In this document: piece after piece, positions 1 through 64,000 of the stretch
How the letters are laid out: every line of letters begins with the position of its first letter
How positions within the stretch are numbered: the first letter of the stretch is position 1
Assembly: GCA_029260575.1 (NCBI GenBank)
Contig: JAJDDB010000003.1
Location: forward strand, 186,001-250,000
DNA from: Phycisphaerales bacterium
Lineage (GTDB): Bacteria > Planctomycetota > Phycisphaerae > Phycisphaerales > SM1A02
Length of the DNA stretch: 64,000 bases
Direction: 5' to 3'
The notes under the pieces: generated by a model
What the model saw: only the letters and a program-made list of their open reading frames with translations
Told to the model about the DNA's origin: nothing
Database searches by the model: none
Program-made: the position numbers and the translations under genes

Positions 1-104
1 ATCGCCGGGTGCTCGAGCGCCCATTCTCCGAGCAGCATCTCAGCGTGCTCCTCGATCACCTTCTCCCGGAGGTAGGGCACGCGGTACTTCGAAGGAGCGC
101 GCAT
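1..104 (-). CDS. ImmA/IrrE-like metallopeptidase, N-terminal fragment
   Basis: Only the first 34 codons are inside the window; the gene runs off the left edge, so the HExxH zinc motif that would prove the family cannot be seen. The visible start (MRAPSKYRVPYLREK, followed by an amphipathic helix with VIEEHAEMLLGEW) resembles the N-terminus of ImmA/IrrE peptidases. Its ATG overlaps the stop of the XRE gene (TGATG), implying translational coupling. XRE-ImmA pairs are known from ICEBs1 (ImmR/ImmA) and from CBASS (CapH/CapP), where the peptidase cleaves the repressor after DNA damage or ssDNA sensing. Family call is inferred mainly from this context. Confidence 0.55.
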   Translation of the reverse strand, partial: MRAPSKYRVPYLREKVIEEHAEMLLGEWALEHPA

Positions 105-490
105 CATTCCTTCTCCTCCTCGTCGCGCTTTTTCTCGATCCTCTTGGTGAACTTCCGCAACTCTTCTGCGCTCAGGCCTTTGGCGGCGCGCAAGAGCTCC
201 GGCATCGCCTCCGGCTCGCTCTGGATGATCTCCGTCAGATCGTGGGGGACGCGCCCGGCCATCGCGATCCATTGATCGGGACTCTCGCCAAGCAGCTCTG
301 CCATCTTCCGCACGCGCTCGGCGGTCGGCGGGCGCTCGACCTTGCTCTTCTCGACGAGCGACAGGTACGTCGGGCTGACGCCGACGAGTTCCGCGAACTT
401 CCGCAGGCTGTAGCCCTTGTCGACCCGCTTCTGACGGACGAGGGCACCGAAGTGTTGTCGTTCGGTGGTCATTCTGGGCTCGATTGACAT
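104..490 (-). CDS. XRE-family helix-turn-helix repressor
   Basis: A 128-residue protein with an HTH_3 domain at about residues 13-70: the VRQKRVDKGYSLRKFAELVG and SPTYLSLVEKSK segments are the two HTH helices. The C-terminus is a charged helical tail rich in Lys and Glu, which could be the dimerisation or cleavage region. It is transcribed away from the nuclease-helicase-methyltransferase operon and overlaps the downstream peptidase start. A perfect inverted repeat at 529-569 in the divergent spacer is the obvious operator. A second in-frame ATG at 472 (MTTERQHF) is an alternative start. Likely role: autoregulation and repression of the operon at 597-7434 (inference). Confidence 0.85.
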   Translation of the reverse strand: MSIEPRMTTERQHFGALVRQKRVDKGYSLRKFAELVGVSPTYLSLVEKSKVERPPTAERVRKMAELLGESPDQWIAMAGRVPHDLTEIIQSEPEAMPELLRAAKGLSAEELRKFTKRIEKKRDEEEKE

Positions 491-528
491 CGAATCATCG
501 AATGTTTACTGTACATGGACATAACCGC

Positions 529-569
529 CGGGTCAACGCACCGATCAGCTGACCAACTGCGTTGACCCG
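529..569. promoter_or_regulatory. Perfect 12-bp inverted repeat, candidate operator
   Basis: The arms CGGGTCAACGCA (529-540) and TGCGTTGACCCG (558-569) are perfect complements separated by 17 bp, centred between the divergent XRE gene (start 490) and the first nuclease-like gene (start 597). Placement and symmetry fit a dimeric XRE repressor site controlling both directions. The AT-rich stretch at 501-522, with GTTTACTGTACAT, may contain a -10 region. Confidence 0.6.
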
Positions 570-596
570 TCCAACGTCGACTCGACTCATTGCGGC

Positions 597-1952
597 ATGT
601 TCGCGTGGGCTTGTCGTCGTCGATGGGAGTTCTCTGGTATTCCACTCATAGCCAACAAAGATGATCTCTGGGTCTTGGCCCCGACGAAGGACGACCTGCT
701 GGCTGGAGCGCAGTACGCGGCTGTCAGCCTTCCATGGACGTTCAATCGGATGATGAAGAACACTGGATCTCGCGGCCAGCAGGAGCGGGCACTGAACATC
801 GCGAAGGGCATCGTGGGGCAGGAGTTGCTCGGCCGCGCCATGCGCGAGCACGGGGTTTCCGCGACCTCTCAACGCAAGAGCCACCGCGACGAAGATCTCT
901 TCGACTTCCATGTCGAGATCGGCGGCCAGACACTCGACCTGGATGTCAAGACCTGGCACTACTTCACCGACTATAAGCCGCTCGGGCGATCGCCACTCTC
1001 AACGGACTTGCTCGTCGAGCACGCGGACTACTCGGACGCCGACTGGTCGCGGTTCTTCCCGATGCTCGTGCCTCATACTCAGATCGGACAGAGCAAGGAG
1101 TGCTACTGCTTCGCGCTCGCGAGCAGCATCGATCCTCGACGCGAGAACGACATCAACAGGACGGAGATGCGACTCGCCGCTTTCCCGTATGGGGAACTTC
1201 TTCCCTTCCTCAGCTCGAAGAAGCTGTGTGCCGTGCGAGAGGACTCTGAGGCGGGCTTCTGGCTCGAGCTAACCTGGCGGCCGGACGGGATGTTCGCGCC
1301 CACGAAGATGGAGATCACAGTCGTAGGTGAGTGGGCGGGCAAGCTGTGCCAGGTTCAAGCTGTGACTACTCGCGGCAAGACGACGAAGGTCGGGCCCTTC
1401 TCTTGCGTAGCGTCCTTTGCGATCAGTCCCGAGTCATATGAGGCATGGGGCGATGGGGTGATTGCGGTCCGCGTCGGGAAGAACGACTGCCGCGTACCGG
1501 TGCTGAATACGGCGCGCCGCGATGTCAATCGGAAGCCTGCGGAAGCCCTCATGTTCGCTCGGGATGACATCTGCAATCTGGTCCTACCGGACGATTACAG
1601 GCTGTACGTACTTGGTTGGATGCCGAAGACGGAGTACATCGATCGCTGCCGCGCCTATCCGGGCTGGGTATGGCCGATGAATTCCGAAGATCGCACCCGG
1701 AACCAAGCGTGGTCGATGATCACCGAGAGCGACATGAAGTCGCTAACGCGGGCCGGCTTCGATGACTGTGTCAAGCGCAAGCCTACGCGCCTTGAGGCTG
1801 GATGGATGAAAACCACTGGGCGCGGTGGTGGCGCCTGCTGCTACGTGTATCCAAACCTCGGTGGCGGCAGAGGCGGTGTCAGGGAGACGAATCTCTACTG
1901 CCTGCTCCAGGATGTTCACACGATGATGAGCATCGAGTCAATGGCGGAATGA
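597..1952 (+). CDS. PD-(D/E)XK nuclease-like protein A of a putative defence operon
   Basis: A 451-residue protein that I do not recognise as a named family. The block SHRDEDLFDF, then a strand, then LDLDVKTW (about residues 94-120) has the layout of a PD-(D/E)XK active site: an acidic residue, a beta hairpin, then D-x-K. The paralogue at 4664-5944 conserves the same residues. Other shared blocks are PWTFNRM near residue 47, RFFPMLVP near residue 152, and a C-terminal GGACC(Y/F)VYPNL...GGVR segment with a Cys pair. ATG at 597 is the only reasonable start; I see no strong Shine-Dalgarno. The helicase starts 15 bp downstream. Could be one subunit of a heteromeric restriction endonuclease; function is inferred. 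Confidence 0.7.
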   Translation: MFAWACRRRWEFSGIPLIANKDDLWVLAPTKDDLLAGAQYAAVSLPWTFNRMMKNTGSRGQQERALNIAKGIVGQELLGRAMREHGVSATSQRKSHRDEDLFDFHVEIGGQTLDLDVKTWHYFTDYKPLGRSPLSTDLLVEHADYSDADWSRFFPMLVPHTQIGQSKECYCFALASSIDPRRENDINRTEMRLAAFPYGELLPFLSSKKLCAVREDSEAGFWLELTWRPDGMFAPTKMEITVVGEWAGKLCQVQAVTTRGKTTKVGPFSCVASFAISPESYEAWGDGVIAVRVGKNDCRVPVLNTARRDVNRKPAEALMFARDDICNLVLPDDYRLYVLGWMPKTEYIDRCRAYPGWVWPMNSEDRTRNQAWSMITESDMKSLTRAGFDDCVKRKPTRLEAGWMKTTGRGGGACCYVYPNLGGGRGGVRETNLYCLLQDVHTMMSIESMAE

Positions 1953-1967
1953 GCGGAGACGGCGACT

Positions 1968-4667
1968 GTGACGAGCGGAGTTACGGCAGATTGGATTCGC
2001 TCGGCGTTGACTCCGGAGCAGCAGGCGCCGTTCGACCGCACGATGCCCAATGCGTGCATTCTTGCAGGCGCCGGATCGGGCAAGACGCGCACCCTTGTAC
2101 ACCTGATCGCTGCCGACCTGCTCGCGGGCGTCCCGGCATCCTCAATTGTCGCGTTCACTTTCACCGAAAAGGCTGCATCCGAGCTGCTGGCTCGCGTACA
2201 CCTGGCCACGAACGGGAAAGTTCCATCAGAGGATCTCGCCGGGTTGTTCACAGGAACGATCCACTCGTGGTGCTTTCAGTACCTTCTTCAACTGCCGCAG
2301 TACTACAACTTCGAATCGCTTGACGAACTCCAGATGGACTCGCTCGCGAGCCGACTGTACGACCATCTGGGACTCGAGGCGGCCTACAACAAGCGCTACC
2401 CTCTCGGGATTGAGCCGTTCCTCAAGGACCTGGAGCTGTTCTTCAACGAGCATGTCGCACTTGCCGATGTGCCGAGCTCCATTCGACCACCCATTGAGTG
2501 TTTCCTTGAGACTCTCAGTCAGAATCGACTACTGACCTTCGGGGCGATGATCCGTTTCGCTCTCGAACACATCGAGTCAGTCGGCCCGATTGGCGGATTG
2601 CACTCGCTCTACATTGACGAGTACCAGGACGTCAATCCTGCCCAAGTCCGCCTTGCCCGAGCGATGGTGGGGCCTGACGCTCGCGTGATTGGCGTGGGCG
2701 ATGACTTGCAGTGCATCTACAACTGGCGTGGAAGCGACGTAACGCGGATCATCGATTTTGAGTCAGACTTCGTCGACTCGTCGATCCATCGGCTTTCAAC
2801 GAACTTCCGATCGCGACCCGCAATCGTGGATGTCGCCAATGCAGTCGCGCAGGACATCGCGCTGCGCGACACGACCAAGACGCTCGTGTCCGGACGCCCT
2901 CCAGACCCGGGTCCAAATCTCTGCTGGGTGTCGACGTCGTCAGAGGAGACACAAGCGGACACGATTGTTGAGATCGTCTCGCGCTGTCACTCGACGGGTG
3001 TGCGTTGGAACCAGATGGCCATTCTCCTTCGTTCGGTCCGGAACTGGGGGCAACCGATCGTCGCGGCGCTTACGACCGCCGGCATTCCGGTCTACTGTCC
3101 AGTTCTCGCACGAGGTGGTGCCTTCGTAAATGACCTCCTGCTGCCACTCTTTGATTGGCTCCGCACGCCACACGAAGAACCTCGCAATGAGCAGGAGGAA
3201 GCCGACATTGCCAAGGCAGCGATCGACTTGTGGGAGAAGGTCAAGCAATGGACGGACCCGGCGTACCCAGAAGAGCAGTTCTGGATTGCGATCGATGCGT
3301 GGCTCACTCGCATCGAAGAAAAGAAGAACCAAGCGTACAACGTGCGTAGCCAGCTGTACGACCTCATGGAGGCGTGCGGCATCCGCGTCGCGTCCGACGA
3401 TCCGAACTTAATGGTCGGAATTGGCGTTGCATCCCAGATCATCCGGAGTGTGGAAGAGATCCACCGCCGACGCTTAAGTGGGCAGAGCCGACGTACACCT
3501 CGCGGCCTGATGAACGAAGTGTACCACGCCTTGAAGAGGAAACAGCAGGAGTTCGGAGAGAGCGCCCCGGTTGAGACCGTTGGCGATGCCGTACTCCTAA
3601 CAACGGTACACCAGGCGAAGGGGCTCGAGTGGCCCGTGGTCATTCTTCCGAATCTGGTTCAGCGCCGCTTCCCCGTTAGTCCGAGTTCGCATGGCACGAG
3701 CTTTCCCGACGCGCTCGCTGTGAGATACGGAACATCGCCCGATGATGAACGGCGTCTGTTCTACGTCGCAGTAACGCGAGCCAAGGAGCGGCTCTTCATT
3801 ATTGATCCGATGGACGACGACGCCCGTCGGCGATCTGCGTTCATCGACCGCCTGGCGGCACGTGGGTTGATCGCGAATACCACCGTTGGCGCGGCGACGC
3901 CGAACCTTTGGTCACCGGACTTGTCCAGCGAAGGCGATGATGACCTGCGGCCAGTGCGAGTCGGGCTCTCGGAGGCGCTCATGTATGTGGAGTGCCCCCT
4001 TCAGTATGGCCTCCGGCGAATTGTCGGCGTACAGCCTGCTGTCGGAGAAGAGCTCGGTTACGGCAAAGGGCTTCATGAGGTCATCCAGCGTCGCCTGCAT
4101 GATGACGACTGGGACTCCACGCGTGTCGAAGAGGAAATCGAGAAACACGTACATCTTCCGTTGGCCTCCGAGACGGTCGAAGCAAACGCGAGAACGGCCA
4201 TTCGCGAACGACTCCGTGCACTTGAGGCGCTCGGGATCTTCGACCGTGCTGTCGAACCGGAAGTCAACGTCGAAGTTCACGGCCGGCACGGAGTCATCCC
4301 TGGGATCATCGATGGCGTACACCATAACGACGATGGCACGGTTCTCATTCGAGACTGGAAATCGAGCATTCACGACAATCTGCTGCGGCGATACGAGAGG
4401 CAGCTGCAGTTCTACACGCATGCGCTGCGGAGCCAGGGGCACGCGGTAACGGGCGCCGAACTCGTTGACGTCGCCAAGTCGGCGAAGTCGAAGTCGCTAG
4501 CCGTCCATCCTGTCGATGTCTCAGCCGACGCAGTCAGCGCGCTGATGCGCGACTTGGACGCAAGCATCGAAGGCATCGCCCGCGGCGCGTTCCCGGCTCG
4601 ACCATCACCGGCCAGTTGCTCGACCTGCGACATGTGTCGGTTGTGCGCAGAACGAGTGATATCATGA
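1968..4667 (+). CDS. UvrD/RecB-like helicase with C-terminal Fe-S PD-(D/E)XK nuclease
   Basis: An 899-residue SF1A helicase-nuclease. Visible motifs: Walker A GAGSGKT (about residue 36), Ia TFTEKAASEL, II DEYQD (about 217), III GVGDDLQCIYNWRG, IV TNFRSRP, V TTVHQAKGLEW, VI DERRLFYVAVTRAKERL (about 595). The C-terminal third is an AddB/Cas4-like nuclease: a first Cys in VECPLQY (about 675), GIIDG and LIRDWKSS (about 775-798), ERQLQFYTHAL, and a final CSTCDMCRLC cluster (884-893). One distal plus three terminal Cys is the usual [4Fe-4S] pattern of such nucleases. GTG start at 1968; the stop overlaps the next ATG (ATGA). Expected to unwind and degrade DNA together with the flanking nuclease-like proteins. 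Confidence 0.88.
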   Translation: MTSGVTADWIRSALTPEQQAPFDRTMPNACILAGAGSGKTRTLVHLIAADLLAGVPASSIVAFTFTEKAASELLARVHLATNGKVPSEDLAGLFTGTIHSWCFQYLLQLPQYYNFESLDELQMDSLASRLYDHLGLEAAYNKRYPLGIEPFLKDLELFFNEHVALADVPSSIRPPIECFLETLSQNRLLTFGAMIRFALEHIESVGPIGGLHSLYIDEYQDVNPAQVRLARAMVGPDARVIGVGDDLQCIYNWRGSDVTRIIDFESDFVDSSIHRLSTNFRSRPAIVDVANAVAQDIALRDTTKTLVSGRPPDPGPNLCWVSTSSEETQADTIVEIVSRCHSTGVRWNQMAILLRSVRNWGQPIVAALTTAGIPVYCPVLARGGAFVNDLLLPLFDWLRTPHEEPRNEQEEADIAKAAIDLWEKVKQWTDPAYPEEQFWIAIDAWLTRIEEKKNQAYNVRSQLYDLMEACGIRVASDDPNLMVGIGVASQIIRSVEEIHRRRLSGQSRRTPRGLMNEVYHALKRKQQEFGESAPVETVGDAVLLTTVHQAKGLEWPVVILPNLVQRRFPVSPSSHGTSFPDALAVRYGTSPDDERRLFYVAVTRAKERLFIIDPMDDDARRRSAFIDRLAARGLIANTTVGAATPNLWSPDLSSEGDDDLRPVRVGLSEALMYVECPLQYGLRRIVGVQPAVGEELGYGKGLHEVIQRRLHDDDWDSTRVEEEIEKHVHLPLASETVEANARTAIRERLRALEALGIFDRAVEPEVNVEVHGRHGVIPGIIDGVHHNDDGTVLIRDWKSSIHDNLLRRYERQLQFYTHALRSQGHAVTGAELVDVAKSAKSKSLAVHPVDVSADAVSALMRDLDASIEGIARGAFPARPSPASCSTCDMCRLCAERVIS

Positions 4668-5944
4668 CTACACTGTCTGCCGTTGAACACATCTGGGTTG
4701 TCGAGCCAACACTAGGAGAGCGGCAGGAGGCTGCAGAGTACGCAGCCACTACGGTTCCCTGGACCTACAACCGCATGGGCAAGAGGCGCGATTCAGCAGG
4801 CGTGCGCGAATGCGCAATGAACATCGCCAAGGGCGTCGTGGCCCAAGAGTGTTTGCGACGCCGTCTGACTTCGATCGGCATCCGGGCGCCACGCCAGATC
4901 AAGAGTCATCGCACCGAGGATCTATACGACTTTCAGATCGAATGCAGCAACACGACCCTCAACATCGACCTAAAGACATGGGTGTACTACCGCGATTTTC
5001 GCGTAGCTGGCCGTGACCCGCTGACATTGGACATGATCGTCGACAATCGGTCCAACAGTGGTCCCAACTGGGGGCAGTTCTTTCCGATGCTTGTGCCCGA
5101 TGACCAGATTGGCAAGAAAGACGCGTACTGCTTCGGTTTTGCCGACACGTTTGATATGCGCCGTGACCTGAACACGGACCGCGACGCCTACATGCTTGCC
5201 GCGTTTCCGCATGGTGACGCTGCCGTTGAGGCGCTTATGTCTGGACAGACGTGCGCCCTGCGTGAACAGCGAGGGACCGGGCTCTTTCTCGACATCGCGT
5301 ATAACGCGCGCGCATCGGCCGATGCGATCGAGCTGATCGTGGTCGGCGAATGGGACGGCGGTGTGAAGAGGGAAGCAGTGCGGCTGACCGCCGGAGCCGA
5401 TCTTCGCGAGATTGGTCCGTTTGGAGCAATCGGATCATTGCAGCTATCGAAGAGCCACTTCGACGCACTGGCAGGTGAGGTGGTGGTATCGGTCGGCAAA
5501 GACAACCTGAATCGGTCGGCCGGCGTCAGCTTCGCCATTGGTCGAAACGACTTCTGCAATCTGATGCTGCCGCACACGTATCGCCTGTACTTCCTTGGTT
5601 GGATCTCGAATGCTGACTACTCGAAGGCGTGCAGAACGTATCCCAGTTGGATCTGGCCAAACAACGCGTCACGGTTCGAAAACCAGCCGTGGACTTCGTT
5701 CGACTACCGGGACAAGACCGCCATCAGCAAAGCTGGATACGACGACTGCCTTCGCGGAACGCCGCAGCGATTGCACGCGGGCTGGCTCAAGTCGACGTGG
5801 CGCACCGGTGGCGCTTGCTGCTTCGTGTATCCAAATCTCGGACAAAGAGGAGGAGTGCGGCGCACGAATCTCTACACGCTGCCGCAAGACTTGCGTATCA
5901 TGGACGAGACCGGCGCGATGGGCGCGGCGAACGCGACGAGGTAG
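4664..5944 (+). CDS. PD-(D/E)XK nuclease-like protein B, paralogue of protein A
   Basis: A 426-residue paralogue of the product of 597-1952, collinear over almost its full length (VPWTYNRM, NIAKGVVAQE, FFPMLVP, GGACCFVYPNL, GGVRRTNLY). The candidate active site is SHRTEDLYDF followed by LNIDLKTW (about residues 82-106), with the same acid and D-x-K positions as protein A. The open frame extends upstream to 4616, but ATG 4664 overlaps the helicase stop by 4 bp and matches the start of the homologous region. Keeping two diverged copies in one operon suggests two different subunits, as in heterodimeric restriction enzymes for asymmetric sites such as BbvCI (inference). Confidence 0.7.
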   Translation: MTTLSAVEHIWVVEPTLGERQEAAEYAATTVPWTYNRMGKRRDSAGVRECAMNIAKGVVAQECLRRRLTSIGIRAPRQIKSHRTEDLYDFQIECSNTTLNIDLKTWVYYRDFRVAGRDPLTLDMIVDNRSNSGPNWGQFFPMLVPDDQIGKKDAYCFGFADTFDMRRDLNTDRDAYMLAAFPHGDAAVEALMSGQTCALREQRGTGLFLDIAYNARASADAIELIVVGEWDGGVKREAVRLTAGADLREIGPFGAIGSLQLSKSHFDALAGEVVVSVGKDNLNRSAGVSFAIGRNDFCNLMLPHTYRLYFLGWISNADYSKACRTYPSWIWPNNASRFENQPWTSFDYRDKTAISKAGYDDCLRGTPQRLHAGWLKSTWRTGGACCFVYPNLGQRGGVRRTNLYTLPQDLRIMDETGAMGAANATR

Positions 5945-5949
5945 ACCGG

Positions 5950-7434
5950 ATGACACTCGAGCACAAGGACAGTCTTTTTGCACCTGACTCGGCGCCAGAG
6001 GCGGAGGAGAAGGTGCGCCGCGGCCCGCCCAATCGCATGAACGACCTCCCATACCGGGAGTGGATGAAATTCCAGAAGAGCTTCTTCCGGCACGACTCAG
6101 ACCAGCGATTAGTTGACGAGTGCGTAACCTTCTTCACGAAGGCTGTCTGGCCAGACGGGAAGAGATCGCGGACTCTGCTGATCGGATTCCCTGGTATTGA
6201 GACCAACGACTACAACGGCCGGCTCGTTGAGCATACACCCGGGGGCTCGTCGTTTGCCGATGTGCAGTCGGGTCTCGAAACTGAGAGCCCCGAGCTCCGC
6301 GACTTCGTGTTCGTGGACTTGCGAGAGTCGCTTAATGATGAAGCTGCTCTGGATCAGTTCCTGGCGGATCGGGCTGACGTGGTCTTTGGACTGATTCGCA
6401 AGGCACTGATCGATGATCGCTATTGCGGCTTTGTTGTTCCTGCCTCCCGTCAAGATGGCCGAGGGTTTCCGTTGGCCTGGTCGGTTGCCCAGGCGGCCCG
6501 GAGTCATCTACGACTTCGCGACGAGAAGATCGGACTCATAGAGGAGGACGGCAGGATCTACTACTGCCTCTTCTTCCAGGCGAGCGATGACGGCCGGCCG
6601 TCGAAGAGTATCTCGTCATCACAGATCTCTGTGGCCACCGTTGATCGGGAAGTGCCGTCTTGGGTGATTCCAAGACCGCCACCGCGTCGGCCAAACGAGA
6701 TTCTTCATCCGGCCAAGTACCCAGAGACGATGGTGGAGGAGTTCATTCGTCTCTTCACACAGCCCGGAGATTCGGTGTTCGACCCCATGCTGGGTACTGG
6801 AAGCACCGCGGTTGCGGCGATTCGCGCGAATCGAAATGGCTACGGGGTTGAGCTGAGTCAGGAGTTTGCGCAGATCGCGCGATCGCGGGTCGAGTCATCG
6901 ATCGCGGAATCGGGCAATCTCTTCTCGGACGACGCAGCTGTCAACGGACAGGTGTTTCTCGGCGACGCCACAAAGCTCGATGCTATCCCCGAGATGCTGG
7001 ACCTGAAGTTCGATTACGCGATCACGAGTCCGCCGTACTGGTCAATGTTGAGCAACCCCGGGAGTGAGAATCAGCGCAAACGACGGGACAGTGGGCTCCG
7101 ACTCACATACTCGGATGCTGAATCTGACGTGGGCAACATTGGAGAGTACGACCAGTTCATCGATGTTCTTGAGAACGTGTACGCAGGCGTCGCTGCTCAT
7201 TTGAAATCAGGCGGCGTGTTGACCGTCGTCGTGAAGAACGTCAAGCGTGAACACATCTTGTACGCACTTGCGTGGGATCTGACTGAGCGTCTCGCATCGC
7301 CGACTGCGCAGTACGATTACATCGGGAATACGTTTTGGTGCCAGGATGATGTGGGGCTAAAGCCGTTCGCGATCGGGATCCATTGGGTGAGCAACATCTT
7401 GCATCAGTACTGTCTGCATTTCCGCAGAAAGTAA
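5950..7434 (+). CDS. DNA methyltransferase (N4-cytosine/N6-adenine type)
   Basis: A 494-residue AdoMet-dependent DNA methylase. AdoMet-binding motif I is FDPMLGTGST (about residues 277-286), preceded by a motif-X-like HPAKYPE block. The catalytic motif IV is TSPPYW (about 359-364), typical of COG0863 amino-methyltransferases. Order X-I-IV, with about 260 residues before motif X, differs from the common IV...X-I arrangement of SPPY enzymes; the long N-terminus may recognise the target. ATG 5950 lies 5 bp after the previous stop, so it is the last gene of the operon. It probably protects host DNA from the associated nucleases. Its stop is 4 bp from the convergent HTH gene. Confidence 0.85.
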   Translation: MTLEHKDSLFAPDSAPEAEEKVRRGPPNRMNDLPYREWMKFQKSFFRHDSDQRLVDECVTFFTKAVWPDGKRSRTLLIGFPGIETNDYNGRLVEHTPGGSSFADVQSGLETESPELRDFVFVDLRESLNDEAALDQFLADRADVVFGLIRKALIDDRYCGFVVPASRQDGRGFPLAWSVAQAARSHLRLRDEKIGLIEEDGRIYYCLFFQASDDGRPSKSISSSQISVATVDREVPSWVIPRPPPRRPNEILHPAKYPETMVEEFIRLFTQPGDSVFDPMLGTGSTAVAAIRANRNGYGVELSQEFAQIARSRVESSIAESGNLFSDDAAVNGQVFLGDATKLDAIPEMLDLKFDYAITSPPYWSMLSNPGSENQRKRRDSGLRLTYSDAESDVGNIGEYDQFIDVLENVYAGVAAHLKSGGVLTVVVKNVKREHILYALAWDLTERLASPTAQYDYIGNTFWCQDDVGLKPFAIGIHWVSNILHQYCLHFRRK

Positions 7435-7438
7435 CTTC

Positions 7439-7843
7439 TCAAGTCCGTAACTTGTAGGCGAGAATTGCCCTCCAGTGTCGTCGTTGTGATGTCCAATGGA
7501 CTGCTGAGACGATGGATCGCAAGTCGCGTTCGGTGACTGGATCACGTCCCGATGCGACCGGTGGAAGGAACAAGATCTCCTCCTGAATATCCGGCGCCAG
7601 ATGCAGCAGGTTGAGGATCTGCGTCATCCGCGGCTGCGTGACACGAGCCAATCTCGCAAGCTCTGACTGGTTCGACACGACGCCGTCGCGCAACAGGCGA
7701 TCAAAGCTAATAGCCAGCGCCATCAGCTTCGAAACTCTCGGGACGCGGCCCGTTGGCCGTTCCTGCACCGGGGCCGGATCGGGGATCGCACGCTTCCGAT
7801 TCCCCTTGAAGGCGAAGTCAACGCGTCTGGTCACTGTGGTCAT
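7439..7843 (-). CDS. ParB/KorB-like HTH protein of the recombinase cassette
   Basis: A 134-residue basic protein with a central helix-turn-helix: QSELARLARVTQPRMTQIL then NLLHLAPDIQEEIL, the pattern of ParB/KorB-type HTH domains. It is the last gene of a leftward operon; its ATG overlaps the recombinase stop (ATGA). Small HTH proteins of this kind commonly sit after large serine recombinases together with DUF2924 proteins. It probably helps or regulates recombination, but no function is shown. It converges with the methyltransferase gene. Confidence 0.7.
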   Translation of the reverse strand: MTTVTRRVDFAFKGNRKRAIPDPAPVQERPTGRVPRVSKLMALAISFDRLLRDGVVSNQSELARLARVTQPRMTQILNLLHLAPDIQEEILFLPPVASGRDPVTERDLRSIVSAVHWTSQRRHWRAILAYKLRT

Positions 7844-9414
7844 GCCGCCTCCTCCAGCTGGGCCGTTACGAGCGAGCTGATGCCGTTGGGTCGGAATGTC
7901 ACCGATACGGTGCCGGCCTCGCCGTCGTACTCAACGCGTTCCACCAGAAGCGTGAGCAGGCGAGTCTGTTCGCGTGGGCTGAGGTTCGTCCAGATCGCGT
8001 CGAAGTCAGCGAATGCCGCCTCCGCCTCGGCGCGAGATATGGTCTCGCGGTCCAGTTCCGCCCGCCTGGCATCCAGGTTCGGCAGACGTCGTTCAGCGGC
8101 GGCGATCTGCTCATTCAGTTCGGCGATCCGTCCCGTCACCTCGCGGCTGACGCTTCGCTTCTCGACCAGCCGGCGAAGTGCGCGATGATTGTTGCCAACT
8201 GCGCGCTGCAGCTCGCTGCGTTCGGCGGTGAGCGCGGTTCGCTCGGTCTTGACTGCTGACTGAGCCTCGGTGAGAACCTGATGGAGCAGCGCGGTGTCAG
8301 TGGACAGACCTCGCACCTCGTCAATGACGAGCCTCTCGATCTCTTCGGCGGGGAGGGTGCTGGCCGAACACGTCTCGGCTCCATTCTTGATCGCGCCGAC
8401 GCAGCGATAGTAGCGGTAGAAGTGCTTCTTCTTGCCGCCGCAAAACGTGTGGGTCATGGACTGGTCACAGGTGCGACAGCGAAGGAGGCCCCGCAGGAGC
8501 GAGCCGTACTTGTTCCGCGTCTCGGGCCCGCCGGTCCGCCCGTTTAGTGAGAGCTGGGCCTGCACCTGGTCGAACAGCTCCTGATCGACGATGGCCTCGT
8601 GCTCGCCCTCATAGATCTCGCTCTTGTGCGTGATCTTGCCGGTGACGATAGGGTTGCGAAGCAGCGAGTAGAGCGTGGCCTTGTCGAACGGCCGGCCGCC
8701 GACGGTGGTTCCCTTCTTCGTCGTTCGCTTCTTGCTCGTCCATTCTCTATGGCGCAGCGCCTTGACGACCGGTAGCAGTGAGCCGAGCTCGAGGTACATC
8801 TTGAAGATCGCCCGCGTACGCTGGGCCTCGCGAGCGTTGACGACGAGTCGTGGACTCGGATTGGTGCGATCGACGTCGTAGCCGAGCACCGGGACGCCGC
8901 CGGTCCATTTGCCTTTGCGCTTCTGAGCCGCGATCTTGTCCCGGATGCGTTCGCCAATGATCTCGCGCTCGAACTGGGCGAACGACAGGAGGATGTTGAG
9001 CGTCAGGCGACCCATGGAGTGGGTCGTGTTGAACTGCTGGGTCACCGACACGAACGACACGCCCGCTTTCTCGAAGGTCTCCATGATCCGCGAGAAGTCC
9101 ATGAGCGAGCGGCTGAGCCGGTCGACCTTGTATACGACGATGCAGTCGATCTTCCCTGCCTCGATGTCTCGGAGCATGCGATCGAGTGCGGGGCGCTCCA
9201 TCGTGCCGCCGGAAAAGCCGCCGTCGTCATAGCGATCGGGATTGACCTCCCATCCCTCGGCTTTCTGGCTGGCGATGAACGCCTCCGCGCTTTCGCGCTG
9301 GGCATCGAGCGAGTTGAACTCTTGGTCGAGGCCCTCGTCGCTCGACTTCCGGGTGTAGATCGCGCAACGGATGGTGGGCGGCGGCGTCTCTGTCGCCTTG
9401 CTTCGCCGGCTCAT
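7840..9414 (-). CDS. Large serine recombinase (site-specific integrase)
   Basis: A 524-residue recombinase. The resolvase domain (about residues 15-160) begins CAIYTRKSSDEG, with nucleophile Ser24; conserved VVYKVDRLSRS and FAQFEREIIGERIRDK follow. Next come the recombinase domain (LGYDVD to the LLRNPIVTGK region), a zinc ribbon with CRTCDQSM and YRCVG...CSAS cysteines (about 310-350), and a coiled coil (about 385-450). Length is normal for the family and all key residues are present, so it looks functional. Both ends overlap neighbouring genes by 4 bp, forming a three-gene operon. It is the likely mobility enzyme of the island. Confidence 0.93.
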   Translation of the reverse strand: MSRRSKATETPPPTIRCAIYTRKSSDEGLDQEFNSLDAQRESAEAFIASQKAEGWEVNPDRYDDGGFSGGTMERPALDRMLRDIEAGKIDCIVVYKVDRLSRSLMDFSRIMETFEKAGVSFVSVTQQFNTTHSMGRLTLNILLSFAQFEREIIGERIRDKIAAQKRKGKWTGGVPVLGYDVDRTNPSPRLVVNAREAQRTRAIFKMYLELGSLLPVVKALRHREWTSKKRTTKKGTTVGGRPFDKATLYSLLRNPIVTGKITHKSEIYEGEHEAIVDQELFDQVQAQLSLNGRTGGPETRNKYGSLLRGLLRCRTCDQSMTHTFCGGKKKHFYRYYRCVGAIKNGAETCSASTLPAEEIERLVIDEVRGLSTDTALLHQVLTEAQSAVKTERTALTAERSELQRAVGNNHRALRRLVEKRSVSREVTGRIAELNEQIAAAERRLPNLDARRAELDRETISRAEAEAAFADFDAIWTNLSPREQTRLLTLLVERVEYDGEAGTVSVTFRPNGISSLVTAQLEEAA

Positions 9415-9917
9415 CGCTTGCCTCCAAGCCGGAAGAAGCGGAATCCATTGATGTGGCTGCCGGTGACCTTCTTGGCAATGGCCGAGAGCGTTCGGAATCT
9501 CTCGCCTTCGAACTCGAAGCCATCGTTGTCGGCCAGAACGACCACTCGCAGTGTTCGCCCCTTGTACTCGCGCATGATCGCGGAGCCTGGGGATGGGATG
9601 CGCGGATCGTTGTGCTCGCCGTTCGGTAGCTCGCGCGTCACCGAGACATCAACGTCATCGCCTGGAGGGACAATCGTTGTCTTCGGCGCCATGACTCGAA
9701 CGTCAGCGTCGTCAGCGATCTCTGCGGCACGCTTGCGTGCGCGCTCCGTCAGATCGCCCTCGGCGTTGGCCTGGATGCGCCAGGCGACCTTACGGATGAG
9801 GTAGGCACGGTGGCGGGTGCGGACAGGCTGGCCGTACAGCTCCTCGTATCGTTCGGCCAGCTCGCTGGTGGCCATGTGCTGCAGTGCGTCGATCTCTTTG
9901 GCGATATCGCCGGGCAT
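9411..9917 (-). CDS. DUF2924 family protein
   Basis: A 168-residue protein matching DUF2924: N-terminal helices with L-x-x-M-x-x-x-E-L-x-x-x-Y-x-E-L-Y-G (about residues 11-29) and RTRHRAYLIRKVAWRIQ, and a C-terminal beta region REYKGRTLRVVVL...FEFEGERFRTLSAIAKKVTGSHINGFRFF. DUF2924 genes are typically found directly upstream of serine recombinases in phage-like or transposon-like cassettes. The C-terminal half looks like a DNA-binding or regulatory module; biochemical function is unknown. The stop overlaps the recombinase ATG. Confidence 0.85.
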   Translation of the reverse strand: MPGDIAKEIDALQHMATSELAERYEELYGQPVRTRHRAYLIRKVAWRIQANAEGDLTERARKRAAEIADDADVRVMAPKTTIVPPGDDVDVSVTRELPNGEHNDPRIPSPGSAIMREYKGRTLRVVVLADNDGFEFEGERFRTLSAIAKKVTGSHINGFRFFRLGGKR

Positions 9918-9956
9918 ACGTGGCTCCTTTCCGTGAGACTCTGAGACTCGCGGCCG

Positions 9957-10166
9957 CTAACCCGCGGGCCGCGGAGCCACACTGAGCGGTGAGTTCGCGC
10001 AGAGATCAAGGCGACTGGCGGCAGAATCTGTCGGGGCATCGGCAATGGCAGACGAGGATCGCCTGGATTCGCGGACAGTGCGGAGCACACCGGCCGCGAG
10101 AATGCTCGCGATCTCGCGGCGTCGCTCGTCGGTGGTCATGTAGTCGGGGTTGCGCCCGGTCGGCAT
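9957..10166 (-). CDS. Small conserved protein of the recombinase cassette
   Basis: A 69-residue protein. The segment NPDYMTTDERRREIASILAAGVLR resembles short proteins that commonly precede DUF2924-recombinase pairs; the tail is low complexity. It lies 39 bp upstream of the DUF2924 gene in the same direction and is probably the first gene of the operon. Function unknown. Confidence 0.55.
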   Translation of the reverse strand: MPTGRNPDYMTTDERRREIASILAAGVLRTVRESRRSSSAIADAPTDSAASRLDLCANSPLSVAPRPAG

Positions 10167-10438
10167 GGATGACTCCGAGACAGAGGGTGTGTCTCGGGTT
10201 ATCTATGCCGCGGCGTGATAGACTGCTCACGCGATGAGTGCTCAAAGGATGACGTTCGCCCATTTGGGCCACGCAGTTCGCCTGTAGTCGTGGCCACCCA
10301 TGGGTCAGTCGAAACCCGACGAGATCGAATCCGCCAATTCAGTACTGGCCACTCTATGCATGCACTATTCGAACAACGACAAACGCTGGCCTCCGCAGCC
10401 GCGACAGGGAACACTGACGTGCAGCAGGAGGTCGCCTA
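10167..10438. other. Divergent intergenic region of the island
   Basis: This 272-bp spacer separates the leftward recombinase operon from the rightward 408-residue gene and should contain promoters for both. A 74-codon frame (10215-10439, +) ends in a TAATG overlap with the next start, which would suit a coupled leader peptide, but its composition does not convince me that it is a gene. Confidence 0.3.
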
Positions 10439-11665
10439 ATGCTCCTCTTCTGGCGCATCCGGTATCTCGACTCTCGGGATCGCGAATTCAAGGATCGCGA
10501 TCTCTGGCTGGACACCAGCACACTCGATGCAGTCACGCGCGCCGCCGTTGAGCTGTGCTCAGCGCGCAACGATTCTGGCAGCAATCGACGGGAGTGGTTG
10601 CGCTATCGCCAGCTCTTCCGCGAGGAGCGATGGTCCGATTCGGAAATGCAGGCACTCGTGGAGCAGCATGGTGGGCTCGGCTCTGTGTTTGTGCATGACT
10701 ATTTCGAGGATGAGAATTCGCAGCCGCTTTCGTCGAAGAGGATGGCTGAGATCCTGACCGGTAGCCCAACTGCAATCCTGCTTCCTGCAGGCGCCCGGCA
10801 GCATGATGTGGAATACGCCCTCGCAGACAAGCGGCCCATCCCGATCGAACAGATCACCCTGTCGGCTGATGATCTGCGCATCCTCGGCTACTTTTCTCGC
10901 GACCTGCGCGAGATGCTCTCGTCCGCGTTCTACCGGGACGGGCCGGGAAGCCTCCACAGTGTGGGGAATGGACCACCGGAATTGCGCACAGCCGTCACCG
11001 ATGAAGAAATCAGATCGTTTATCACGATCTTCCGAAGGCTCTACATGACGAAGGAGCCAGCGGGGTTCCTCAAGGCGGTCGAAGTGTTCTCGCGTGCGAC
11101 AAGCGACTACCCGCTCGGCCGATGGTGCGAGGGCTCTGGCGCGGATTACCAACATGAGCTTCAAGAGAAGCCGTGGCTGGTCCCCTTTGTTGGGCATGAG
11201 AACGTGCGGTTCAGCCGAAAGCGCCTGATCGACGTGTTCCTATATACACGCTATGCGCATCAACCCGACGCGACACGCGAGCGTCAGTATCGAGACTGTC
11301 TGGCTGAGGTCGGCGGTCGTCAGGCGCTCTTGACCTGGCTTTTTCTTCGCGTGATGTGGGAATGCAGTCTGCACATGCGGAACGCCGGGCTGATCATCAC
11401 GGACTTCTTCAATCGCTACTGCGAGGCACATGGCGCTACCTGTGCGGTGCTTGCTTCGGTGGCTCACGAAAACCCTGGCATCGGGTACCTCGAGAAGAAG
11501 GAGGACCGTGAGCGACGCCTACTCGAGAAAGCAGTATCCCAATTAGCATCACAACTCTGGGAGGAAGCAGGCCGGCCAGAGGGCGGCCCCGCAAAGTATG
11601 CCGCCGAGGCCCGGTCGCACTTGTTGGCCGAGTCCCTTGGCGCACGAGAGAGGGAGGCGCGCTGA
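10439..11665 (+). CDS. Unknown 408-residue island protein
   Basis: I do not recognise this protein. It is soluble, without signal peptide or membrane segments, and mostly alpha-helical from about residue 190 on. It begins with a strand-like LLFWRIRYLD, continues with RDLWLDTSTLDAVTRAAVEL, and ends in a charged helical region (EKKEDRERRLLEKAVSQL). One Cys-His stretch, MWECSLHMRNAG, lies near residue 305. It is divergent from the recombinase operon and is the last gene before the tRNA-fMet, so it is cargo of the island. No nuclease, NTPase or toxin motif is obvious. A role in defence is possible only by location. Confidence 0.6.
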   Translation: MLLFWRIRYLDSRDREFKDRDLWLDTSTLDAVTRAAVELCSARNDSGSNRREWLRYRQLFREERWSDSEMQALVEQHGGLGSVFVHDYFEDENSQPLSSKRMAEILTGSPTAILLPAGARQHDVEYALADKRPIPIEQITLSADDLRILGYFSRDLREMLSSAFYRDGPGSLHSVGNGPPELRTAVTDEEIRSFITIFRRLYMTKEPAGFLKAVEVFSRATSDYPLGRWCEGSGADYQHELQEKPWLVPFVGHENVRFSRKRLIDVFLYTRYAHQPDATRERQYRDCLAEVGGRQALLTWLFLRVMWECSLHMRNAGLIITDFFNRYCEAHGATCAVLASVAHENPGIGYLEKKEDRERRLLEKAVSQLASQLWEEAGRPEGGPAKYAAEARSHLLAESLGAREREAR

Positions 11666-12047
11666 GGGCGGCGATTGGAGATTCATGGCCGCTCGTCGAC
11701 CGGAACCGGCTGGACAGCGTGAGTCATGGCAGGCCGCAAGATTGAGGTTGCACTCTCTCCGGGAGTCCGAACTGCCATGTTTGCCTCCGCCTCTTCAGAG
11801 ACAACCGTCCGATCACCCCGGCCTATGTTTCGACCAGAGACTCAGAGACTTCGGCCCCGGATCGGCACCCTCGACGCCGTGCCGGCGCGAGCCGGTTATC
11901 GCCGGCGTTCGGCCCGAGAGACCGCGAGCAACCCCGACCGCTCGCAAACCTCGCCACCACGGGCCAAAACCGACAACGCCGCCGAGGTCTCTCGGCGGCG
12001 TCATTCGTGAACCGTGGGGCCGGTCGCGTTTGCAACCGACCGGGTAA
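11666..12047. other. Noncoding island end with GC hairpin
   Basis: About 380 bp between the last island gene and the tRNA-fMet. I see no convincing gene. A perfect hairpin CGCCGCCGAG-GTCT-CTCGGCGGCG lies at 11977-12000, but no T-run follows. An imperfect CCGGTCG...CGACCGG palindrome at about 12020-12043 abuts the tRNA 3' end, where an attachment site would be expected. Confidence 0.4.
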
Positions 12048-12121
<74 letters not shown>

Positions 12122-12381
12122 ATATGAGGGAGGCATTATACGCGTTTGGTGATTTCAAGCAACGTGCGTCTCAACATTCAGCAACGTCAGAATGTACCCG
12201 TCTGGACCTCGATTGATCGAGGATTGATTCCAGCGTGTTTCTACACATAACCGGTAATCAAATCCGAGGCTGATTGACGCTCCTGCGCGGTCTGGATATT
12301 ATGGCTGGATTCGCATCAATTCGGTGACACAAAGCCTGTTTTTGCAGGTGTTTACCGTCACTCAAAAGACGGGGCGCTGCG

Positions 12382-13296
12382 GTGGCCAAGAAAAAAAAGA
12401 CCAGTAAGAAGAAAGCGACCACCACGACGAAACGCAATACGTCGGCGCGCTCAAAGAAGACCGCGAAGGCTGGTTCGCGCACATCCACTAAGAAGAAGAA
12501 GACCGCAGCAAAACCCGCAACGAAGAAAAAGACCTCCAGCAAAGCTGCACCTGCGAGCTCGAACAAGAAAAAGACAAAGTCGACCACCAAGACTGCTGCG
12601 CCCTCAAAGAAGACTTCAACCTCGAAGAAGAAGTCCACAGCCGGCTCGGCCAAAGCTGATTCAAAGAAGAAGACCTCGAAGAAAACGACCAAGAAGACAA
12701 CTAAGAAAAAGAGGTCATCGGGTTCATCAACAAGCACCCGCGGGCATTCTGTCGCAGAAGCGGCTGCGATGGCTAAGGCGGATTCCAAGGGGTACGTCTT
12801 CATCAACGGCCGGCGTGTACGCATGATCTCGTCCAAAGCCGCTGGCACGACAAAGAAGGTCACCAAGAAAAAGACCACCTCGGCAGACGCGGCTTCTGCG
12901 CCCGATAAGCCGAAGGCTGTAAAGACCAAACTCACCCGCAAAGAGCTGAATTATTATCGCAAGCTGCTCCTTGAGAAGCGGCGCGAATTAGTCGGCGACC
13001 TCGACGGAATTGAGCAGGAAGCACTGCGAAAATCCGGCGATTCGACGCACATGCCGATCCATATGGCCGACATTGGTTCGGATACGTATGAGCAGGACTT
13101 TATGCTCGGCCTTGCTGAAAATGAACGCAATCATCTGCGCGAGATTGATGAAGCCCTGATGCGTATCAAGAACAACACGTACGGTATGTGCCTCATGACC
13201 GGCAAGCAGATTCCAGCTGCCCGTCTCGAAGCCAAGCCGTGGGCCAAGTACACGATCGAGGCAGCGCTACAGATCGAGGGCAGCTACGGACGCTGA
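12382..13296 (+). CDS. TraR/DksA-like protein with lysine-rich N-terminal extension
   Basis: A 304-residue protein. Residues 1-125 are almost entirely Lys, Thr, Ser and Ala in histone-H1-like repeats, probably a disordered DNA- or RNA-binding tail. Residues 190-304 have the DksA layout: coiled-coil arms (LTRKELNYYRKLLLEKRRELVGD...), a GSDTYEQDFMLGLAENE block, and an RIKNNTYGMCLMTGKQIP zinc-finger-like end. Only one of the usual four zinc Cys remains (YGMC). GTG start at 12382 after a purine-poor leader. The stop overlaps the lspA start (TGATG), so the two are probably co-translated. Likely an RNA polymerase-binding regulator. Confidence 0.85.
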   Translation: MAKKKKTSKKKATTTTKRNTSARSKKTAKAGSRTSTKKKKTAAKPATKKKTSSKAAPASSNKKKTKSTTKTAAPSKKTSTSKKKSTAGSAKADSKKKTSKKTTKKTTKKKRSSGSSTSTRGHSVAEAAAMAKADSKGYVFINGRRVRMISSKAAGTTKKVTKKKTTSADAASAPDKPKAVKTKLTRKELNYYRKLLLEKRRELVGDLDGIEQEALRKSGDSTHMPIHMADIGSDTYEQDFMLGLAENERNHLREIDEALMRIKNNTYGMCLMTGKQIPAARLEAKPWAKYTIEAALQIEGSYGR

Positions 13297-13997
13297 TGGG
13301 GCAGGACACTACTTCGCGACAGGACGTCGATATGAATGATCGCCGGCCCCGTGGCCTCGCGCTGGCGATGTACTCGCGCGCTGCATGGGTCTGCCTCATA
13401 CTGACCATAATCATTGCCACCGCTGTCGACCTCGGCTCCAAACACCTCGCGTTTCAATATGTCCACGATGAACCTGTCGTGCTGACTGTTGAGAATGCGG
13501 CCGACCCCGCAACGGACCCCACGCGAAATACCACACCGATGCATTTGCTGCCCGGCGATTTGATGGCCCTGCGCCTCACACTCAACCGCGGCGCGGTATT
13601 CGGCTTCGGCGCCAATCAGCGTCTGTTCTTCATCATCTTCACAATCGCAGCAACAATTGGCGCGCTGTACGTATTTGGCAAGACCACGCGCGCCAGACAT
13701 CGCAATGCGCACATTGCAATCGGGCTGATTCTCGCAGGCGCGTTCGGCAACTTCTATGACCGCGTTGTCTTTCACGCAGTCCGCGACTTCATACAGTTCC
13801 TGCCCGGACGCATGCTACCGGACGGCTGGACCTGGCCCGGCGGCAACCCCGAAATGTTCCCGTGGGTCTTCAACATCGCAGATGTCCTGCTGCTCGTCGG
13901 CATCATCATGCTCATGGCTCACATTCGTACCAAACGAATCAAGCGCGCACACAAGAAACAACTTGATGCGGAACGAACAACCTCAATCGCTTCGTGA
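13296..13997 (+). CDS. lspA: Lipoprotein signal peptidase (signal peptidase II)
   Basis: LspA cleaves signal peptides from diacylglyceryl-modified prolipoproteins in the inner membrane. The 233-residue product has four membrane segments (about residues 24-45, 112-130, 143-160, 195-215). The aspartyl catalytic dyad lies in GAFGNFYDRV and FNIADVLLLVG; LNRGAVFG is also conserved. An insertion of about 30 residues follows the first membrane helix, and the tail is basic. The start at 13296 overlaps the preceding stop; ATG 13332 is an alternative. The 3' end overlaps the convergent truB by 15 bp. Confidence 0.93.
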   Translation: MGQDTTSRQDVDMNDRRPRGLALAMYSRAAWVCLILTIIIATAVDLGSKHLAFQYVHDEPVVLTVENAADPATDPTRNTTPMHLLPGDLMALRLTLNRGAVFGFGANQRLFFIIFTIAATIGALYVFGKTTRARHRNAHIAIGLILAGAFGNFYDRVVFHAVRDFIQFLPGRMLPDGWTWPGGNPEMFPWVFNIADVLLLVGIIMLMAHIRTKRIKRAHKKQLDAERTTSIAS

Positions 13998-14732
13998 TTC
14001 TGTAGACGCTTCTTCCACCATTTGCAGCGCTCGCTCCAGCGGCAACAACGAATCTTCCAAAAGTGGATCCGGCACGTCATCCAGTTTGACCGCCATAGAT
14101 TCATCAAACGGCCCTACCGCTGTGCGGCGCAGCGTTGCACAGTGTCCGCCGGTGCTCAGCGCTATGCCCAGATCGCGAGCCAGACTGCGCACGTACACCC
14201 CCTTGCCGCAGTGCATTGCAACCTCAACCATCGGCCAGTCGTAGCTGATCACCTGCAGGTCATATATCGAAACCGACCGCGGGCCGAGCGTGGGCGCGTT
14301 GCCTTGGCGTGCAAGTTTGTATGCGCGCCTGCCGCCGACTTTCACGGCGCTGTGCACCGGCGGGATTTGTTGAATGTCGCCGATGAATTCGCGCAGTGTG
14401 CTTTCAATTTCCTTCAGACTCGGCGGCGTCTGCACCGCGATTTCTTCACGCTGCCCTTCCGCATCATCAGTGCTGGTGAACGCACTCAGATCAACTCGTG
14501 TGAGATAACGCTTGTCGGTCTGCATGATCTTGTCGATGGACTTGGTCGCTTTGCCCAGCGCGAGTACAAGCACGCCGCTGGCCAGTGGGTCAAGCGTACC
14601 TGCGTGACCGGTCTTCACACCGCCGGCCCGGCGGCGAACGACAGCGACAGCGGCCATGGATGATGGACCGACCGGTTTATCGAGCACAAGAACGCCCTGG
14701 AGTTGGTTGCTTGGCTTGTTCGGCTGGCTCAC
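13983..14732 (-). CDS. truB: tRNA pseudouridine(55) synthase
   Basis: TruB makes pseudouridine 55 in the T-loop of tRNAs. The 249-residue protein has the diagnostic GVLVLDKPVGPSS start, catalytic GHAGTLDPLASGVL (Asp about residue 43), KRYLTRVDLSAFTSTDDAEG, and the IPPVHSAVKVGGRRAYKLAR motif. The start is GTG at 14732. It ends inside the convergent lspA 3' end. Slightly shorter than enzymes with a C-terminal PUA domain, which is missing here. Confidence 0.95.
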   Translation of the reverse strand: MSQPNKPSNQLQGVLVLDKPVGPSSMAAVAVVRRRAGGVKTGHAGTLDPLASGVLVLALGKATKSIDKIMQTDKRYLTRVDLSAFTSTDDAEGQREEIAVQTPPSLKEIESTLREFIGDIQQIPPVHSAVKVGGRRAYKLARQGNAPTLGPRSVSIYDLQVISYDWPMVEVAMHCGKGVYVRSLARDLGIALSTGGHCATLRRTAVGPFDESMAVKLDDVPDPLLEDSLLPLERALQMVEEASTESRSD

Positions 14733-14755
14733 ATCGATACACTACCGGAGTCTCC

Positions 14756-14843
14756 GGACAGGTGTCCGAGTGGCTGAAGGAGCGGCACTGGAAATGCCGT
14801 ATACGGCTTGTCCGTATCGTGGGTTCGAATCCCACCCTGTCCG
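14756..14843 (+). tRNA. tRNA-Ser (GGA)
   Basis: An 88-nt type II tRNA. Acceptor GGACAGG pairs with CCTGTCC, discriminator G. Anticodon stem CGGCA/TGCCG with loop CTGGAAA gives anticodon GGA (14790-14792). The long variable arm is GTATACGGCTTGTCCGTAT, and the T-arm is GTGGG-TTCGAAT-CCCAC. It lies 23 bp from the divergent truB start. Confidence 0.95.
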
Positions 14844-14949
14844 CTTTGTGGATGGGCCGGAAGGTTCGAACCTGACGGCTGACACGACATGCGTTCCCGA
14901 GCCTTACCATCTGGTCATAGGGCAGCAGCAGAAGCGGGGAACAATCACA

Positions 14950-15023
14950 CGGGCTGTGGCGCAGCTTGGTAGCGCGCTTGACTGGGGGTCAAGAGGTCGC
15001 CGGTTCGAGTCCGGCCAGCCCGA
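14950..15023 (+). tRNA. tRNA-Pro (GGG)
   Basis: A 74-nt tRNA. Acceptor CGGGCTG pairs with CAGCCCG, discriminator A. Anticodon stem CTTGA/TCAAG with loop CTGGGGG gives anticodon GGG. T-arm GCCGG-TTCGAGT-CCGGC. The 106-bp gap from tRNA-Ser shows nothing else, and the two may be co-transcribed. Confidence 0.95.
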
Positions 15024-15086
15024 TTCTGTCCTTTGGGGTGTCGCACATCTAAGCGAGCCGGAGCATCCCCGCTCCGATTGATCGCG

Positions 15087-16430
15087 TCATTGCTGCTGCG
15101 CCACCACGCCAATATCCGCCTGCCGGGCGTAATGTTCGTTGATCTCGACACCGAGTCGGCCGGACATTTCGCCACCGTTCAGAATCATGCCGTTGGTCCA
15201 GCGGATGTTCGTGATCGGCCGGCGATGTTCGTTCCATCCGCCGATGCCCAGCCAGGCATCGGTGAACGTGTCGATCACATTGTCCGTGAGAAACACATCA
15301 TGCGCGCCCGACAACAACTCTATCGGCGTGTTCGTGTGCGTATGCGTGATACGGTTGAACACAATATTGACATTGCCGATGCGATCATCCGGCCCGGAAT
15401 CACTGGCAACCGGGTTCGGGCCGATCGTCACTCTGCCATCATGTGTTCGATTACCCGCAAGCGTGACGTTGGTGCCGGTCAACACCCAGATGGTGCGCTT
15501 CATCTGCCCTTCCTGAATGGAATCCACCATGAGATCATTACGAAAGATGTTCACGCGATTGGCATCAAACATACGGATGACATGATTCGAACGCACGCCG
15601 TGTGCGGTACAACCTTGAATCGTAAGATCTTCCACGCGCTTCGCGCCGTAATAGAAATAATCGATCAAACCGCGCGCAAGACAATCCTGAATCAACAATC
15701 GCTTGCAACCGTTATGGCCCTGAATGGCGTAATTCAAACCAATGAGCGTAGCTTCAACGATCGCAACATCTTCGACAACATCAGGCGAATCGTCCCAAAG
15801 GAATTCAAAACCGGCACACGTCTCGAATGAGTTCTTGTTGCCGATCAACGTGACCGATTCAAAGCGAACGCGTTTTACTGTCGGCGCTATGCGGAAAATG
15901 CCCGAATACGTTTTCCCGCCGGCGTATCGAATCTCCGCGTTGGGTTCGAACCGGATAATCAGATCATGCACATGGTCACCGATCGTGATGAAATCTGATT
16001 CGGTTGCGGTAATTATCCCCGCCACTGTGACAACGGTGTTAGACGCGACTGCATCCTGCAGTTCCTGCATCGATACCACGCGCATCTGCCGCGTCGCAGC
16101 AAGCTGCGGCGGGTTCGGATACTCCACCGGCTGCAGATACTGCCGAAACGCCGACAACGGCGGCCGCCATGAATCGCCTTTGGTTTTTTCTTGAACAACC
16201 GGAGGTTCGATTGCCGGTGCAAACTCGCGATCGAGCAGTCCGCGCGGCGGCGTGTGCTTCAGGACAGGAGGATCGCCTTGCGGTTCATCGTTCTGCGGCG
16301 CGTCTGGTACTGCTGCAACGGCCTGCTGCGGCGCGTTTTCGCGCACATCCTCGGTCGCGCTCGTATCAGTGCATGCAATGTGCGCCACAGCAAGGCTCAG
16401 CAGAATCGCACTGGCAGAATACTTCCGCAT
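15087..16430 (-). CDS. Secreted right-handed beta-helix lipoprotein
   Basis: A 447-residue exported protein. A hydrophobic signal (about residues 6-19) ends at AHIAC, an acceptable lipobox with lipidated Cys20. A Pro-rich linker (about 20-90) follows, then pectate-lyase-like parallel beta-helix coils with repeated Asn and short strands (IRFEPNAEI, VRFESVTLIGNKN, LIQDCLARGL, LTIQGCTAHGV, VNIFRNDLMVD, VTLAGNRTH, VNIVFNRITHT, VFLTDNVID). It probably binds or cuts polysaccharide; no clear catalytic set is identified. It precedes a YkgJ gene in the same direction after only 3 bp. Confidence 0.75.
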   Translation of the reverse strand: MRKYSASAILLSLAVAHIACTDTSATEDVRENAPQQAVAAVPDAPQNDEPQGDPPVLKHTPPRGLLDREFAPAIEPPVVQEKTKGDSWRPPLSAFRQYLQPVEYPNPPQLAATRQMRVVSMQELQDAVASNTVVTVAGIITATESDFITIGDHVHDLIIRFEPNAEIRYAGGKTYSGIFRIAPTVKRVRFESVTLIGNKNSFETCAGFEFLWDDSPDVVEDVAIVEATLIGLNYAIQGHNGCKRLLIQDCLARGLIDYFYYGAKRVEDLTIQGCTAHGVRSNHVIRMFDANRVNIFRNDLMVDSIQEGQMKRTIWVLTGTNVTLAGNRTHDGRVTIGPNPVASDSGPDDRIGNVNIVFNRITHTHTNTPIELLSGAHDVFLTDNVIDTFTDAWLGIGGWNEHRRPITNIRWTNGMILNGGEMSGRLGVEINEHYARQADIGVVAQQQ

Positions 16431-16433
16431 CGA

Positions 16434-16907
16434 TCACTTCTCCGACGATGAATCGCGGATGATCCGAATCTCATCCGCAGACACAAGTGTACCCCGATCC
16501 ATTCCCGGACATGGCGTATCGCGCTTGGTATTGTTCCACGCGCGTTCGCTACGGACAATCTCCGGCCAGTACGGCCAGGTGCGACACTGCTGCGGCCTTG
16601 CCTTGTATATTCCGCACAGCGCTTTGCCCGGCTTGGATGTGCGATCAAGAAAAACGCAGTCGTAACCGTGCTCAGTTTTTCGTTCCTGCAATGTCCAACG
16701 ACCAATTGCCCGCCGCGCATACCGTGTTTGAAACTCTGCGATGTCCAGACCAAGTTCTTCTGCCATGGCCCGGCCTTCATCTTTAGTAAACCACACATAC
16801 CCCGGCGGGCCGGTGCAACAATTGCCGCACTGCGTGCATTCAAACCGCAAGCCATCCGCAAACCACGGCGCGGGTTCTGTACGTTGGGGCTCTGCACCGT
16901 TGCTCAC
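16434..16907 (-). CDS. YkgJ family cysteine-cluster protein
   Basis: A 157-residue protein of the UPF0153/YkgJ family, probably binding zinc or an Fe-S cluster. Cys pattern: FECTQCGNCCTGPPGYVW at about residues 24-36, then DCVFLD, LCGIYKARPQQCRTWPYWPE (the most diagnostic stretch) and CPGMD. GTG start. It is 9 bp downstream of the gene at 16917-17903 and 3 bp upstream of the beta-helix gene, so the three form a leftward operon. Function of the family is not established. Confidence 0.85.
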   Translation of the reverse strand: MSNGAEPQRTEPAPWFADGLRFECTQCGNCCTGPPGYVWFTKDEGRAMAEELGLDIAEFQTRYARRAIGRWTLQERKTEHGYDCVFLDRTSKPGKALCGIYKARPQQCRTWPYWPEIVRSERAWNNTKRDTPCPGMDRGTLVSADEIRIIRDSSSEK

Positions 16908-16916
16908 CGCACGCTC

Positions 16917-17903
16917 CTATGCCTCTGCAGTCGGCGCTGACGACCACGGCTCCACTTCAACCATGTGTACCTTCGACTCCGTCGGGCGCGGCTGCAGCTT
17001 ATCCATCTCATCCGGCCGATCGTCAAAGGCGATGCGATCAAGACTGAAAACGTCAACCATCTCCCATTCCGTTTGGTCGTCCATTGCCTGATTGACCAGT
17101 TGTCCAACTTCGTTCGCAGACTCAGCAGTCAGCCAGATCGAAACATATGCGCCAGCCTGTTCGTCCTGCTGCGACTGCGCGATCAATACAACATGCCACA
17201 GCGTGCGCCCAAGTTCGCGGTCTTTCTCGTCCTTGTTCGTATCCGGCTCGATATCCAGCACCAGATTCCACGCGTGGCGCAATTGCAGAAGTATTTCATC
17301 TACATCCGGCGCGAAATCATCGGTCAGATCCAGAACCGAACGCAACTCCGACGAGCCGGGATTGTTCGGGTTGGATTCTTCCTCGCCCCACGTCTGGGCA
17401 ACTTCTTCAAGACCGAACCCAGCCAGCATCTGCTCGACATTCTCGCGCTGTGACAGCGGCACGTGAATTGCCAGCCCCTTCCATTGATCGATGAAGACCT
17501 CAACGAATGGGTCATCGCTGTTGGCCCCGGCACCGATACCACCGTCTTCCAGCAGGAAATCTTCGTACACATCCCAGACTTCAAGGAACGCCTGCCGGCC
17601 GAGCGGATCATCACCGATGTAGGTATCCGTCGATCGATAGGCATCACGCGAGCCGATCTCGATGATGCCGAACACGTTGTCGGATAACAAGTTGAACGTC
17701 GCACGCACAACATCACGAAGCCGTTCATGTGATACCACGACATGAAAGGAGTATGAATCCGGCGAGTTCTCATCAGCCGGGGAATACATCACGGTGTATC
17801 CCTGCTGCGGTGGCGACAAGTCAACGTGCTTGATCCCAAGCGGCATCGCGAAGTCGTCAAGTATTTCGCGCGTCAGATCAGTCCGGAGCCGGTACGGTTT
17901 CAT
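16917..17903 (-). CDS. Conserved hypothetical protein
   Basis: I do not recognise this roughly 328-residue acidic, soluble protein. It alternates strands and helices: LRDVVRATFNLLSDNVFGIIEIGSR near the N-terminus and WHVVLIAQSQ...AGAYVSIWLTAESANEVGQLV near the C-terminus. No signal peptide or membrane segment. The frame is open to GTG 17930, but ATG 17903 (MKPYRLRTD) has an AGGA eight bases upstream and is the better start; ATG 17912 is also possible. First gene of the operon with ykgJ-like and the beta-helix gene. Confidence 0.7.
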   Translation of the reverse strand: MKPYRLRTDLTREILDDFAMPLGIKHVDLSPPQQGYTVMYSPADENSPDSYSFHVVVSHERLRDVVRATFNLLSDNVFGIIEIGSRDAYRSTDTYIGDDPLGRQAFLEVWDVYEDFLLEDGGIGAGANSDDPFVEVFIDQWKGLAIHVPLSQRENVEQMLAGFGLEEVAQTWGEEESNPNNPGSSELRSVLDLTDDFAPDVDEILLQLRHAWNLVLDIEPDTNKDEKDRELGRTLWHVVLIAQSQQDEQAGAYVSIWLTAESANEVGQLVNQAMDDQTEWEMVDVFSLDRIAFDDRPDEMDKLQPRPTESKVHMVEVEPWSSAPTAEA

Positions 17904-17939
17904 TGGTGTCATCCTAGCGACGGCAACCACGAACGCCGA

Positions 17940-17967
17940 CCGCCTGTCAGCCTGTGAGGCGGTTTTT
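17940..17967 (+). terminator. Terminator-like hairpin in the leader of the NSS transporter gene
   Basis: CCGCCT (17940-17945) and AGGCGG (17957-17962) form a 6-bp stem followed by TTTTT. It lies between two divergent genes and 60 bp before the transporter ATG, so it would act on rightward transcripts entering the leader. It may be an attenuator, or chance. Confidence 0.35.
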
Positions 17968-18029
17968 GCCCCCGGGAATCTGCCTGTATCATCGGTCGAT
18001 CCTACTTCAGCACATCGAAGGAATCACGC

Positions 18030-19412
18030 ATGACCACACCGCGAGCGCAATGGGGCAGCCGACTCGGCTTTATTCTTGCCGCGTCAGGCTCGGCGGTCGG
18101 CCTGGGCAATATCTGGAAATTCCCCTACATCACCGGCGAAAACGGCGGCGGACTCTTCGTCCTCATCTACCTTGTCTGCATCGCCCTGATCGGCCTGCCG
18201 ATCATGATGGCGGAAATCTTCATCGGCCGGGAATCGCAGTGCTCGCCCGTCGGTGCGTTTCGATCGCTGTCTAAACGCGGAAGTCCGTGGATTCTCTCAG
18301 GCTGGCTCGGCGTCGCCACCGGCCTGTTCATTCTCTCGTTCTATGCGGTCGTCGCTGGCTGGTCGATGCACTACATCGTCCTGTCACTTGCGAATTCATT
18401 CGATGGAAAGAGCCCGGACGACATCAACGCGATGTTTGGCGATGTCGCTTCCAGCGCATCAATCAATGTCGGATGGCATCTTGCGTTCATGGCAATCACA
18501 ATCGCAATTGTCATCGGCGGCATCAAGACCGGCATCGAACGCGCCGCACGCATTCTCATGCCATTGCTGTTTGTCATGTTGATCGCAATGCTCATTCGAG
18601 CAACAACAACAAGTGGTTTTCCGCGCGCGTTCAACTTCGTCTTTGGTTTTCACAATGAAGACCTTACAGCAACCGGCGTACTGGAAGCGCTCGGCCACGC
18701 CTTCTTTACGTTGTCACTCGGCATGGGCGCGATGATCACATACGGATCGTATCTCAAGCGCAACGACGACCTCGTTGGCGTTTCGCTTGCCGTCAGCGTG
18801 CTCGATACGCTCGTCGCACTGCTCGCATGTCTTGTGCTGTTTCCAATCGTTTTCACACATGACATGGAACCCGGATCGGGTCCCGGTCTCGTCTTTCAGT
18901 CCATGCCGATTGCGTTTTCTCAGATGGCTGGCGGCGGAATCTGGGCGACGATTTTCTTTGTGCTGTTGTTCTTTGCTGCACTTACAAGTGCGATTTCGCT
19001 GCTGGAAGTTGTCGCAAGCTATTTCATCGATGAACGTAACTGGCCGCGATGGACTGCTGCGGTGGTTTGCGGTGGGTTCATCGCGCTACTCGGTGTTCCA
19101 TCAGCACTTGCCAATGGTGGTGCAGCACTGTTCAGTTCAGATATGGCGGCAGGCCCCATCGGCAAGGACTGGATGACCATGCTCGATGATCTCACCAGCC
19201 AGTGGATGCTCCCGCTGGGCGGCTTGTTCATTGCGATGTTTGTCGCTTGGCGCGTCGGCGGCGCTGCTCGCGAAAAGGGCTTCAAGAATGGCACGCGCTT
19301 TAGCGCAATGTACGGCGGCTGGGTGTTCCTGCTGCGCTATCTCGTCCCGATCGGCGTCCTGGCGGTCTTCCTCAACAAGATCGGCGTCTTCGCCAAACTC
19401 GGCTGGATGTGA
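18030..19412 (+). CDS. Sodium-dependent amino-acid transporter (NSS/SNF family)
   Basis: A 460-residue LeuT-fold Na+ symporter. The N-terminus WGSRLGFILAASGSAVGLGNIWKFPYITGENGGG carries the unwound TM1 and substrate/Na+ site; TM6-like FFTLSLGMGAMITYGSY and TM8-like LFFAALTSAISLLEVVASYFID contain further Na+-site residues. About 11-12 hydrophobic segments. ATG 18030 follows an AAGGA sequence at good distance. Substrate is probably a neutral or aromatic amino acid (inference). It is followed 117 bp later by a second Na+-coupled transporter of another family, suggesting an amino-acid uptake pair. Confidence 0.92.
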   Translation: MTTPRAQWGSRLGFILAASGSAVGLGNIWKFPYITGENGGGLFVLIYLVCIALIGLPIMMAEIFIGRESQCSPVGAFRSLSKRGSPWILSGWLGVATGLFILSFYAVVAGWSMHYIVLSLANSFDGKSPDDINAMFGDVASSASINVGWHLAFMAITIAIVIGGIKTGIERAARILMPLLFVMLIAMLIRATTTSGFPRAFNFVFGFHNEDLTATGVLEALGHAFFTLSLGMGAMITYGSYLKRNDDLVGVSLAVSVLDTLVALLACLVLFPIVFTHDMEPGSGPGLVFQSMPIAFSQMAGGGIWATIFFVLLFFAALTSAISLLEVVASYFIDERNWPRWTAAVVCGGFIALLGVPSALANGGAALFSSDMAAGPIGKDWMTMLDDLTSQWMLPLGGLFIAMFVAWRVGGAAREKGFKNGTRFSAMYGGWVFLLRYLVPIGVLAVFLNKIGVFAKLGWM

Positions 19413-19529
19413 GCAGCACGGATTTCTACACGTCCGCCGGATTCTTGCATCGTCCTCCACCTTGGTTCATGATGGGCACTCACACTCCTTCGATTTCACC
19501 TTTCCTCACGAATTGAAAGATCGTTGAAC

Positions 19530-21389
19530 ATGATCGAGACATTTAATCAATCCATCGAGGCGATCAACACCGTTATCTGGCACAATTACGTCCTCTACGC
19601 AGTACTCGGCGTCGGCATATTGTTCACGGTCTGGACCGGACTCTGTCAATGGCGGGCGGTGACACACGGCGTGAAAGTCACTCGCGGTACCTATGACGAT
19701 CCGAATGATCCCGGCGCCATCAATCACTTCCAGGCGCTCAGCGCTGCCCTTTCTGCGACAGTCGGACTGGGCAACATCGGTGGCGTCGCAATCGCTATCG
19801 CTATCGGCGGACCCGGCGCTGTCTTCTGGATGTGGATCATCGGCTTTGCAGGCATGGCTCTCAAGACGACCGAAGTTTGCCTTTCCATGATCTACCGCAA
19901 CACAGACGACCCGCAGAACCCGCACGGCGGACCGATGTTTGTCGCCAAACAGGGATTCGAAAAATGGAAGCTCGGACCGATCGGCTGGATCGTCGGCGCA
20001 ATCTTCTGCGTAACCCTGCTGATCTCAACGGTCACAGGCGGCAACATGTTCCAGGCATGGAACGTCGGCATGATCACCAACGAAGCGTTTCCGATTCCAA
20101 ACTGGTTGACCGGCGTCATCCTCGCGGTTGTCGTTGCGACCGTCATCATCGGCGGTATCAAGCGAATCGGTCATGTTGCCGGACTGATTGTGCCGTTCAT
20201 GTGTGTGCTTTACGTCATCACCGGCCTGGTGGTTGTGTTCATGAACATCGACGAAGTTCCGCACATGTTTTCGGAAATCTTCTCAAGCGCATTCCGGCCA
20301 CATGAAGCCAGCGGCGCGTTCATCGGCGGCTCGGCGGGTACGGCTTTCTTGTGGGGTATGAAGCGTGCATTATTTTCAAGCGAAGCCGGTCAGGGGTCAT
20401 CACCTATTGCCCACTCAGCGGCCAAAACCGATGAACCGGTGCGTGAAGCTGTCGTAGCAGGACTCGAACCGTTTATTGACACCATTGTCGTCTGCACACT
20501 CACATCAATGGTCATTCTCTCATCAGGAGCGCTGCATCGCGGCGGCGATGAAGCATCCGGCGAAGCAGCTTTCGCTGCTTCGCCAACCGTCCGCGCGGTC
20601 GATATCAAAGGCGACAAGCACTGGCTTGTAGGTGAACAGCATTCCTTCCGAGATGGTGATGAAGTCGTTATTGCAGGGAAAACCGAACTCCCCGAGCGCA
20701 ACGACGAAGCCAAGCGCATCTCCGGTGAATGGCGTGACGGCGATGCTGTCTTCATCATCGTTGCCGGTGGCGATGCAAATGAAGCAACTGACGCGAACCG
20801 CGCAATGCTCGCTGGCAAGATTGTCATGCCGGATGAAGCTGAAGATGCACCGTATATTCGCTGGGAACCGGTTGCAGTCACCGACGACGCAGTCGTACAC
20901 TGGCAAACGCTCGCGGACAGTGATCAGGGGCCACTTCTGCTCAACAATCAGTTGTACAAGGACTATGTCGGTGCGCCAATGACGGCGTACGCCATAAATC
21001 GGTCGCTCCCGGGCTGGGGAACCTGGTTGATACTCATCGCGTCGTGGCTGTTTGCGATTTCCACAATGATCTCGTGGTCGTACTACGGCGAGCAAGGCGT
21101 CATCTACCTGTTCGGCGAGAAGAGCGTGCCAATCTACAAGATCATCTATTGCATACTTATTGTTGTGGCGACGCTGCCGATTGTTGAAACGACCAAAGAG
21201 ATCGGAAATCTTTCCGACCTCGGCACCGGCGTCATGCTCTGGGCCAACATCCCCATCATGCTCATTTTCGGTTCCATCGCGATGAAGGCCTATCACGATT
21301 ACTTCAGACGCCTGAAATCCGGCGAAATGGACCCGCCGCACAAGGCACCGCGGATTTCCGATGTCGTCGAAGGGAAAGACGTCGAGTAA
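19530..21389 (+). CDS. Alanine/glycine:cation symporter (AGCS) with large insertion
   Basis: A 619-residue inner-membrane transporter of the DAACS-unrelated AGCS family. Diagnostic SAALSATVGLGNIGGVAIAIAIGGPGAVFWMW lies at about residues 70-102; GTAFLWGMKRALFSSEAGQGSSPIAHSAAKT near 270-300 is also family-typical. Typical members have about 450-480 residues. Here a hydrophilic block of about 150 residues (337-488) is inserted between the membrane helix TSMVILSSG and the next one GWGTWLILIASWLFA. ATG 19530 is chosen over TTG 19524. A strong terminator follows at 21420. Confidence 0.9.
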   Translation: MIETFNQSIEAINTVIWHNYVLYAVLGVGILFTVWTGLCQWRAVTHGVKVTRGTYDDPNDPGAINHFQALSAALSATVGLGNIGGVAIAIAIGGPGAVFWMWIIGFAGMALKTTEVCLSMIYRNTDDPQNPHGGPMFVAKQGFEKWKLGPIGWIVGAIFCVTLLISTVTGGNMFQAWNVGMITNEAFPIPNWLTGVILAVVVATVIIGGIKRIGHVAGLIVPFMCVLYVITGLVVVFMNIDEVPHMFSEIFSSAFRPHEASGAFIGGSAGTAFLWGMKRALFSSEAGQGSSPIAHSAAKTDEPVREAVVAGLEPFIDTIVVCTLTSMVILSSGALHRGGDEASGEAAFAASPTVRAVDIKGDKHWLVGEQHSFRDGDEVVIAGKTELPERNDEAKRISGEWRDGDAVFIIVAGGDANEATDANRAMLAGKIVMPDEAEDAPYIRWEPVAVTDDAVVHWQTLADSDQGPLLLNNQLYKDYVGAPMTAYAINRSLPGWGTWLILIASWLFAISTMISWSYYGEQGVIYLFGEKSVPIYKIIYCILIVVATLPIVETTKEIGNLSDLGTGVMLWANIPIMLIFGSIAMKAYHDYFRRLKSGEMDPPHKAPRISDVVEGKDVE

Positions 21390-21419
21390 CGCCACATGGA
21401 ATCTTGATTCATCCACCGA

Positions 21420-21452
21420 AGCACCGGGACAACTGTCCCGGTGCTTTTTTTC
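21420..21452 (+). terminator. Rho-independent terminator after the AGCS gene
   Basis: An 11-bp stem (AGCACCGGGAC with GTCCCGGTGCT) and an AACT loop are followed by seven T residues, starting 30 bp after the stop. Confidence 0.92.
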
Positions 21453-21489
21453 ATCGGTGTCCGTTATTCACAACAGCTACAATCCCGCC

Positions 21490-22152
21490 ATGACGACTTC
21501 ACGTCGCCAGCCCACGATGATCTCCCCCGCCGATCTCGCCGATGCGATCGCCGGCGAATTCGAGCACATCGAAGGCGACCTGCGCATCGAGCACGCTGTC
21601 TACGGTCTCGATGCTCGCAACGAAGTCGCGTTGCACACCACACTCGCAGATGCTTTGCAGCGCGCAGGCTTCGGCGTCTACGCGGAACAGCGCTACCCCG
21701 GCCAGCGATCGCGCAAGCGCTCCGAAGGTGAACGGTGCGATCTCGTCATCACTGCAGACGCCCTCCCGCTGCGCCAGCCGGATCAACAAGACACGTTGTT
21801 CGATGCGCCGAATGCAATCGACCTTGACGAAGCGTTCTGGATGGAAGTCAAAGTCGTCAACCAGTTCACAATAGAAGGCCCCAACGGCAGCTATTCATCG
21901 GACCTGCTGTCGACAGTCCGCAAAGATGTGCGCAAGCTCAGCCGTGAACCGGGCATCCTGCGCGCTGGATTATTGATCGTGCTCTTCGTCGCAGACCCGC
22001 GCATTGCTGAACATGATCTGCACATCTGGGAACAGCGCTGTATCGCTGGCTCATATCCAATCGAACCACCGATCCGCAGAGACATCGCAATCCTCGACCG
22101 CCACGGCAACGACACAATCGCCCTCGCGCTGTATCCCGTCCGCCACATTTAG
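21490..22152 (+). CDS. PD-(D/E)XK-like hypothetical protein
   Basis: A 220-residue soluble protein. Residues 75-125 look like a PD-(D/E)XK core: GERCDLVIT, a linker with NAIDLDEAFW, then MEVKVVNQF, giving D...E-x-K. LLIVLFVADPR is a later core strand. An N-terminal helix (EFEHIEGDLRIEHAVYG) precedes it. The frame is open upstream to 21361, across the AGCS stop and terminator; ATG 21490, just after that terminator, is the likely start. A solitary gene facing lpxB. Nuclease activity is inference from the motif only. Confidence 0.55.
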   Translation: MTTSRRQPTMISPADLADAIAGEFEHIEGDLRIEHAVYGLDARNEVALHTTLADALQRAGFGVYAEQRYPGQRSRKRSEGERCDLVITADALPLRQPDQQDTLFDAPNAIDLDEAFWMEVKVVNQFTIEGPNGSYSSDLLSTVRKDVRKLSREPGILRAGLLIVLFVADPRIAEHDLHIWEQRCIAGSYPIEPPIRRDIAILDRHGNDTIALALYPVRHI

Positions 22153-22175
22153 TTTTTCATGCTCAACATGCACGA

Positions 22176-22204
22176 AGGCCCAGTATCTCCAAAAGCTGGG
22201 ATCA
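22176..22204. repeat. Dispersed palindrome, CTCC-loop family (copy 1)
   Basis: GCCCAGTATCTCC followed by AAAAGCTGGGATC. A degenerate member of the family described at 26873, 27263, 42417, 56049, 60536 and 62905. It overlaps the stop of lpxB. Confidence 0.6.
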
Positions 22205-23380
22205 CCCCTCCACTGCAACCTGCGGCCGAACGCGTTCCGTCTCACCGATCGTCGCCAGTATCAACTTCGCCGCTTCGATGGCCGGCTTCTTGTTCGTATA
22301 CCGCGTCAGCACACGCCCCAGTTGCTGCGACAGCACAGCAGCTTTCTTCGAATCGCGCAGGATCGGCGTCACCGCCTGCACGATCGGCATCGCGCCGCCG
22401 GCGTAGGGTACAAATTCCGGCACAATCTCCTGCTCAGCGATAATGTTCGGCAGCAATCGATACCGACTGCGCAACAGCACCTTCGAAAACAAATACGCAA
22501 GCAAGCTGGTCTTGTAAATTCCCACCATCGGCTTGCGCTGTCGCGTGATGTCCAGCGTTACTGTGCCTGAAACTGCCATGCACATATCCGCCCACGCAAT
22601 CACCGGGTCAACATCCGTCGACACAAGGTGCAGGCCGGTGGGAAACATCTTCAGCCGCTTGCGCACCAGTGCTGCAAGATCATTGTTCGCAGCAACAATT
22701 ACGCCCGAAAGTGAATGATGCCTGCCCTGCAGTTCCGTGAACACATTGGCCAGCAGACGTATGTTCGCGGTAATCTCTTGTGGCCGCGAACCCGGCAGCA
22801 CCGCAATCCGCGGACTACCACTTGGCAGACCGTGCATGCCTTCGATCAGCTTCTCTTTGTCCAGCGGACGATTGATCCGTGGGTGGCCGATGAATTTCGC
22901 TTCGATCCCTCGACTTGTAAACCATTGTTCTTCAAACGGCAGCAGACACAGCACAAGATCCGTCAGCCTCCGAAGCTTGCGCACCCGCCAGCTTCCCCAT
23001 GCCCACATCTGCGGCGCGACGAGATGCACAATCTTCGTGCCGCGCTTCTTCATCACTTTGCAGATCGGAAAATTCGCAGCCGGCGAGTCCACCGCAACAT
23101 GCGCCATCACGCGATACTGTTTGGACCAACGGGAAATCGCTTTCACTTCGCGCTTCACCGCTCGAATCTTCTTCAGCGCGCTCAGCCCCATCGCAGCGTT
23201 CTCACACGTCTGCTGTACAAGCGTCGCCCCCGCAGACTGCATCTTCACCCCGCCCCACGCATACACCCGCAGATGCGGCGCTCGATGCAGCAATTCCGCA
23301 ATCACCGGTGCTGCATGCGCATCGCCGCTCGGCTCGAATGCCGTAAACAAAATGCCCGCGCTTTGTGAATGTTCGCTCAT
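22202..23380 (-). CDS. lpxB: Lipid-A-disaccharide synthase
   Basis: LpxB condenses UDP-2,3-diacylglucosamine with lipid X in lipid A synthesis at the inner membrane face. The 392-residue protein (GT19) has the N-terminal ILFTAFEPSGDAHAAPVI motif, LVAPQMWAWGSWRVRKL, GHPRI, IAVLPGSRPQEI and GTVTLDITRQRKPMVGIYK. ATG 23380 matches the normal family start; the open frame continues upstream without support. It shows that this planctomycete makes LPS, consistent with gmhA at 40.9 kb and a PagL-like protein at 38.1 kb. Confidence 0.94.
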   Translation of the reverse strand: MSEHSQSAGILFTAFEPSGDAHAAPVIAELLHRAPHLRVYAWGGVKMQSAGATLVQQTCENAAMGLSALKKIRAVKREVKAISRWSKQYRVMAHVAVDSPAANFPICKVMKKRGTKIVHLVAPQMWAWGSWRVRKLRRLTDLVLCLLPFEEQWFTSRGIEAKFIGHPRINRPLDKEKLIEGMHGLPSGSPRIAVLPGSRPQEITANIRLLANVFTELQGRHHSLSGVIVAANNDLAALVRKRLKMFPTGLHLVSTDVDPVIAWADMCMAVSGTVTLDITRQRKPMVGIYKTSLLAYLFSKVLLRSRYRLLPNIIAEQEIVPEFVPYAGGAMPIVQAVTPILRDSKKAAVLSQQLGRVLTRYTNKKPAIEAAKLILATIGETERVRPQVAVEG

Positions 23381-23437
23381 CAATAACGCCCCGACAAATT
23401 TCCGGGAATAATCACCGCCCTGAGGCGATACGATACG

Positions 23438-24598
23438 ATGATGCTGCGAAGAGTGCACAATCTCATGATCCTGATACCGCTCGTTGCTGCGATGGGCATC
23501 GCTGCCCCCGGTTGCGTGCTCGATTCCGACCCTGACGGCGTACAAACCCAAACGCAACCTTCCGTCCCGCCTCCGCCTGTTGAATCCACAATCACATCCC
23601 GCACAATCGACGAAACCCGGCCCATAACCGGCGTCGCAATCGTGGCACACCACATCAGCGACATGCCCTTATATCTCGAAGCTGTCGATCACATCGCTGC
23701 GATGGGCGCAAACTCCGTGATTGTCGTCACACCCATGTTCCAAGAGAACATTCACGCCCATGAGATTCGGTTCCTGCCCGAAAAATGCCCGACGGCTTCG
23801 CAACTCGAAGCAATTCTCCGACGCGCCAAACGACATGGAATGCACACCACGCTGCTGCCGATTGTCCTGCTCGAAGAATCCGGCGACAAGGAATGGCGCG
23901 GCGTCATTGCGCCCGACGACTGGGACAAATGGTGGGCAAGTTACGATTCGCTCATCGACCACTTCCTCGATATCACCGAACGTGTGCCGGTGGATCTGCT
24001 CGGTATAGGAAGCGAACTCAACTCCACCGAAGATCAGCTCGAGCGGTGGCAGAGCAGCATCGATCGTGTTCGCGCGCGGTTCACCGGCCAGATCACATAC
24101 TCCGCAAACTGGGATCGCTTTGACAAAGTCAAACTTTGGCAGATGGTTGATGTCATGTCTGTTTCGTCGTATTTCGAGATTGGCCGCCGACTCGACAACG
24201 GTATCGACCCGTCACCGGACAATCTCGCTGCAGCCTGGAAGCCGGACATGGAAAAACTCCTCGCCACAGCCGCGCGCAATGACATACCGCTGCTGCTTAC
24301 TGAAGTCGGTTACCCGTCACTTCCGTGGGCAGCGCGCTACCCGTGGAATTATGTCCCCGCTGATGGCGTCAAGACCGATCACGATGCTCAGGCGATCTGC
24401 TTCATGGGTTTCTTCCAGGCGTGGTTGCCCGAACTTCGCAAACCCGATTCTCGCGCTGCGGGGTTCTACATCTATGCGTGGGATCCCTATCACCACGGTC
24501 AGGAAAGCGATACCGGCTACGGGTTTCATGGCAAACCCGCCCACGGAATCATCTCCACTGCGCTAAATTCGGTGCATGGCGACCCCGACGACGAGTGA
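23438..24598 (+). CDS. GH113-like glycoside hydrolase lipoprotein
   Basis: A 386-residue exported protein. The signal peptide ends AAPGC, a probable lipobox (Cys26), followed by a Pro-rich linker. The remainder is a TIM barrel like GH113 beta-mannanases: GVAIVAHHISDM at the first strand, LLGIGSELNSTE with the candidate acid/base Glu (about residue 193), SANWDRF, and LLLTEVGYPS with the candidate nucleophile Glu (about 290), then YIYAWDPYHHG. Divergent from lpxB; aspS follows in the same direction. Substrate (mannan or another beta-glycan) is inferred. Confidence 0.75.
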   Translation: MMLRRVHNLMILIPLVAAMGIAAPGCVLDSDPDGVQTQTQPSVPPPPVESTITSRTIDETRPITGVAIVAHHISDMPLYLEAVDHIAAMGANSVIVVTPMFQENIHAHEIRFLPEKCPTASQLEAILRRAKRHGMHTTLLPIVLLEESGDKEWRGVIAPDDWDKWWASYDSLIDHFLDITERVPVDLLGIGSELNSTEDQLERWQSSIDRVRARFTGQITYSANWDRFDKVKLWQMVDVMSVSSYFEIGRRLDNGIDPSPDNLAAAWKPDMEKLLATAARNDIPLLLTEVGYPSLPWAARYPWNYVPADGVKTDHDAQAICFMGFFQAWLPELRKPDSRAAGFYIYAWDPYHHGQESDTGYGFHGKPAHGIISTALNSVHGDPDDE

Positions 24599-24736
24599 AA
24601 TCCGCATACGGAACTTTGTACCTGCCGTGGCGATCAGCGATCACCCGGCTACACTTGTCGCTTTCGCATGCGCGAAGCCACTGCCGGCCGGCGATGCGAA
24701 CATGCACAATTGACAACGGATATCGGAATTGCCCCA

Positions 24737-26533
24737 ATGAAACTCAATCGGACGCACATGTGCGGCGACCTTCGCCTCGACGACGCTGACAAAAAGGTTG
24801 TCCTTGCCGGATGGGTCAACACCTATCGTGAGCATGGAGAAGGACTTATCTTCATCGATCTCCGCGATCGCGGCGGCCTCACGCAGGTCGTGTTCGATCT
24901 CGAAGACGTTGATGAAGACACCGTGAAGCAGTCGCGCGCCCTGCGCCGTGAGGATGTCATTGCGATTTCTGGCAAAGTCCGCAAACGTATCGGCGGTCCC
25001 AACCCCAAGCTGGAAACCGGCGAGATCGAAATCCTCGTCACCCAGCTTGAGGTGCTCAACAAGACTGAAACCCCGCCGATTCTGCCAGACGAACACGAGG
25101 CAGAAAAGATCGGTGAAGACTCGCGTCTGCGCCATCGATTCATTGATCTGCGTCGGCCGCGCATGCAGCAGATCCTTGCGACGCGCCATCGTGTCACCAA
25201 GGTCGCTCGGGACTACTTTGATGAAAACGGTTTTGTCGAAGTGGAAACGCCGTGCCTGATCAAGAGCACACCAGAAGGCGCCCGCGACTTCATCGTTCCC
25301 TCACGCCATGAACCCGGGCAGTGGTACGCACTGCCGCAAAGCCCGCAGATCTTCAAACAGATACTCATGATCTCCGGCTGTGATCGCTATGTGCAGATCG
25401 TCCGCTGCTTCCGTGATGAAGACCCGCGTGCAGATCGTCAGGCTGAGTTCAGTCAGATTGACCTCGAAATGAGTTTCGTCAATCGTGACGATGTCATGAA
25501 CATGATGTCCGGTTTTGTCATGCGCCTCTGGCAGACAGTGCTCGGCTACGACGTCGGCGACATCCCCGTCATGACATACGCCGAAGCAATGAACCGGTAC
25601 GGCATTGATCGACCCGATCTGCGTTTCGGGCTTGAACTGGAAGACGTTTCCGATCTCGCAGCCAAGACGGACTTTCGCGTGTTTGCAGATGCACTTGCCA
25701 AAGACACCGGCTGCGTGAAAGCGATGCGCGTACCCGGACAACTCGGCACACTGACCCGCAAACTCACCGATGGCTACAGCGAATTTGTCAAACAATTCCG
25801 GGCCGGCGGCGCTCCTGTTGTGAAAATGACCGAAAAAGGCCTCGAAACAGGCATCGCACGCTTCCTCGAACCCGTTGCTGATGAAGTCATCAGCCGCCTG
25901 AAACTCGAACCGGGCGATACTGCCCTTTTCACCGCTGATACATGGTCGATTGCGACTAAAGCTCTGGGTGAACTGCGCAACAAAGTCGCACGCGATCTGG
26001 ATATCATCGACAAAGGCCTGTGGAAGTTCGTCTGGGTCATCGACTTTCCGATGTTTGAATGGAACGATGAACAGAACCGCTGGGACTCAATGCACCATCC
26101 GTTCACCAGTCCCATGCCTGACCAGTTCGACTTGCTGGAAAGTGAACCGGGCAAGTGCGTCTCTGCGGGGTATGACCTCGTCGTCAACGGCTCGGAGATA
26201 GCCGGCGGGTCCGTGCGTATCCACCAACCGGATGTACAGAAGAAAGTCTTTACACTCCTTGGTATTTCCGATGAAGATGCCGAGACTAAATTCGGCTTCC
26301 TGATGCGCGCACTCAAGTACGGCGCGCCGCCGCACGGCGGTATTGCGTTTGGCCTTGACCGCCTCGTCATGCATCTCGTCGGTACGGACAACATTCGTGA
26401 TGTCATTGCGTTCCCCAAGACGCAGACCGGCAGCGATCTCATGACCGAAGCCCCCGGCCCTGTCGACCCCGCGCAGCTCGAAGAACTGCACATCACCGTG
26501 AACCTGCCCGAAGAACAACCTGCTGGCGCATAA
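24737..26533 (+). CDS. aspS: Aspartate-tRNA ligase
   Basis: A 598-residue class II aminoacyl-tRNA synthetase. The OB-fold anticodon domain starts CGDLRLDDADKKVVLAGWV; motif 2 is FRDEDPRADRQAEFSQIDLEMSF; motif 3 is GIAFGLDRLVMHLVG; a GAD insertion domain is present between. The bacterial-type length and RFIDLRRPRMQ are typical. ATG 24737 is selected because the OB fold begins there; the frame is open further upstream. Whether it is discriminating or non-discriminating (Asp/Asn) cannot be decided here. Confidence 0.96.
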   Translation: MKLNRTHMCGDLRLDDADKKVVLAGWVNTYREHGEGLIFIDLRDRGGLTQVVFDLEDVDEDTVKQSRALRREDVIAISGKVRKRIGGPNPKLETGEIEILVTQLEVLNKTETPPILPDEHEAEKIGEDSRLRHRFIDLRRPRMQQILATRHRVTKVARDYFDENGFVEVETPCLIKSTPEGARDFIVPSRHEPGQWYALPQSPQIFKQILMISGCDRYVQIVRCFRDEDPRADRQAEFSQIDLEMSFVNRDDVMNMMSGFVMRLWQTVLGYDVGDIPVMTYAEAMNRYGIDRPDLRFGLELEDVSDLAAKTDFRVFADALAKDTGCVKAMRVPGQLGTLTRKLTDGYSEFVKQFRAGGAPVVKMTEKGLETGIARFLEPVADEVISRLKLEPGDTALFTADTWSIATKALGELRNKVARDLDIIDKGLWKFVWVIDFPMFEWNDEQNRWDSMHHPFTSPMPDQFDLLESEPGKCVSAGYDLVVNGSEIAGGSVRIHQPDVQKKVFTLLGISDEDAETKFGFLMRALKYGAPPHGGIAFGLDRLVMHLVGTDNIRDVIAFPKTQTGSDLMTEAPGPVDPAQLEELHITVNLPEEQPAGA

Positions 26534-26611
26534 CCCCTGCCGCTTGCGGCCATAGCATATTTCCCAAGGGTGGCAGCCCCCTCCTTCCACCCCTGCTATC
26601 TTCCACAGCAC

Positions 26612-28576
26612 ATGTGCGGCATTGGCGGCATCCTGCGCACCGACGGCGGGCCAATTGATCCGAATTGGCTCAACATCATCGATGCGCGCATTGCCCACCG
26701 CGGACCGGATGGATGCGGAACCTTCACCGATCGAGTCGAACAGACAATCGAAGGCGCAACCCGCATCACCGAGATCGCATTCATCCACCGCCGCCTGGCA
26801 ATCATCGATCTTGATGACGGCCACCAACCAATGCTGTCGCCCCCCTCATCCCCAGATTTGCAGCCCTCGGCCCAAAGCCCACCCTCTCCAGAGGGTGGGA
26901 TCGCCCCCACAGACCCCGACCTCATCGCCCTCATCTTCAACGGCTGTATTTACAACCACCGCGAACTGCGGACCGAACTCCAATCCCTCGGCCACGTCTT
27001 TGCAACCCACCACAGCGACACCGAAGTCCTCATCCACGGGTACCGCCAATGGGGCAAAGACCTCGAAGACCACCTCGAAGGCATGTACGCCTTCGCGCTT
27101 TGGGATCGCGCAAACGCACGCCTCGTTCTCAGTCGTGACACCTTCGGCGAGAAACCGTTGTTCGTGCGTTGGTCCGTCGCAGGTAACGACAAAATAGTCG
27201 CCTTCGCATCCGATGCCCGTGCGCTCGCGCAATTGGATGATCTAACCCATAACTCCCAACCACAAAGCCCCGCATCTCCCGATGCAGGGATGCCCCCCAA
27301 CACAACCTACCTCGAACGCTACCTCCAACTCGGCTACAACTGGGACGAACACACTGTCTATCAATCTTCTACACCCGCAAACGCTTGCGTCTTCACATCG
27401 CTTCCCACAAGCACTGCTGAACCAGAGAAGATTCTCCCCGATCGCCCGCGCATCGAAACGTCACAAGCGGAATTCGAGAAACTCCTTGACGCAGCCGTCG
27501 CGCAGCGCCTCGAAGCAGATGTCCCGCTCGGCTGCTTCCTCTCCGGCGGCGTTGATTCATCACTGCTTGCGGCACTTGCCATCCGTCACAAACCCGACTT
27601 GCAGACGTTCACCATCCGCATGCCGGACGATCGCTACGACGAATCGCAGCACGCTGAAAGTGTTGCGGACCACCTCGGCGCACAGCACGCCACGCTCGAT
27701 GTCGCTATCAATCCTGCTGAAGATCTCGTGCATCTCATCGCAACCCTCGGCCAACCGTTCGGCGACAGTTCCATCCTGCCGACGTACTGGGTCAGCCGCG
27801 CCGCCCGCCAACATGTCCGCGTTGCACTGTCCGGCGATGGCGCTGATGAACTGTTTCTCGGCTATGAACGTTACATGGCAGCTCGCGCGCTCATCCGCCA
27901 CCGCAGAGCTCTCAAATGGATTCCGCGTTCGTGGTTCGGCAAGTGGCATCCGAAATCGCGCAAGCACAAACTCGGCCGGCTCGGCGAAATGGCCCGCGAT
28001 TCCTATGTCAACGGAATCATCGCAATGGAATCCATCTTCTCGCAGCGACAGATCGCAGACTTGCTCGGCCGACCTGCCCTTGATCCGGTTTGGGTCGCAC
28101 CGGATTTCGATCCCATGCTCACCCTTCGAAACACCGATCTGCAACATTATCTGCCCGGCGACCTGCTCACGAAAGTCGACACCGCATCAATGGCTGTCGC
28201 GCTGGAAGTCCGTGCGCCGTACCTTGACAGCAACGTCGTTCGCGCAGCAGTGAACTGCCCGACATACATGCTCGCGCCGAATAACTCGCGCAAACACATT
28301 CTCCGCAGCATCGCAGCCAAATACCTGCCGCAACACATCATTGATCGGCCCAAGATGGGCTTCGCAATCCCCATCGGCGAGTGGTTCCGCAATGACTTCG
28401 GCAATATGCGCACGCTGCTGCTCGATCATCTCAGTGTGCCGCACCCCTTCGGCCAATTCACACTGCAGCGCAGCGCCATCGACACACTGCTCGCTCAGCA
28501 CGACTCCGGCGATTACGACCACAGCCAGCGACTGTTCACACTCCTCACCCTCGCCATCTGGGCGCAATTGGCATAA
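26612..28576 (+). CDS. asnB: Asparagine synthase (glutamine-hydrolysing)
   Basis: A 654-residue AsnB. The N-terminal glutaminase domain starts MCGIGG, with nucleophile Cys2 exposed after Met removal, and contains IAHRGPDG and NGCIYNHREL. The synthetase domain has the PP-loop LSGGVDSSLLAALA (about residue 310) and LSGDGADELFLGYERY. Two Pro/Ser-rich insertions are present: about residues 75-107 and about 208-230. Each contains a copy of the dispersed palindrome (26873-26908 and 27263-27298) read in frame as QSPPSPEGG and QSPASPDAG. Catalytic motifs are intact, so the protein is probably active. Confidence 0.93.
   Translation: MCGIGGILRTDGGPIDPNWLNIIDARIAHRGPDGCGTFTDRVEQTIEGATRITEIAFIHRRLAIIDLDDGHQPMLSPPSSPDLQPSAQSPPSPEGGIAPTDPDLIALIFNGCIYNHRELRTELQSLGHVFATHHSDTEVLIHGYRQWGKDLEDHLEGMYAFALWDRANARLVLSRDTFGEKPLFVRWSVAGNDKIVAFASDARALAQLDDLTHNSQPQSPASPDAGMPPNTTYLERYLQLGYNWDEHTVYQSSTPANACVFTSLPTSTAEPEKILPDRPRIETSQAEFEKLLDAAVAQRLEADVPLGCFLSGGVDSSLLAALAIRHKPDLQTFTIRMPDDRYDESQHAESVADHLGAQHATLDVAINPAEDLVHLIATLGQPFGDSSILPTYWVSRAARQHVRVALSGDGADELFLGYERYMAARALIRHRRALKWIPRSWFGKWHPKSRKHKLGRLGEMARDSYVNGIIAMESIFSQRQIADLLGRPALDPVWVAPDFDPMLTLRNTDLQHYLPGDLLTKVDTASMAVALEVRAPYLDSNVVRAAVNCPTYMLAPNNSRKHILRSIAAKYLPQHIIDRPKMGFAIPIGEWFRNDFGNMRTLLLDHLSVPHPFGQFTLQRSAIDTLLAQHDSGDYDHSQRLFTLLTLAIWAQLA
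26873..26908. repeat. Dispersed palindrome, CTCCAG family, inside asnB (copy 2)
   Basis: CAAAGCCCACCCTCTCCAG then AGGGTGGGATCGCCCCC. Arms CCCACCCT/AGGGTGGG are perfect around CTCC. Read in frame within the asnB glutaminase domain. Confidence 0.8.
27263..27298. repeat. Dispersed palindrome, CTCCAG family, inside asnB (copy 3)
   Basis: CAAAGCCCCGCATCTCCCG then ATGCAGGGATGCCCCCC. Arms GCATC/GATGC flank the loop. Read in frame between the glutaminase and synthetase domains of asnB. Confidence 0.75.
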
Positions 28577-28617
28577 ATCTGCAGGAATTGACGCCGCACC
28601 TGAGTCTGCGATGGTGC

Positions 28618-28649
28618 GGGTCAGTGTCCGGCTGTCTCACTGTTTGGCT
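28618..28649 (+). repeat. Degenerate octamer array
   Basis: Four consecutive 8-nt units GGGTCAGT, GTCCGGCT, GTCTCACT, GTTTGGCT, immediately upstream of the DAACS transporter gene. Same octamer as the perfect arrays at 30026 and 30461. Confidence 0.5.
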
Positions 28650-28675
28650 TTGGATTTCCGGTATCCTGTCCAACC

Positions 28676-30016
28676 ATGAGCGGCAAGAAGACGAACATCC
28701 TCACCGTCCTCATCATCCTCGGCCTCGTTGCCGGCGCACTCTTCGGACAATTCTTGCTTTACGATGGCGATCCCGGGGCACTCGGCGACCACTGGACCAA
28801 GCAGGCCGGCGACATCATCCTCATCCGCCCGCTCATGCTGCTCATCATCCCGATCGTGTTTGTAAGCGTCATCGTCGGCGTGACATCAATCGGTGATCCG
28901 TCCAAGCTCGGCCTCATCGGCGGATCAACGCTTCTGTATTACATCGTGACTATGCTCATTGCCGTATCCATCGGCGCAACGCTTGTCTCCACGCTCAAGC
29001 CCGGTGACCTTTCCGAGGAAGCTCGCACATCGCTCACTGCAGGCGCGGCGCAGCAGTATGAATCAAAAGTGCAGGCGAAAGTGCAGCAGGCAGAGGAAGG
29101 CGGCGCAACATCCGTCGGACAGGCGTTCCTCGAAATTCTTAAGCAGATGATCCCGACAAACGTCATCGATGAGATGGCCCGCGGCAAAACGCTGGGGATC
29201 ATTGTCTTTGCACTGCTGCTGGGACTGGCGCTGGCGGCCGGAGGTGAAACCACCGCGCCCGCCGTGCGCGTTTTCGAAGCCCTGTTTGACGCCATTATGC
29301 GCCTTGTGCTCTGGGTCATCTGGCTCACGCCCGTCGGCGTGTTTTTCCTCGTCGCGTGGACAGTCGGCGATATCGGCTTCGAAAATCTCATCGGACCCAT
29401 TGCCAAGTACATCGCCGTCGTACTGAGCGGCCTGTTTCTGCACGGCGTAATTGTCCTGCCACTCATCCTATTCATTCTCGCGCGCACAAACCCGTTCAGA
29501 TACATGTGGCAAATGCGCCGCGCACTCATGACGGCATTCGGTACCGACTCAAGCAGCGCCACCTTGCCCGTCACCATCGAATCCGCAGAAACAGAAGGCG
29601 GGTGCTCCAAACGCAGTGCGAATTTTGTCCTTCCGCTCGGCGCGACGATCAACATGGATGGCACCGCGCTCTACGAAGCGGTCGCAGTCGTCTTTCTTTT
29701 CCAACTCTACGGCATCGAACTTGAGTTCACACAGCTGCTCGTTGTCGTTATGACCGCAACGCTCGCGGCCGTCGGCGCTGCCGGCATACCTTCTGCCGGC
29801 ATCATCATGATGGTCATCGTCATCAACGCTGTGAACACCAGCCTTGGCGGTGACAAGACTCTGCCCCTGGAAGCCATCGGCGTAATCATCGGCGTCGACC
29901 GCATCGTCGATATGTGCCGAACCACAGTCAACGTCTGGGGTGACGCAGTCGGCGCAAAGCTCATTACCAAGATCGCGCCCGACATCGTCGAGCAGCGCGA
30001 AAAGACGCTCGCGTGA
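28676..30016 (+). CDS. Dicarboxylate/amino acid:cation symporter (DAACS family)
   Basis: A 446-residue GltPh-type secondary transporter for C4-dicarboxylates or acidic/neutral amino acids driven by Na+ or H+. Conserved features: MLLIIPIVFVSVIVGVTSIGD, the HP1 serine-rich tip FGTDSSSATLPVTIE, TM7 GATINMDGTALYEAVAVVFLFQ (NMDGT), HP2 GAAGIPSAGIIMMVIV and TM8 VDRIVDMCRTTVNVWGDAV. About eight membrane helices plus two hairpins. A hydrophilic insertion with KVQQAEEGGA lies near residues 110-150, in the usual position of the variable 3-4 loop. Confidence 0.93.
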   Translation: MSGKKTNILTVLIILGLVAGALFGQFLLYDGDPGALGDHWTKQAGDIILIRPLMLLIIPIVFVSVIVGVTSIGDPSKLGLIGGSTLLYYIVTMLIAVSIGATLVSTLKPGDLSEEARTSLTAGAAQQYESKVQAKVQQAEEGGATSVGQAFLEILKQMIPTNVIDEMARGKTLGIIVFALLLGLALAAGGETTAPAVRVFEALFDAIMRLVLWVIWLTPVGVFFLVAWTVGDIGFENLIGPIAKYIAVVLSGLFLHGVIVLPLILFILARTNPFRYMWQMRRALMTAFGTDSSSATLPVTIESAETEGGCSKRSANFVLPLGATINMDGTALYEAVAVVFLFQLYGIELEFTQLLVVVMTATLAAVGAAGIPSAGIIMMVIVINAVNTSLGGDKTLPLEAIGVIIGVDRIVDMCRTTVNVWGDAVGAKLITKIAPDIVEQREKTLA

Positions 30017-30025
30017 TTCGTTGAA

Positions 30026-30057
30026 AACCAAACAGCTGCAAAGCCAAACAGCCAAAC
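30026..30057 (-). repeat. Octamer array, left side of the four-helix-bundle gene
   Basis: In one 8-nt phase: AACCAAAC, AGCTGCAA, AGCCAAAC, AGCCAAAC. It is the inverted counterpart of GTTTGGCT units at 30461-30492. 17 bp (30042-30058) are perfectly complementary to 30460-30476. Confidence 0.8.
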
Positions 30058-30076
30058 ATTCAATTCGGGGCTAACC

Positions 30077-30433
30077 ATGGGACGATTCAAGGGTGACTTG
30101 CCCCAACGTTCATTTGAGTTTGCACACGCGATTCTTCAGATCGTGGACCGAATTCCAGACGGTACGATCGGCTGGGTCGTTGCGAAACAATTGACCCGCA
30201 GTGGTACGTCAGTCGGCGCGAATGTGGCAGAGGCAAACGGCGCTTTAACAAACGCAGAATTCGCGAGCATCTGCAACATTGCCCGGCGGGAAGCTGCAGA
30301 AACGACCTATTGGCTGAAACTCTGTGAAACGGCAGGACTTGTGGACGCGGTACATCTCGATCATGCGATCACTGAAGCTGTTGAGCTTCACGACATCCTC
30401 GCCACGATCGTACGCAAGACACAGACGCAATAA
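30077..30433 (+). CDS. Four-helix-bundle protein (23S rRNA intervening-sequence protein family)
   Basis: A 118-residue helical protein of the S23/IVP family: FEFAHAILQIVDRIPDGTIGWVVAKQLTRSGTSVGANVAEANGA, then FASICNIARREAAETTYWLKLC and a C-terminal helix with ELHDILATIVRKTQ. The RSGTSVGANVAEA motif is diagnostic. The family was named from proteins encoded in 23S rRNA insertions but is widespread as free-standing genes of unknown function. Here the gene is bracketed by inverted octamer arrays between a transporter gene and trxB, as though it were a small inserted cassette. Confidence 0.9.
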   Translation: MGRFKGDLPQRSFEFAHAILQIVDRIPDGTIGWVVAKQLTRSGTSVGANVAEANGALTNAEFASICNIARREAAETTYWLKLCETAGLVDAVHLDHAITEAVELHDILATIVRKTQTQ

Positions 30434-30460
30434 ATCAAGGACCTCCGTCCGAACAATTGT

Positions 30461-30492
30461 GTTTGGCTGTTTGGCTGTCCAACTGTTTGGCT
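30461..30492 (+). repeat. Octamer array, right side of the four-helix-bundle gene
   Basis: Four phased 8-nt units GTTTGGCT, GTTTGGCT, GTCCAACT, GTTTGGCT. The array stops 3 bp before the stop codon of trxB. Confidence 0.85.
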
Positions 30493-30495
30493 TTC

Positions 30496-31524
30496 CTACG
30501 CCAGCCCTTGCTCGCCTAACCATCGTTCCGCATCCAGCGCCGCGCGGCATCCCATCCCCGCTGCCGTCACCGCCTGCCGATAGACAGAATCCGCCACATC
30601 ACCCGCAGCGAAAATGCCTTCGACACTTGTCGTCGATGCACCCGGATCTTTCAGCACGATGTAGCCGGTGTCGTCAAGCTCGAGTTGGCCATCAAGAAAA
30701 TTCGTAATCGGCGTATGCCCGATCGCAAGGAACAACCCGCCGATCGGCATCTCGCGCTCGTCGCCGGTTGTCGTGTCTTTGACGCGTAATCCCGAAATCT
30801 TTTCATCACCAAGTACTTCCGTTACAACGGTGTTCCATAGCACTTCGATGTTGTCGTGCTTGAGCGCGCGGTCCTGCATGATCTGACTGGCCCGCAGTTC
30901 GTCACGGCGATGCACGATGTACACCTTCGAAGCGAACTTCGCCAGATACATCGCCTCTTCCATTGCTGTGTCGCCGCCGCCGATCACCGCCAACTCCGCA
31001 TCGCGGAACATCGGAAGGGCACCATCACACACCGCACACGCGCTCACGCCGCCGCCGGTCTGCGCCAACCGCTGTTCGTTGTCCTGCCCGAGCCAGTTCG
31101 CCTTCGCGCCTGTCGCAATGATCACCGCATGCGCATCGACTTCAAATCCATTGTCGCCAACGATATGGAACGGCCGCTTGCTCGTGTCAATCGATTTGAC
31201 GTTCTGGAACATCGTGTACAGCGGCATCTCCTTGTTCAGGTCATCGCCGGTCTTCACGCCTTCGTCCGTCACCACCCGCGTGTCAAACCGCAGCGCCTGC
31301 CTAGCAAACAACTGCATCATGTCCGGCCCGGTAATGCCATCGGGATAGCCCGGATAATTCTCGACATCGGTGGTCAACATCAACTGCCCGCCGGGCACGA
31401 GATCTTTGCCCGTCGCTCGACCCGGGAACATCAACGGATGCAGATCCGCACGCGCTGCATAGATCGCCGCCGTCCAGCCTGCAGGACCGCTGCCGATGAT
31501 CACGATATTCTCAACGTCAGTCAT
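30496..31524 (-). CDS. trxB: Thioredoxin reductase
   Basis: A roughly 342-residue FAD/NADPH-dependent disulfide reductase that reduces thioredoxin in the cytoplasm. FAD motif IIGSGPAGWTAAIYAARA at the N-terminus, redox-active CAVC in GGVSACAVCDGALP (about residue 146), NADPH motif VIGGGDTAMEEAMYLAK, and C-terminal FAD motif GIFAAGDVADSVYRQAVTAAGMGC. ATG 31524 (MTDVEN) is preferred; the frame can extend 12 bp to a TTG. The gene end abuts the octamer array. Confidence 0.96.
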   Translation of the reverse strand: MTDVENIVIIGSGPAGWTAAIYAARADLHPLMFPGRATGKDLVPGGQLMLTTDVENYPGYPDGITGPDMMQLFARQALRFDTRVVTDEGVKTGDDLNKEMPLYTMFQNVKSIDTSKRPFHIVGDNGFEVDAHAVIIATGAKANWLGQDNEQRLAQTGGGVSACAVCDGALPMFRDAELAVIGGGDTAMEEAMYLAKFASKVYIVHRRDELRASQIMQDRALKHDNIEVLWNTVVTEVLGDEKISGLRVKDTTTGDEREMPIGGLFLAIGHTPITNFLDGQLELDDTGYIVLKDPGASTTSVEGIFAAGDVADSVYRQAVTAAGMGCRAALDAERWLGEQGLA

Positions 31525-31594
31525 CTCTAGTTTCAATCAAGTGTTGGGTTGTCGGAAATATTCCGGACAGTACTGCGAGTTGACTCGCACAGGA

Positions 31595-33070
31595 TTACGG
31601 CTCGATATTCTGCTGACGCGCCACAGCCTTGATCGGCGGCCAGATCACGATATCACCCTGCGATCCATCATCCGTATGCAGCGTCGCGCGGTCATCTTCT
31701 ACATTCAGGCCACGACCCCACAGCAGCGCTTCGCCGGGCTCGATCCATAACCGCTTGTTGCCGGCGAGATCAATGGACTTGCGCCGCGTCAGCAACTCGT
31801 ACTTCAGATCACCCAGCAGAAAATCATACGGGTCGACATTCATACTCTTCCGAACGAATTCACCATGCATATTCTCAATTCGATTCGGATAACTCCCGCG
31901 CGACACTTTATGCGCGCACAGTCCCGCTGCGAGCGATGTACCGTTGACTTCAAGAACCAACCGATCGCGCTTGGTGAACAATTCCTCGACATTCTGCATC
32001 GAGTACAACACCGCTGCGTAGCGGACGGGATTCGTCGCTGCAAATTCGCTCTTGATATCCAGAATCGGGCTGTGCCCCTCGATGCGCCACCGCCTCCACC
32101 AGTCGTCGTACACCAGCGTCAGCCGCTCCAATGAGGCGTCCAGCGAACCGTGTACCGCTGCGATGTTTGCCCACCGTCTCGCCGAACCAAATCGCGTCAG
32201 CGGCATATCCTGCGATTGCACAGCTCCGAACACATTCGAAAACTGCACCGCATTCGCCCGGCCGCTGCGCTCATCGAACACTTCTCGAATCAGCGCTTCA
32301 GCCAGAATACGATCCGCCTCCGGCATAAACAGCCGCGAGCGATCCGGATTCAGAAACGGAATGTCAATCATCCCGATATCGGTAAACCACTCGACATCAA
32401 TCTTGTCCTGATACGTGTAAAACACATCGCGAAGATTCGAAAGCGTGTTCGACAACAGGTCAATGAACCACAATTTCTCCAGCAGGAAGTCACGATCTGA
32501 CAACTGCCGCATAAGCACTGTCTGCGCAAGCGCAAGGCGAATCGCCCGATCTGTCTGCCCGGTTTCCATCAATCGGTACACCTCAGCCGTGCCGTACGCT
32601 GCGATCACTTCGATCGAGTACATGTACCGGAATTCGTTGTTGCGCAAGCTGTCATCAAGGCCGATCGCCACGGTCAAACCCGCATCGCGGATTTCTGATG
32701 ACACGTTTTCTTCGCCATAGGGCAGGCCGAAGATAATCGTATTCTTCTCCCACACTTCAATTATGGCATCAGCCATATGCGTGTTGGTCTCTGCCCAGCC
32801 GGCAACAGCAGACCACTGAGGCATACCCGGCCAGATCGTGGTCAGGTTGAAATTCTCATCCAACGGCATCGGCGGCTCGGACATTTCGATATACGCATCG
32901 AAGATGACCTTGTAGCTCTTGGTACTCTCCGAACCTTTGACGCTGCTGTGATCGTTGAGCTTCTTCACAACAGCATCGCGCCGCGCATCAGCGGAGGCTG
33001 ACGAAACGGGCAGCACTGCGCCCAGCACAGCTGCGATCAGGACAACGATGAACATCTGACTTCGAAACAT
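31595..33070 (-). CDS. Secreted hypothetical protein
   Basis: A 491-residue protein with a clear Sec signal peptide (FIVVLIAAVLGAVLPVSSASA, cleavage about residue 26). The mature part is mostly alpha-helical (AIIEVWEKNTIIFG, AIRLALAQTVLMRQL, ADRILAEALIREVFDE) and is not recognised. The C-terminus contains short strands (RLWIEPGEALLWGRGLNVEDD). The longer open frame starts at 33130, but ATG 33070 begins the signal peptide and is preceded by AAGAAAGG. Probably periplasmic. It is a single gene between trxB and the divergent ald. Confidence 0.7.
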   Translation of the reverse strand: MFRSQMFIVVLIAAVLGAVLPVSSASADARRDAVVKKLNDHSSVKGSESTKSYKVIFDAYIEMSEPPMPLDENFNLTTIWPGMPQWSAVAGWAETNTHMADAIIEVWEKNTIIFGLPYGEENVSSEIRDAGLTVAIGLDDSLRNNEFRYMYSIEVIAAYGTAEVYRLMETGQTDRAIRLALAQTVLMRQLSDRDFLLEKLWFIDLLSNTLSNLRDVFYTYQDKIDVEWFTDIGMIDIPFLNPDRSRLFMPEADRILAEALIREVFDERSGRANAVQFSNVFGAVQSQDMPLTRFGSARRWANIAAVHGSLDASLERLTLVYDDWWRRWRIEGHSPILDIKSEFAATNPVRYAAVLYSMQNVEELFTKRDRLVLEVNGTSLAAGLCAHKVSRGSYPNRIENMHGEFVRKSMNVDPYDFLLGDLKYELLTRRKSIDLAGNKRLWIEPGEALLWGRGLNVEDDRATLHTDDGSQGDIVIWPPIKAVARQQNIEP

Positions 33071-33273
33071 CAGCACAACCTTTCTTGCGGCCCAATGGCA
33101 TCCACGGCCTCGAATCGAGGATGGTAGCACAGACCCCGCTGCGGTTCATGCCCGGCCTGTGCTCGCCGGTTGCCGCCGCCCCAGGGCCACTCCCCGCAGC
33201 CCCAGTGAATGCGACAGATTCCCAGGGATAACGCTATCATCCGCCCCGCTATCCATTTAAGGAGTGACTGTGC

Positions 33274-34380
33274 ATGATCGTTGGGGTTCCCACAGAAGTA
33301 AAAAGCGATGAGTACCGCGTCGGCCTCCAGCCGGTCGGTGCGGAGCTGCTCAGCAGCCGCGGCCACCAGGTTCTCGTTCAGCGCGGCGCAGGCGACGGCA
33401 GCGGCCTCACTGATGACCAGTACACCGAAGCCGGCGCGACACTCATCGACACCGCTGATGAACTCTGGTCCATGGCGGACATGATCGTCAAAGTCAAAGA
33501 ACCCCAGCCGCAGGAAGTTGCCCGCATTCGCAAAGACCAGATTGTCTTTACCTACTTTCATTTCGCTGCCGACAAAGACCTTACCGTCGGTTGTATGGAC
33601 AGCAAGTGCATTGCGGCCGCGTACGAAACTCTCACCGATCGCCACGGCCATCTGCCGCTGCTCACACCCATGAGCGAAATTGCAGGCAAGCTCTCCGTGC
33701 AGGAAGGTGCGAAGTATCTCGAAGGTCCACAGGGCGGAGCCGGCGTCTTGCTCGGTGGCGTGCCCGGCGTTGATCCGGGACATGTCCTTGTCATCGGCGG
33801 CGGCGTCGTCGGCACATGCGCTGCACGCGTTGCAGCAGGCATGGGCGCAAACGTCGTGATTCTCGATGTCAATGTCGAGCGACTTCGTGACCTTGATGAA
33901 TTCATGCCGCACAACTGCACGATGATCTATTCCGATCCGCAGTCCGTGCGCGAACATCTGTACTGGGCGGATCTCGTCGTCGGCGCGATCCTGATTCCAG
34001 GCGCAAAGGCCCCCCACCTCGTCAGCCGGGACGATCTGCAGCACATGAAACCCGGTTCGGTGATTGTCGACGTCGCAATCGACCAGGGTGGCTGCGTCGA
34101 GACGTCCAAAGTCACCACGCACAGCAACCCCACCTATGTCGTCGACGGCGTTGTGCATTACTGCGTCGGAAATATGCCCGGCGCTGTCGCTCGAACGTCA
34201 ACCAAAGCGCTGACCAATGCGACCCTGCCGTGGGTGCTCAAACTCGCAGATGAAGGCGCGGAGAAACTCGCCAGGCGCGATCCGCATTTTGCAGCCGCGA
34301 TCAACACCTACAAAGGTTCGCTGACCTACGAACCCGTCGCCACCGCACATGACCTTCCCTTTGAGACGCTGGCTTTGTAA
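33274..34380 (+). CDS. ald: Alanine dehydrogenase
   Basis: A 368-residue enzyme converting alanine reversibly to pyruvate and ammonia with NAD+. N-terminal MIVGVPTEVKSDEYRVGL, catalytic-site DMIVKVKEPQ (Lys) and TYFHFAADKDLT (His), LTPMSEIAGKLSVQEGAKYLE, Rossmann HVLVIGGGVVGTCAARVAAGMGANV, and DVAIDQGGCVETS. AAGGAG lies 10 bp upstream. With two Na+-coupled amino-acid transporters and gdhA in the window it fits amino-acid-based nitrogen and carbon metabolism (inference). Confidence 0.96.
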   Translation: MIVGVPTEVKSDEYRVGLQPVGAELLSSRGHQVLVQRGAGDGSGLTDDQYTEAGATLIDTADELWSMADMIVKVKEPQPQEVARIRKDQIVFTYFHFAADKDLTVGCMDSKCIAAAYETLTDRHGHLPLLTPMSEIAGKLSVQEGAKYLEGPQGGAGVLLGGVPGVDPGHVLVIGGGVVGTCAARVAAGMGANVVILDVNVERLRDLDEFMPHNCTMIYSDPQSVREHLYWADLVVGAILIPGAKAPHLVSRDDLQHMKPGSVIVDVAIDQGGCVETSKVTTHSNPTYVVDGVVHYCVGNMPGAVARTSTKALTNATLPWVLKLADEGAEKLARRDPHFAAAINTYKGSLTYEPVATAHDLPFETLAL

Positions 34381-34445
34381 GAGCCTACCGGTAAATCTGA
34401 GAGCGAACGGATTCACTTTCACACCAAAGCCAACGCATCACAGCA

Positions 34446-34850
34446 TTAGCCTTGGGCTCCGCGCGTGGTCAACGCTGCAGATGTACGAATGTTTCGCAGC
34501 GCCATCGGCACCAACTCCCCCAGTACGACAATTCCCGCCCAGTTCGCTGCCATGTCGCTCCATGAAAACGAACGATGCACCAGCCAGAGCTGACTGCACT
34601 CTTCAAACGTCACCACAACAGCAATAACAATCGTGGCCCGCCACACCACCACAGGCCCGAAGCGCACGCGCTTCGTTGCAAATGCGCTGTTCACCAGCAG
34701 CGCCAACGTTCCAATGAACACAAAATGCCCAAGTGTATCGCCCGAAGGAATTATCTTACTCCATCGAAATACTGCCGCATCCACATTCAAATTGGCAAGC
34801 AACACAATCGTCGCGACCAGCAACCCGAACGACACTGCAATCAACTTCAT
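34446..34850 (-). CDS. VanZ-like membrane protein
   Basis: A roughly 134-residue integral membrane protein with three to four hydrophobic segments. GDTLGHFVFIGTLALLVN and FEECSQLWLVHRSFSWSDMAANWAGIVVL match the VanZ-like pattern of D-K/L-x-x-H-F...E..Q......R..D..D...N..G. The open frame starts at a TTG (34913); ATG 34850 (MKLIAVSFG) directly precedes the first membrane helix. Role unknown; VanZ proteins were first linked to low-level teicoplanin resistance. Confidence 0.7.
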   Translation of the reverse strand: MKLIAVSFGLLVATIVLLANLNVDAAVFRWSKIIPSGDTLGHFVFIGTLALLVNSAFATKRVRFGPVVVWRATIVIAVVVTFEECSQLWLVHRSFSWSDMAANWAGIVVLGELVPMALRNIRTSAALTTRGAQG

Positions 34851-34979
34851 TCCAACACTACTGCCGACATTTGGAACAGGTTCATCTTGTCTCGCAAAAT
34901 TGCCAGGGTACAATCACAAGCCCACGCTGAAACAGCAAGGGCTTGCATCCATCACAAGTTTCAAAGCATATTCGCAGCC

Positions 34980-35189
34980 TCAGGCAACCTTAGCCGGCGT
35001 GAACCCCTCGCACGCACTGATCGGCGTGACCATCAGATGCAAATCTGCGTGCTGCGGATGACCGCAACTTTCAAGAACGTGTTCACCCGCCCGGCCGCTG
35101 ATGCGAATCTGCACGAGCTTTTCATCCTGCGGGTGGTCTTCACCAAAGTGTGCACACTTGCCGCATTGTCCATCGTGAATCGTAAGCAT
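34980..35189 (-). CDS. Small Cys-containing conserved protein
   Basis: A 69-residue protein starting MLTIHDGQCGKCAHFGEDH. CxxC at residues 9-12, a third Cys in ESCGHPQHADLHL and a fourth in SACEGFTPA make a plausible zinc site. It matches a type of small hypothetical protein I associate with planctomycetes. Function unknown; it stands alone in a region of weak coding signal between 34.9 and 35.4 kb. Confidence 0.65.
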   Translation of the reverse strand: MLTIHDGQCGKCAHFGEDHPQDEKLVQIRISGRAGEHVLESCGHPQHADLHLMVTPISACEGFTPAKVA

Positions 35190-35413
35190 GGCATTCGCTC
35201 CAGTACTCGAAAGTCCCTGTTTGTACTTTGCAGTATTTCAGCGCCGCTGCGTAATGACCAGTGAAATCCACCTGGCTTGCGCAACTGATATTGAATCACA
35301 GTCTCAATTGCATTTGCGTCCGAAAATATCACGCATGGAACACAGACAAACCCTTGCGTCTCGGCATGCGCTTGAACTGTTCATATGTTGTTATTGCTTG
35401 CACCGATAGTTTC

Positions 35414-37840
35414 TTACGGACACGTGCCCCACGCACCCAGCAGATCGAGCAGATCAAAAACATCCACAACGTTCGTCTGCGGCGCGATCGCTGCACCAGC
35501 GCCATCCGTGCCCCAATTGCTCAACAGCGCAAGCAGATCAAACACGTTGACAACGCCATCATCGCCATCAATATCCGCAGCGCATCCATCATCCGGATCA
35601 GCTCCTGCGTCGTAATTGATCTGTACTTCCGCTGCAGTCAGAGCGCGGTTATACACCGACACAAGGTGAAACTCACCAAGCCAGTCAATATCAAACCCGC
35701 CATCATCAACCGGCTCATTGCCGAGTACAAACCGGAACGCATCGGCCCAGTTCGACAGATCGCCACCGATCGAATCACTGTTGCGGAGCTGCCCATTGAC
35801 ATAGATCCGCGTTTCGCCAGCCGCGTCCCAAGTCCCCACCACGTGTGTCAGGTTCGTCGTTACATCACCCATCGGCGACACCAGTAGCGGCACGCCGTTG
35901 GTATCCGTATTCGTCGACCGCACCAGCCAGACCCATTCAAGCTGTCCCGGTCCCAACGTGAAGTTTCGCTGAAAATATACGGATGACAGCGCGATCATTC
36001 GCGCGGGACCATCCTGCGTCGTGTTCGCAGGTGTCACCCACGCTTCCAGCGTCAATTCGTTGGTCGTCTTGCACGCATCGATAATCTTTGTCGCCCAGAA
36101 CAGCGAAGCGATTTCCGTCGTCGCATCGAGATGCAAGCTGTGCGCTGTCCAGGTGACGTTGCCCGGTTCTTCAATCGCCAAATCCATCGGCATGTCAACT
36201 CCGGAGACATCCGGCACAATCGTTCCGCTGCCCTGCTCGAAGTCGTACAGCACAACAAGCCCGTCGGCGACGCGCTCGGCAAACGTATACGGCACATCCT
36301 GACCGCCGCCACGCCCGCTGCGACTGTTGCCGCTGACATCCTGTACGGCGTTGACATTCAGCGAATACGCCACATCAACAATATGCGCACTCGTCGTCAA
36401 CAGGACTGTCTTCCCATCACCCGCAAGCGCCGCGCTTACGATCGAAATTCCGGGTGTAATGCTGTAATTGGATGTCGTTTCCGCGCTTGTCTGATCAACT
36501 GCCTCGTCAAATTCGACTGACACTTCCGTCAACACGCCCGACGCCTCTACCGCGACAACACTCGGCGGCGTTGTGTCCGCAAGTGTTTGCTCTTGCGCGA
36601 GATTACTCTTGGAACTTTCCGCTAACTGGCCGTTCAGCGCCGAAACTTCGTAGTCATACAACGTATTCGCATCCAACCCGATATCACTGTAATTGAGTTG
36701 CGATCCCTGCACGCGCGCCACAGCAACCGCGTCACGGTACACCACGTACTCCGCCACGCCGGTCTGTGCATCCGCTGCCGCAGTCCAACTCAAGTCAATC
36801 TGCGAATCACTGACGGCGGTCACACCGCTCAACACGGGTACGCTCGGCCCAGTTACGTCAATAGCCAGATTCGTCAGCAGGAACGCCACCAGGTCCACGT
36901 CCACAGATACCGGCAGTTCATCATGCCCGACGCCTGCGATGATCTGCTTCTCGACATCGACCCCGACCGCAAGCAGCGCCTGTTCGAGCTTGGTCGCCTG
37001 CAATACCGGCACCTCCGTGTCAATATCGCCATGTGCAATAAACAACGGCGGATCGTCACCTGAGACATGGGTCAACGGACTTGCATCAAGCACCATGTCC
37101 AGCAATGTGGGATACGGCGCGTTGGGATTCGCCTGATTGGCGCGAATGTCGCCGATTCCTTCACCAAGACGCGACCACCCGATCAGCCGCGATCGAGTCG
37201 AGAAGTAAAAATCCTGGTCTTGCGCGCCCGGCAGTCCGTTGAAATCAAGTTGCTCGTTGAGCAGATCCGTCGGCCCGTAATACACAGTCGCTGCCTGCAC
37301 TCTGCTGGAGTATTCAAGATTGCCGCCGATTGCTCCCTCAAGCTCCGGCACACTGCCACTGGTGCCCAGCAATGCCGAAAGATGACCGCCAGCGGAACTG
37401 CCCCACACACCGAACCGCGTCACGTCAAGATTGTACGTTCCTGCATTAGCGCGAAGCCACCGCGTTGCGCCCTTGACATCATGTATCTGCGCCGGAAATG
37501 TCAGATCATCGCCATGCAGGAAATGATTGCCCGTTAAACGATATTGCACACTCGCAATTGCGATGCCGTTGTTCAACAAATTAAGCACCGGCACATCAAG
37601 CGGATATTTGTCGCCACTGAACCACCCGCCGCCATGCAGATGAATCACCACCGGATACGGCGCGCTTCCCGTCGTCGGCAGATACAAGTCAAGTGACAAC
37701 GCCTGCCCGCCAACCGTGGCATATTGCAGATCAGCGAAGTCCGGTTCTACTGCTGCTGCCCGGCCGGCGCACAACACAGCCGAACCCAGCAACACAAACA
37801 GAACCAGCACCGAAAACGGTGTGCGTATACCGACAGCCAT
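35414..37840 (-). CDS. Secreted esterase with FN3, LamG-like and dockerin-like domains
   Basis: An 808-residue multidomain exported protein. Signal peptide about residues 1-28. An alpha/beta hydrolase follows (30-310): oxyanion VVIHLHGGGWFSGDK, nucleophile in GVWGSSAGGHLSALLG, FIAHGDIDTEVPV with Asp, and GVGHDELP with His. Then FN3-like (LSGVTAVSDSQIDLSWTAAADA), an Ig-like domain, and a concanavalin/LamG-like domain (VLYDFEQGSGTIVPDVSG ... LGEFHLVSVYNRALTAAEV). The C-terminus has two DxDGDxxVNVFDLL-type calcium-loop repeats ending LLGAWGTCP. ATG 37840 has AGGAGG upstream. Probably deacylates an extracellular polymer. Confidence 0.87.
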   Translation of the reverse strand: MAVGIRTPFSVLVLFVLLGSAVLCAGRAAAVEPDFADLQYATVGGQALSLDLYLPTTGSAPYPVVIHLHGGGWFSGDKYPLDVPVLNLLNNGIAIASVQYRLTGNHFLHGDDLTFPAQIHDVKGATRWLRANAGTYNLDVTRFGVWGSSAGGHLSALLGTSGSVPELEGAIGGNLEYSSRVQAATVYYGPTDLLNEQLDFNGLPGAQDQDFYFSTRSRLIGWSRLGEGIGDIRANQANPNAPYPTLLDMVLDASPLTHVSGDDPPLFIAHGDIDTEVPVLQATKLEQALLAVGVDVEKQIIAGVGHDELPVSVDVDLVAFLLTNLAIDVTGPSVPVLSGVTAVSDSQIDLSWTAAADAQTGVAEYVVYRDAVAVARVQGSQLNYSDIGLDANTLYDYEVSALNGQLAESSKSNLAQEQTLADTTPPSVVAVEASGVLTEVSVEFDEAVDQTSAETTSNYSITPGISIVSAALAGDGKTVLLTTSAHIVDVAYSLNVNAVQDVSGNSRSGRGGGQDVPYTFAERVADGLVVLYDFEQGSGTIVPDVSGVDMPMDLAIEEPGNVTWTAHSLHLDATTEIASLFWATKIIDACKTTNELTLEAWVTPANTTQDGPARMIALSSVYFQRNFTLGPGQLEWVWLVRSTNTDTNGVPLLVSPMGDVTTNLTHVVGTWDAAGETRIYVNGQLRNSDSIGGDLSNWADAFRFVLGNEPVDDGGFDIDWLGEFHLVSVYNRALTAAEVQINYDAGADPDDGCAADIDGDDGVVNVFDLLALLSNWGTDGAGAAIAPQTNVVDVFDLLDLLGAWGTCP

Positions 37841-38068
37841 ATGAATGACCCCTCCTGGATCAATCGCGAATCGTCGCGCCCCGGATGCAGCGTCTGGACC
37901 GATCAATAAGATCGATGCCGAATCCCCCAGACCTGCATTGAATAGGAGTCATTATGACCGCATGTCGCCGTGGAGAGAAGCGTAACACCCAAAAAAGCCG
38001 CAGCGCCAGCCACATAACGTGTACTGCCGCTACCACCCGCAGCCTTCTCCCATCTTTGCACTACGCCG

Positions 38069-38713
38069 TCAGAACGGCTTCATGACGCCCAGATACAGGC
38101 TCAGGCCGTCATACCCGATGTTTCGGTCGCGCCCCTTGATGCGGGCGTTGGACAGGTGAAACCACCGCACTCCCATCAGCAGCATCATCTCATTCTCGAA
38201 TTGATACGTCGCGCCAACACCTGCATGAACGGTGAAGTTGAAAGATGTCCCGCCCGGCGGGAATTCATCATCAAACCACACGACTCCACCGCCGACATCG
38301 CCAAAGATCGACCATTTGCCGTGATGGTAGAAATGCCAGCGGAAGATCAGATCAAGCCCGCCACCGACGACATCATCACCTTTGTCCGCGTCCGCCCACA
38401 TCACCAATCCGTCCAGACTCACAGACAGATCATCTTTGAAATAGTATCCGACGCCGAAGTACCCGCTGTAGAGATCACCTTCGTTGTCGCCGAAACTTCC
38501 CGCGCCGTATGTCTGCCAGACCCACGAACCCTTCGCAAATGGATCGCCGTTGCTGACTGCTGCAAGCGAAACATCCGTCGGGTCAAACTCGAACGACAAG
38601 CGCGCATCTGCGCCGCCAATGCTCTGGACAGACGGCGTTTCAAGAGAGGCTTCTTCAGCCGCAGCAGCAAACGTAAACAGTCCGATCAGCAACAACATCG
38701 TGATTCGCGTCAT
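38069..38713 (-). CDS. PagL-like lipid A deacylase/outer-membrane barrel
   Basis: A roughly 214-residue protein with a signal peptide (ITMLLLIGLFTFAAAA) and an 8-strand barrel pattern of alternating aromatic and hydrophobic residues. RWFHLSNARIKGRDRNIGYDG near the C-terminus matches the His-Ser-Asn active site of PagL 3-O-deacylases. The terminal Phe (GVMKPF) is a barrel assembly signal. ATG 38713 is preferred over 38755, since it starts directly before the signal sequence. It may trim lipid A, but deacylase activity is inferred from one motif. Confidence 0.72.
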   Translation of the reverse strand: MTRITMLLLIGLFTFAAAAEEASLETPSVQSIGGADARLSFEFDPTDVSLAAVSNGDPFAKGSWVWQTYGAGSFGDNEGDLYSGYFGVGYYFKDDLSVSLDGLVMWADADKGDDVVGGGLDLIFRWHFYHHGKWSIFGDVGGGVVWFDDEFPPGGTSFNFTVHAGVGATYQFENEMMLLMGVRWFHLSNARIKGRDRNIGYDGLSLYLGVMKPF

Positions 38714-38801
38714 GGGGGCGTTTTCCAAATATGTAACTACAAAGATGAATCTCATAGACCCGTCGCTGCAGCCGCACCGATCGGACTAGACTGTTTTCGG
38801 T

Positions 38802-40229
38802 ATGAAAGCCCGAGAACTTGAGAACATGGGTGTCCCCAAAGGACCATTGATCCGCATCACGCTTGAGTGCTGTCGTGCCGCCGCTGCTTGCGGTCTCGAC
38901 CGCAACGCCATGCGCTCCGCCATCCGCACCGTTGTTGCGTCTCCCGATAAACACCACAGCCATCAGCACTTCGGCGCACTGGCTGAAGCCATACTTGAAA
39001 ATCGAGCCAACCCGCCCGCCGATCAATTCACTCCCCGCGACAGACCCGCGCCGTGGAAAATGTGGGGCAATGACCTCGAACGCGAATCAATTCAGCAACT
39101 GCGAAATGCCTGCGAGCTGCCGATCTCCATTGCCGGTGCGCTCATGCCTGATGCCCATCTCGGATACGGCCTGCCCATCGGCGGCGTCCTTGGAACCGAC
39201 AACGCGGTCATTCCCTACGCGGTCGGCGTTGACATTGCCTGCCGAATGAAAATGACCGTGCTCGATCTTCCCGCCAACACCATCCGCAGCGAGACCGATC
39301 GACTTGTCAATGCGCTTGAATCCGAGACCCGATTCGGAGTCGGCGCGAAATTTCATAGCGACACAATTCGTCAACATCCGGTCATGGATGAAGACTGGTC
39401 CGTCACAAAGATAACCAAACACTACAAAGACAAAGCCTGGGTGCAGCTTGGAACTTCCGGCTCCGGCAATCACTTTGTCGAATACGGCACGCTGTCTCTG
39501 AGCGAACCGGCCCTCGGCCTGGAAGCTGGTGAATACCTTGCACTGCTGTCGCATTCCGGTTCGCGCGGAACCGGCGCTGCTGTTGCGTCGCATTACTCCA
39601 AACTTGCAATAGGGCAACATCCGGAACTTCCCAAGCACCTCAAACAACTTGCGTGGCTCGATCTCGACACAGAACCCGGCCAGGAATACTGGCACGCTAT
39701 GAATCTCATGGGCCGTTACGCCGCAGCCAACCATGCAATGATTCACAAGCACATAGCCAAAGCGCTCAAGACTGATGTCCTTGCTGATGTTGAGAATCAC
39801 CACAACTTTGCGTGGAAGGAAATGCACACCGATCCAGCAACCGGCGCGGCGCGCGAGATGATCGTCCACCGCAAAGGCGCTACACCGGCCGGCAAAGATG
39901 CGCTCGGCATCATTCCCGGTTCGATGGCGTCGCCGTGCTATGTCGTGCGCGGCCGCGGCAACACGGATTCACTTGAGTCCGCATCCCACGGGGCCGGCCG
40001 AGTCATGTCGCGGACAAAGGCAAAGTCCACATTCACCTGGTCGGATGTGAAAAAGCAACTCAAGGAAAAGCAAGTGCTGCTGTTGTCTGCAGGCATCGAT
40101 GAAGTCCCCGGCGTGTATAAGAACATCGACGATGTCATGGCCCAGCAGCAAGATCTGGTGCAGATAATCGCGCGCTTCGATCCCAAAATCGTAAAGATGG
40201 CCCCCGCAGGCGAACGCCCGGAAGATTGA
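38802..40229 (+). CDS. rtcB: RtcB family RNA ligase
   Basis: A 475-residue RtcB. It seals 2',3'-cyclic phosphate or 3'-phosphate to 5'-OH RNA ends with GTP and Mn2+. Conserved metal and guanylate residues: MPDAHLGYGLPIGGVLGTD, VGVDIACRM (Cys-Asp), GTSGSGNHFVE, LSHSGSRGTG, VENHHNFAW, and HRKGATPA with the guanylylated His downstream of GKDALGIIPGSM. The N-terminus is slightly longer than in short RtcB forms. Not linked to rtcA here. Confidence 0.94.
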   Translation: MKARELENMGVPKGPLIRITLECCRAAAACGLDRNAMRSAIRTVVASPDKHHSHQHFGALAEAILENRANPPADQFTPRDRPAPWKMWGNDLERESIQQLRNACELPISIAGALMPDAHLGYGLPIGGVLGTDNAVIPYAVGVDIACRMKMTVLDLPANTIRSETDRLVNALESETRFGVGAKFHSDTIRQHPVMDEDWSVTKITKHYKDKAWVQLGTSGSGNHFVEYGTLSLSEPALGLEAGEYLALLSHSGSRGTGAAVASHYSKLAIGQHPELPKHLKQLAWLDLDTEPGQEYWHAMNLMGRYAAANHAMIHKHIAKALKTDVLADVENHHNFAWKEMHTDPATGAAREMIVHRKGATPAGKDALGIIPGSMASPCYVVRGRGNTDSLESASHGAGRVMSRTKAKSTFTWSDVKKQLKEKQVLLLSAGIDEVPGVYKNIDDVMAQQQDLVQIIARFDPKIVKMAPAGERPED

Positions 40230-40269
40230 ACCGCAAATTCAAACCAGTTCTTCCCTCGCCCGGCGGCGG

Positions 40270-40287
40270 GGCCCACTTCAGTGGGCC
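40270..40287. terminator. Hairpin after rtcB
   Basis: GGCCCAC-TTCA-GTGGGCC is a perfect 7-bp stem 40 bp after the rtcB stop, without a T-run. A related CCCAC...CAGTGGGC hairpin lies near 55998-56022. Confidence 0.4.
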
Positions 40288-40306
40288 ATTCGATCAAAGA
40301 TCGAAC
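40287..40306. repeat. TTCGATC-AAA-GATCGAA palindrome, copy 1
   Basis: A perfect 17-bp palindrome 14 bp before the GNAT start codon. Related copies precede the next two genes. Confidence 0.55.
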
Positions 40307-40319
40307 AGTACGGTGTACC

Positions 40320-40796
40320 ATGCGCACAACACGCATGCGCATTCTCGGCCCCCAACCCGGCAACTCCGAAACCTGCGCCGCGCTTCTCGCAGCACTCCCC
40401 GATTGGTTCGGCATACCCCAAGCCAACGAAACCTACGCAAGAACTGTCGCCAAACTCCCGACCTTCATCGCAATCAACGAAGACACTGACGAAACCCTCG
40501 GCCTGCTCTCGATACTGCACCACTTCAAAGCCGCTGCGGAAATACATCTCATAGTTGTCCGTCCCGAACATCACCACCACGGCATCGGCCGTGCGCTTGT
40601 TGACGCTGCGGAAACCTGGCTTCGAGGCAAGCACGTCCGCTACCTGCAGGTCAAGACACTCAGTCCACGCAGGGAAGACGAACACTACGCCCGCACCCGC
40701 AGGTTTTACGAAGCCGTGGGCTTTTCCCCCTTCGAGGAAATGCCCACGCTTTGGGGCGAAGCAAATCCCTGCCTCATTATGATCAAATCGCTTTAA
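40320..40796 (+). CDS. GNAT family N-acetyltransferase
   Basis: A 158-residue acetyl-CoA-dependent acetyltransferase. Core: FIAINEDTDETLGLLSILHH, the motif A strand IHLIVVRPEHHHHGIGRALVDAAETWL, in which the usual Q/RxxGxG/A loop reads HHHHGIG, and ARRFYEAVGF-like TRRFYEAVGFSPFEEM near the C-terminus. The frame opens at 40281; ATG 40320 is chosen as the start of the domain. Substrate unknown. Confidence 0.85.
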   Translation: MRTTRMRILGPQPGNSETCAALLAALPDWFGIPQANETYARTVAKLPTFIAINEDTDETLGLLSILHHFKAAAEIHLIVVRPEHHHHGIGRALVDAAETWLRGKHVRYLQVKTLSPRREDEHYARTRRFYEAVGFSPFEEMPTLWGEANPCLIMIKSL

Positions 40797-40836
40797 GGTA
40801 AACCACCATCCACACAGCGGCAAGTGTATTTCAGTG

Positions 40837-40870
40837 CATCTTTTGATCCAAGATCGAACTCTTCGTTACA
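40837..40870. repeat. GATCGAAC repeat, copy 2
   Basis: TTTTGATCCAAGATCGAAC followed by TCTTCG, 12 bp upstream of gmhA. It shares 15 nt (AGATCGAACTCTTCG) with copy 3. Confidence 0.5.
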
Positions 40871-40881
40871 CTCCCGATTCA

Positions 40882-41457
40882 ATGGCTCTGACAAACCATC
40901 TCCTCCAACGCCTCGACGCCACCATCGAAACCCTCACCGCGCTGCGCGATCTGATGCCCGACATCATCGCGGGCATTGCGGAAGTCCTCGCAGCCCTCGA
41001 TGCCGGCAACACAATTTACACCTGCGGCAACGGCGGCTCCGCAGCGCAGGCTCTGCATCTGGCCGAAGAACTCATCGGCAGATACCGCGGCGATCGACCT
41101 GCCCTGCGCGCTGTATGCCTGAACGCTGATGCAACCGCGCTCACCTGCATCGCAAACGACTTCGGCTACGAAAACATTTTTGCCCGACAGTGCGAAGCCC
41201 TGCTCACGGAAGGCGATCTTCTTGTCGGGCTTTCAACATCCGGGAGAAGTCCCAACATCGTAAAAGCGCTCGAAACCGCACACGCCCGCGGCGCAACATC
41301 ACTTGCCCTGCTCGGCGGCGCCGGCGGCCCGTGCGCTGAACGTTGCGATCACAAAATCATCGTCCCCGCTGCCGACTCCGCAACTATTCAGGACGCACAC
41401 CAGGTTCTGATCCATCTCATCTGCGAAGCAGTCGAGCTCCACACCACCCGCACCTGA
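40882..41457 (+). CDS. gmhA: Phosphoheptose isomerase (SIS domain)
   Basis: A 191-residue SIS-domain protein converting sedoheptulose 7-phosphate to D-glycero-D-manno-heptose 7-phosphate for the LPS core. Typical CGNGGSAAQALHLAEELIGRY, SLGYEN-like NDFGYENIFARQ, GLSTSGRSPNIVKALE and DAHQVLIHLICEAVE. ATG 40882 is where homology starts. Consistent with lpxB and the PagL-like protein in the same window. A DiaA-like role is a less likely alternative. Confidence 0.85.
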   Translation: MALTNHLLQRLDATIETLTALRDLMPDIIAGIAEVLAALDAGNTIYTCGNGGSAAQALHLAEELIGRYRGDRPALRAVCLNADATALTCIANDFGYENIFARQCEALLTEGDLLVGLSTSGRSPNIVKALETAHARGATSLALLGGAGGPCAERCDHKIIVPAADSATIQDAHQVLIHLICEAVELHTTRT

Positions 41458-41493
41458 CCGTATGCACACGTCCGCAGAGTTCACTGCAATGGA

Positions 41494-41520
41494 CATTTCG
41501 TTCAAAGATCGAACTCTTCG
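41494..41520. repeat. GATCGAAC repeat, copy 3
   Basis: TTTCGTTCAAAGATCGAAC followed by TCTTCG, 80 bp upstream of the DUF1579 gene. Confidence 0.5.
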
Positions 41521-41600
41521 AATTTCGTTGTACACACAATCCACCTCGTTTCGATACTATTTCTGAACAAAACCCTATCCCCACACAGGAGGTATCCCAA

Positions 41601-42266
41601 ATGCGCATCCGAATACTTGCAGGCACATTCGTCCTCGGCGCCGCCTGCGCGCTCATCGCAACCAATGCCATCAGCCAACAGCACGATCACGACCATGACA
41701 ACGGACATGCACACGATCATGATGGTGCAGCCGGACACGATCAGGACATGCCATCCGAAGAAGAAATGATGCAGTTGTGGATGGAAGTCGCAGCGCCCGG
41801 CGAACAACACGCAAAGCTCGGGTACTTCGTCGGCGACTGGGACACCGTCACCAGAATGTGGATGGCTCCCGGTCAACCGCCGGCAGAAGAGACCGGCACC
41901 GCAACAATGGAATGGGATTTCGGCAAACGTTTCATCCACCAGCAATACGACAGCACCATGATGGGTATGCCCTACCACGGCGGCGGCCTCACCGGATACG
42001 ATAACTACAAGAAAAAATGGGTCAGCGTCTGGGCCTCAAACATGGGCACAAATATCAGCTACATGGAAGGCACCATCGATCAGACCGGCAAGGTCTGGTC
42101 GTACTTCGGCAGTATGGATGAATGGATGACCGGCGAACACGACAAGACCGTCAAGTACGTCACACGCATCACCGGAAAAGACACATTCCTGTTTGAAATC
42201 CACGACCTCGCAATCGTCCCCGGCGAAACCAAGGTCATCGAGATCCAATACACACGCAAGAAGTGA
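41601..42266 (+). CDS. Secreted DUF1579 protein with His-rich N-terminus
   Basis: A 221-residue exported protein. Signal peptide about residues 1-25. A metal-binding-like stretch of His and Asp follows (QQHDHDHDNGHAHDHD). The DUF1579 domain includes FVGDWDTVTRMWMAPGQPPAEETGTATMEW, GLTGYDNYKKKWVSVW and GEHDKTVKYVTRITGKD. GGAGG lies 11 bp upstream of ATG 41601. A strong terminator follows. Domain function is unknown. Confidence 0.85.
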   Translation: MRIRILAGTFVLGAACALIATNAISQQHDHDHDNGHAHDHDGAAGHDQDMPSEEEMMQLWMEVAAPGEQHAKLGYFVGDWDTVTRMWMAPGQPPAEETGTATMEWDFGKRFIHQQYDSTMMGMPYHGGGLTGYDNYKKKWVSVWASNMGTNISYMEGTIDQTGKVWSYFGSMDEWMTGEHDKTVKYVTRITGKDTFLFEIHDLAIVPGETKVIEIQYTRKK

Positions 42267-42308
42267 CTCGACAAGTCTTCTGCAACAACGTTTCGCACAC
42301 AACACACA

Positions 42309-42342
42309 AGCCCACACCCCCAACGGGTGTGGGCTTTTTTTC
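42309..42342 (+). terminator. Rho-independent terminator after the DUF1579 gene
   Basis: AGCCCACACCC, loop CCAAC, GGGTGTGGGCT, then seven T residues: an 11-bp perfect stem. Confidence 0.93.
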
Positions 42343-42416
42343 GATTCCCAACGACGGCAACGCGATGCTACTTCACATCGCGCGCCGCCGCCTGCGACAA
42401 TGAGGTCTGTGAACCT

Positions 42417-42444
42417 CAAATCCCACCAACTCCAGTTGGTGGGA
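42417..42444. repeat. Dispersed palindrome, CTCCAG family (copy 4)
   Basis: AAATCCCACCAACTCCAGTT then GGTGGGA. Arms TCCCACCAACT/AGTTGGTGGGA are perfect (11 bp) around CC. It lies 17 bp downstream of the 3' end of the vWA gene on the minus strand, so may also act as its 3' hairpin. Confidence 0.8.
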
Positions 42445-42460
42445 ACTGCGGTATTTCAAC

Positions 42461-45400
42461 TCACCGGCGCGATTCATCCACCTTCCGTGTCTCTGCAATC
42501 TGCTGCGCCTTGCGCACCAGCTCAATAAACTCCGCGCGATATCCGTGCCGATCTGCACCGCGCCCGGCTTCGGCAAGATCAAGCACCTGCGCCCATGACG
42601 CTCGGCCCTTGTACGGACTGTTGCGCAGCAACATGCCGAATGATGCCACCGCTGCTGCAAACTGCACATCCGCGTCCGCCGCATCAATACCCGTACCTGT
42701 ATCAACGACCGGCACATCAAAGCGAACACTCGTATCCGCATCCGGCTGCTTATATCGCAATCGCACCGTCAACAGCTCATCCGTCACCGGCGCGAACTCT
42801 TCAACACGTCGCCCGCTGATGACAGTTTCACTATCCATATCCGGAAGTCGCCACTCTTCAGATAGTTCGCCGCCTTGTTGAATAGCAATCGTCTGTGTGA
42901 TCGCATCCCGAAGCATCAGTGCCGCCGAATTGTGCTCATCAATGAACAGCATCTGATCGATCACCGCCAGAGCGTCGTCGTACTTCATTTCTTTCTGAAG
43001 TTCACGAACCTGCAGCAGCATCGAATTGATCGCCGCTTCCTTGTCTTCAACCGTCTTCAACGGCGTGCCCAGCTTGGCGTCGCTATCGTCACCATTGCCT
43101 TCTTCCGTCGCTTCACCGCCGCTTGCGGTTTCGCGATCAGCCGCACGCTTTCGCGCCGCCGGCTCCCGCATGCGCGCGTCTTCTCCATCAACGCTTGCGT
43201 CTTTGCGTGCATCAACGACCGCATACTTCGACGAATCCACCGCAGGAATGTCAACTTCCACGCCCACAGGCACCACTTCATACAACGCAGTCACCGTATG
43301 ACCCGCGCCGATCTCGCCTGCATCCTTCGTGTCATCCGCAAAGTCCTGCGCTTCCAGCATACGGTTCGCATAGCCAATCAATCGATACGCAGCCACTTTC
43401 TGATGGTTGAAATCCACCTGCAGCTTCACATCCTTGGCGATCGTCAGCAGCGTCCCCGCAGCCTGCTCAACCATCACCTTCTTCGCTTCCTGCACGCCGT
43501 CGATATACGCCGCCACGCCGTTGCCGTGGTTGGAAAGCTGCTCCATCTTTTCATCCTGCCAGTTGCCCGTGCCGAAGCCAAGCACACTCAGAAACACGCC
43601 CGTCTCGCGTTTTTCTTCAATCATGGAGACGAGTTCGCTGTCACTCGTCACGCCCACGTTGAAGTCGCCGTCCGTACACAGCACCACGCGGTTGATGCCG
43701 CCATCGATAAAATATTCCTGCGCCACGTCATACGCCAGTTCAATACCCGCGCTGCCATGCGTTGACCCGCCCGGCGAAAGTGCATTCACCGCACTCTTGA
43801 TCTGCGCCTTGTCATCAACATACGTGCTATCCAGAGCCAACCCGGAAGAACCCGCATACGTCACGATCGCCACACGATCATCGCCATGCAGCGCATCCAC
43901 CAGCATGTTGATCGACTGCTTCACCAACGGCAGCTTGTTGGGCTGGTTCATCGAACCCGAAGTGTCCAGCAGGAACACCAGGTTCGTGGCCGGCCGCTGC
44001 TCCATCGGAACCTCATATCCCTTCAAGCCGATGCGCACCAGCCGATGCTCCGGCTGCCACGGCGCGCTCGTCACCTGCACATCAACGTTAAACGGATGTG
44101 CTACACCATCGCCCGGCGTCTCGTAGCCATAGTCAAAGTAATTGATCAGCTCTTCAATGCGCACCGCACCAGCCGGCGGAAGCTGCCCGCTGTTGAGGTA
44201 GCGGCGAACGTTCGCGTATGACGCTGTATCCACATCGATGGAGAAGGTCGAAAGATTGTTCTCGCCGGCGGGATTCGACACCGTGCGCTCGAACGGATTA
44301 TCCGTGAGACGCGCATACGCTTCACGGAAATGTCGAGCATCGCTACCTAAGGCCTTACCGAAATCCGGAGCCTCTCCACGGAATGAAAACAGTTGTTCCG
44401 CAGCTTCGATGTTATTGCGTGCCTCTTCTGCTTTCGGATCAGCAACGCTATATGCCTTCAGCGCATCATTCAGTCGTTGACGTTCGTCCTCGGACAAGTC
44501 ATGTTGCGATGCTCGTCGCATCAGCTCAACAAGCTCCGAATCAGCCGGCGTTTGGCCTCGCGTTTGTTGTTCCAGATGTCCACGCTGCGGACCGTCGGCG
44601 GGATCAGCAAAAAGGCTTCCACCACTACCCCCACCGGCACTTTGACCGCCGCCGCTAAAGTCCCCGCCCTCGGTGCCGGGCATCGCGCGCGGCGTCTTGG
44701 GGATTGGTCGCCGCCTCTTGCCTGCCTCTAACGGTGCCGGCTGTGCCTGCCGCGCCGCCGGCCAACGTATTTCATTTGTGTTTCCCGGCGAACTCGCCAG
44801 GACTTGCGGCTCATTCAGCGGCGCAGTTGTCGACGTCTCCGCTGCCGACTGTCCCGCCATGTTTAACCCAACGAATGGATCGTTCACATCTGTGTTGCCG
44901 TTATTCGAAAGCACATGCGTGTCTGCCGTGGCGTCCAACAGTCGATGCATTTCCGACGCTCGAGCCAGTTCTTCAGTCAAGTCGTCAACATCACCAGCGC
45001 GGCGCTTCACACCCTCCAGTTCATTAAGGCGCTCAGCACCCGCCCGCCGATCTGTCGCCTTGAATCGCTCACCCAACACAGCATCATCCGCCGATGCCAA
45101 ACCAAGTGTCGTTTCCGTGCCCGCAGGCGCTTCGATCGCAACGGTGTTGTCACCGCTGTGCGTCATCATCGGCCAGACAAACGCCAACCCCAACGCCGCC
45201 GCCGCCAGCAGGCCAATCCCCGCCCATCGCGCCGCAGGAAACGTATACACCACCGCCGGCGCCGCGTCGTCAGCAGAAAAGACTCCCGACCCATTTTTCG
45301 GACCGGCTTCAATGCGGGTTCGTTGTTCTTCCGTCAACTCTGCTGCCGGTTCGCCCGCCAGCGCTGTTGTCAGATCACCTGCCATTGCCTGCACCGCTTC

Positions 45401-45511
45401 AACTTCTGCGCGTGCTGATGAATCGCGCTCGATCAATTGCGCGATCTGCTGCGCATCATCGCCATCCAATTCACCAAGCGCGTATGCGGTCAGTTTTTCC
45501 TGCTCGTTCAT
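42461..45511 (-). CDS. vWA-domain protein (YfbK type) with anti-sigma-like N-terminus
   Basis: A roughly 1016-residue protein. The N-terminus (MNEQEKLTAYALGELDGDDAQQIAQLIERD) looks like the cytoplasmic region of planctomycete anti-sigma factors. A membrane helix WAGIGLLAAAALGLAFVWP lies near residue 100, so most of the protein should be periplasmic. It has a low-complexity Gly/Pro region, the vWF_A N-terminal domain (FSIDVDTASYANVRRYLN), a vWA domain with MIDAS DTSGSMN (about residue 515) and TDGDFNVG, and a C-terminal DUF3520. The frame extends to ATG 45580; 45511 has a better GGAGAG. Directly downstream of the ECF sigma gene, as a regulator partner would be. Confidence 0.87.
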   Translation of the reverse strand: MNEQEKLTAYALGELDGDDAQQIAQLIERDSSARAEVEAVQAMAGDLTTALAGEPAAELTEEQRTRIEAGPKNGSGVFSADDAAPAVVYTFPAARWAGIGLLAAAALGLAFVWPMMTHSGDNTVAIEAPAGTETTLGLASADDAVLGERFKATDRRAGAERLNELEGVKRRAGDVDDLTEELARASEMHRLLDATADTHVLSNNGNTDVNDPFVGLNMAGQSAAETSTTAPLNEPQVLASSPGNTNEIRWPAARQAQPAPLEAGKRRRPIPKTPRAMPGTEGGDFSGGGQSAGGGSGGSLFADPADGPQRGHLEQQTRGQTPADSELVELMRRASQHDLSEDERQRLNDALKAYSVADPKAEEARNNIEAAEQLFSFRGEAPDFGKALGSDARHFREAYARLTDNPFERTVSNPAGENNLSTFSIDVDTASYANVRRYLNSGQLPPAGAVRIEELINYFDYGYETPGDGVAHPFNVDVQVTSAPWQPEHRLVRIGLKGYEVPMEQRPATNLVFLLDTSGSMNQPNKLPLVKQSINMLVDALHGDDRVAIVTYAGSSGLALDSTYVDDKAQIKSAVNALSPGGSTHGSAGIELAYDVAQEYFIDGGINRVVLCTDGDFNVGVTSDSELVSMIEEKRETGVFLSVLGFGTGNWQDEKMEQLSNHGNGVAAYIDGVQEAKKVMVEQAAGTLLTIAKDVKLQVDFNHQKVAAYRLIGYANRMLEAQDFADDTKDAGEIGAGHTVTALYEVVPVGVEVDIPAVDSSKYAVVDARKDASVDGEDARMREPAARKRAADRETASGGEATEEGNGDDSDAKLGTPLKTVEDKEAAINSMLLQVRELQKEMKYDDALAVIDQMLFIDEHNSAALMLRDAITQTIAIQQGGELSEEWRLPDMDSETVISGRRVEEFAPVTDELLTVRLRYKQPDADTSVRFDVPVVDTGTGIDAADADVQFAAAVASFGMLLRNSPYKGRASWAQVLDLAEAGRGADRHGYRAEFIELVRKAQQIAETRKVDESRR

Positions 45512-45583
45512 AGTCGTCTCTCCGTCGGAAATCTCCGTACGGTCGAATGCATCGTGTTGGTTGTGTTCATTGTGTGTCATGGG

Positions 45584-46138
45584 TCACCTCGTCTGCTCCT
45601 GTATGAGCGTGTGTTCCCCATCGTCGCTGGCCAAGATCGTCTGCCTGATCGCCTTCAGCGCGTTGTGCAAAAGTACACCCACGTGATTCACGGTGATGTC
45701 CATCACCGCAGCGATTTCCTTGTAACTCAGCCCGGATTGAAACTTCAGCCGAACTACTTCCTGTTGTTTGTCACTCAATTTGTGCAGCGCCCCGAACAGC
45801 GCTGCATTGGATTCACTCGTGTCCGTTTCCGAATCCCGTTCCAGCTTGTCAGCGCGTGCTTCGCGCCGATCGGTTTCCGGTTCATGTTCAAGCGTGCGCA
45901 TTCGACGCTCCTTTCGGCGGACATCCACCGCGCGGTTCCGACACACCGTGTACAACCACGGCGCCAGGTGACCGTCCACCGACGCCTGCTCAGCGGACCA
46001 CATCTTCAGGAACGTGTCCTGCACAACCTCGCGGGCCAGCTCGACACAACCCGTGTGCCGAACGGCGTACCGCATCAACGGCTGCTCGTACTCCTGCACC
46101 GCAGACTTGATCCACGCTGCTTTGGAAGACTCATCCAT
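45584..46138 (-). CDS. ECF-type RNA polymerase sigma factor
   Basis: A 184-residue sigma-70 family protein. Region 2: YEQPLMRYAVRHTGCVELAREVVQDTFLKMW and PWLYTVCRNRAVDVRRKERR. A charged linker follows. Region 4: LHKLSDKQQEVVRLKFQSGLSYKEIAAVMDITVNHVGVLLHNALKAIR. It precedes and probably is co-transcribed with the vWA gene. The target promoters are unknown; autoregulation from the 250-bp upstream spacer is likely. Confidence 0.93.
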   Translation of the reverse strand: MDESSKAAWIKSAVQEYEQPLMRYAVRHTGCVELAREVVQDTFLKMWSAEQASVDGHLAPWLYTVCRNRAVDVRRKERRMRTLEHEPETDRREARADKLERDSETDTSESNAALFGALHKLSDKQQEVVRLKFQSGLSYKEIAAVMDITVNHVGVLLHNALKAIRQTILASDDGEHTLIQEQTR

Positions 46139-46390
46139 GTCGGTCCCCTGTCACGTGCCTGGTTCGGTCATAGGTCTGACGCACAACCGGCCGGTTTCTT
46201 AACGCCGTCTCGCAAATCTGTCCGCAGCGTCCTATAAAGCGCTCTGGCCCATTCAGCAGACGATCACCAACGTCATTATCGGGTTTTGCCCGCTTTGTAC
46301 CGTGGCGATAGACCGTCCTGTCGCTATCCTTACTACATCAGTAACAGCAAGCGGTTATGCGCCCTCGCATAGAACCGGCGATGGTGGAGA

Positions 46391-47839
46391 ATGATGGGAA
46401 AATCGACCAGGAAATACAGTTGGGCGATCGGGCCTGCCGCGTTGGCGCTGCTGACAGGTGTCGGCGCGAGCGTTGCCATAGCCGGTCTGTGCGGTCCGCC
46501 CGAGCAGGGTGATCTTTGCCCCGCCGGCACCGGCCCTGATGTCATCGTTGGCGACATGACCGAGATCATGCGCTTCGGCACCGTCGGCACGCGCACGTCA
46601 TATGCGGTCAGCACAATGGCGTGCAACTACGGCGACCAGTTCATCCCATGGGAAGCCCTAACTGCAAACCACCCCATCATTTCGCAGAACATATTCCGCC
46701 TCAAAGACAACCGTCTTGAACACATCGGCATGAGCTGGGTCAAGCACGGCTTCACCGCTTTTCAGGATCCGTGCTGCTGCGTCACGTGCGTCGACACGGG
46801 TGATTTCGATCGACTCAACGTCGGTTGCAGCGATATCTACAACCCAGCGCTCAACGCGAACCAGGCCGGCTTCAGCAATATGGCCGGCCTCGGACCGCGC
46901 TCCGACATCAATCCTGTCACCGGCGCGTTCCCCTTCCCGTACACAACGCAGGGACTCGCCGGCGATGACATCTACAAACGTCTGCAGGTCGAACACGTTG
47001 ATCTCGATCCGCTGCAGAATCCCGGCGCGCGATACTTCGTCGAAGCCCAGTACATCACGCCGCAGGATGCTGCAGCGGGTAACGGCAACAACAACGCATC
47101 AAACCGCGAGTTCACAATCGGTGTGCCGCATCAACAAGGCGGGTGGGAGCTGAATCTCGTCAGTTCCGTCAATGCAATGCAGCCTGCAATAGAAGTCTGG
47201 GATGACATTGTCCCCGGCGTGCAAATTCAGAACGTTGACATTCCCAACGACGGCCGGCTCATCGTTGCATATCACGTCACCGATAACGGAGATGGCACCT
47301 GGCACTACGAATACGCAGTGCATAACCTCAACAGCAACCGCGGTGTGCAGCAACTTTCCGTGCCGAGCAGCGCTGCGCTGAATGTGACTTCGCCCGGTTT
47401 TCACGACATAGACCACCATTCCGGTGAAGCGTACGACCCGACCGACTGGACCTTCGTAAACGGCGAGCTCTCACTGAATTGGTTCGGCGCAACATTCGCA
47501 AGCAATCCGAATGCAAACGCGCTGCGCTGGGCGACGATGTACAACTTCTGGTTTGATGCCGATGCACCGCCGGTGCTGGATGCAATCGAATTGACGTTGT
47601 TCCTGCCGGGATCACCATCGACAGTTTCGGTCGCTGCAATGGTTCCTGATGCGCCTATTCCGCCGGATTGCCCTGCCGACATTGTCAACAACGACAACAC
47701 GATCGACACCTTTGATTTGCTTGAATTGCTGATGAATTGGGGAACAAGCGGTGTAGGCGCAGACATCGCCCCGCCGACGAACGTTGTTGATGTGTTCGAT
47801 CTGCTCGAATTGCTGAACTCGTGGGGGCCGTGCGCGTAA
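46391..47839 (+). CDS. Secreted protein with C-terminal dockerin-like repeats
   Basis: A 482-residue exported protein. Signal peptide about residues 1-31 (SWAIGPAALALLTGVGASVAIA). The large middle domain is not recognised; it contains a Cys cluster PCCCVTC near residue 120 and many Asn-rich loops. The last 60 residues hold two EF-loop repeats, CPADIVNNDNTIDTFDLLELLMNWG and NVVDVFDLLELLNSWGPCA. A GGTGGAGA precedes ATG 46391. Probably cell-surface or extracellular. Confidence 0.82.
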   Translation: MMGKSTRKYSWAIGPAALALLTGVGASVAIAGLCGPPEQGDLCPAGTGPDVIVGDMTEIMRFGTVGTRTSYAVSTMACNYGDQFIPWEALTANHPIISQNIFRLKDNRLEHIGMSWVKHGFTAFQDPCCCVTCVDTGDFDRLNVGCSDIYNPALNANQAGFSNMAGLGPRSDINPVTGAFPFPYTTQGLAGDDIYKRLQVEHVDLDPLQNPGARYFVEAQYITPQDAAAGNGNNNASNREFTIGVPHQQGGWELNLVSSVNAMQPAIEVWDDIVPGVQIQNVDIPNDGRLIVAYHVTDNGDGTWHYEYAVHNLNSNRGVQQLSVPSSAALNVTSPGFHDIDHHSGEAYDPTDWTFVNGELSLNWFGATFASNPNANALRWATMYNFWFDADAPPVLDAIELTLFLPGSPSTVSVAAMVPDAPIPPDCPADIVNNDNTIDTFDLLELLMNWGTSGVGADIAPPTNVVDVFDLLELLNSWGPCA

Positions 47840-47855
47840 GCGCACAGCGAATCGA

Positions 47856-48125
47856 ATGATGCGCGCTGTCTCTGGATTGCTACCTGTTCTCGTGCTTGTT
47901 GCGTGTTGCGCTAGTACTGCAACTGTCTCAGCCGGCGCTCAACGTGGCGAGCAATGCCCTGCCGACATTACGTTAGATGGCATCGTCAATCGCGCCGATC
48001 TTGAATTCCTGCTGATTCTCTGGAATCACTTTGGAACGGACGCGGACATCAACAACGATCTGATCGTCGATGTCTTTGATCTGCTCGAACTGCTTGCATC
48101 CTGGGGATCCTGCGACGCTCCGTGA
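47856..48125 (+). CDS. Small secreted protein consisting of a dockerin-like domain
   Basis: An 89-residue protein: signal peptide (VSGLLPVLVLVACCASTATVSA) followed almost at once by a dockerin-like pair, CPADITLDGIVNRADLEFLLILW and DINNDLIVDVFDLLELLASWG. Nothing else is attached. It lies 16 bp after the larger dockerin-like gene and is probably co-transcribed. The first loop is atypical (RADLEFL instead of FDLLELL). Could be a free binding module, or the residue of a deleted larger gene. Confidence 0.72.
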   Translation: MMRAVSGLLPVLVLVACCASTATVSAGAQRGEQCPADITLDGIVNRADLEFLLILWNHFGTDADINNDLIVDVFDLLELLASWGSCDAP

Positions 48126-48128
48126 CGA

Positions 48129-50282
48129 TCAATTCGTCGGGCAGTTGCCCCATGCTTTCAGAATTACAAGAAGGTCCAGCACATTCACATCGCCGGAGTC
48201 GTCGAGATCGCCTTGACACGCACCCATCGCCGGGCACATGCCCCAGTCATCAAGCAATATGAGCAGGTCGGTGACATCCACCTGATCATTGGCGTCAAAG
48301 TCTCCCGGACATTCCGGCAATGCAACGAATGAAATCGATCCACCGCTAATCACAACATCGACCCTGCCGGGCGCTACAACGTCATCAAATGAACCGGCAA
48401 AGCTGGTGGCGCTGATCAGATCCAGCGATGTACCCGGATTCCAACTCGCCCCGGGAGCGAGCTTGAGTTCCAATACACCGTCCATCTTGAATTGCCCGTT
48501 GACGCTGATGGACGCACTTGATTGACCAGGTGCGCCGAGTTCCAGCGTCACAACGCTTGCGCTGTTCAGCGTCAGTCTGTCTGTTGTGTCAAACGCACTG
48601 ATTACGCCAACTTCTATCAAACCGACATTCGTGAAATCATCTTCGGTCGTAAATATTCGTCCGTTAATAATGCGAATCGTGCCGAAGTTGGTGGTGATCG
48701 AATCAAAACGATCAAACTTCGAAAGCGGGCCGTCAAGCGTGACGCTGCCCATGTTGTATTCCAGATCGGGAACAGTCGACAGAATCAATTCACCGGGTGT
48801 CTGCGAGCCGCGCACAGTCCAGTTTCCGCCAATCAGCCCACCTGCAAAGGAATTCGTCAGCGTCGCGCCAGGCAGCAGAAACAGTTCTGCGCCTTCATCA
48901 ACAATCAATGCGCCGCTATTTTCAAACGACCCGTCGATCAGGAACAGTTTGGTCTTCACATGCATCGTGCCATGATTCTCGAAAGGACTGCCATCTCGCG
49001 GGTCAATTACCATCGGAATTTCGTGATCCGCGCGAATCGTTCCGAAATTCATGATGCGCAGTTCATCCTGGCCGATCCAGCCGCCGCCGGAAATCGTGTG
49101 ATCAGCTCCGTTGATCAACAGCACGTTCAAACTCTTGTCACCGGTTCCAACTATCGCATCGCCAAGAATGATCATGCCTGTACCATCGAGGATCACATCG
49201 GCGGCGGCGGAATCACCAATCTGCAGTTCAGAGTCCAACGGAGCATCCGGCCCCGAGCGCTGCTCGCCGCCAACGAAGTACATACTGCCGTTGTTGACGA
49301 TCGAACCGACCAGCGTCAAGGTCTGCAGTCCGATTTCGATATTGCCATCGATCTGCACATCTTCAAACGTCGCCGGGCCATCGACGTTGCGCACCGCAGC
49401 ATCCAAATCCGTCTCGATCCGCCCGCCCTGCACATAGGTGTTTATCAAATCAATCATCGCGCCGCTTCGCGCTTCGAGTATGCCGCCGCTGTTGCGCAGC
49501 ATCGCATCTTCAATGCGGATTCGAGCAAAATCACGTGCCCGAATACTGCCTGCGTTGTCAATGCCAGCCGTTGAAGGTTGGAGCGTCAATCGCTCAAACG
49601 AAATGTTTGCTTCAATAGTCGCAAAATTCTCAATTCGCAGGAGTCGTTCGCCGACCCGACCTGCGCCTTCGAGACTGCCGGAATTGATCGTCAATGTCTC
49701 GTTACCTGTTTCGCCGCGAATCTGTGAATTCAGTTGATCGACCAATCGCACTCTGCCCGAGCCGATCATTGAAACGCTGGCACCACTTCCGACAACAACT
49801 TCCGTCAGTTGTGTCGCGCCATCGACTACCAACTCGCCATCCAGTACAAGCGAAAGTGCATTCGGGTCTTCGCGCACGGAGGTACCCACAAATCGCAGTT
49901 GCCTGCCGTCCAGCACGCGCACAATGTCACTCACACCCAGCGACAGATCGCCGATCGCAACATTCAAGTCGACCTGAACATCTGACATCCACTGCGGATC
50001 CGCTGATCCGCGGTTGTTTTGTTCCACCGTCTTACCCGGAAGGCCAACGTGGTCGACAGTTTGTCCATCGATTAAGATGTCCTGCACAGTTGCGTTCGTG
50101 CCCGGCACATTTCCGTCTTGCCAGCGCGTTGCATCACTCCAGAAACCGCTGCCCGGCAACCAGATGGCGCAATCACAACTTGCTGAACGGCCTGTCGATT
50201 CGTGGCCTTCAGCCATGCCGACCACCCAGGCACTCGTTAGCACAACGGTACCCGCCAGTAGACTCAGATGTCTTATGCGCAC
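48129..50282 (-). CDS. Secreted beta-helix-like protein with dockerin-like C-terminus
   Basis: A 717-residue exported protein. GTG start with GGAGGGG upstream; signal peptide about residues 1-26. The body is a long series of short beta strands with N-x-G-T/S-I turns (FATIEANISFERLTL, NAGSIRARDFARIRI, NFGTIRADHEIPMVI, NHGTMHVKTKLFLID, NSGALIVDEGAELFLL), the pattern of planctomycete solenoid surface proteins. It ends with CPGDFDANDQVDVTDLLILLDDWG and a second DLDDSGDVNVLDLLVILKAWG. Convergent with the small dockerin-like gene. Confidence 0.82.
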   Translation of the reverse strand: MRIRHLSLLAGTVVLTSAWVVGMAEGHESTGRSASCDCAIWLPGSGFWSDATRWQDGNVPGTNATVQDILIDGQTVDHVGLPGKTVEQNNRGSADPQWMSDVQVDLNVAIGDLSLGVSDIVRVLDGRQLRFVGTSVREDPNALSLVLDGELVVDGATQLTEVVVGSGASVSMIGSGRVRLVDQLNSQIRGETGNETLTINSGSLEGAGRVGERLLRIENFATIEANISFERLTLQPSTAGIDNAGSIRARDFARIRIEDAMLRNSGGILEARSGAMIDLINTYVQGGRIETDLDAAVRNVDGPATFEDVQIDGNIEIGLQTLTLVGSIVNNGSMYFVGGEQRSGPDAPLDSELQIGDSAAADVILDGTGMIILGDAIVGTGDKSLNVLLINGADHTISGGGWIGQDELRIMNFGTIRADHEIPMVIDPRDGSPFENHGTMHVKTKLFLIDGSFENSGALIVDEGAELFLLPGATLTNSFAGGLIGGNWTVRGSQTPGELILSTVPDLEYNMGSVTLDGPLSKFDRFDSITTNFGTIRIINGRIFTTEDDFTNVGLIEVGVISAFDTTDRLTLNSASVVTLELGAPGQSSASISVNGQFKMDGVLELKLAPGASWNPGTSLDLISATSFAGSFDDVVAPGRVDVVISGGSISFVALPECPGDFDANDQVDVTDLLILLDDWGMCPAMGACQGDLDDSGDVNVLDLLVILKAWGNCPTN

Positions 50283-50544
50283 GTAGACTGCCCCTCCAAG
50301 GGGGACGAACTATTCTCCACAGCTCTTTCTTCCGCCGCCTGTTCGCCCGATTTTGCCCAGCTGGGTAATCTGAGACCTACCCTCAGTGTCTATAACCACC
50401 GTGGGAAGTCAACAGTTTGACACCTCAATTTGCATGTAAAAAAACGGCGAGTGGGCCGTTGGGGCTAATATGTCGATTCCGCCATATCCGAATCACTGTC
50501 CCCATTCGCATCAAACGCCCATGTAGCCTTGCAGGAGCCTCCGT

Positions 50545-51423
50545 ATGCCGCGTTGTCAGAATTTCGTCCATGGGATGTTTGTCGGAGCTGCGCTGCTCGC
50601 AGCCGGTTGGTTTCTCGCCGGTGCACAGCGGGTTGTACCCGCCATCGAGCGCAACAACGCGTCCAAACCCGCCCAACTCATTCAGGCTGGTCGAATCGAA
50701 ATCGTTGATCAGACCGGTGCGGTGCTCCTGGCACTGGCTGGCGATGAAACCGGTGGTTCAATTTCCATACGCGATCGCCTCGGCCGCACTGCAATACTCG
50801 CAGGTGTAAACGACGCCGGCGGCACACTCCAGCTGCGTAATGTCCAAAGTAACACTCCGTCTGCAACGCTCACCACTGCCGCTGCAGGCGCAGATTTCTC
50901 TTTGCACAATGTCACCGGCGGCACGGCAGTGCATACGACAACCGCTACCAACAACGCCCGCATCACCATCAACGGCAATGCTGGTTCACCCGCGCTCGTA
51001 CTTGATCGAACAAGCAGCGACTGCGGCAGAATTCGTACATTTCGCCCTGGCGGCACAACCGTCATTGAACTCAATCACGACGGCGCATTCGGCGGCCTGA
51101 TCGAAACATTTGCAGCAGACGGCCACCGACTTGTCGCACTTGCTTCAACTGTCGGCGCGCACGGCCGCATCGACACCTTCGGCGGCGCATCGGAATCGCC
51201 ACTTGTCTCACTCACCGCAACTGGCTCCGATGAAGGACAACTCTACACCTACAACGCCGCCGGGCAAACACTCGCGGCAATCGCAACCCGCCCCATCGGC
51301 GCAACGCTGCGCCTGTTCAACAACAACGGCCAACCCGTCGTCATTCTGCAAAGTACCGAAGACGGCGACGGCGAACTCGGCGTCCTCAACAACGCCGGCA
51401 CCGGCAGATTCATCACGCCGTAA
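50545..51423 (+). CDS. Secreted or anchored beta-solenoid repeat protein
   Basis: A 292-residue protein. A single N-terminal hydrophobic helix (GMFVGAALLAAGWFLAG) acts as signal or anchor. The rest is about nine imperfect 20-25-residue repeats of the form G-x-I/L-x-T-F/Y-x(3)-G-x(2)-hVxL-x(2)-T, for example GRIRTFRPGGTTVIELNHD, GLIETFAADGHRLVALAST and GRIDTFGGASESPLVSLTAT. This suggests a stacked beta-strand solenoid. AGGAG lies 9 bp upstream. Function unknown. Confidence 0.7.
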   Translation: MPRCQNFVHGMFVGAALLAAGWFLAGAQRVVPAIERNNASKPAQLIQAGRIEIVDQTGAVLLALAGDETGGSISIRDRLGRTAILAGVNDAGGTLQLRNVQSNTPSATLTTAAAGADFSLHNVTGGTAVHTTTATNNARITINGNAGSPALVLDRTSSDCGRIRTFRPGGTTVIELNHDGAFGGLIETFAADGHRLVALASTVGAHGRIDTFGGASESPLVSLTATGSDEGQLYTYNAAGQTLAAIATRPIGATLRLFNNNGQPVVILQSTEDGDGELGVLNNAGTGRFITP

Positions 51424-51729
51424 CAGCGCAGCGTATTTCCACTGGGCGACTGACACCCATCCTTCGCACAACTCGCAATGGTCGCAACAGTCCGGCGCAG
51501 GCGCATCATGCAGGCGCTCTCTATCTGTCAGGAGTTGTTCCCACTTGAGAAACGAGAAAGACCGACAGACACCACTCTTCGAAAAGTCGAAAAGTAGGGA
51601 CAGCCACTACTTTTCGAGCCACTGCTAGTCGGCAACCGGCGCACACAACAGGCCGGGCGTTTCCACCCAGCCTGTCGCAAATCCCCATTTGAATCGGCCG
51701 GTCTTCAGTTGCGATTCGTCACTGGAAGT
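51424..51729. other. Intergenic region with AAAAGTAG inverted repeat
   Basis: About 306 bp without a gene. TCGAAAAGTAG (51587-51597) and CTACTTTTCGA (51607-51617) are perfect 11-bp inverted repeats around GGACAGCCA. The GGGACAGCCACTA core resembles short REP-type elements associated with RAYT transposases (recollection, not verified). Confidence 0.5.
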
Positions 51730-52059
51730 TCAATCTGCGCCGTCGCGCTCTTCCATGAAATTGTCATCCTCTTCATCCTCATCACCTTGACGCTGCACAT
51801 CGCCGTTGGCTTGTTCGAGTAATCGACGGAGATATGCGTTCTCTCGCCGGGTCGCTTCGAGATCAAAGACCAGGTACTTCACGCTCAGCCGAAGATAATC
51901 CAAAGCTTCCTGCAGCTCTGACACCGAGGACTGAATGCGCTGGCGGCGCTCGCGGGTGTCGTTGGCCATCTTCTCAATGCGGCTGCGCTGATCGTCCGGC
52001 AACTCGTTGATGCGATTTAGCAGCTCGTTGAACTTGTTCTGGAAGGTCTGCTCGTCCAT
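51730..52059 (-). CDS. Coiled-coil conserved hypothetical protein
   Basis: A 109-residue protein starting MDEQTFQNKFNELLNRINELPDDQR; almost wholly helical with heptads (RIQSSVSELQEALDYLRLSVKYLVFDLEATRRENAYLRRLLEQ) and an acidic tail DEDEEDDNFMEE. The DLEATRRENAYLRRLLE segment is common in planctomycete small regulators of unknown role. The frame extends to 52161, but ATG 52059 has AGGGGA upstream and matches the expected N-terminus. Confidence 0.75.
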   Translation of the reverse strand: MDEQTFQNKFNELLNRINELPDDQRSRIEKMANDTRERRQRIQSSVSELQEALDYLRLSVKYLVFDLEATRRENAYLRRLLEQANGDVQRQGDEDEEDDNFMEERDGAD

Positions 52060-52253
52060 GCGGTGATTCCCCTGACTCGTGTCTGTGGTTGATGTCTTGC
52101 CAAACAGGGGAACAACCACCGCGCCCGACCGTGCCAATTGCCGATCGATTTGCAGTTTCACACTTCAATGCAGATGCAGCCACACTCTTCCCGGACATGC
52201 CGCGCCAGACTGAATTGCGGCCTGCGGTCAGTCGTCGCGGATGTTGCTGAAAT

Positions 52254-52928
52254 TCAACGTCGAGCGCTGATTCGCTGCACAGCCTGCTGCGCCGCAGCAG
52301 GGGCTTCCACCAAGAGCTCTCGGACTATCTCGGGTGTGCACTCATCATCAGCGAGCAGGCACCGAAGATGATCATCGCGGCTGGCCACCCAGCGATCGAA
52401 CTTCTCTTCCAGTTCGTGGCGGGTGTATGTGCTCAGCGGATCTTCGATTCCAGTCTGCGCAATTGCCCAATCCATCAAACCCTTGCCTGATTGATCGAAA
52501 CGGTACAACTCGAACGTTGCCTTCACCCGGCTGCGTATCCCGCTGAACGGATCAGTCGCCGCTTCGGGAATCGCCTGCAACGCCTGTTCGCGCTCCTTCT
52601 CCGCTACCGGCGCGAGCCAATGTTCTTCATCTGCTTCGACGCCGCGAACGATCTCCGCGCGGCTGCGGGCTGCGCCGTTGCCGTTTGCCGATCCGTTCAT
52701 GTGCTGCTCCACGCCTTCAATGACAATCTCAATATCAGCGACTTTGGTGTTTAACGTCTTCAGGCCGGCGTTGGGAAACCGCACTGCAATCCGCTGCGCT
52801 GCGACATTTGCATTCGCGATGTCTTCAGCCTTAGTCACCGTTCCCACGCCCCATTCCGGACGCTGCCGATGCTTGACACGATCACCACGTTCATAGCGCC
52901 GCTGTTGTGCGTTAAGGTTCTCTAGCAT
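52254..52928 (-). CDS. DUF3553 domain protein
   Basis: A 224-residue protein. YERGDRVKHRQRPEWGVGTVTKAE near the N-terminus is the DUF3553 / PcrA-tail-like beta-barrel signature (GDxVxHxxxPEWGxGxV), seen at the C-terminus of UvrD-type helicases. A variable Asn/Gly linker and a helical C-terminal half (LSTYTRHELEEKFDRWVASRDDHLRCLL) follow. ATG 52928 has GGAAGGG upstream; the longer frame to 53123 is poorly supported. Perhaps a transcription- or repair-linked protein. Confidence 0.7.
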   Translation of the reverse strand: MLENLNAQQRRYERGDRVKHRQRPEWGVGTVTKAEDIANANVAAQRIAVRFPNAGLKTLNTKVADIEIVIEGVEQHMNGSANGNGAARSRAEIVRGVEADEEHWLAPVAEKEREQALQAIPEAATDPFSGIRSRVKATFELYRFDQSGKGLMDWAIAQTGIEDPLSTYTRHELEEKFDRWVASRDDHLRCLLADDECTPEIVRELLVEAPAAAQQAVQRISARR

Positions 52929-53834
52929 GCCCTTCCAGTCTCTCAGTAATCGATTCTGCCAGCGGTGTGGCCGGTTCTCAGCACGAGCCAAGACAATGCG
53001 GCACGCTCGATCAAAGCGCCGCAGTCCGTTCACGAGCCGCTGGATTCGGCTTAGAGCCCGGTCACAGCAGCAAACCACCGCGGTCATGCATACTGCTCTT
53101 GCAGATGCATCCAGCTCTGACATGAACTGTCAGGCCTGTCAGTTGTGTAAGAAAGTCAATCAGAACCCGATGCAGCCACGAACACGTGCAGACACCCAGC
53201 AAGGCCGGCTCCTGCGATATATCCATGATCAACTCGGGTACACAAGTATAACGGCAAGAACCGGCCTGCAATTCCAAGTTTTCCAATTCGCCAATCTTCA
53301 CGATGAACCCGTCGGACTAGTTGCTTCGTCCCTCTTGCTCGGTGCTGGTATACGCTCTCGACATCTGCCGCACATGCGCTTCGTCCATGAGTCACTCCAC
53401 TTTGACGAAATTACCTTGTTTTTCAGCCTGTGAATGTGGGTAACTTGTTCCAAACAGTCGATTCATGCACTTTTTGCAGCCAACCTGCAGATAGGGGGTT
53501 GACGTGGGAGCGTTTATGGTGTCGCATAGTGCAAGTGGCGTGTCGCACTCGTGCAGCGCCGCATGGGGCAACCCCCTGAGAAGAAGAGCGGAGATGGCAA
53601 ACGCCAAATCCATAAGTTGTAGATGACCTCGCAAACTGGCTGTACGTGCCGTTGAGTTCCGTGGTTCGTTCGAACCGAGTACTCAAAGACACAGCTCAGC
53701 CGCTTCGTTTGGAGACGCCCCACCCGTGTAGCGGGTGATTCGGAACTTCCATAGGAGAAGAGTCCTTAGTACGTGCAGTGAAGAAGAGTTGATTGACGGA
53801 ACAAAACGCCGCGGAGAAGAAGAGAGAGACTTCG
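52929..53834. other. Long intergenic region, structured segment at 53493-53577
   Basis: About 900 bp with no convincing gene. AGGGGGTTG (53493-53501) is perfectly complementary to CAACCCCCT (53569-53577), enclosing GC-rich inner palindromes (GGCG...CGCC, TGTCGCA repeats), which could be a small structured RNA. A CACCCG/CGGGTG hairpin lies near 53724. No known RNA family is recognised. Confidence 0.35.
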
Positions 53835-54857
53835 ATGGCACATCGGCAAAGTGAGCTGGGAGACCAGCGCACGAACAATCCCATACAGGTTGACCCGCTT
53901 GCGTCCACGCAACCCAGGCAGGACTCAACCACCGACGCTGACTCGCCCGCAAGTCAGATCGATCTGCAACTCGCAAGGCGCGCAGCGCGTAGCGATTGCA
54001 CGATTCTGATCACAGGCGAAACCGGCTCCGGCAAAGGGCACTTTGCGCGCTGGCTCCACCAGCACAGCCGACGCCACGACCGCGCGTTCATTCCCGTCAA
54101 CTGTGGAGCGGTTCCCGAATCGCTCATCGACAGCCAACTCTTCGGCCACGTCAAAGGGTCATTCAGCGGCGCAACCGCAAACCACATCGGCCTCGTACGT
54201 GCAGCAGAAAAAGGCACACTCCTGCTGGATGAAGTCAGCGAACTGCCCCATACCGCGCAGCTTCGACTGCTTCGACTGCTTCAGGATCGTGAAGTGCAAC
54301 CGGTCGGCCATCCGCAACCGATTCTTGTGGATGTCCGGGTCATGGCAGCTACAAACATCGATCTTGATGAAGCTGTTGCTGACAAGAATTTCCGCGAGGA
54401 TCTGTTCTTCCGCCTCAACGTGATTCAGATAGAAGTGCCCCCGCTGCGCGAGCGCACGCATCAGATTCCGCAACTACTCCTCGCTTTCAATCGCGAATTC
54501 TCAGATCTCTACCAACAGCCCGAGTTGTCATTCAATGACGATGCTCGCCAACTGCTCATGGCCTACCACTGGCCGGGCAACATTCGCGAACTCCGCACTG
54601 TTGTCGAGCGGCTGCACGTCCTCTGCACCGATGGCAATGTCGATGCTGACATTCTGCGCGGCTTCGGAAAACTCCAGATGCCTGGCATCTCCGACGACTT
54701 GCAGCGTGAAATCGATCACGCCAAACGCCAGCAGGTCGAACGCGTCATGGCGGAGACCGGCGGCTCAGTTGCCCGCGCCGCAGCAATCTTCGGCGTACAC
54801 CGCAGCACCATCTACCGCTGGCTGCAGCGCTCCGATTCGCAGTGCGACACAAACTGA
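53835..54857 (+). CDS. Sigma-54-dependent activator without sensor domain
   Basis: A 340-residue bacterial enhancer-binding protein: a short N-terminus, AAA+ domain and Fis-type HTH. Walker A GETGSGKG (about residue 68), Walker B GTLLLDEVSEL, sensor AATNIDLDEA, arginine-finger region FREDLFFRLNV, and PPLRERTHQIPQLL; HTH GSVARAAAIFGVHRSTIYRWLQ. The loop that normally reads GAFTGA is GSFSGA here. ATG 53835 is preferred over TTG 53793. A homologue at the right window edge has the normal loop. Confidence 0.9.
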   Translation: MAHRQSELGDQRTNNPIQVDPLASTQPRQDSTTDADSPASQIDLQLARRAARSDCTILITGETGSGKGHFARWLHQHSRRHDRAFIPVNCGAVPESLIDSQLFGHVKGSFSGATANHIGLVRAAEKGTLLLDEVSELPHTAQLRLLRLLQDREVQPVGHPQPILVDVRVMAATNIDLDEAVADKNFREDLFFRLNVIQIEVPPLRERTHQIPQLLLAFNREFSDLYQQPELSFNDDARQLLMAYHWPGNIRELRTVVERLHVLCTDGNVDADILRGFGKLQMPGISDDLQREIDHAKRQQVERVMAETGGSVARAAAIFGVHRSTIYRWLQRSDSQCDTN

Positions 54858-55171
54858 TCGCTGCCGCGCTACCTTTTCACAATTCTTCCAACAATTTTCA
54901 GCGGCCATAGCCGCTGATTCTTCGCTGTTCGCTGATTCCTGCGCTGTAGCGCCGCAGATGTGCATCAAGTGGATCCACCACCGCGACAGATCACTCCGCC
55001 AGCCCAGCAACTGCCCATCACGCGCCGCAGGAATGCGTCAGATGCCTCCATGAATGCGACACGATCCTCCTCATACGCCTTATCAAACCGCTCTGACGCC
55101 CCGGTATCGCCTGCAACGGCCTTCACACATCCAATCACTCTGGCACACTCATTGCTTAAGAACATGCAGAG
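54858..55171. other. Intergenic region, nothing recognised
   Basis: About 314 bp between two rightward genes. No gene, tRNA or clear terminator seen. Confidence 0.4.
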
Positions 55172-55705
55172 ATGATGCAGAGGGATAGAGACCATCTCGC
55201 CGTTGTGATCAGCGCCACTGAAGCGTCTGATCAATTGCGCTCGAAACTGCTTGAGGCAGGTATCGCACCCGCTGCGGTCACAACAAGCCTTCGCGGTCTG
55301 CGCAGATTGCTCGTCCTCGGCGAGGTCCAACGTACAACACTCTGCATCACACTCGACCAGTCGACGCTTCAGCGCCACGGCGATGCATTGCGCATGCTCC
55401 TGCAGGATCAGCGCGGATTCGCAACAGTGCTCACAGCGATCGGGATCACCGGCCGCGAGCCGCTTACCGCAACTGCTGCATCGCTCGGATGCAGTGTCTA
55501 TATCGAATCATTCTCTCAGGCAGTCGATGCTGTGTGTTACTTTGAAGCTGTGCATGCCCCGCTCCACCCGCGCTGCAGTGGTTCCTGGCTGCAACCACAA
55601 TGGATGGCTGATCTCGATCATCTGCGCGTCGGCGCAGCTTCAACCCCCGACGACAACCAGACCAAGAGGCCCAACGATGACATGACAGACTCCGCCTCGC
55701 AATAG
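55172..55705 (+). CDS. Hypothetical protein with receiver-like fold
   Basis: A 177-residue protein. The alternation HLAVVISATEASDQLRSKLLEAGI, TTLCITLDQSTLQ, FATVLTAIGITGREPLTATAASLGCSVYIESF resembles a degenerate response-regulator receiver, but the usual acidic pair and Lys are not clear. The C-terminus is polar and probably disordered. It follows the sigma-54 activator by 314 bp and might serve as its separate signal input (speculative). The coding call rests on the open frame and hydrophobic pattern. Confidence 0.5.
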   Translation: MMQRDRDHLAVVISATEASDQLRSKLLEAGIAPAAVTTSLRGLRRLLVLGEVQRTTLCITLDQSTLQRHGDALRMLLQDQRGFATVLTAIGITGREPLTATAASLGCSVYIESFSQAVDAVCYFEAVHAPLHPRCSGSWLQPQWMADLDHLRVGAASTPDDNQTKRPNDDMTDSASQ

Positions 55706-55743
55706 TTTCCCGCAACGCCGCCGACAGGCGACGAATCGGATTG

Positions 55744-55962
55744 TCCGCCTCGTGCGGAGACAACCTCTCTCTCTTCTCTCCGCGCCGTGCCGGCGGGTAC
55801 GGCGTGGATATTGGGTCGCGAAAAAGCGACCGACAATCTCTCTCTCTTCTCTCCGCGCCGTGCCGGCGGGTACGGCGTGGATTTGAGGTCGCACAAACGC
55901 GGCCGACAAGCTCTCTCTCTTCTCTCCGCGTCGTGCCGGCGGGCACGACGTGGATCTTTTTT
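55744..55962 (+). repeat. Three tandem structured units, 73-bp period
   Basis: Each unit is hairpin B, GACAA, a pyrimidine tract CTCTCTCTTCTCTCC, then hairpin A. Hairpin A: CGCCGTGCC-GGCG-GGTACGGCG at 55783 and 55856; CGTCGTGCC-GGCG-GGCACGACG at 55929, where both sides of the stem changed together. Hairpin B: TCCGC/GCGGA at 55744, GGTCGC/GCGACC at 55814, GGTCGC/GCGGCC at 55887. The last copy is followed by TGGATCTTTTTT. The spacing of matching positions is exactly 73. Confidence 0.85.
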
Positions 55963-56142
55963 GCGCACAACAACTCCTCCCGCCAGCGCGCAACGAAAAA
56001 CCCACCAACGCACATCAGTGGGCTATTGCACCGCAATCTCATCAACCCCAATGCCCAGTATCTCCAGATGCTGGGATCCAACCTACAGCCAACTCTCAAT
56101 CTGCCCGGCCACCTACAGGTTCAGTAGTCAGCGTTACAGATT
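55963..56142. other. Intergenic region between tandem repeat and gdhA end
   Basis: Contains a loose CCCAC...GTGGG hairpin near 55998-56022 and the dispersed palindrome at 56049; no gene. Confidence 0.4.
56049..56083. repeat. Dispersed palindrome, CTCCAG family (copy 5)
   Basis: CAATGCCCAGTATCTCCAG then ATGCTGGGATCCAACC. Lies 60 bp after the gdhA stop on the minus strand. Confidence 0.75.
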
Positions 56143-57591
<1,449 letters not shown>

Positions 57592-57703
57592 TCAAGATAC
57601 CAGCCAGACGCCTTGAATCTGACACTTTTTCGGCCAAGCTTCGGGAACACTGCAACGCGCGAGTCGGTTCGACCGATGCCTTGAAGCACTCACGAGCGAT
57701 TTC

Positions 57704-58876
57704 ATGAGCAGTTCGAACAACCCCGATATCGTCCCAAATGCCCCTGCCGATCAACCCCGGCCGCTGTCCGTGCTGCGCGCCCTGATTGACGCTGTCGATC
57801 ATGAACTGCTGCGATTACTTGCCCGACGAAACGGCCTTGTGACCGAAGTTGCAGCATATAAACGCAGCACCCGCATGATGATACGTGATCCGCAACGTGA
57901 AAATGAGATCATCACAGACCGCCGCAAACGAGCCACGCCGCTCGGCCTGCCGCCGGACACGATCGAAAGCCTCTTCCGTCTCATGCTCTGGGCGAGCCGC
58001 GATCGCCAGGCCGCACTCGGTGCCGAACTGCCGCAGGACATCGAGACGAAAACAGTTGCCATCATCGGCGGCCACGGCTCCATCGGCCGGCTCATGGCAA
58101 ACCTCTTCGCCGACCTTGGCCACGCCGTCATGATCGCTGACCTTGATACGAAACTCACCCCCGCGGAAGCCGCTGCTCTCGCCGATGTTGTGCTGATCTG
58201 TGTGCCGATTGATGACACCGTCAAAGTCATAGCAGAAGTCGGCCCGCATGTACGCGCTGATGCGGTGCTCGCAGATGTCACATCGACAAAGACCGCGCCC
58301 GTTGCTGCAATGCTTGAACACACCACCGCATCAGTTGTCGGCACGCATCCGCTGTTCGGACCATCCGTGCATTCGCTGCAGGGCCAGCGCCTCGCGCTTG
58401 TACCTGCGCGCGGCGATGATTGGGCACAGTGGTTTACACAAATGTTCACCGCCCGCGGAATCAATGTGGTGCAGACAACAGCTGAGCAACACGATCAGGC
58501 AATGGCGATCGTGCAGGTGCTCACGCACTTCTCCACCGAAGTGGCCGGCCTGGCAATGGCCATGTTGAACGTGCCGCTCGAAAATACGCTGCGCTTCACC
58601 AGCCCGGTGTACCTTATGGAAATGCTCATGACCGCTCGTCACTTTGCGCAGGACCCTGACCTGTACGCATCAATCCAGATGAGTAACCCGCGCACCGCAG
58701 AAGTCACCGAAACATTCGAGCGCGCTGCGAAACAGTGGCGCGCGACAATCGCCTCAGGCGATCACGAACAGGTCCGCAGGCTTTTTGAACAAGTCCACAA
58801 ATACTTCGGCGACTTCACCGACCAGGCAATGACACAATCAAACTACCTCATCGACCGCCTCGTCGAACGCATGTAA
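57704..58876 (+). CDS. tyrA: Chorismate mutase/prephenate dehydrogenase fusion
   Basis: A 390-residue bifunctional TyrA of tyrosine synthesis. The AroQ chorismate mutase part (about residues 22-105) has LRALIDAVDHELLRLLARRNGLVTEVAAYKR and LFRLMLWASRDRQ. The dehydrogenase part has VAIIGGHGSIGRLMANLFADLGHAVMIAD (NAD+ site), LICVPIDDT, LADVTSTKT, VVGTHPLFGPSV (catalytic His region) and a helical C-terminal domain. Closest in layout to enterobacterial TyrA. Divergent from gdhA. Confidence 0.92.
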   Translation: MSSSNNPDIVPNAPADQPRPLSVLRALIDAVDHELLRLLARRNGLVTEVAAYKRSTRMMIRDPQRENEIITDRRKRATPLGLPPDTIESLFRLMLWASRDRQAALGAELPQDIETKTVAIIGGHGSIGRLMANLFADLGHAVMIADLDTKLTPAEAAALADVVLICVPIDDTVKVIAEVGPHVRADAVLADVTSTKTAPVAAMLEHTTASVVGTHPLFGPSVHSLQGQRLALVPARGDDWAQWFTQMFTARGINVVQTTAEQHDQAMAIVQVLTHFSTEVAGLAMAMLNVPLENTLRFTSPVYLMEMLMTARHFAQDPDLYASIQMSNPRTAEVTETFERAAKQWRATIASGDHEQVRRLFEQVHKYFGDFTDQAMTQSNYLIDRLVERM

Positions 58877-58947
58877 ATCGCCCAAAGCAAGCAACTCCCG
58901 AAGCTGGAACGCTGCCTGGCTTCTACATGTCCGCCTGTTCAGCTTTC

Positions 58948-61900
58948 TCAATGTTCCGCCTCCCCCCAGCCCCCGCCCCCCGGTGTCTCCAGCACAAACA
59001 CATCACCTGCCCGCAGTTCCGCCGCATCAATCCCGCGCAATTCTTCAATACTGCCATTTGCGCGCACAATCCGCTGCCGGCCTACCGCGCCTGCCGCACC
59101 ACCGTGCATCCCGAACGGCGCAACCACGCGGTGCTGGCTCACTAAACTCAGCGACACATCTTCAAGAAACTCCAACTCGCGCACAACACCATCACCACCT
59201 TTATGCGCGCCGCCACCACCCGAACCGCGCCGCACTACAAACCGCCGTACGCGCACTGGATACCGCTGCTCCATCACCTCCACATCCGTAATCCGTGTGT
59301 TCGTCATGTGCGTATGCACAGCATCCGCCCCGTCGAATCCCGGCCCCGCTCCTGCGCCGCCGCAAACCGTTTCGTAATATCCAAACCGATCGTTGCCGAA
59401 CAATGTGTTGTTCATCGTCCCCTGCCCGCACGCAAGTAAACCAAACGCCTTTATGAGCGTGTCCACAACACGCTGACTCGTCTCGACATTGCCGCCAACC
59501 ACTGCAGGCAATTGCTCCATCGGCAGATCAAAATTCGGATTCAACATGCCCGGCCCAATACGCACTCGCACCGGACGAAGCATCGCTTCATTCAACGGCA
59601 TGTCTTCACCCCCAAGCACGCGAAGCACATACAACACCGCACTATGTGTCACCGCCGGCGGAGCATTCAGATTCCCCGGATGTTCCCCAGACCCCACCCC
59701 ATACGGCGCCACTTTGCCTTCAACATCAATAATCAGTTCATCTTTCTCGCGCACAACTTCAACACGAATCCGCGCCCCATCATCTAAGAATTCTTCCGCC
59801 TTCAACTGCCCCGGCATCCCGGCAATCACACGCCGCATCACACGCTCAGCCCGCTCCTCAATCAACCGCATCTGCGCATGCAGTTCCTCGACGCCGGCCG
59901 CCGCTGCCAGCCGCTGCAGCTCTTCCACGCCATACCGATTCGCTCTTGCCTGCGCCCGCAAATCCGCAATATTCTCCACAACATTGCGCGATGGATAGGT
60001 CGCAGTCTCCAATGCGCGCTGCACAAGGTCGAACTGAGGCGCACCATTTCTGATCAGGTATTGCGGCTCGAGTACAACGCCTTCTTCAATCAACCGCGTT
60101 GCGTTCGGCGGCATCGATCCCGGCCGCAATCCGCCGATCTCCGCGTGATGCGTGCGATTCGCCACATACCCTATCAATACACCATCTTCATCAAATGCCG
60201 CGCTGATCACCGTGACATCAGGCAGATGCGATCCACCACACGCAGGATGATTCGTCACCACCACATCTCCGGCCCCGATCTTGATCTGTTCGCGCACTGC
60301 CCGCACACACACACCCATCGCACCAAGATGCACCGGCAGATGCGGTGCATTCACTACCAGTTCGCCTGCCGGGTTCAACACTGCACATGAGAAATCCAAG
60401 CGCTGCTTGATGTTCGTACTCATTGCCGTCCGTTGCAGCAATTGCCCCATCTCCAGCGCAATGTTCGTCAACCGATGCGCATACAACTCCGCCCGCGCAA
60501 ACACACTTTCTTCAAGAACCTCCCCATCTCTAAGACAAAGCCCAGCATCTCCAGATGCAGGGGTCGCATCCTCTCTTTCACAACACTCCATCACAACCGC
60601 ACCCGCAAAATCCACCTGCGCGCTCCACCCCGGCTCCACAACAATCACACTCCGCTGCTCCGTTACAAGCGCCGGCCCGACAACTTTTCCCCCAACTGCA
60701 ATGGCGCTGCGCTCGTACACTTTCACATCACACCACCGCCCACCCGCGCGCATCCGCACTGATTGCTCCCCAATGCCCAGCATCTCCCCATCCTGATAAT
60801 GGCCTACAAAAGACTCCCGTCCCCTTTTTTCACCCTCCGAGAAAAGACTCCCGTCCCCTTGTATGTGTGATGCCACGACGCGCATCGATTCGATCTCAAT
60901 GCTGCGATTCGGCGGGTCGTAGCCGTACATCTGTCGATACCGTGCAGCAAACACATCACACAATTGCGTTGTCTCGTCCACCTCAATATCCAGCGTCGTA
61001 TCCTGCCCCATCAACCGCACGTTCACAATCCGCCTGCGAATCTCGATCCGATCACGAGCAATACCCTCATCTTCCACCAACCCAACAGCCTGCTGGGCCA
61101 AATCCTCCATCCACTGCCGCCACTGATCGCCGCACGCCTCCAGACTCTGCAAAACCTGCCGCTGCGCAAATCGTTCAATCACCGCATGACCAAGACCGAC
61201 TGCGCTGAGCAGCGATGCATCGCTCGGCACAACAACCGTTGTCATCCCCAGCCGCTGCGCAACCGCGCACGCATGCTGTCCGCCGGCCCCGCCGAACGCA
61301 ACCAATCCATACTCCGCAGGGTCATATCCCTTGCGCAGCGAAATACGCTCGATTGCAGTTGCCATTCGTTCGTTGGCAATTGCAAGAAACCCATCAAGTA
61401 TCGCATCGCGATCAACAGCATTTCCTGATGACGCTTCCACATCCGCACACACCGCATCAAACGCGCGCCGGGCCGCCTGGACATCAATCGGTATCGAAAA
61501 TCGCGCTGCATCAATCCGCCCACTGAGTAGATTCACATCCGTTACCGTCAACGGCCCGCCCGCGCCATAACACGCCGGCCCCGGCTGCGCCCCTGCGCTG
61601 CCCGGCCCCACCGTCAATCGATCCTCAACACACCTGCAGATTGACCCGCCGCCCGCAGCCACCGTTTCTATCGCCAGTGCAGGCGACAACACCCGTGCGC
61701 CACCAACGCGCTGCTCAAACTGATATTCAAAATCACCATCCCACCGCGACACATCCGTGCTTGTGCCGCCCATATCAAATGCAATACTTCGCGTAAGGCC
61801 CGACTGCCGCGCCGCTGCGGCTGCACCCCCGACGCCACCGGCCGGCCCGCTCAACAAACTGTCCATCGCCCGATATGAATCCGCTGCGACCAACCCCCCC

Positions 61901-62853
61901 GCGCTTGTCATCAACAACAACGATCCGCCTGTAAGACTCTGCTGCACCCTGTCAACATACGCACGAATCACCGGCGACAGCGCTGCATCCACAACTGCAG
62001 ATTCCACCCTTGCCACGTACCCGATCAACGGCGCCAACTCCGCTGAACATGCAACAACATCAAAACCGACATCGCGCAGCACATCTTCTGCCAGTTTCTC
62101 ATGTGCTGCATGCACATAACTATTCGCCAGCGCCACCGCCGCAACGCGCACACCATCATCAAACAGTGCCCGCGCCGCATCGCGCAGCTGCCCCACATCC
62201 AACTCGTGAAGAACATTGCCCGCAGCATCAATGCGCTCGCGCACTTCAACAACACTGTCATACAACGGCAGCGGCTTTTCAATCCGCAGTGCAAACAGGT
62301 CCGGCCGATGCTGCTCGCCGATCACCAGCAGATCACCAAACCCCTGCGTTACAAACAGCGCTGTCCGCGCTACAGTGCGCTCCAGCAGCGCATTGGTACC
62401 CCGCGTCGTCGCAAGCCGCATCGCCAATTCCGGCAGCGTATCCCCCACCCCCGTCCCTGTTACCAACCGCGCCGCCAATATCGGCGCAGGTTCATCACCA
62501 CACAGTTCAACAGAATCCCCCGCCTCCCGCGACTCCCGCGCATCTTGGCACCGCTGATCCAACATCAGCGCAACGCAACCATCACGCATCAACTGCGCGC
62601 TCGACACAATTGCCGCTTGCGGCGCAGCACCCTTAGGCTTTTCAACCGTCCCCTCAAACCGCCAACCCACCAATCCGCCAACCCGCTGCACCCCCGGCAG
62701 CCGCACAACAACCTGCTGGGGATCAATCCAACTGTGAATTTCCCCCCGCAGAACCCCGCTGCTCAACAACTTCGCACGATGCACAACACCATCCGGATCA
62801 ACCCCGAGGCAATCGGTAAACGTCCCGCCGGTATCAACCCAGACTTGCCACAT
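58948..62853 (-). CDS. Fused hydantoinase A/B (5-oxoprolinase-like)
   Basis: A 1301-residue ATP-dependent amidohydrolase of the HyuA-HyuB/OPLAH family. The HyuA half starts MWQVWVDTGGTFTDCLGVDP (acetate-kinase-like phosphate loop) with RLATTRGTNALLER and SIAFDMGGTSTDVS. The HyuB half starts near residue 755 (YAHRLTNIALEMGQLLQRTAMSTNIKQRLDFSCAV) with VVTNHPACGGSHLPDVTVI and GGGAHKGGDG. Near the junction lies PASGDAGLCL, encoded by the dispersed palindrome at 60536; just before it (60808-60860) are two 19-bp direct repeats. Start 62853 is fixed by homology, though the frame is open to 62997. Substrate (5-oxoproline or hydantoins) is undecided. Confidence 0.92.
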   Translation of the reverse strand: MWQVWVDTGGTFTDCLGVDPDGVVHRAKLLSSGVLRGEIHSWIDPQQVVVRLPGVQRVGGLVGWRFEGTVEKPKGAAPQAAIVSSAQLMRDGCVALMLDQRCQDARESREAGDSVELCGDEPAPILAARLVTGTGVGDTLPELAMRLATTRGTNALLERTVARTALFVTQGFGDLLVIGEQHRPDLFALRIEKPLPLYDSVVEVRERIDAAGNVLHELDVGQLRDAARALFDDGVRVAAVALANSYVHAAHEKLAEDVLRDVGFDVVACSAELAPLIGYVARVESAVVDAALSPVIRAYVDRVQQSLTGGSLLLMTSAGGLVAADSYRAMDSLLSGPAGGVGGAAAAARQSGLTRSIAFDMGGTSTDVSRWDGDFEYQFEQRVGGARVLSPALAIETVAAGGGSICRCVEDRLTVGPGSAGAQPGPACYGAGGPLTVTDVNLLSGRIDAARFSIPIDVQAARRAFDAVCADVEASSGNAVDRDAILDGFLAIANERMATAIERISLRKGYDPAEYGLVAFGGAGGQHACAVAQRLGMTTVVVPSDASLLSAVGLGHAVIERFAQRQVLQSLEACGDQWRQWMEDLAQQAVGLVEDEGIARDRIEIRRRIVNVRLMGQDTTLDIEVDETTQLCDVFAARYRQMYGYDPPNRSIEIESMRVVASHIQGDGSLFSEGEKRGRESFVGHYQDGEMLGIGEQSVRMRAGGRWCDVKVYERSAIAVGGKVVGPALVTEQRSVIVVEPGWSAQVDFAGAVVMECCEREDATPASGDAGLCLRDGEVLEESVFARAELYAHRLTNIALEMGQLLQRTAMSTNIKQRLDFSCAVLNPAGELVVNAPHLPVHLGAMGVCVRAVREQIKIGAGDVVVTNHPACGGSHLPDVTVISAAFDEDGVLIGYVANRTHHAEIGGLRPGSMPPNATRLIEEGVVLEPQYLIRNGAPQFDLVQRALETATYPSRNVVENIADLRAQARANRYGVEELQRLAAAAGVEELHAQMRLIEERAERVMRRVIAGMPGQLKAEEFLDDGARIRVEVVREKDELIIDVEGKVAPYGVGSGEHPGNLNAPPAVTHSAVLYVLRVLGGEDMPLNEAMLRPVRVRIGPGMLNPNFDLPMEQLPAVVGGNVETSQRVVDTLIKAFGLLACGQGTMNNTLFGNDRFGYYETVCGGAGAGPGFDGADAVHTHMTNTRITDVEVMEQRYPVRVRRFVVRRGSGGGGAHKGGDGVVRELEFLEDVSLSLVSQHRVVAPFGMHGGAAGAVGRQRIVRANGSIEELRGIDAAELRAGDVFVLETPGGGGWGEAEH
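60536..60568. repeat. Dispersed palindrome, CTCCAG family, inside hydantoinase gene (copy 6)
   Basis: CAAAGCCCAGCATCTCCAG then ATGCAGGGGTCGC; arms GCATCT/AGATGC. Read in frame at the HyuA/HyuB junction. A weaker relative CAATGCCCAGCATCTCC is at 60771-60787. Confidence 0.75.
60808..60860. repeat. Two 19-bp direct repeats inside the hydantoinase gene
   Basis: AAAAGACTCCCGTCCCCTT occurs at 60808-60826 and 60842-60860, 34 bp apart, in frame. On the minus strand it reads AAGGGGACGGGAGTCTTTT, a REP-like sequence. Confidence 0.75.
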
Positions 62854-62904
62854 ACCAATCCAACCTGATAAATCAACCGCGCCTCTACAAATCCACTGCA
62901 CCCC

Positions 62905-62940
62905 CCAAAGCCCAGCATCTCCAGATGCTGGGGACTGTCG
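62905..62940. repeat. Dispersed palindrome, CTCCAG family, upstream of hydantoinase gene (copy 7)
   Basis: CCAAAGCCCAGCATCTCCAG then ATGCTGGGGACTGTCG; perfect arms CCCAGCATCT/AGATGCTGGG. It lies 52 bp upstream of the chosen start. Confidence 0.82.
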
Positions 62941-63053
62941 CAGACAACGCACACTCACAATGCACGCCGACAACACATGCTCACACCCAACGCGCACAAT
63001 ACAACACTGCGATCAAACACGCACAGCACACCAAACGTTCTGATTCCACAAAT

Positions 63054-63077
63054 GTTTGGCAGTCCGGTTGTTTGGGA
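63054..63077 (+). repeat. Degenerate octamer array
   Basis: Units GTTTGGCA, GTCCGGTT, GTTTGGGA in 8-nt phase, just after the sigma-54 activator's stop; same family as 30461-30492. Confidence 0.45.
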
Positions 63078-63093
63078 TTCCCGATAGCAGAAA

Positions 63094-64000
63094 TTAACCG
63101 GCAGCCAACCATCGATACAACGTCGAACGATGCACACCAATCGTTCGCGCCGCGCGGGAGACATTGCCGCCGCATTCAGCCAGTGCCTTGCGCACCGCAG
63201 CTGATCGCGCTTCTTGCATGCGCTGTGAAAGCATGCCATCCGGCTTCACCTCAATCAGCACACCCGCTCCGCGCGCATCGTTACAGCGCGCCCGCAACTG
63301 CCCACACGATTCCAACTTCTGTACCGAAACAATCTCATGCGGACACAGCACGTGCAGCCGTTCAGTCACCGTCCGCAATTCGCGAACGTTGCCCGGCCAG
63401 TCATACGACTGCAACACCGCGTTTGCGTTCTCAGTCAGCGTCACCGGCAACTGGTCATACAACTTCGCGAATTCATGATTGAACGTCTCAAACAACGCAG
63501 GTATTTCTTCCGTTCGCTCGCGCAGTGCCGGCACTCGAAGTTCAATCACATTCAATCGGTAGTACAGATCCTCACGAAAATTGCCAGCCGCAACACACTG
63601 TTTCAAATCACGATTCGTTGCAGCGAGAACTCGAACATCAACCTGCTGCGGCTTCGAGCTGCCAACCGGTTGGGCTTCGCGCTCTTCCAGCAAACGCAAC
63701 AAACGAAGCTGCGCTGTGGCAGGCAACTCGCTGACTTCATCCAGCAGTAGCGTTCCGCCGTTGGCGGCACCAACCAGGCCTTCATGCGCGCGTTCGGCAC
63801 CGGTGAATGCGCCGCGCACATGTCCGAACAACTGGCTGTCGATCAGATGTTCGGGTATCGCCCCGCAATTGACCGGGATCATTTGTTGATCGCCGCGCGG
63901 GCCGTTTTGGTGCAGCCACCGCGCAACGTGCCCCTTGCCGACCCCCGTCTCGCCGGTCAGCAAGACAGAACATGTCGTGCGCGCAATCCGCGTTGCTTTT
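63094..64000 (-). CDS. Sigma-54-dependent activator, C-terminal part (cut by window edge)
   Basis: The frame stays open to the right edge, so the N-terminus is missing. It is homologous to the product of 53835-54857. Walker A GETGVGKG, a normal GAFTGA loop in HVRGAFTGAER, Walker B GTLLLDEVSEL, AATNRDLKQC, FREDLYYRLNV, VPALRERTEEIPAL, and HTH GNVSRAARTIGVHRSTLYRWL. The shared CTxLLTGETG lead suggests that it too has only a short N-terminus. Presumably activates sigma-54 promoters; targets unknown. Confidence 0.92.
   Translation of the reverse strand, partial: KATRIARTTCSVLLTGETGVGKGHVARWLHQNGPRGDQQMIPVNCGAIPEHLIDSQLFGHVRGAFTGAERAHEGLVGAANGGTLLLDEVSELPATAQLRLLRLLEEREAQPVGSSKPQQVDVRVLAATNRDLKQCVAAGNFREDLYYRLNVIELRVPALRERTEEIPALFETFNHEFAKLYDQLPVTLTENANAVLQSYDWPGNVRELRTVTERLHVLCPHEIVSVQKLESCGQLRARCNDARGAGVLIEVKPDGMLSQRMQEARSAAVRKALAECGGNVSRAARTIGVHRSTLYRWLAAG

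Follow-up and report, generated by a model that had tools for sequence, protein, structure and literature searches.

A tightly packed four-gene operon and a divergent repressor-protease pair stand at the left end of a 64,000-nucleotide stretch of Phycisphaerales DNA (the window), and this locus raises two questions: what the operon does, and whether the pair beside it belongs to it. An earlier note, made from the sequence alone, had read both together as one undescribed, damage-induced restriction system. Our sequence comparisons give good support to an unnamed restriction-modification-like (R-M-like) module, and place the pair with the prophage that carries it.

Gene content of the operon

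The four genes, designated A, Hel, B and M, span 597-7434 in the ORF listing, all on the + strand, with intergenic spacings of 15 bp (A/Hel), -4 bp (Hel/B) and 5 bp (B/M), which agrees with the rightward operon described in the earlier note. A (597..1952, +) encodes 451 aa; translation may really begin some codons further downstream than 597. B (4664..5944, +) encodes 426 aa and M (5950..7434, +) encodes 494 aa, and their starts were set at ATG codons within a frame listed from 4616 and within a longer mechanical ORF (5629-7434), respectively.

A and B are paralogues with 42% identity, as had been proposed. Residues D93, D96, D109 and K111 (numbering from base 618), which form a D..D..DxK set, were invariant in 7/7 A/B rows, and B keeps this catalytic set. 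Neither protein matched a family in Pfam, PADLOC, NCBIfam or PHROGs, an A-family profile found nothing among PDB sequences, and Foldseek returned no match for A against the PDB at E <= 0.001. The weak fold matches of A were PD-(D/E)XK nucleases, and no non-nuclease fold turned up. The invariant residues and the modelled fold point weakly to A and B being PD-(D/E)XK-like nucleases.

Hel (1968..4667, +, 899 aa) matched UvrD-helicase (1e-35), UvrD_C (5e-27) and PDDEXK_1 (1e-20), the last a RecB/Cas4-like nuclease domain, and retains conserved cysteines (C..C-x2-C-x5-C). By its family, Hel is a 3'-5' helicase. The UvrD helicase and nuclease named in the earlier note were recovered, but its likening of Hel to AddB was not; by domain architecture, Hel is a UvrD-Cas4-type fusion, and the SF1 UvrD helicase fused to a PF12705 nuclease was present in 6/6 full-length Hel proteins.

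M matched N6_N4_Mtase (2e-21) and carries the motifs DPMLGTGS and TSPPYW, which bore out its assignment as a DNA methyltransferase; DPxxGTGS/T and TSPPYW were present in 7/7 M proteins. By motif rules, we take TSPPYW to predict an N4-cytosine target. The N-terminal domain has a methyltransferase fold lacking TSPPYW, and residues 51-215 of the model matched a SAM methyltransferase (Z 11.1, rmsd 3.2, 140 aligned). When the two halves were compared by hhalign for the idea of a duplicated domain, P was 0.004-0.006 with a probability of just 7-9%. The catalytic half of the model was poorly predicted. Altogether, M combines an N4/N6 DNA methylase and an additional methylase-fold domain.

Recurrence of the gene set

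A was found at seven loci, with an M of the same family in the cluster at 7/7 and Hel at full length at 6/7, the seventh holding a remnant. The co-occurrence in other genomes that the earlier note had proposed as a check was observed, and since the gene set recurs at six loci besides the window, it is more than a chance neighbourhood. The gene set is rare, and it ranges over at least three bacterial phyla and one Haloferax plasmid. The gene orders were A-Hel-B-M (window), Hel-A-B'-M, Hel-A-M and M-Hel-A (Haloferax), and the position between Hel and M, filled by B in the window, is taken by A in four further loci from bacteria. Leaving aside a close pair from Salirhabdus and Planococcus (65-71% identity), the bacterial copies show similar identities in all three genes (50-54% in A, 45-52% in Hel and 46-54% in M) while their gene order varies, and B is 40-42% identical to other bacterial A-family copies. 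In one copy (G410), Hel is reduced to about its last 190 residues, A has one stop and M is intact, a pattern that, by analogy, resembles a decaying restriction-modification system. Such uneven decay was seen in this copy only.

Proteins resembling M also turned up without A: a full-length relative (34.5%) in two Kozakia plasmid records, with neither A nor Hel annotated nearby in the one examined, and 7 relatives covering the core only among 299 genomes. Pattern scans of IMG/VR gave 10 contigs for M, aligned mostly over the methylase core, and one weak contig for Hel.

The archaeal copy belongs to Haloferax lucentense SVX82. According to passages of PMC11001535, the methylase of plasmid pSVX82-3, termed 'solitary', is expressed in this strain, whose lysate shows moderate cleavage of unmethylated lambda DNA and whose chromosome carries further R-M genes; the same text reports CcTTG methylation on one strand and, in those passages, names no gene for it. 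By elimination, the 'solitary' methylase is the archaeal M of the module, WP_275880820.1. If this reading is true, a methylase published as solitary, in the passages of that paper, has linked nucleases. Besides the module, plasmid pSVX82-3 bears a UvrD/PD-(D/E)XK cluster and a further gene annotated as a restriction endonuclease, and on the published passages the lysate cleavage has several candidate sources, the module among them.

The prophage slot and its repressor

The window operon is prophage cargo. Phage structural and replication genes lie on the ImmA side, and the opposite side holds an integrase module comprising a small HTH protein of the prophage backbone (7439..7843, -), a large serine recombinase that is probably the prophage integrase (7840..9414, -) and a DUF2924 protein (9411..9917, -). 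An element without virion genes was ruled out by the structural genes found. The operon occupies a slot between the XRE/ImmA pair and this module, and three related elements keep the pair although their slot is filled by different defence genes. In related elements this place is occupied by type I R-M or by a candidate defence system from PADLOC.

XRE (104..490, -) is a CapH/ImmR-like prophage repressor conserved in related elements. Its TGA overlaps, at 107-105, the ATG of an ImmA/IrrE-like (CapP/ImmA-like) metalloprotease, the arrangement already recognised in the earlier note. The window holds only the start of the latter gene (1..107, -), which continues to G000:C3:185421; the completed protein matched Peptidase_M78 (1.2e-11) and has a HEIGH motif. 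The divergent region between XRE and A (491..596, 106 bp) contains one sigma-70-like match, reading towards XRE, and an operator-like site, TGTTTACTGTACA (503..515, +), which lies 82 bp before the A ATG and recurs in related elements.

Three shared 9-mers overlapped into one 11-mer, and this match alone is weak because 106/2000 Markov controls shared as many 11-mers. Allowing at most one mismatch, the extended pattern TGTTTACYGTWCA had 6 sites across 177,693 bases, four of them used to draw the pattern and two not, against a Markov expectation with a mean of 0.25 and a largest value of 1 (20 controls). In 3/6 elements (G000, G111 and G024), the 13-bp site stands both before the cargo and behind ImmA, where it precedes a phage gene, so that one repressor may control phage genes and the slot cassette.

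In its strict form, the model of the earlier note would make the pair a component of the defence system, a dedicated switch keeping it silent until DNA damage. The best PADLOC models agree with this, being capP (3.8e-17) for ImmA and capH (5.9e-8) for XRE, as do the HExxH motif intact in 5/5 pairs examined, the operator-like site between XRE and A, and the reported control of adjacent immune operons by CapH and CapP upon ssDNA sensing (passages of PMC13373217). However, related elements retain the pair with different cargo, it was not found near the six other operons at E <= 1e-6, and a copy of the site is also present behind ImmA, ahead of a phage gene; the first two of these led us to assign the pair to the prophage, and we consider a dedicated switch very unlikely. 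The pair might instead be solely an ImmR/ImmA lysogeny switch beside a constitutive defence operon. The flanking phage and integrase genes, the PHROG repressors that XRE also matched and the varying orientation of the cargo relative to XRE among related elements would fit this, and, according to the parts of PMC10233336 consulted, DNA damage acts through ImmR/ImmA pairs in the control of an integrative element. Against it stand the 13-bp site preceding the cargo in G000, G111 and G024, although the G000 candidate might serve XRE alone, and the adjacency of the pair in 5/6 elements to defence genes, whether known, candidate or weakly matched. The TGTTTACYGTWCA sites turned this lysogeny-only explanation from a fairly favoured one into a doubtful one, and lifted control of slot cargo by XRE from rather improbable to somewhat favoured, as judged from sequence. 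Control of the operon by the pair is plausible because of the likeness to CapH/CapP and the operator-like site between XRE and A.

Proposed mechanism and known systems

The reading we prefer is a prophage-borne restriction-modification-like defence module that acts jointly as set out here, with a probability of about 0.72; we infer its cleavage, methylation dependence, order of steps, phage exclusion and all of its regulation. M would mark a specific sequence in the DNA of host and prophage by methylation, and A, with B as a second copy in the window, would be the endonuclease that cuts DNA lacking the mark. Hel would translocate on DNA to find or join sites, or unwind and degrade it from the break, or both. 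The module would probably keep competing phages out of the lysogen, as suggested by the other defence genes in the slot of related elements. XRE would probably repress the slot cargo as well as the phage gene that adjoins ImmA, and ImmA would lift this repression by cutting XRE. In favour of the reading are the constant company of A and M, the similar identities under changing gene order, the uneven decay of G410, the prophage surroundings with defence genes in the slot of related elements, and the SVX82 findings of PMC11001535. Against it weigh the weak fold matches of A, the proteins resembling M without A, and the rarity of the family.

Rather than defence, the module could serve the DNA metabolism of a phage or plasmid, in recombination, replication or end processing, as suggested by the resemblance of Hel to repair helicase-nucleases and by the several copies on mobile elements. 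These elements are unrelated among themselves, however, and one copy sits on a 13.6-kb MAG contig where no element genes were seen; pattern scans of IMG/VR with A profiles found no relative, nor was A found in a collection of 50,697 phage records; and the linked methylase and nuclease-side decay suit restriction-modification better, which makes such a role unlikely. Similarly improbable is an abortive nuclease made up of A and B and set off by components of a phage, with a regulatory role for M and no restriction of unmethylated DNA: no recognition domain was identified in A or B and the best structural match of the A model was a SPARDA nuclease chain (weak, Z 5.2), but M is present at 7/7 loci and has stayed intact in the copy with broken Hel and A.

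Beyond the preferred reading, we tentatively propose, as one joint and rather speculative idea, a new type of R-M. A UvrD-Cas4-type Hel and the undescribed A family might act against DNA unmethylated at an asymmetric site, and the archaeal M might make the CcTTG one-strand methylation of SVX82 (passages of PMC11001535). Comparison with a one-strand mark implies that a translocating motor would be needed, as in type III, though with an unrelated helicase. Also within this idea, the slot would hold interchangeable defence cassettes, all behind the operator of a CapH/CapP-like phage repressor, and either damage or an attacking phage would then set off prophage and cassette together.

If the preferred reading is right, bacteria and an archaeon share a restriction-modification-like module that is unnamed and whose nuclease family is undescribed, and a prophage slot exchanges whole defence systems under an apparent phage-repressor site; this slot offers a direct way to ask whether damage-type regulators govern phage, cargo or both. 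The earlier note knew no name for the gene set, and none was found in the portion of the open-licence PMC literature covered, with subscription journals, preprints and newer defence-finder lists outside this scope.

UvrD-Cas4 fusion proteins are reportedly the subject of a paper by Hudaiberdiev et al. (2017). In the parts of PMC5704561 consulted, such fusions are already proposed to act in multiple defence systems, and the conserved contexts given are type III Mod/Res and Dcm/Vsr. Like Hel, they join a UvrD-like SF1 helicase to a pfam12705 nuclease near modification genes, whereas those parts of PMC5704561 describe no A-type nuclease with a methylase of the M kind; Hel is likened to them by architecture. 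The module shares with type II and type III R-M a methylase and nuclease in one operon (with a helicase in type III) and a nuclease side decayed in one copy, but it has a separate A-family nuclease, sometimes two. Type III membership was rejected, Hel being an SF1 UvrD-type helicase with a RecB/Cas4-like nuclease rather than an SF2 Res (6/6 full-length copies). Type I was also rejected: neither HsdS nor HsdR was recognised, Hel being UvrD-type and A and B matching nothing in PADLOC or Pfam. Gabija (GajAB) likewise has a UvrD-type helicase, and GajB was the closest PADLOC model for Hel, but Hel itself contains a nuclease domain and is accompanied by a methylase, and no GajA (ATPase plus TOPRIM) domain was among the Pfam matches of the four operon proteins, which speaks against membership. 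AddAB and AdnAB similarly carry an SF1 helicase and a cysteine-bearing PDDEXK nuclease on a single chain, but the 900-aa Hel stands alone in the operon, not as one of paired subunits, and beside a methylase; it was not classed with them. As in CapH/CapP and ImmR/ImmA, an XRE repressor overlaps an M78/IrrE protease (HExxH) beside defence cargo. Unlike CapH/CapP, the window pair is prophage backbone not tied to A-Hel-B-M across genomes, and its presumed site is found ahead of a phage gene too; like the ImmR/ImmA switch of a phage or ICE, it lies within the backbone of a mobile element.

Operon layout and recurrence of the gene set

We found four tightly packed genes on the plus strand, A (597-1952), Hel (1968-4667), B (4664-5944) and M (5950-7434), separated by 15 bp (A-Hel), -4 bp (Hel-B) and 5 bp (B-M), so the close rightward array described in the earlier note is real. 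For M, the ATG at 5950 agrees with its relatives, in contrast to the start at 5629 in the mechanical ORF listing.

A pattern scan of genome contigs with A yielded four loci, arranged Hel-A-B'-M in Salirhabdus (L005) and Planococcus (L006), where B' is a 303-307 aa relative carrying the DxK motif, and Hel-A-M in MAGs of Chloroflexi (L007) and Eisenbacteria (L008); the order in the window is A-Hel-B-M. Whole-genome searches by phylum detected A once among 392 genomes for the window (its own genome), twice among 398 for Salirhabdus (Salirhabdus itself and the newly found G410), once among 400 for Chloroflexi and once among 20 for Eisenbacteria, the last two being the already-known loci. One of 72,556 plasmid records carried A, Haloferax lucentense pSVX82-3 (L019, order M-Hel-A), and none of 50,697 phage records did. 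The results showed M in the cluster at 7/7 A loci and full-length Hel at 6/7, indicating that the genes recur together in other genomes. In G410, Hel was reduced to about 190 C-terminal residues, A contained one stop and M was open; this single case of decay, in which the restriction side would have been lost first, fits the expectation for restriction-modification (R-M). Directly downstream of the Salirhabdus operon, L005:13919-18215 holds a D12 adenine methylase and HerA with a weak NurA-like partner, beside a tyrosine integrase.

The M query matched 9 of 299 genomes, two at full length (Salirhabdus and G410) and seven in the core only, and a full-length relative was present on two Kozakia plasmid records, which were not among the A matches (the plasmid search for A gave Haloferax only). 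The Kozakia and core-only relatives count against M being exclusive to A. On a Kozakia baliensis plasmid (L029:9950-11389), no A or Hel was annotated beside the M relative (34.5%, N-terminal domain included). M-core relatives at L010:398-4187 and L054:3724-7554 adjoin another methylase and a large protein that has no Pfam match, and the M core was perhaps derived from type II R-M clusters of this kind.

Predicted activities of the encoded proteins

A and B were 42% identical and are thus paralogous, as proposed. Neither matched Pfam or PADLOC (E up to 1), NCBIfam (E up to 0.01) or PHROGs (E up to 0.1), and the A-family profile found no match among PDB sequences at E up to 10. In an alignment of seven rows (window A and B, four bacterial relatives and Haloferax; residues counted from window base 618), Q68, D93, D96, D109 and K111 were common to all seven, a set which we take to be that of PD-(D/E)XK nucleases; the classical helix glutamate position beside Q68 held E in five rows, D in one and S in one. 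An AlphaFold2 model of A built from six rows (pTM 0.78, mean pLDDT 76) gave no Foldseek match in the PDB at E <= 0.001. Structural comparison placed SPARDA nuclease chains at the top (Z 5.2, 127 residues, rmsd 4.5), with a phage Holliday-junction resolvase (Z 3.5), EcoRV (Z 3.4) and many beta-sandwich matches to residues 184-320 also present, at Z values where, by the tool's own warning, chance matches are possible. Comparison with viral models returned two uncharacterised proteins at E <= 0.001 and, at rank 7 (E 0.016), a protein named restriction endonuclease. Because the Z values lie in this possible-chance range, the nuclease-like reading of A and B comes mainly from the conserved D..D..DxK-type residues. 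A is described here as a predicted, undescribed nuclease family.

In Hel, as in the other five full-length copies, UvrD domains are joined to a PDDEXK_1 domain at the C terminus, and DEYQD, the nuclease motif DWK and conserved cysteines are present (the Walker A of one copy reads ASAGSGKT), which bears out its reading as a UvrD-like helicase with a cysteine-bearing nuclease. M likewise reads as a DNA methyltransferase, with an N6_N4_Mtase domain, DPMLGTGS and TSPPYW; its S-P-P-Y presumably points to N4-cytosine methylation. The N-terminal domain of M structurally matched SAM methyltransferases (Z 11.1), and no catalytic motif of the TSPPYW kind was seen there in the alignments. The Haloferax M (294 aa) could be aligned only to the catalytic part.

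The prophage, its cargo slot and a shared 13-bp site

The divergent XRE gene (104-490, minus strand) overlaps the ImmA/IrrE-like gene as previously read, its TGA lying over the ATG; the latter gene, completed beyond the window, contained Peptidase_M78 and HEIGH. Farther on the ImmA side, on the minus strand, came RecB-like exonuclease, DUF669, ERCC4, RecD2 and D5-primase proteins, followed by terminase, portal, capsid/protease, major tail and tape-measure proteins. Because replication-type and then structural phage genes occupy this side, the element carrying the operon is a prophage, its genes being seen over about 155-196 kb of G000:C3 (L061, L003 and window 1-9917). On the opposite side of the operon lay a recombinase module (small HTH protein, large serine recombinase, DUF2924), and between it and tRNA-Met (12047) a 408-aa ORF (10439-11665) with a sub-threshold DUF2934 match.

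With the own genome counted, six of 246 genomes gave an ImmA match at E <= 1e-20, and A/B were absent at E <= 1e-6 from the stretches read around ImmA in the other five. In G111 the backbone recurred to either side of the slot, at 66-77% identity in the recombinase module and 47-81% on the other side, and the slot between XRE/ImmA and the recombinase module held HsdM, HsdS, DrmC-like and HsdR genes; besides type I R-M and the DrmC-like PLD protein (5e-128), the interval L039:4742-16674 comprises an Mrr_cat protein and two other genes close to the recombinase module. G024 shared backbone and phage structural genes (39-70% identity) and carried one cargo gene, the PADLOC candidate PDC-S11 (1.8e-144; L042:2144-3244), which overlaps the XRE start in the same direction. 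In G194, type I HsdM and HsdS, plus an HsdR-like frame recognised by eye, lay between XRE and the recombinase module. In G220, weak JetC/JetD (Wadjet-type) matches adjoin XRE, and the recombinase module was not seen on the piece read; the large SMC-like protein there (L043:451-7956) is possibly part of a divergent Wadjet-like system. G098 had XRE/ImmA beside other serine recombinases and no definable slot. Thus, of the related elements in which both borders of the slot could be seen, 3/3 carried known or candidate defence genes. The earlier note had counted XRE/ImmA within the defence system; the pair is kept in related elements whose slots hold other cargo, and it belongs to the element, not to the operon.

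The best PADLOC models were capH for XRE and capP for ImmA. CapH and CapP are reported to regulate neighbouring immune operons once ssDNA is sensed (PMC13373217); for ImmR/ImmA, control of an integrative element following DNA damage has been reported (PMC10233336). Three elements each contained two copies of a 13-bp site, TGTTTACYGTWCA, with no more than one mismatch: on the cargo side between XRE and A (window 503-515), before the first cargo gene of G111 (L039:4824) and before PDC-S11 (L042:3324), and behind ImmA, ahead of the phage gene that follows, at L003:15375 (G000), L039:17801 (G111) and L042:964 (G024). The pattern was drawn from four of these, and the two left out (L003:15375 and L042:3324) both fell at the positions predicted by the others. 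Across the six elements, 177,693 bases in all, no further match at <=1 mismatch was found (Markov mean 0.25); G194, G220 and G098 had none at this threshold, and a copy with two mismatches was present in G098.

Most simply, XRE would bind these sites and repress the phage gene as well as the cargo. The site is possibly a promoter element instead, and the window copy, 13 bases ahead of the XRE start, may serve XRE itself; the one sigma-70-like match in window 400-700 reads towards XRE. Through this shared site, a phage repressor may govern defence cassettes that are exchanged between elements, and in this one respect the locus is more striking than the earlier note claimed.

Proposed mechanism and relation to restriction-modification

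The accessible text of the Haloferax lucentense SVX82 methylome study (PMC11001535) describes SVXHx_5097 on pSVX82-3 as a solitary, expressed methylase. We take it to be SVXHx_RS19050, because this is the sole gene annotated as a DNA methyltransferase among those listed in the incomplete table for the plasmid; after it come Hel and A. The same text describes cytosine methylation at CcTTG as confined to one strand, without assigning it to a named gene (SVXHx_2221 is another candidate), and notes moderate cutting of unmethylated lambda DNA by SVX82 lysate. Elsewhere on this plasmid, NZ_CP104744.1 21086-44673 (L064) bears annotated SNF2, DEAD/DEAH, MBL, VWA, AAA, UvrD-helicase and PD-(D/E)XK genes and may be a further defence cluster.

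Taken as a whole, A-Hel-B-M is probably an R-M-like defence (probability about 0.72). M would mark self DNA; A, plus B where present, would cut unmarked DNA; and Hel would move along it and digest it, although we infer how A and Hel share this work and in what order the steps follow. A 2017 paper (PMC5704561) described UvrD-Cas4 fusions encoded near type III R-M and Dcm/Vsr genes as components of multiple defence systems. The module is less striking than first claimed, because XRE/ImmA is not part of it and its helicase-nuclease class was already linked to defence in print. Searches of an open-licence library of published papers yielded no name for the A-Hel-M set. Like R-M, the module combines a methylase, a nuclease and a helicase, whereas its motor is different and its predicted nuclease family undescribed.
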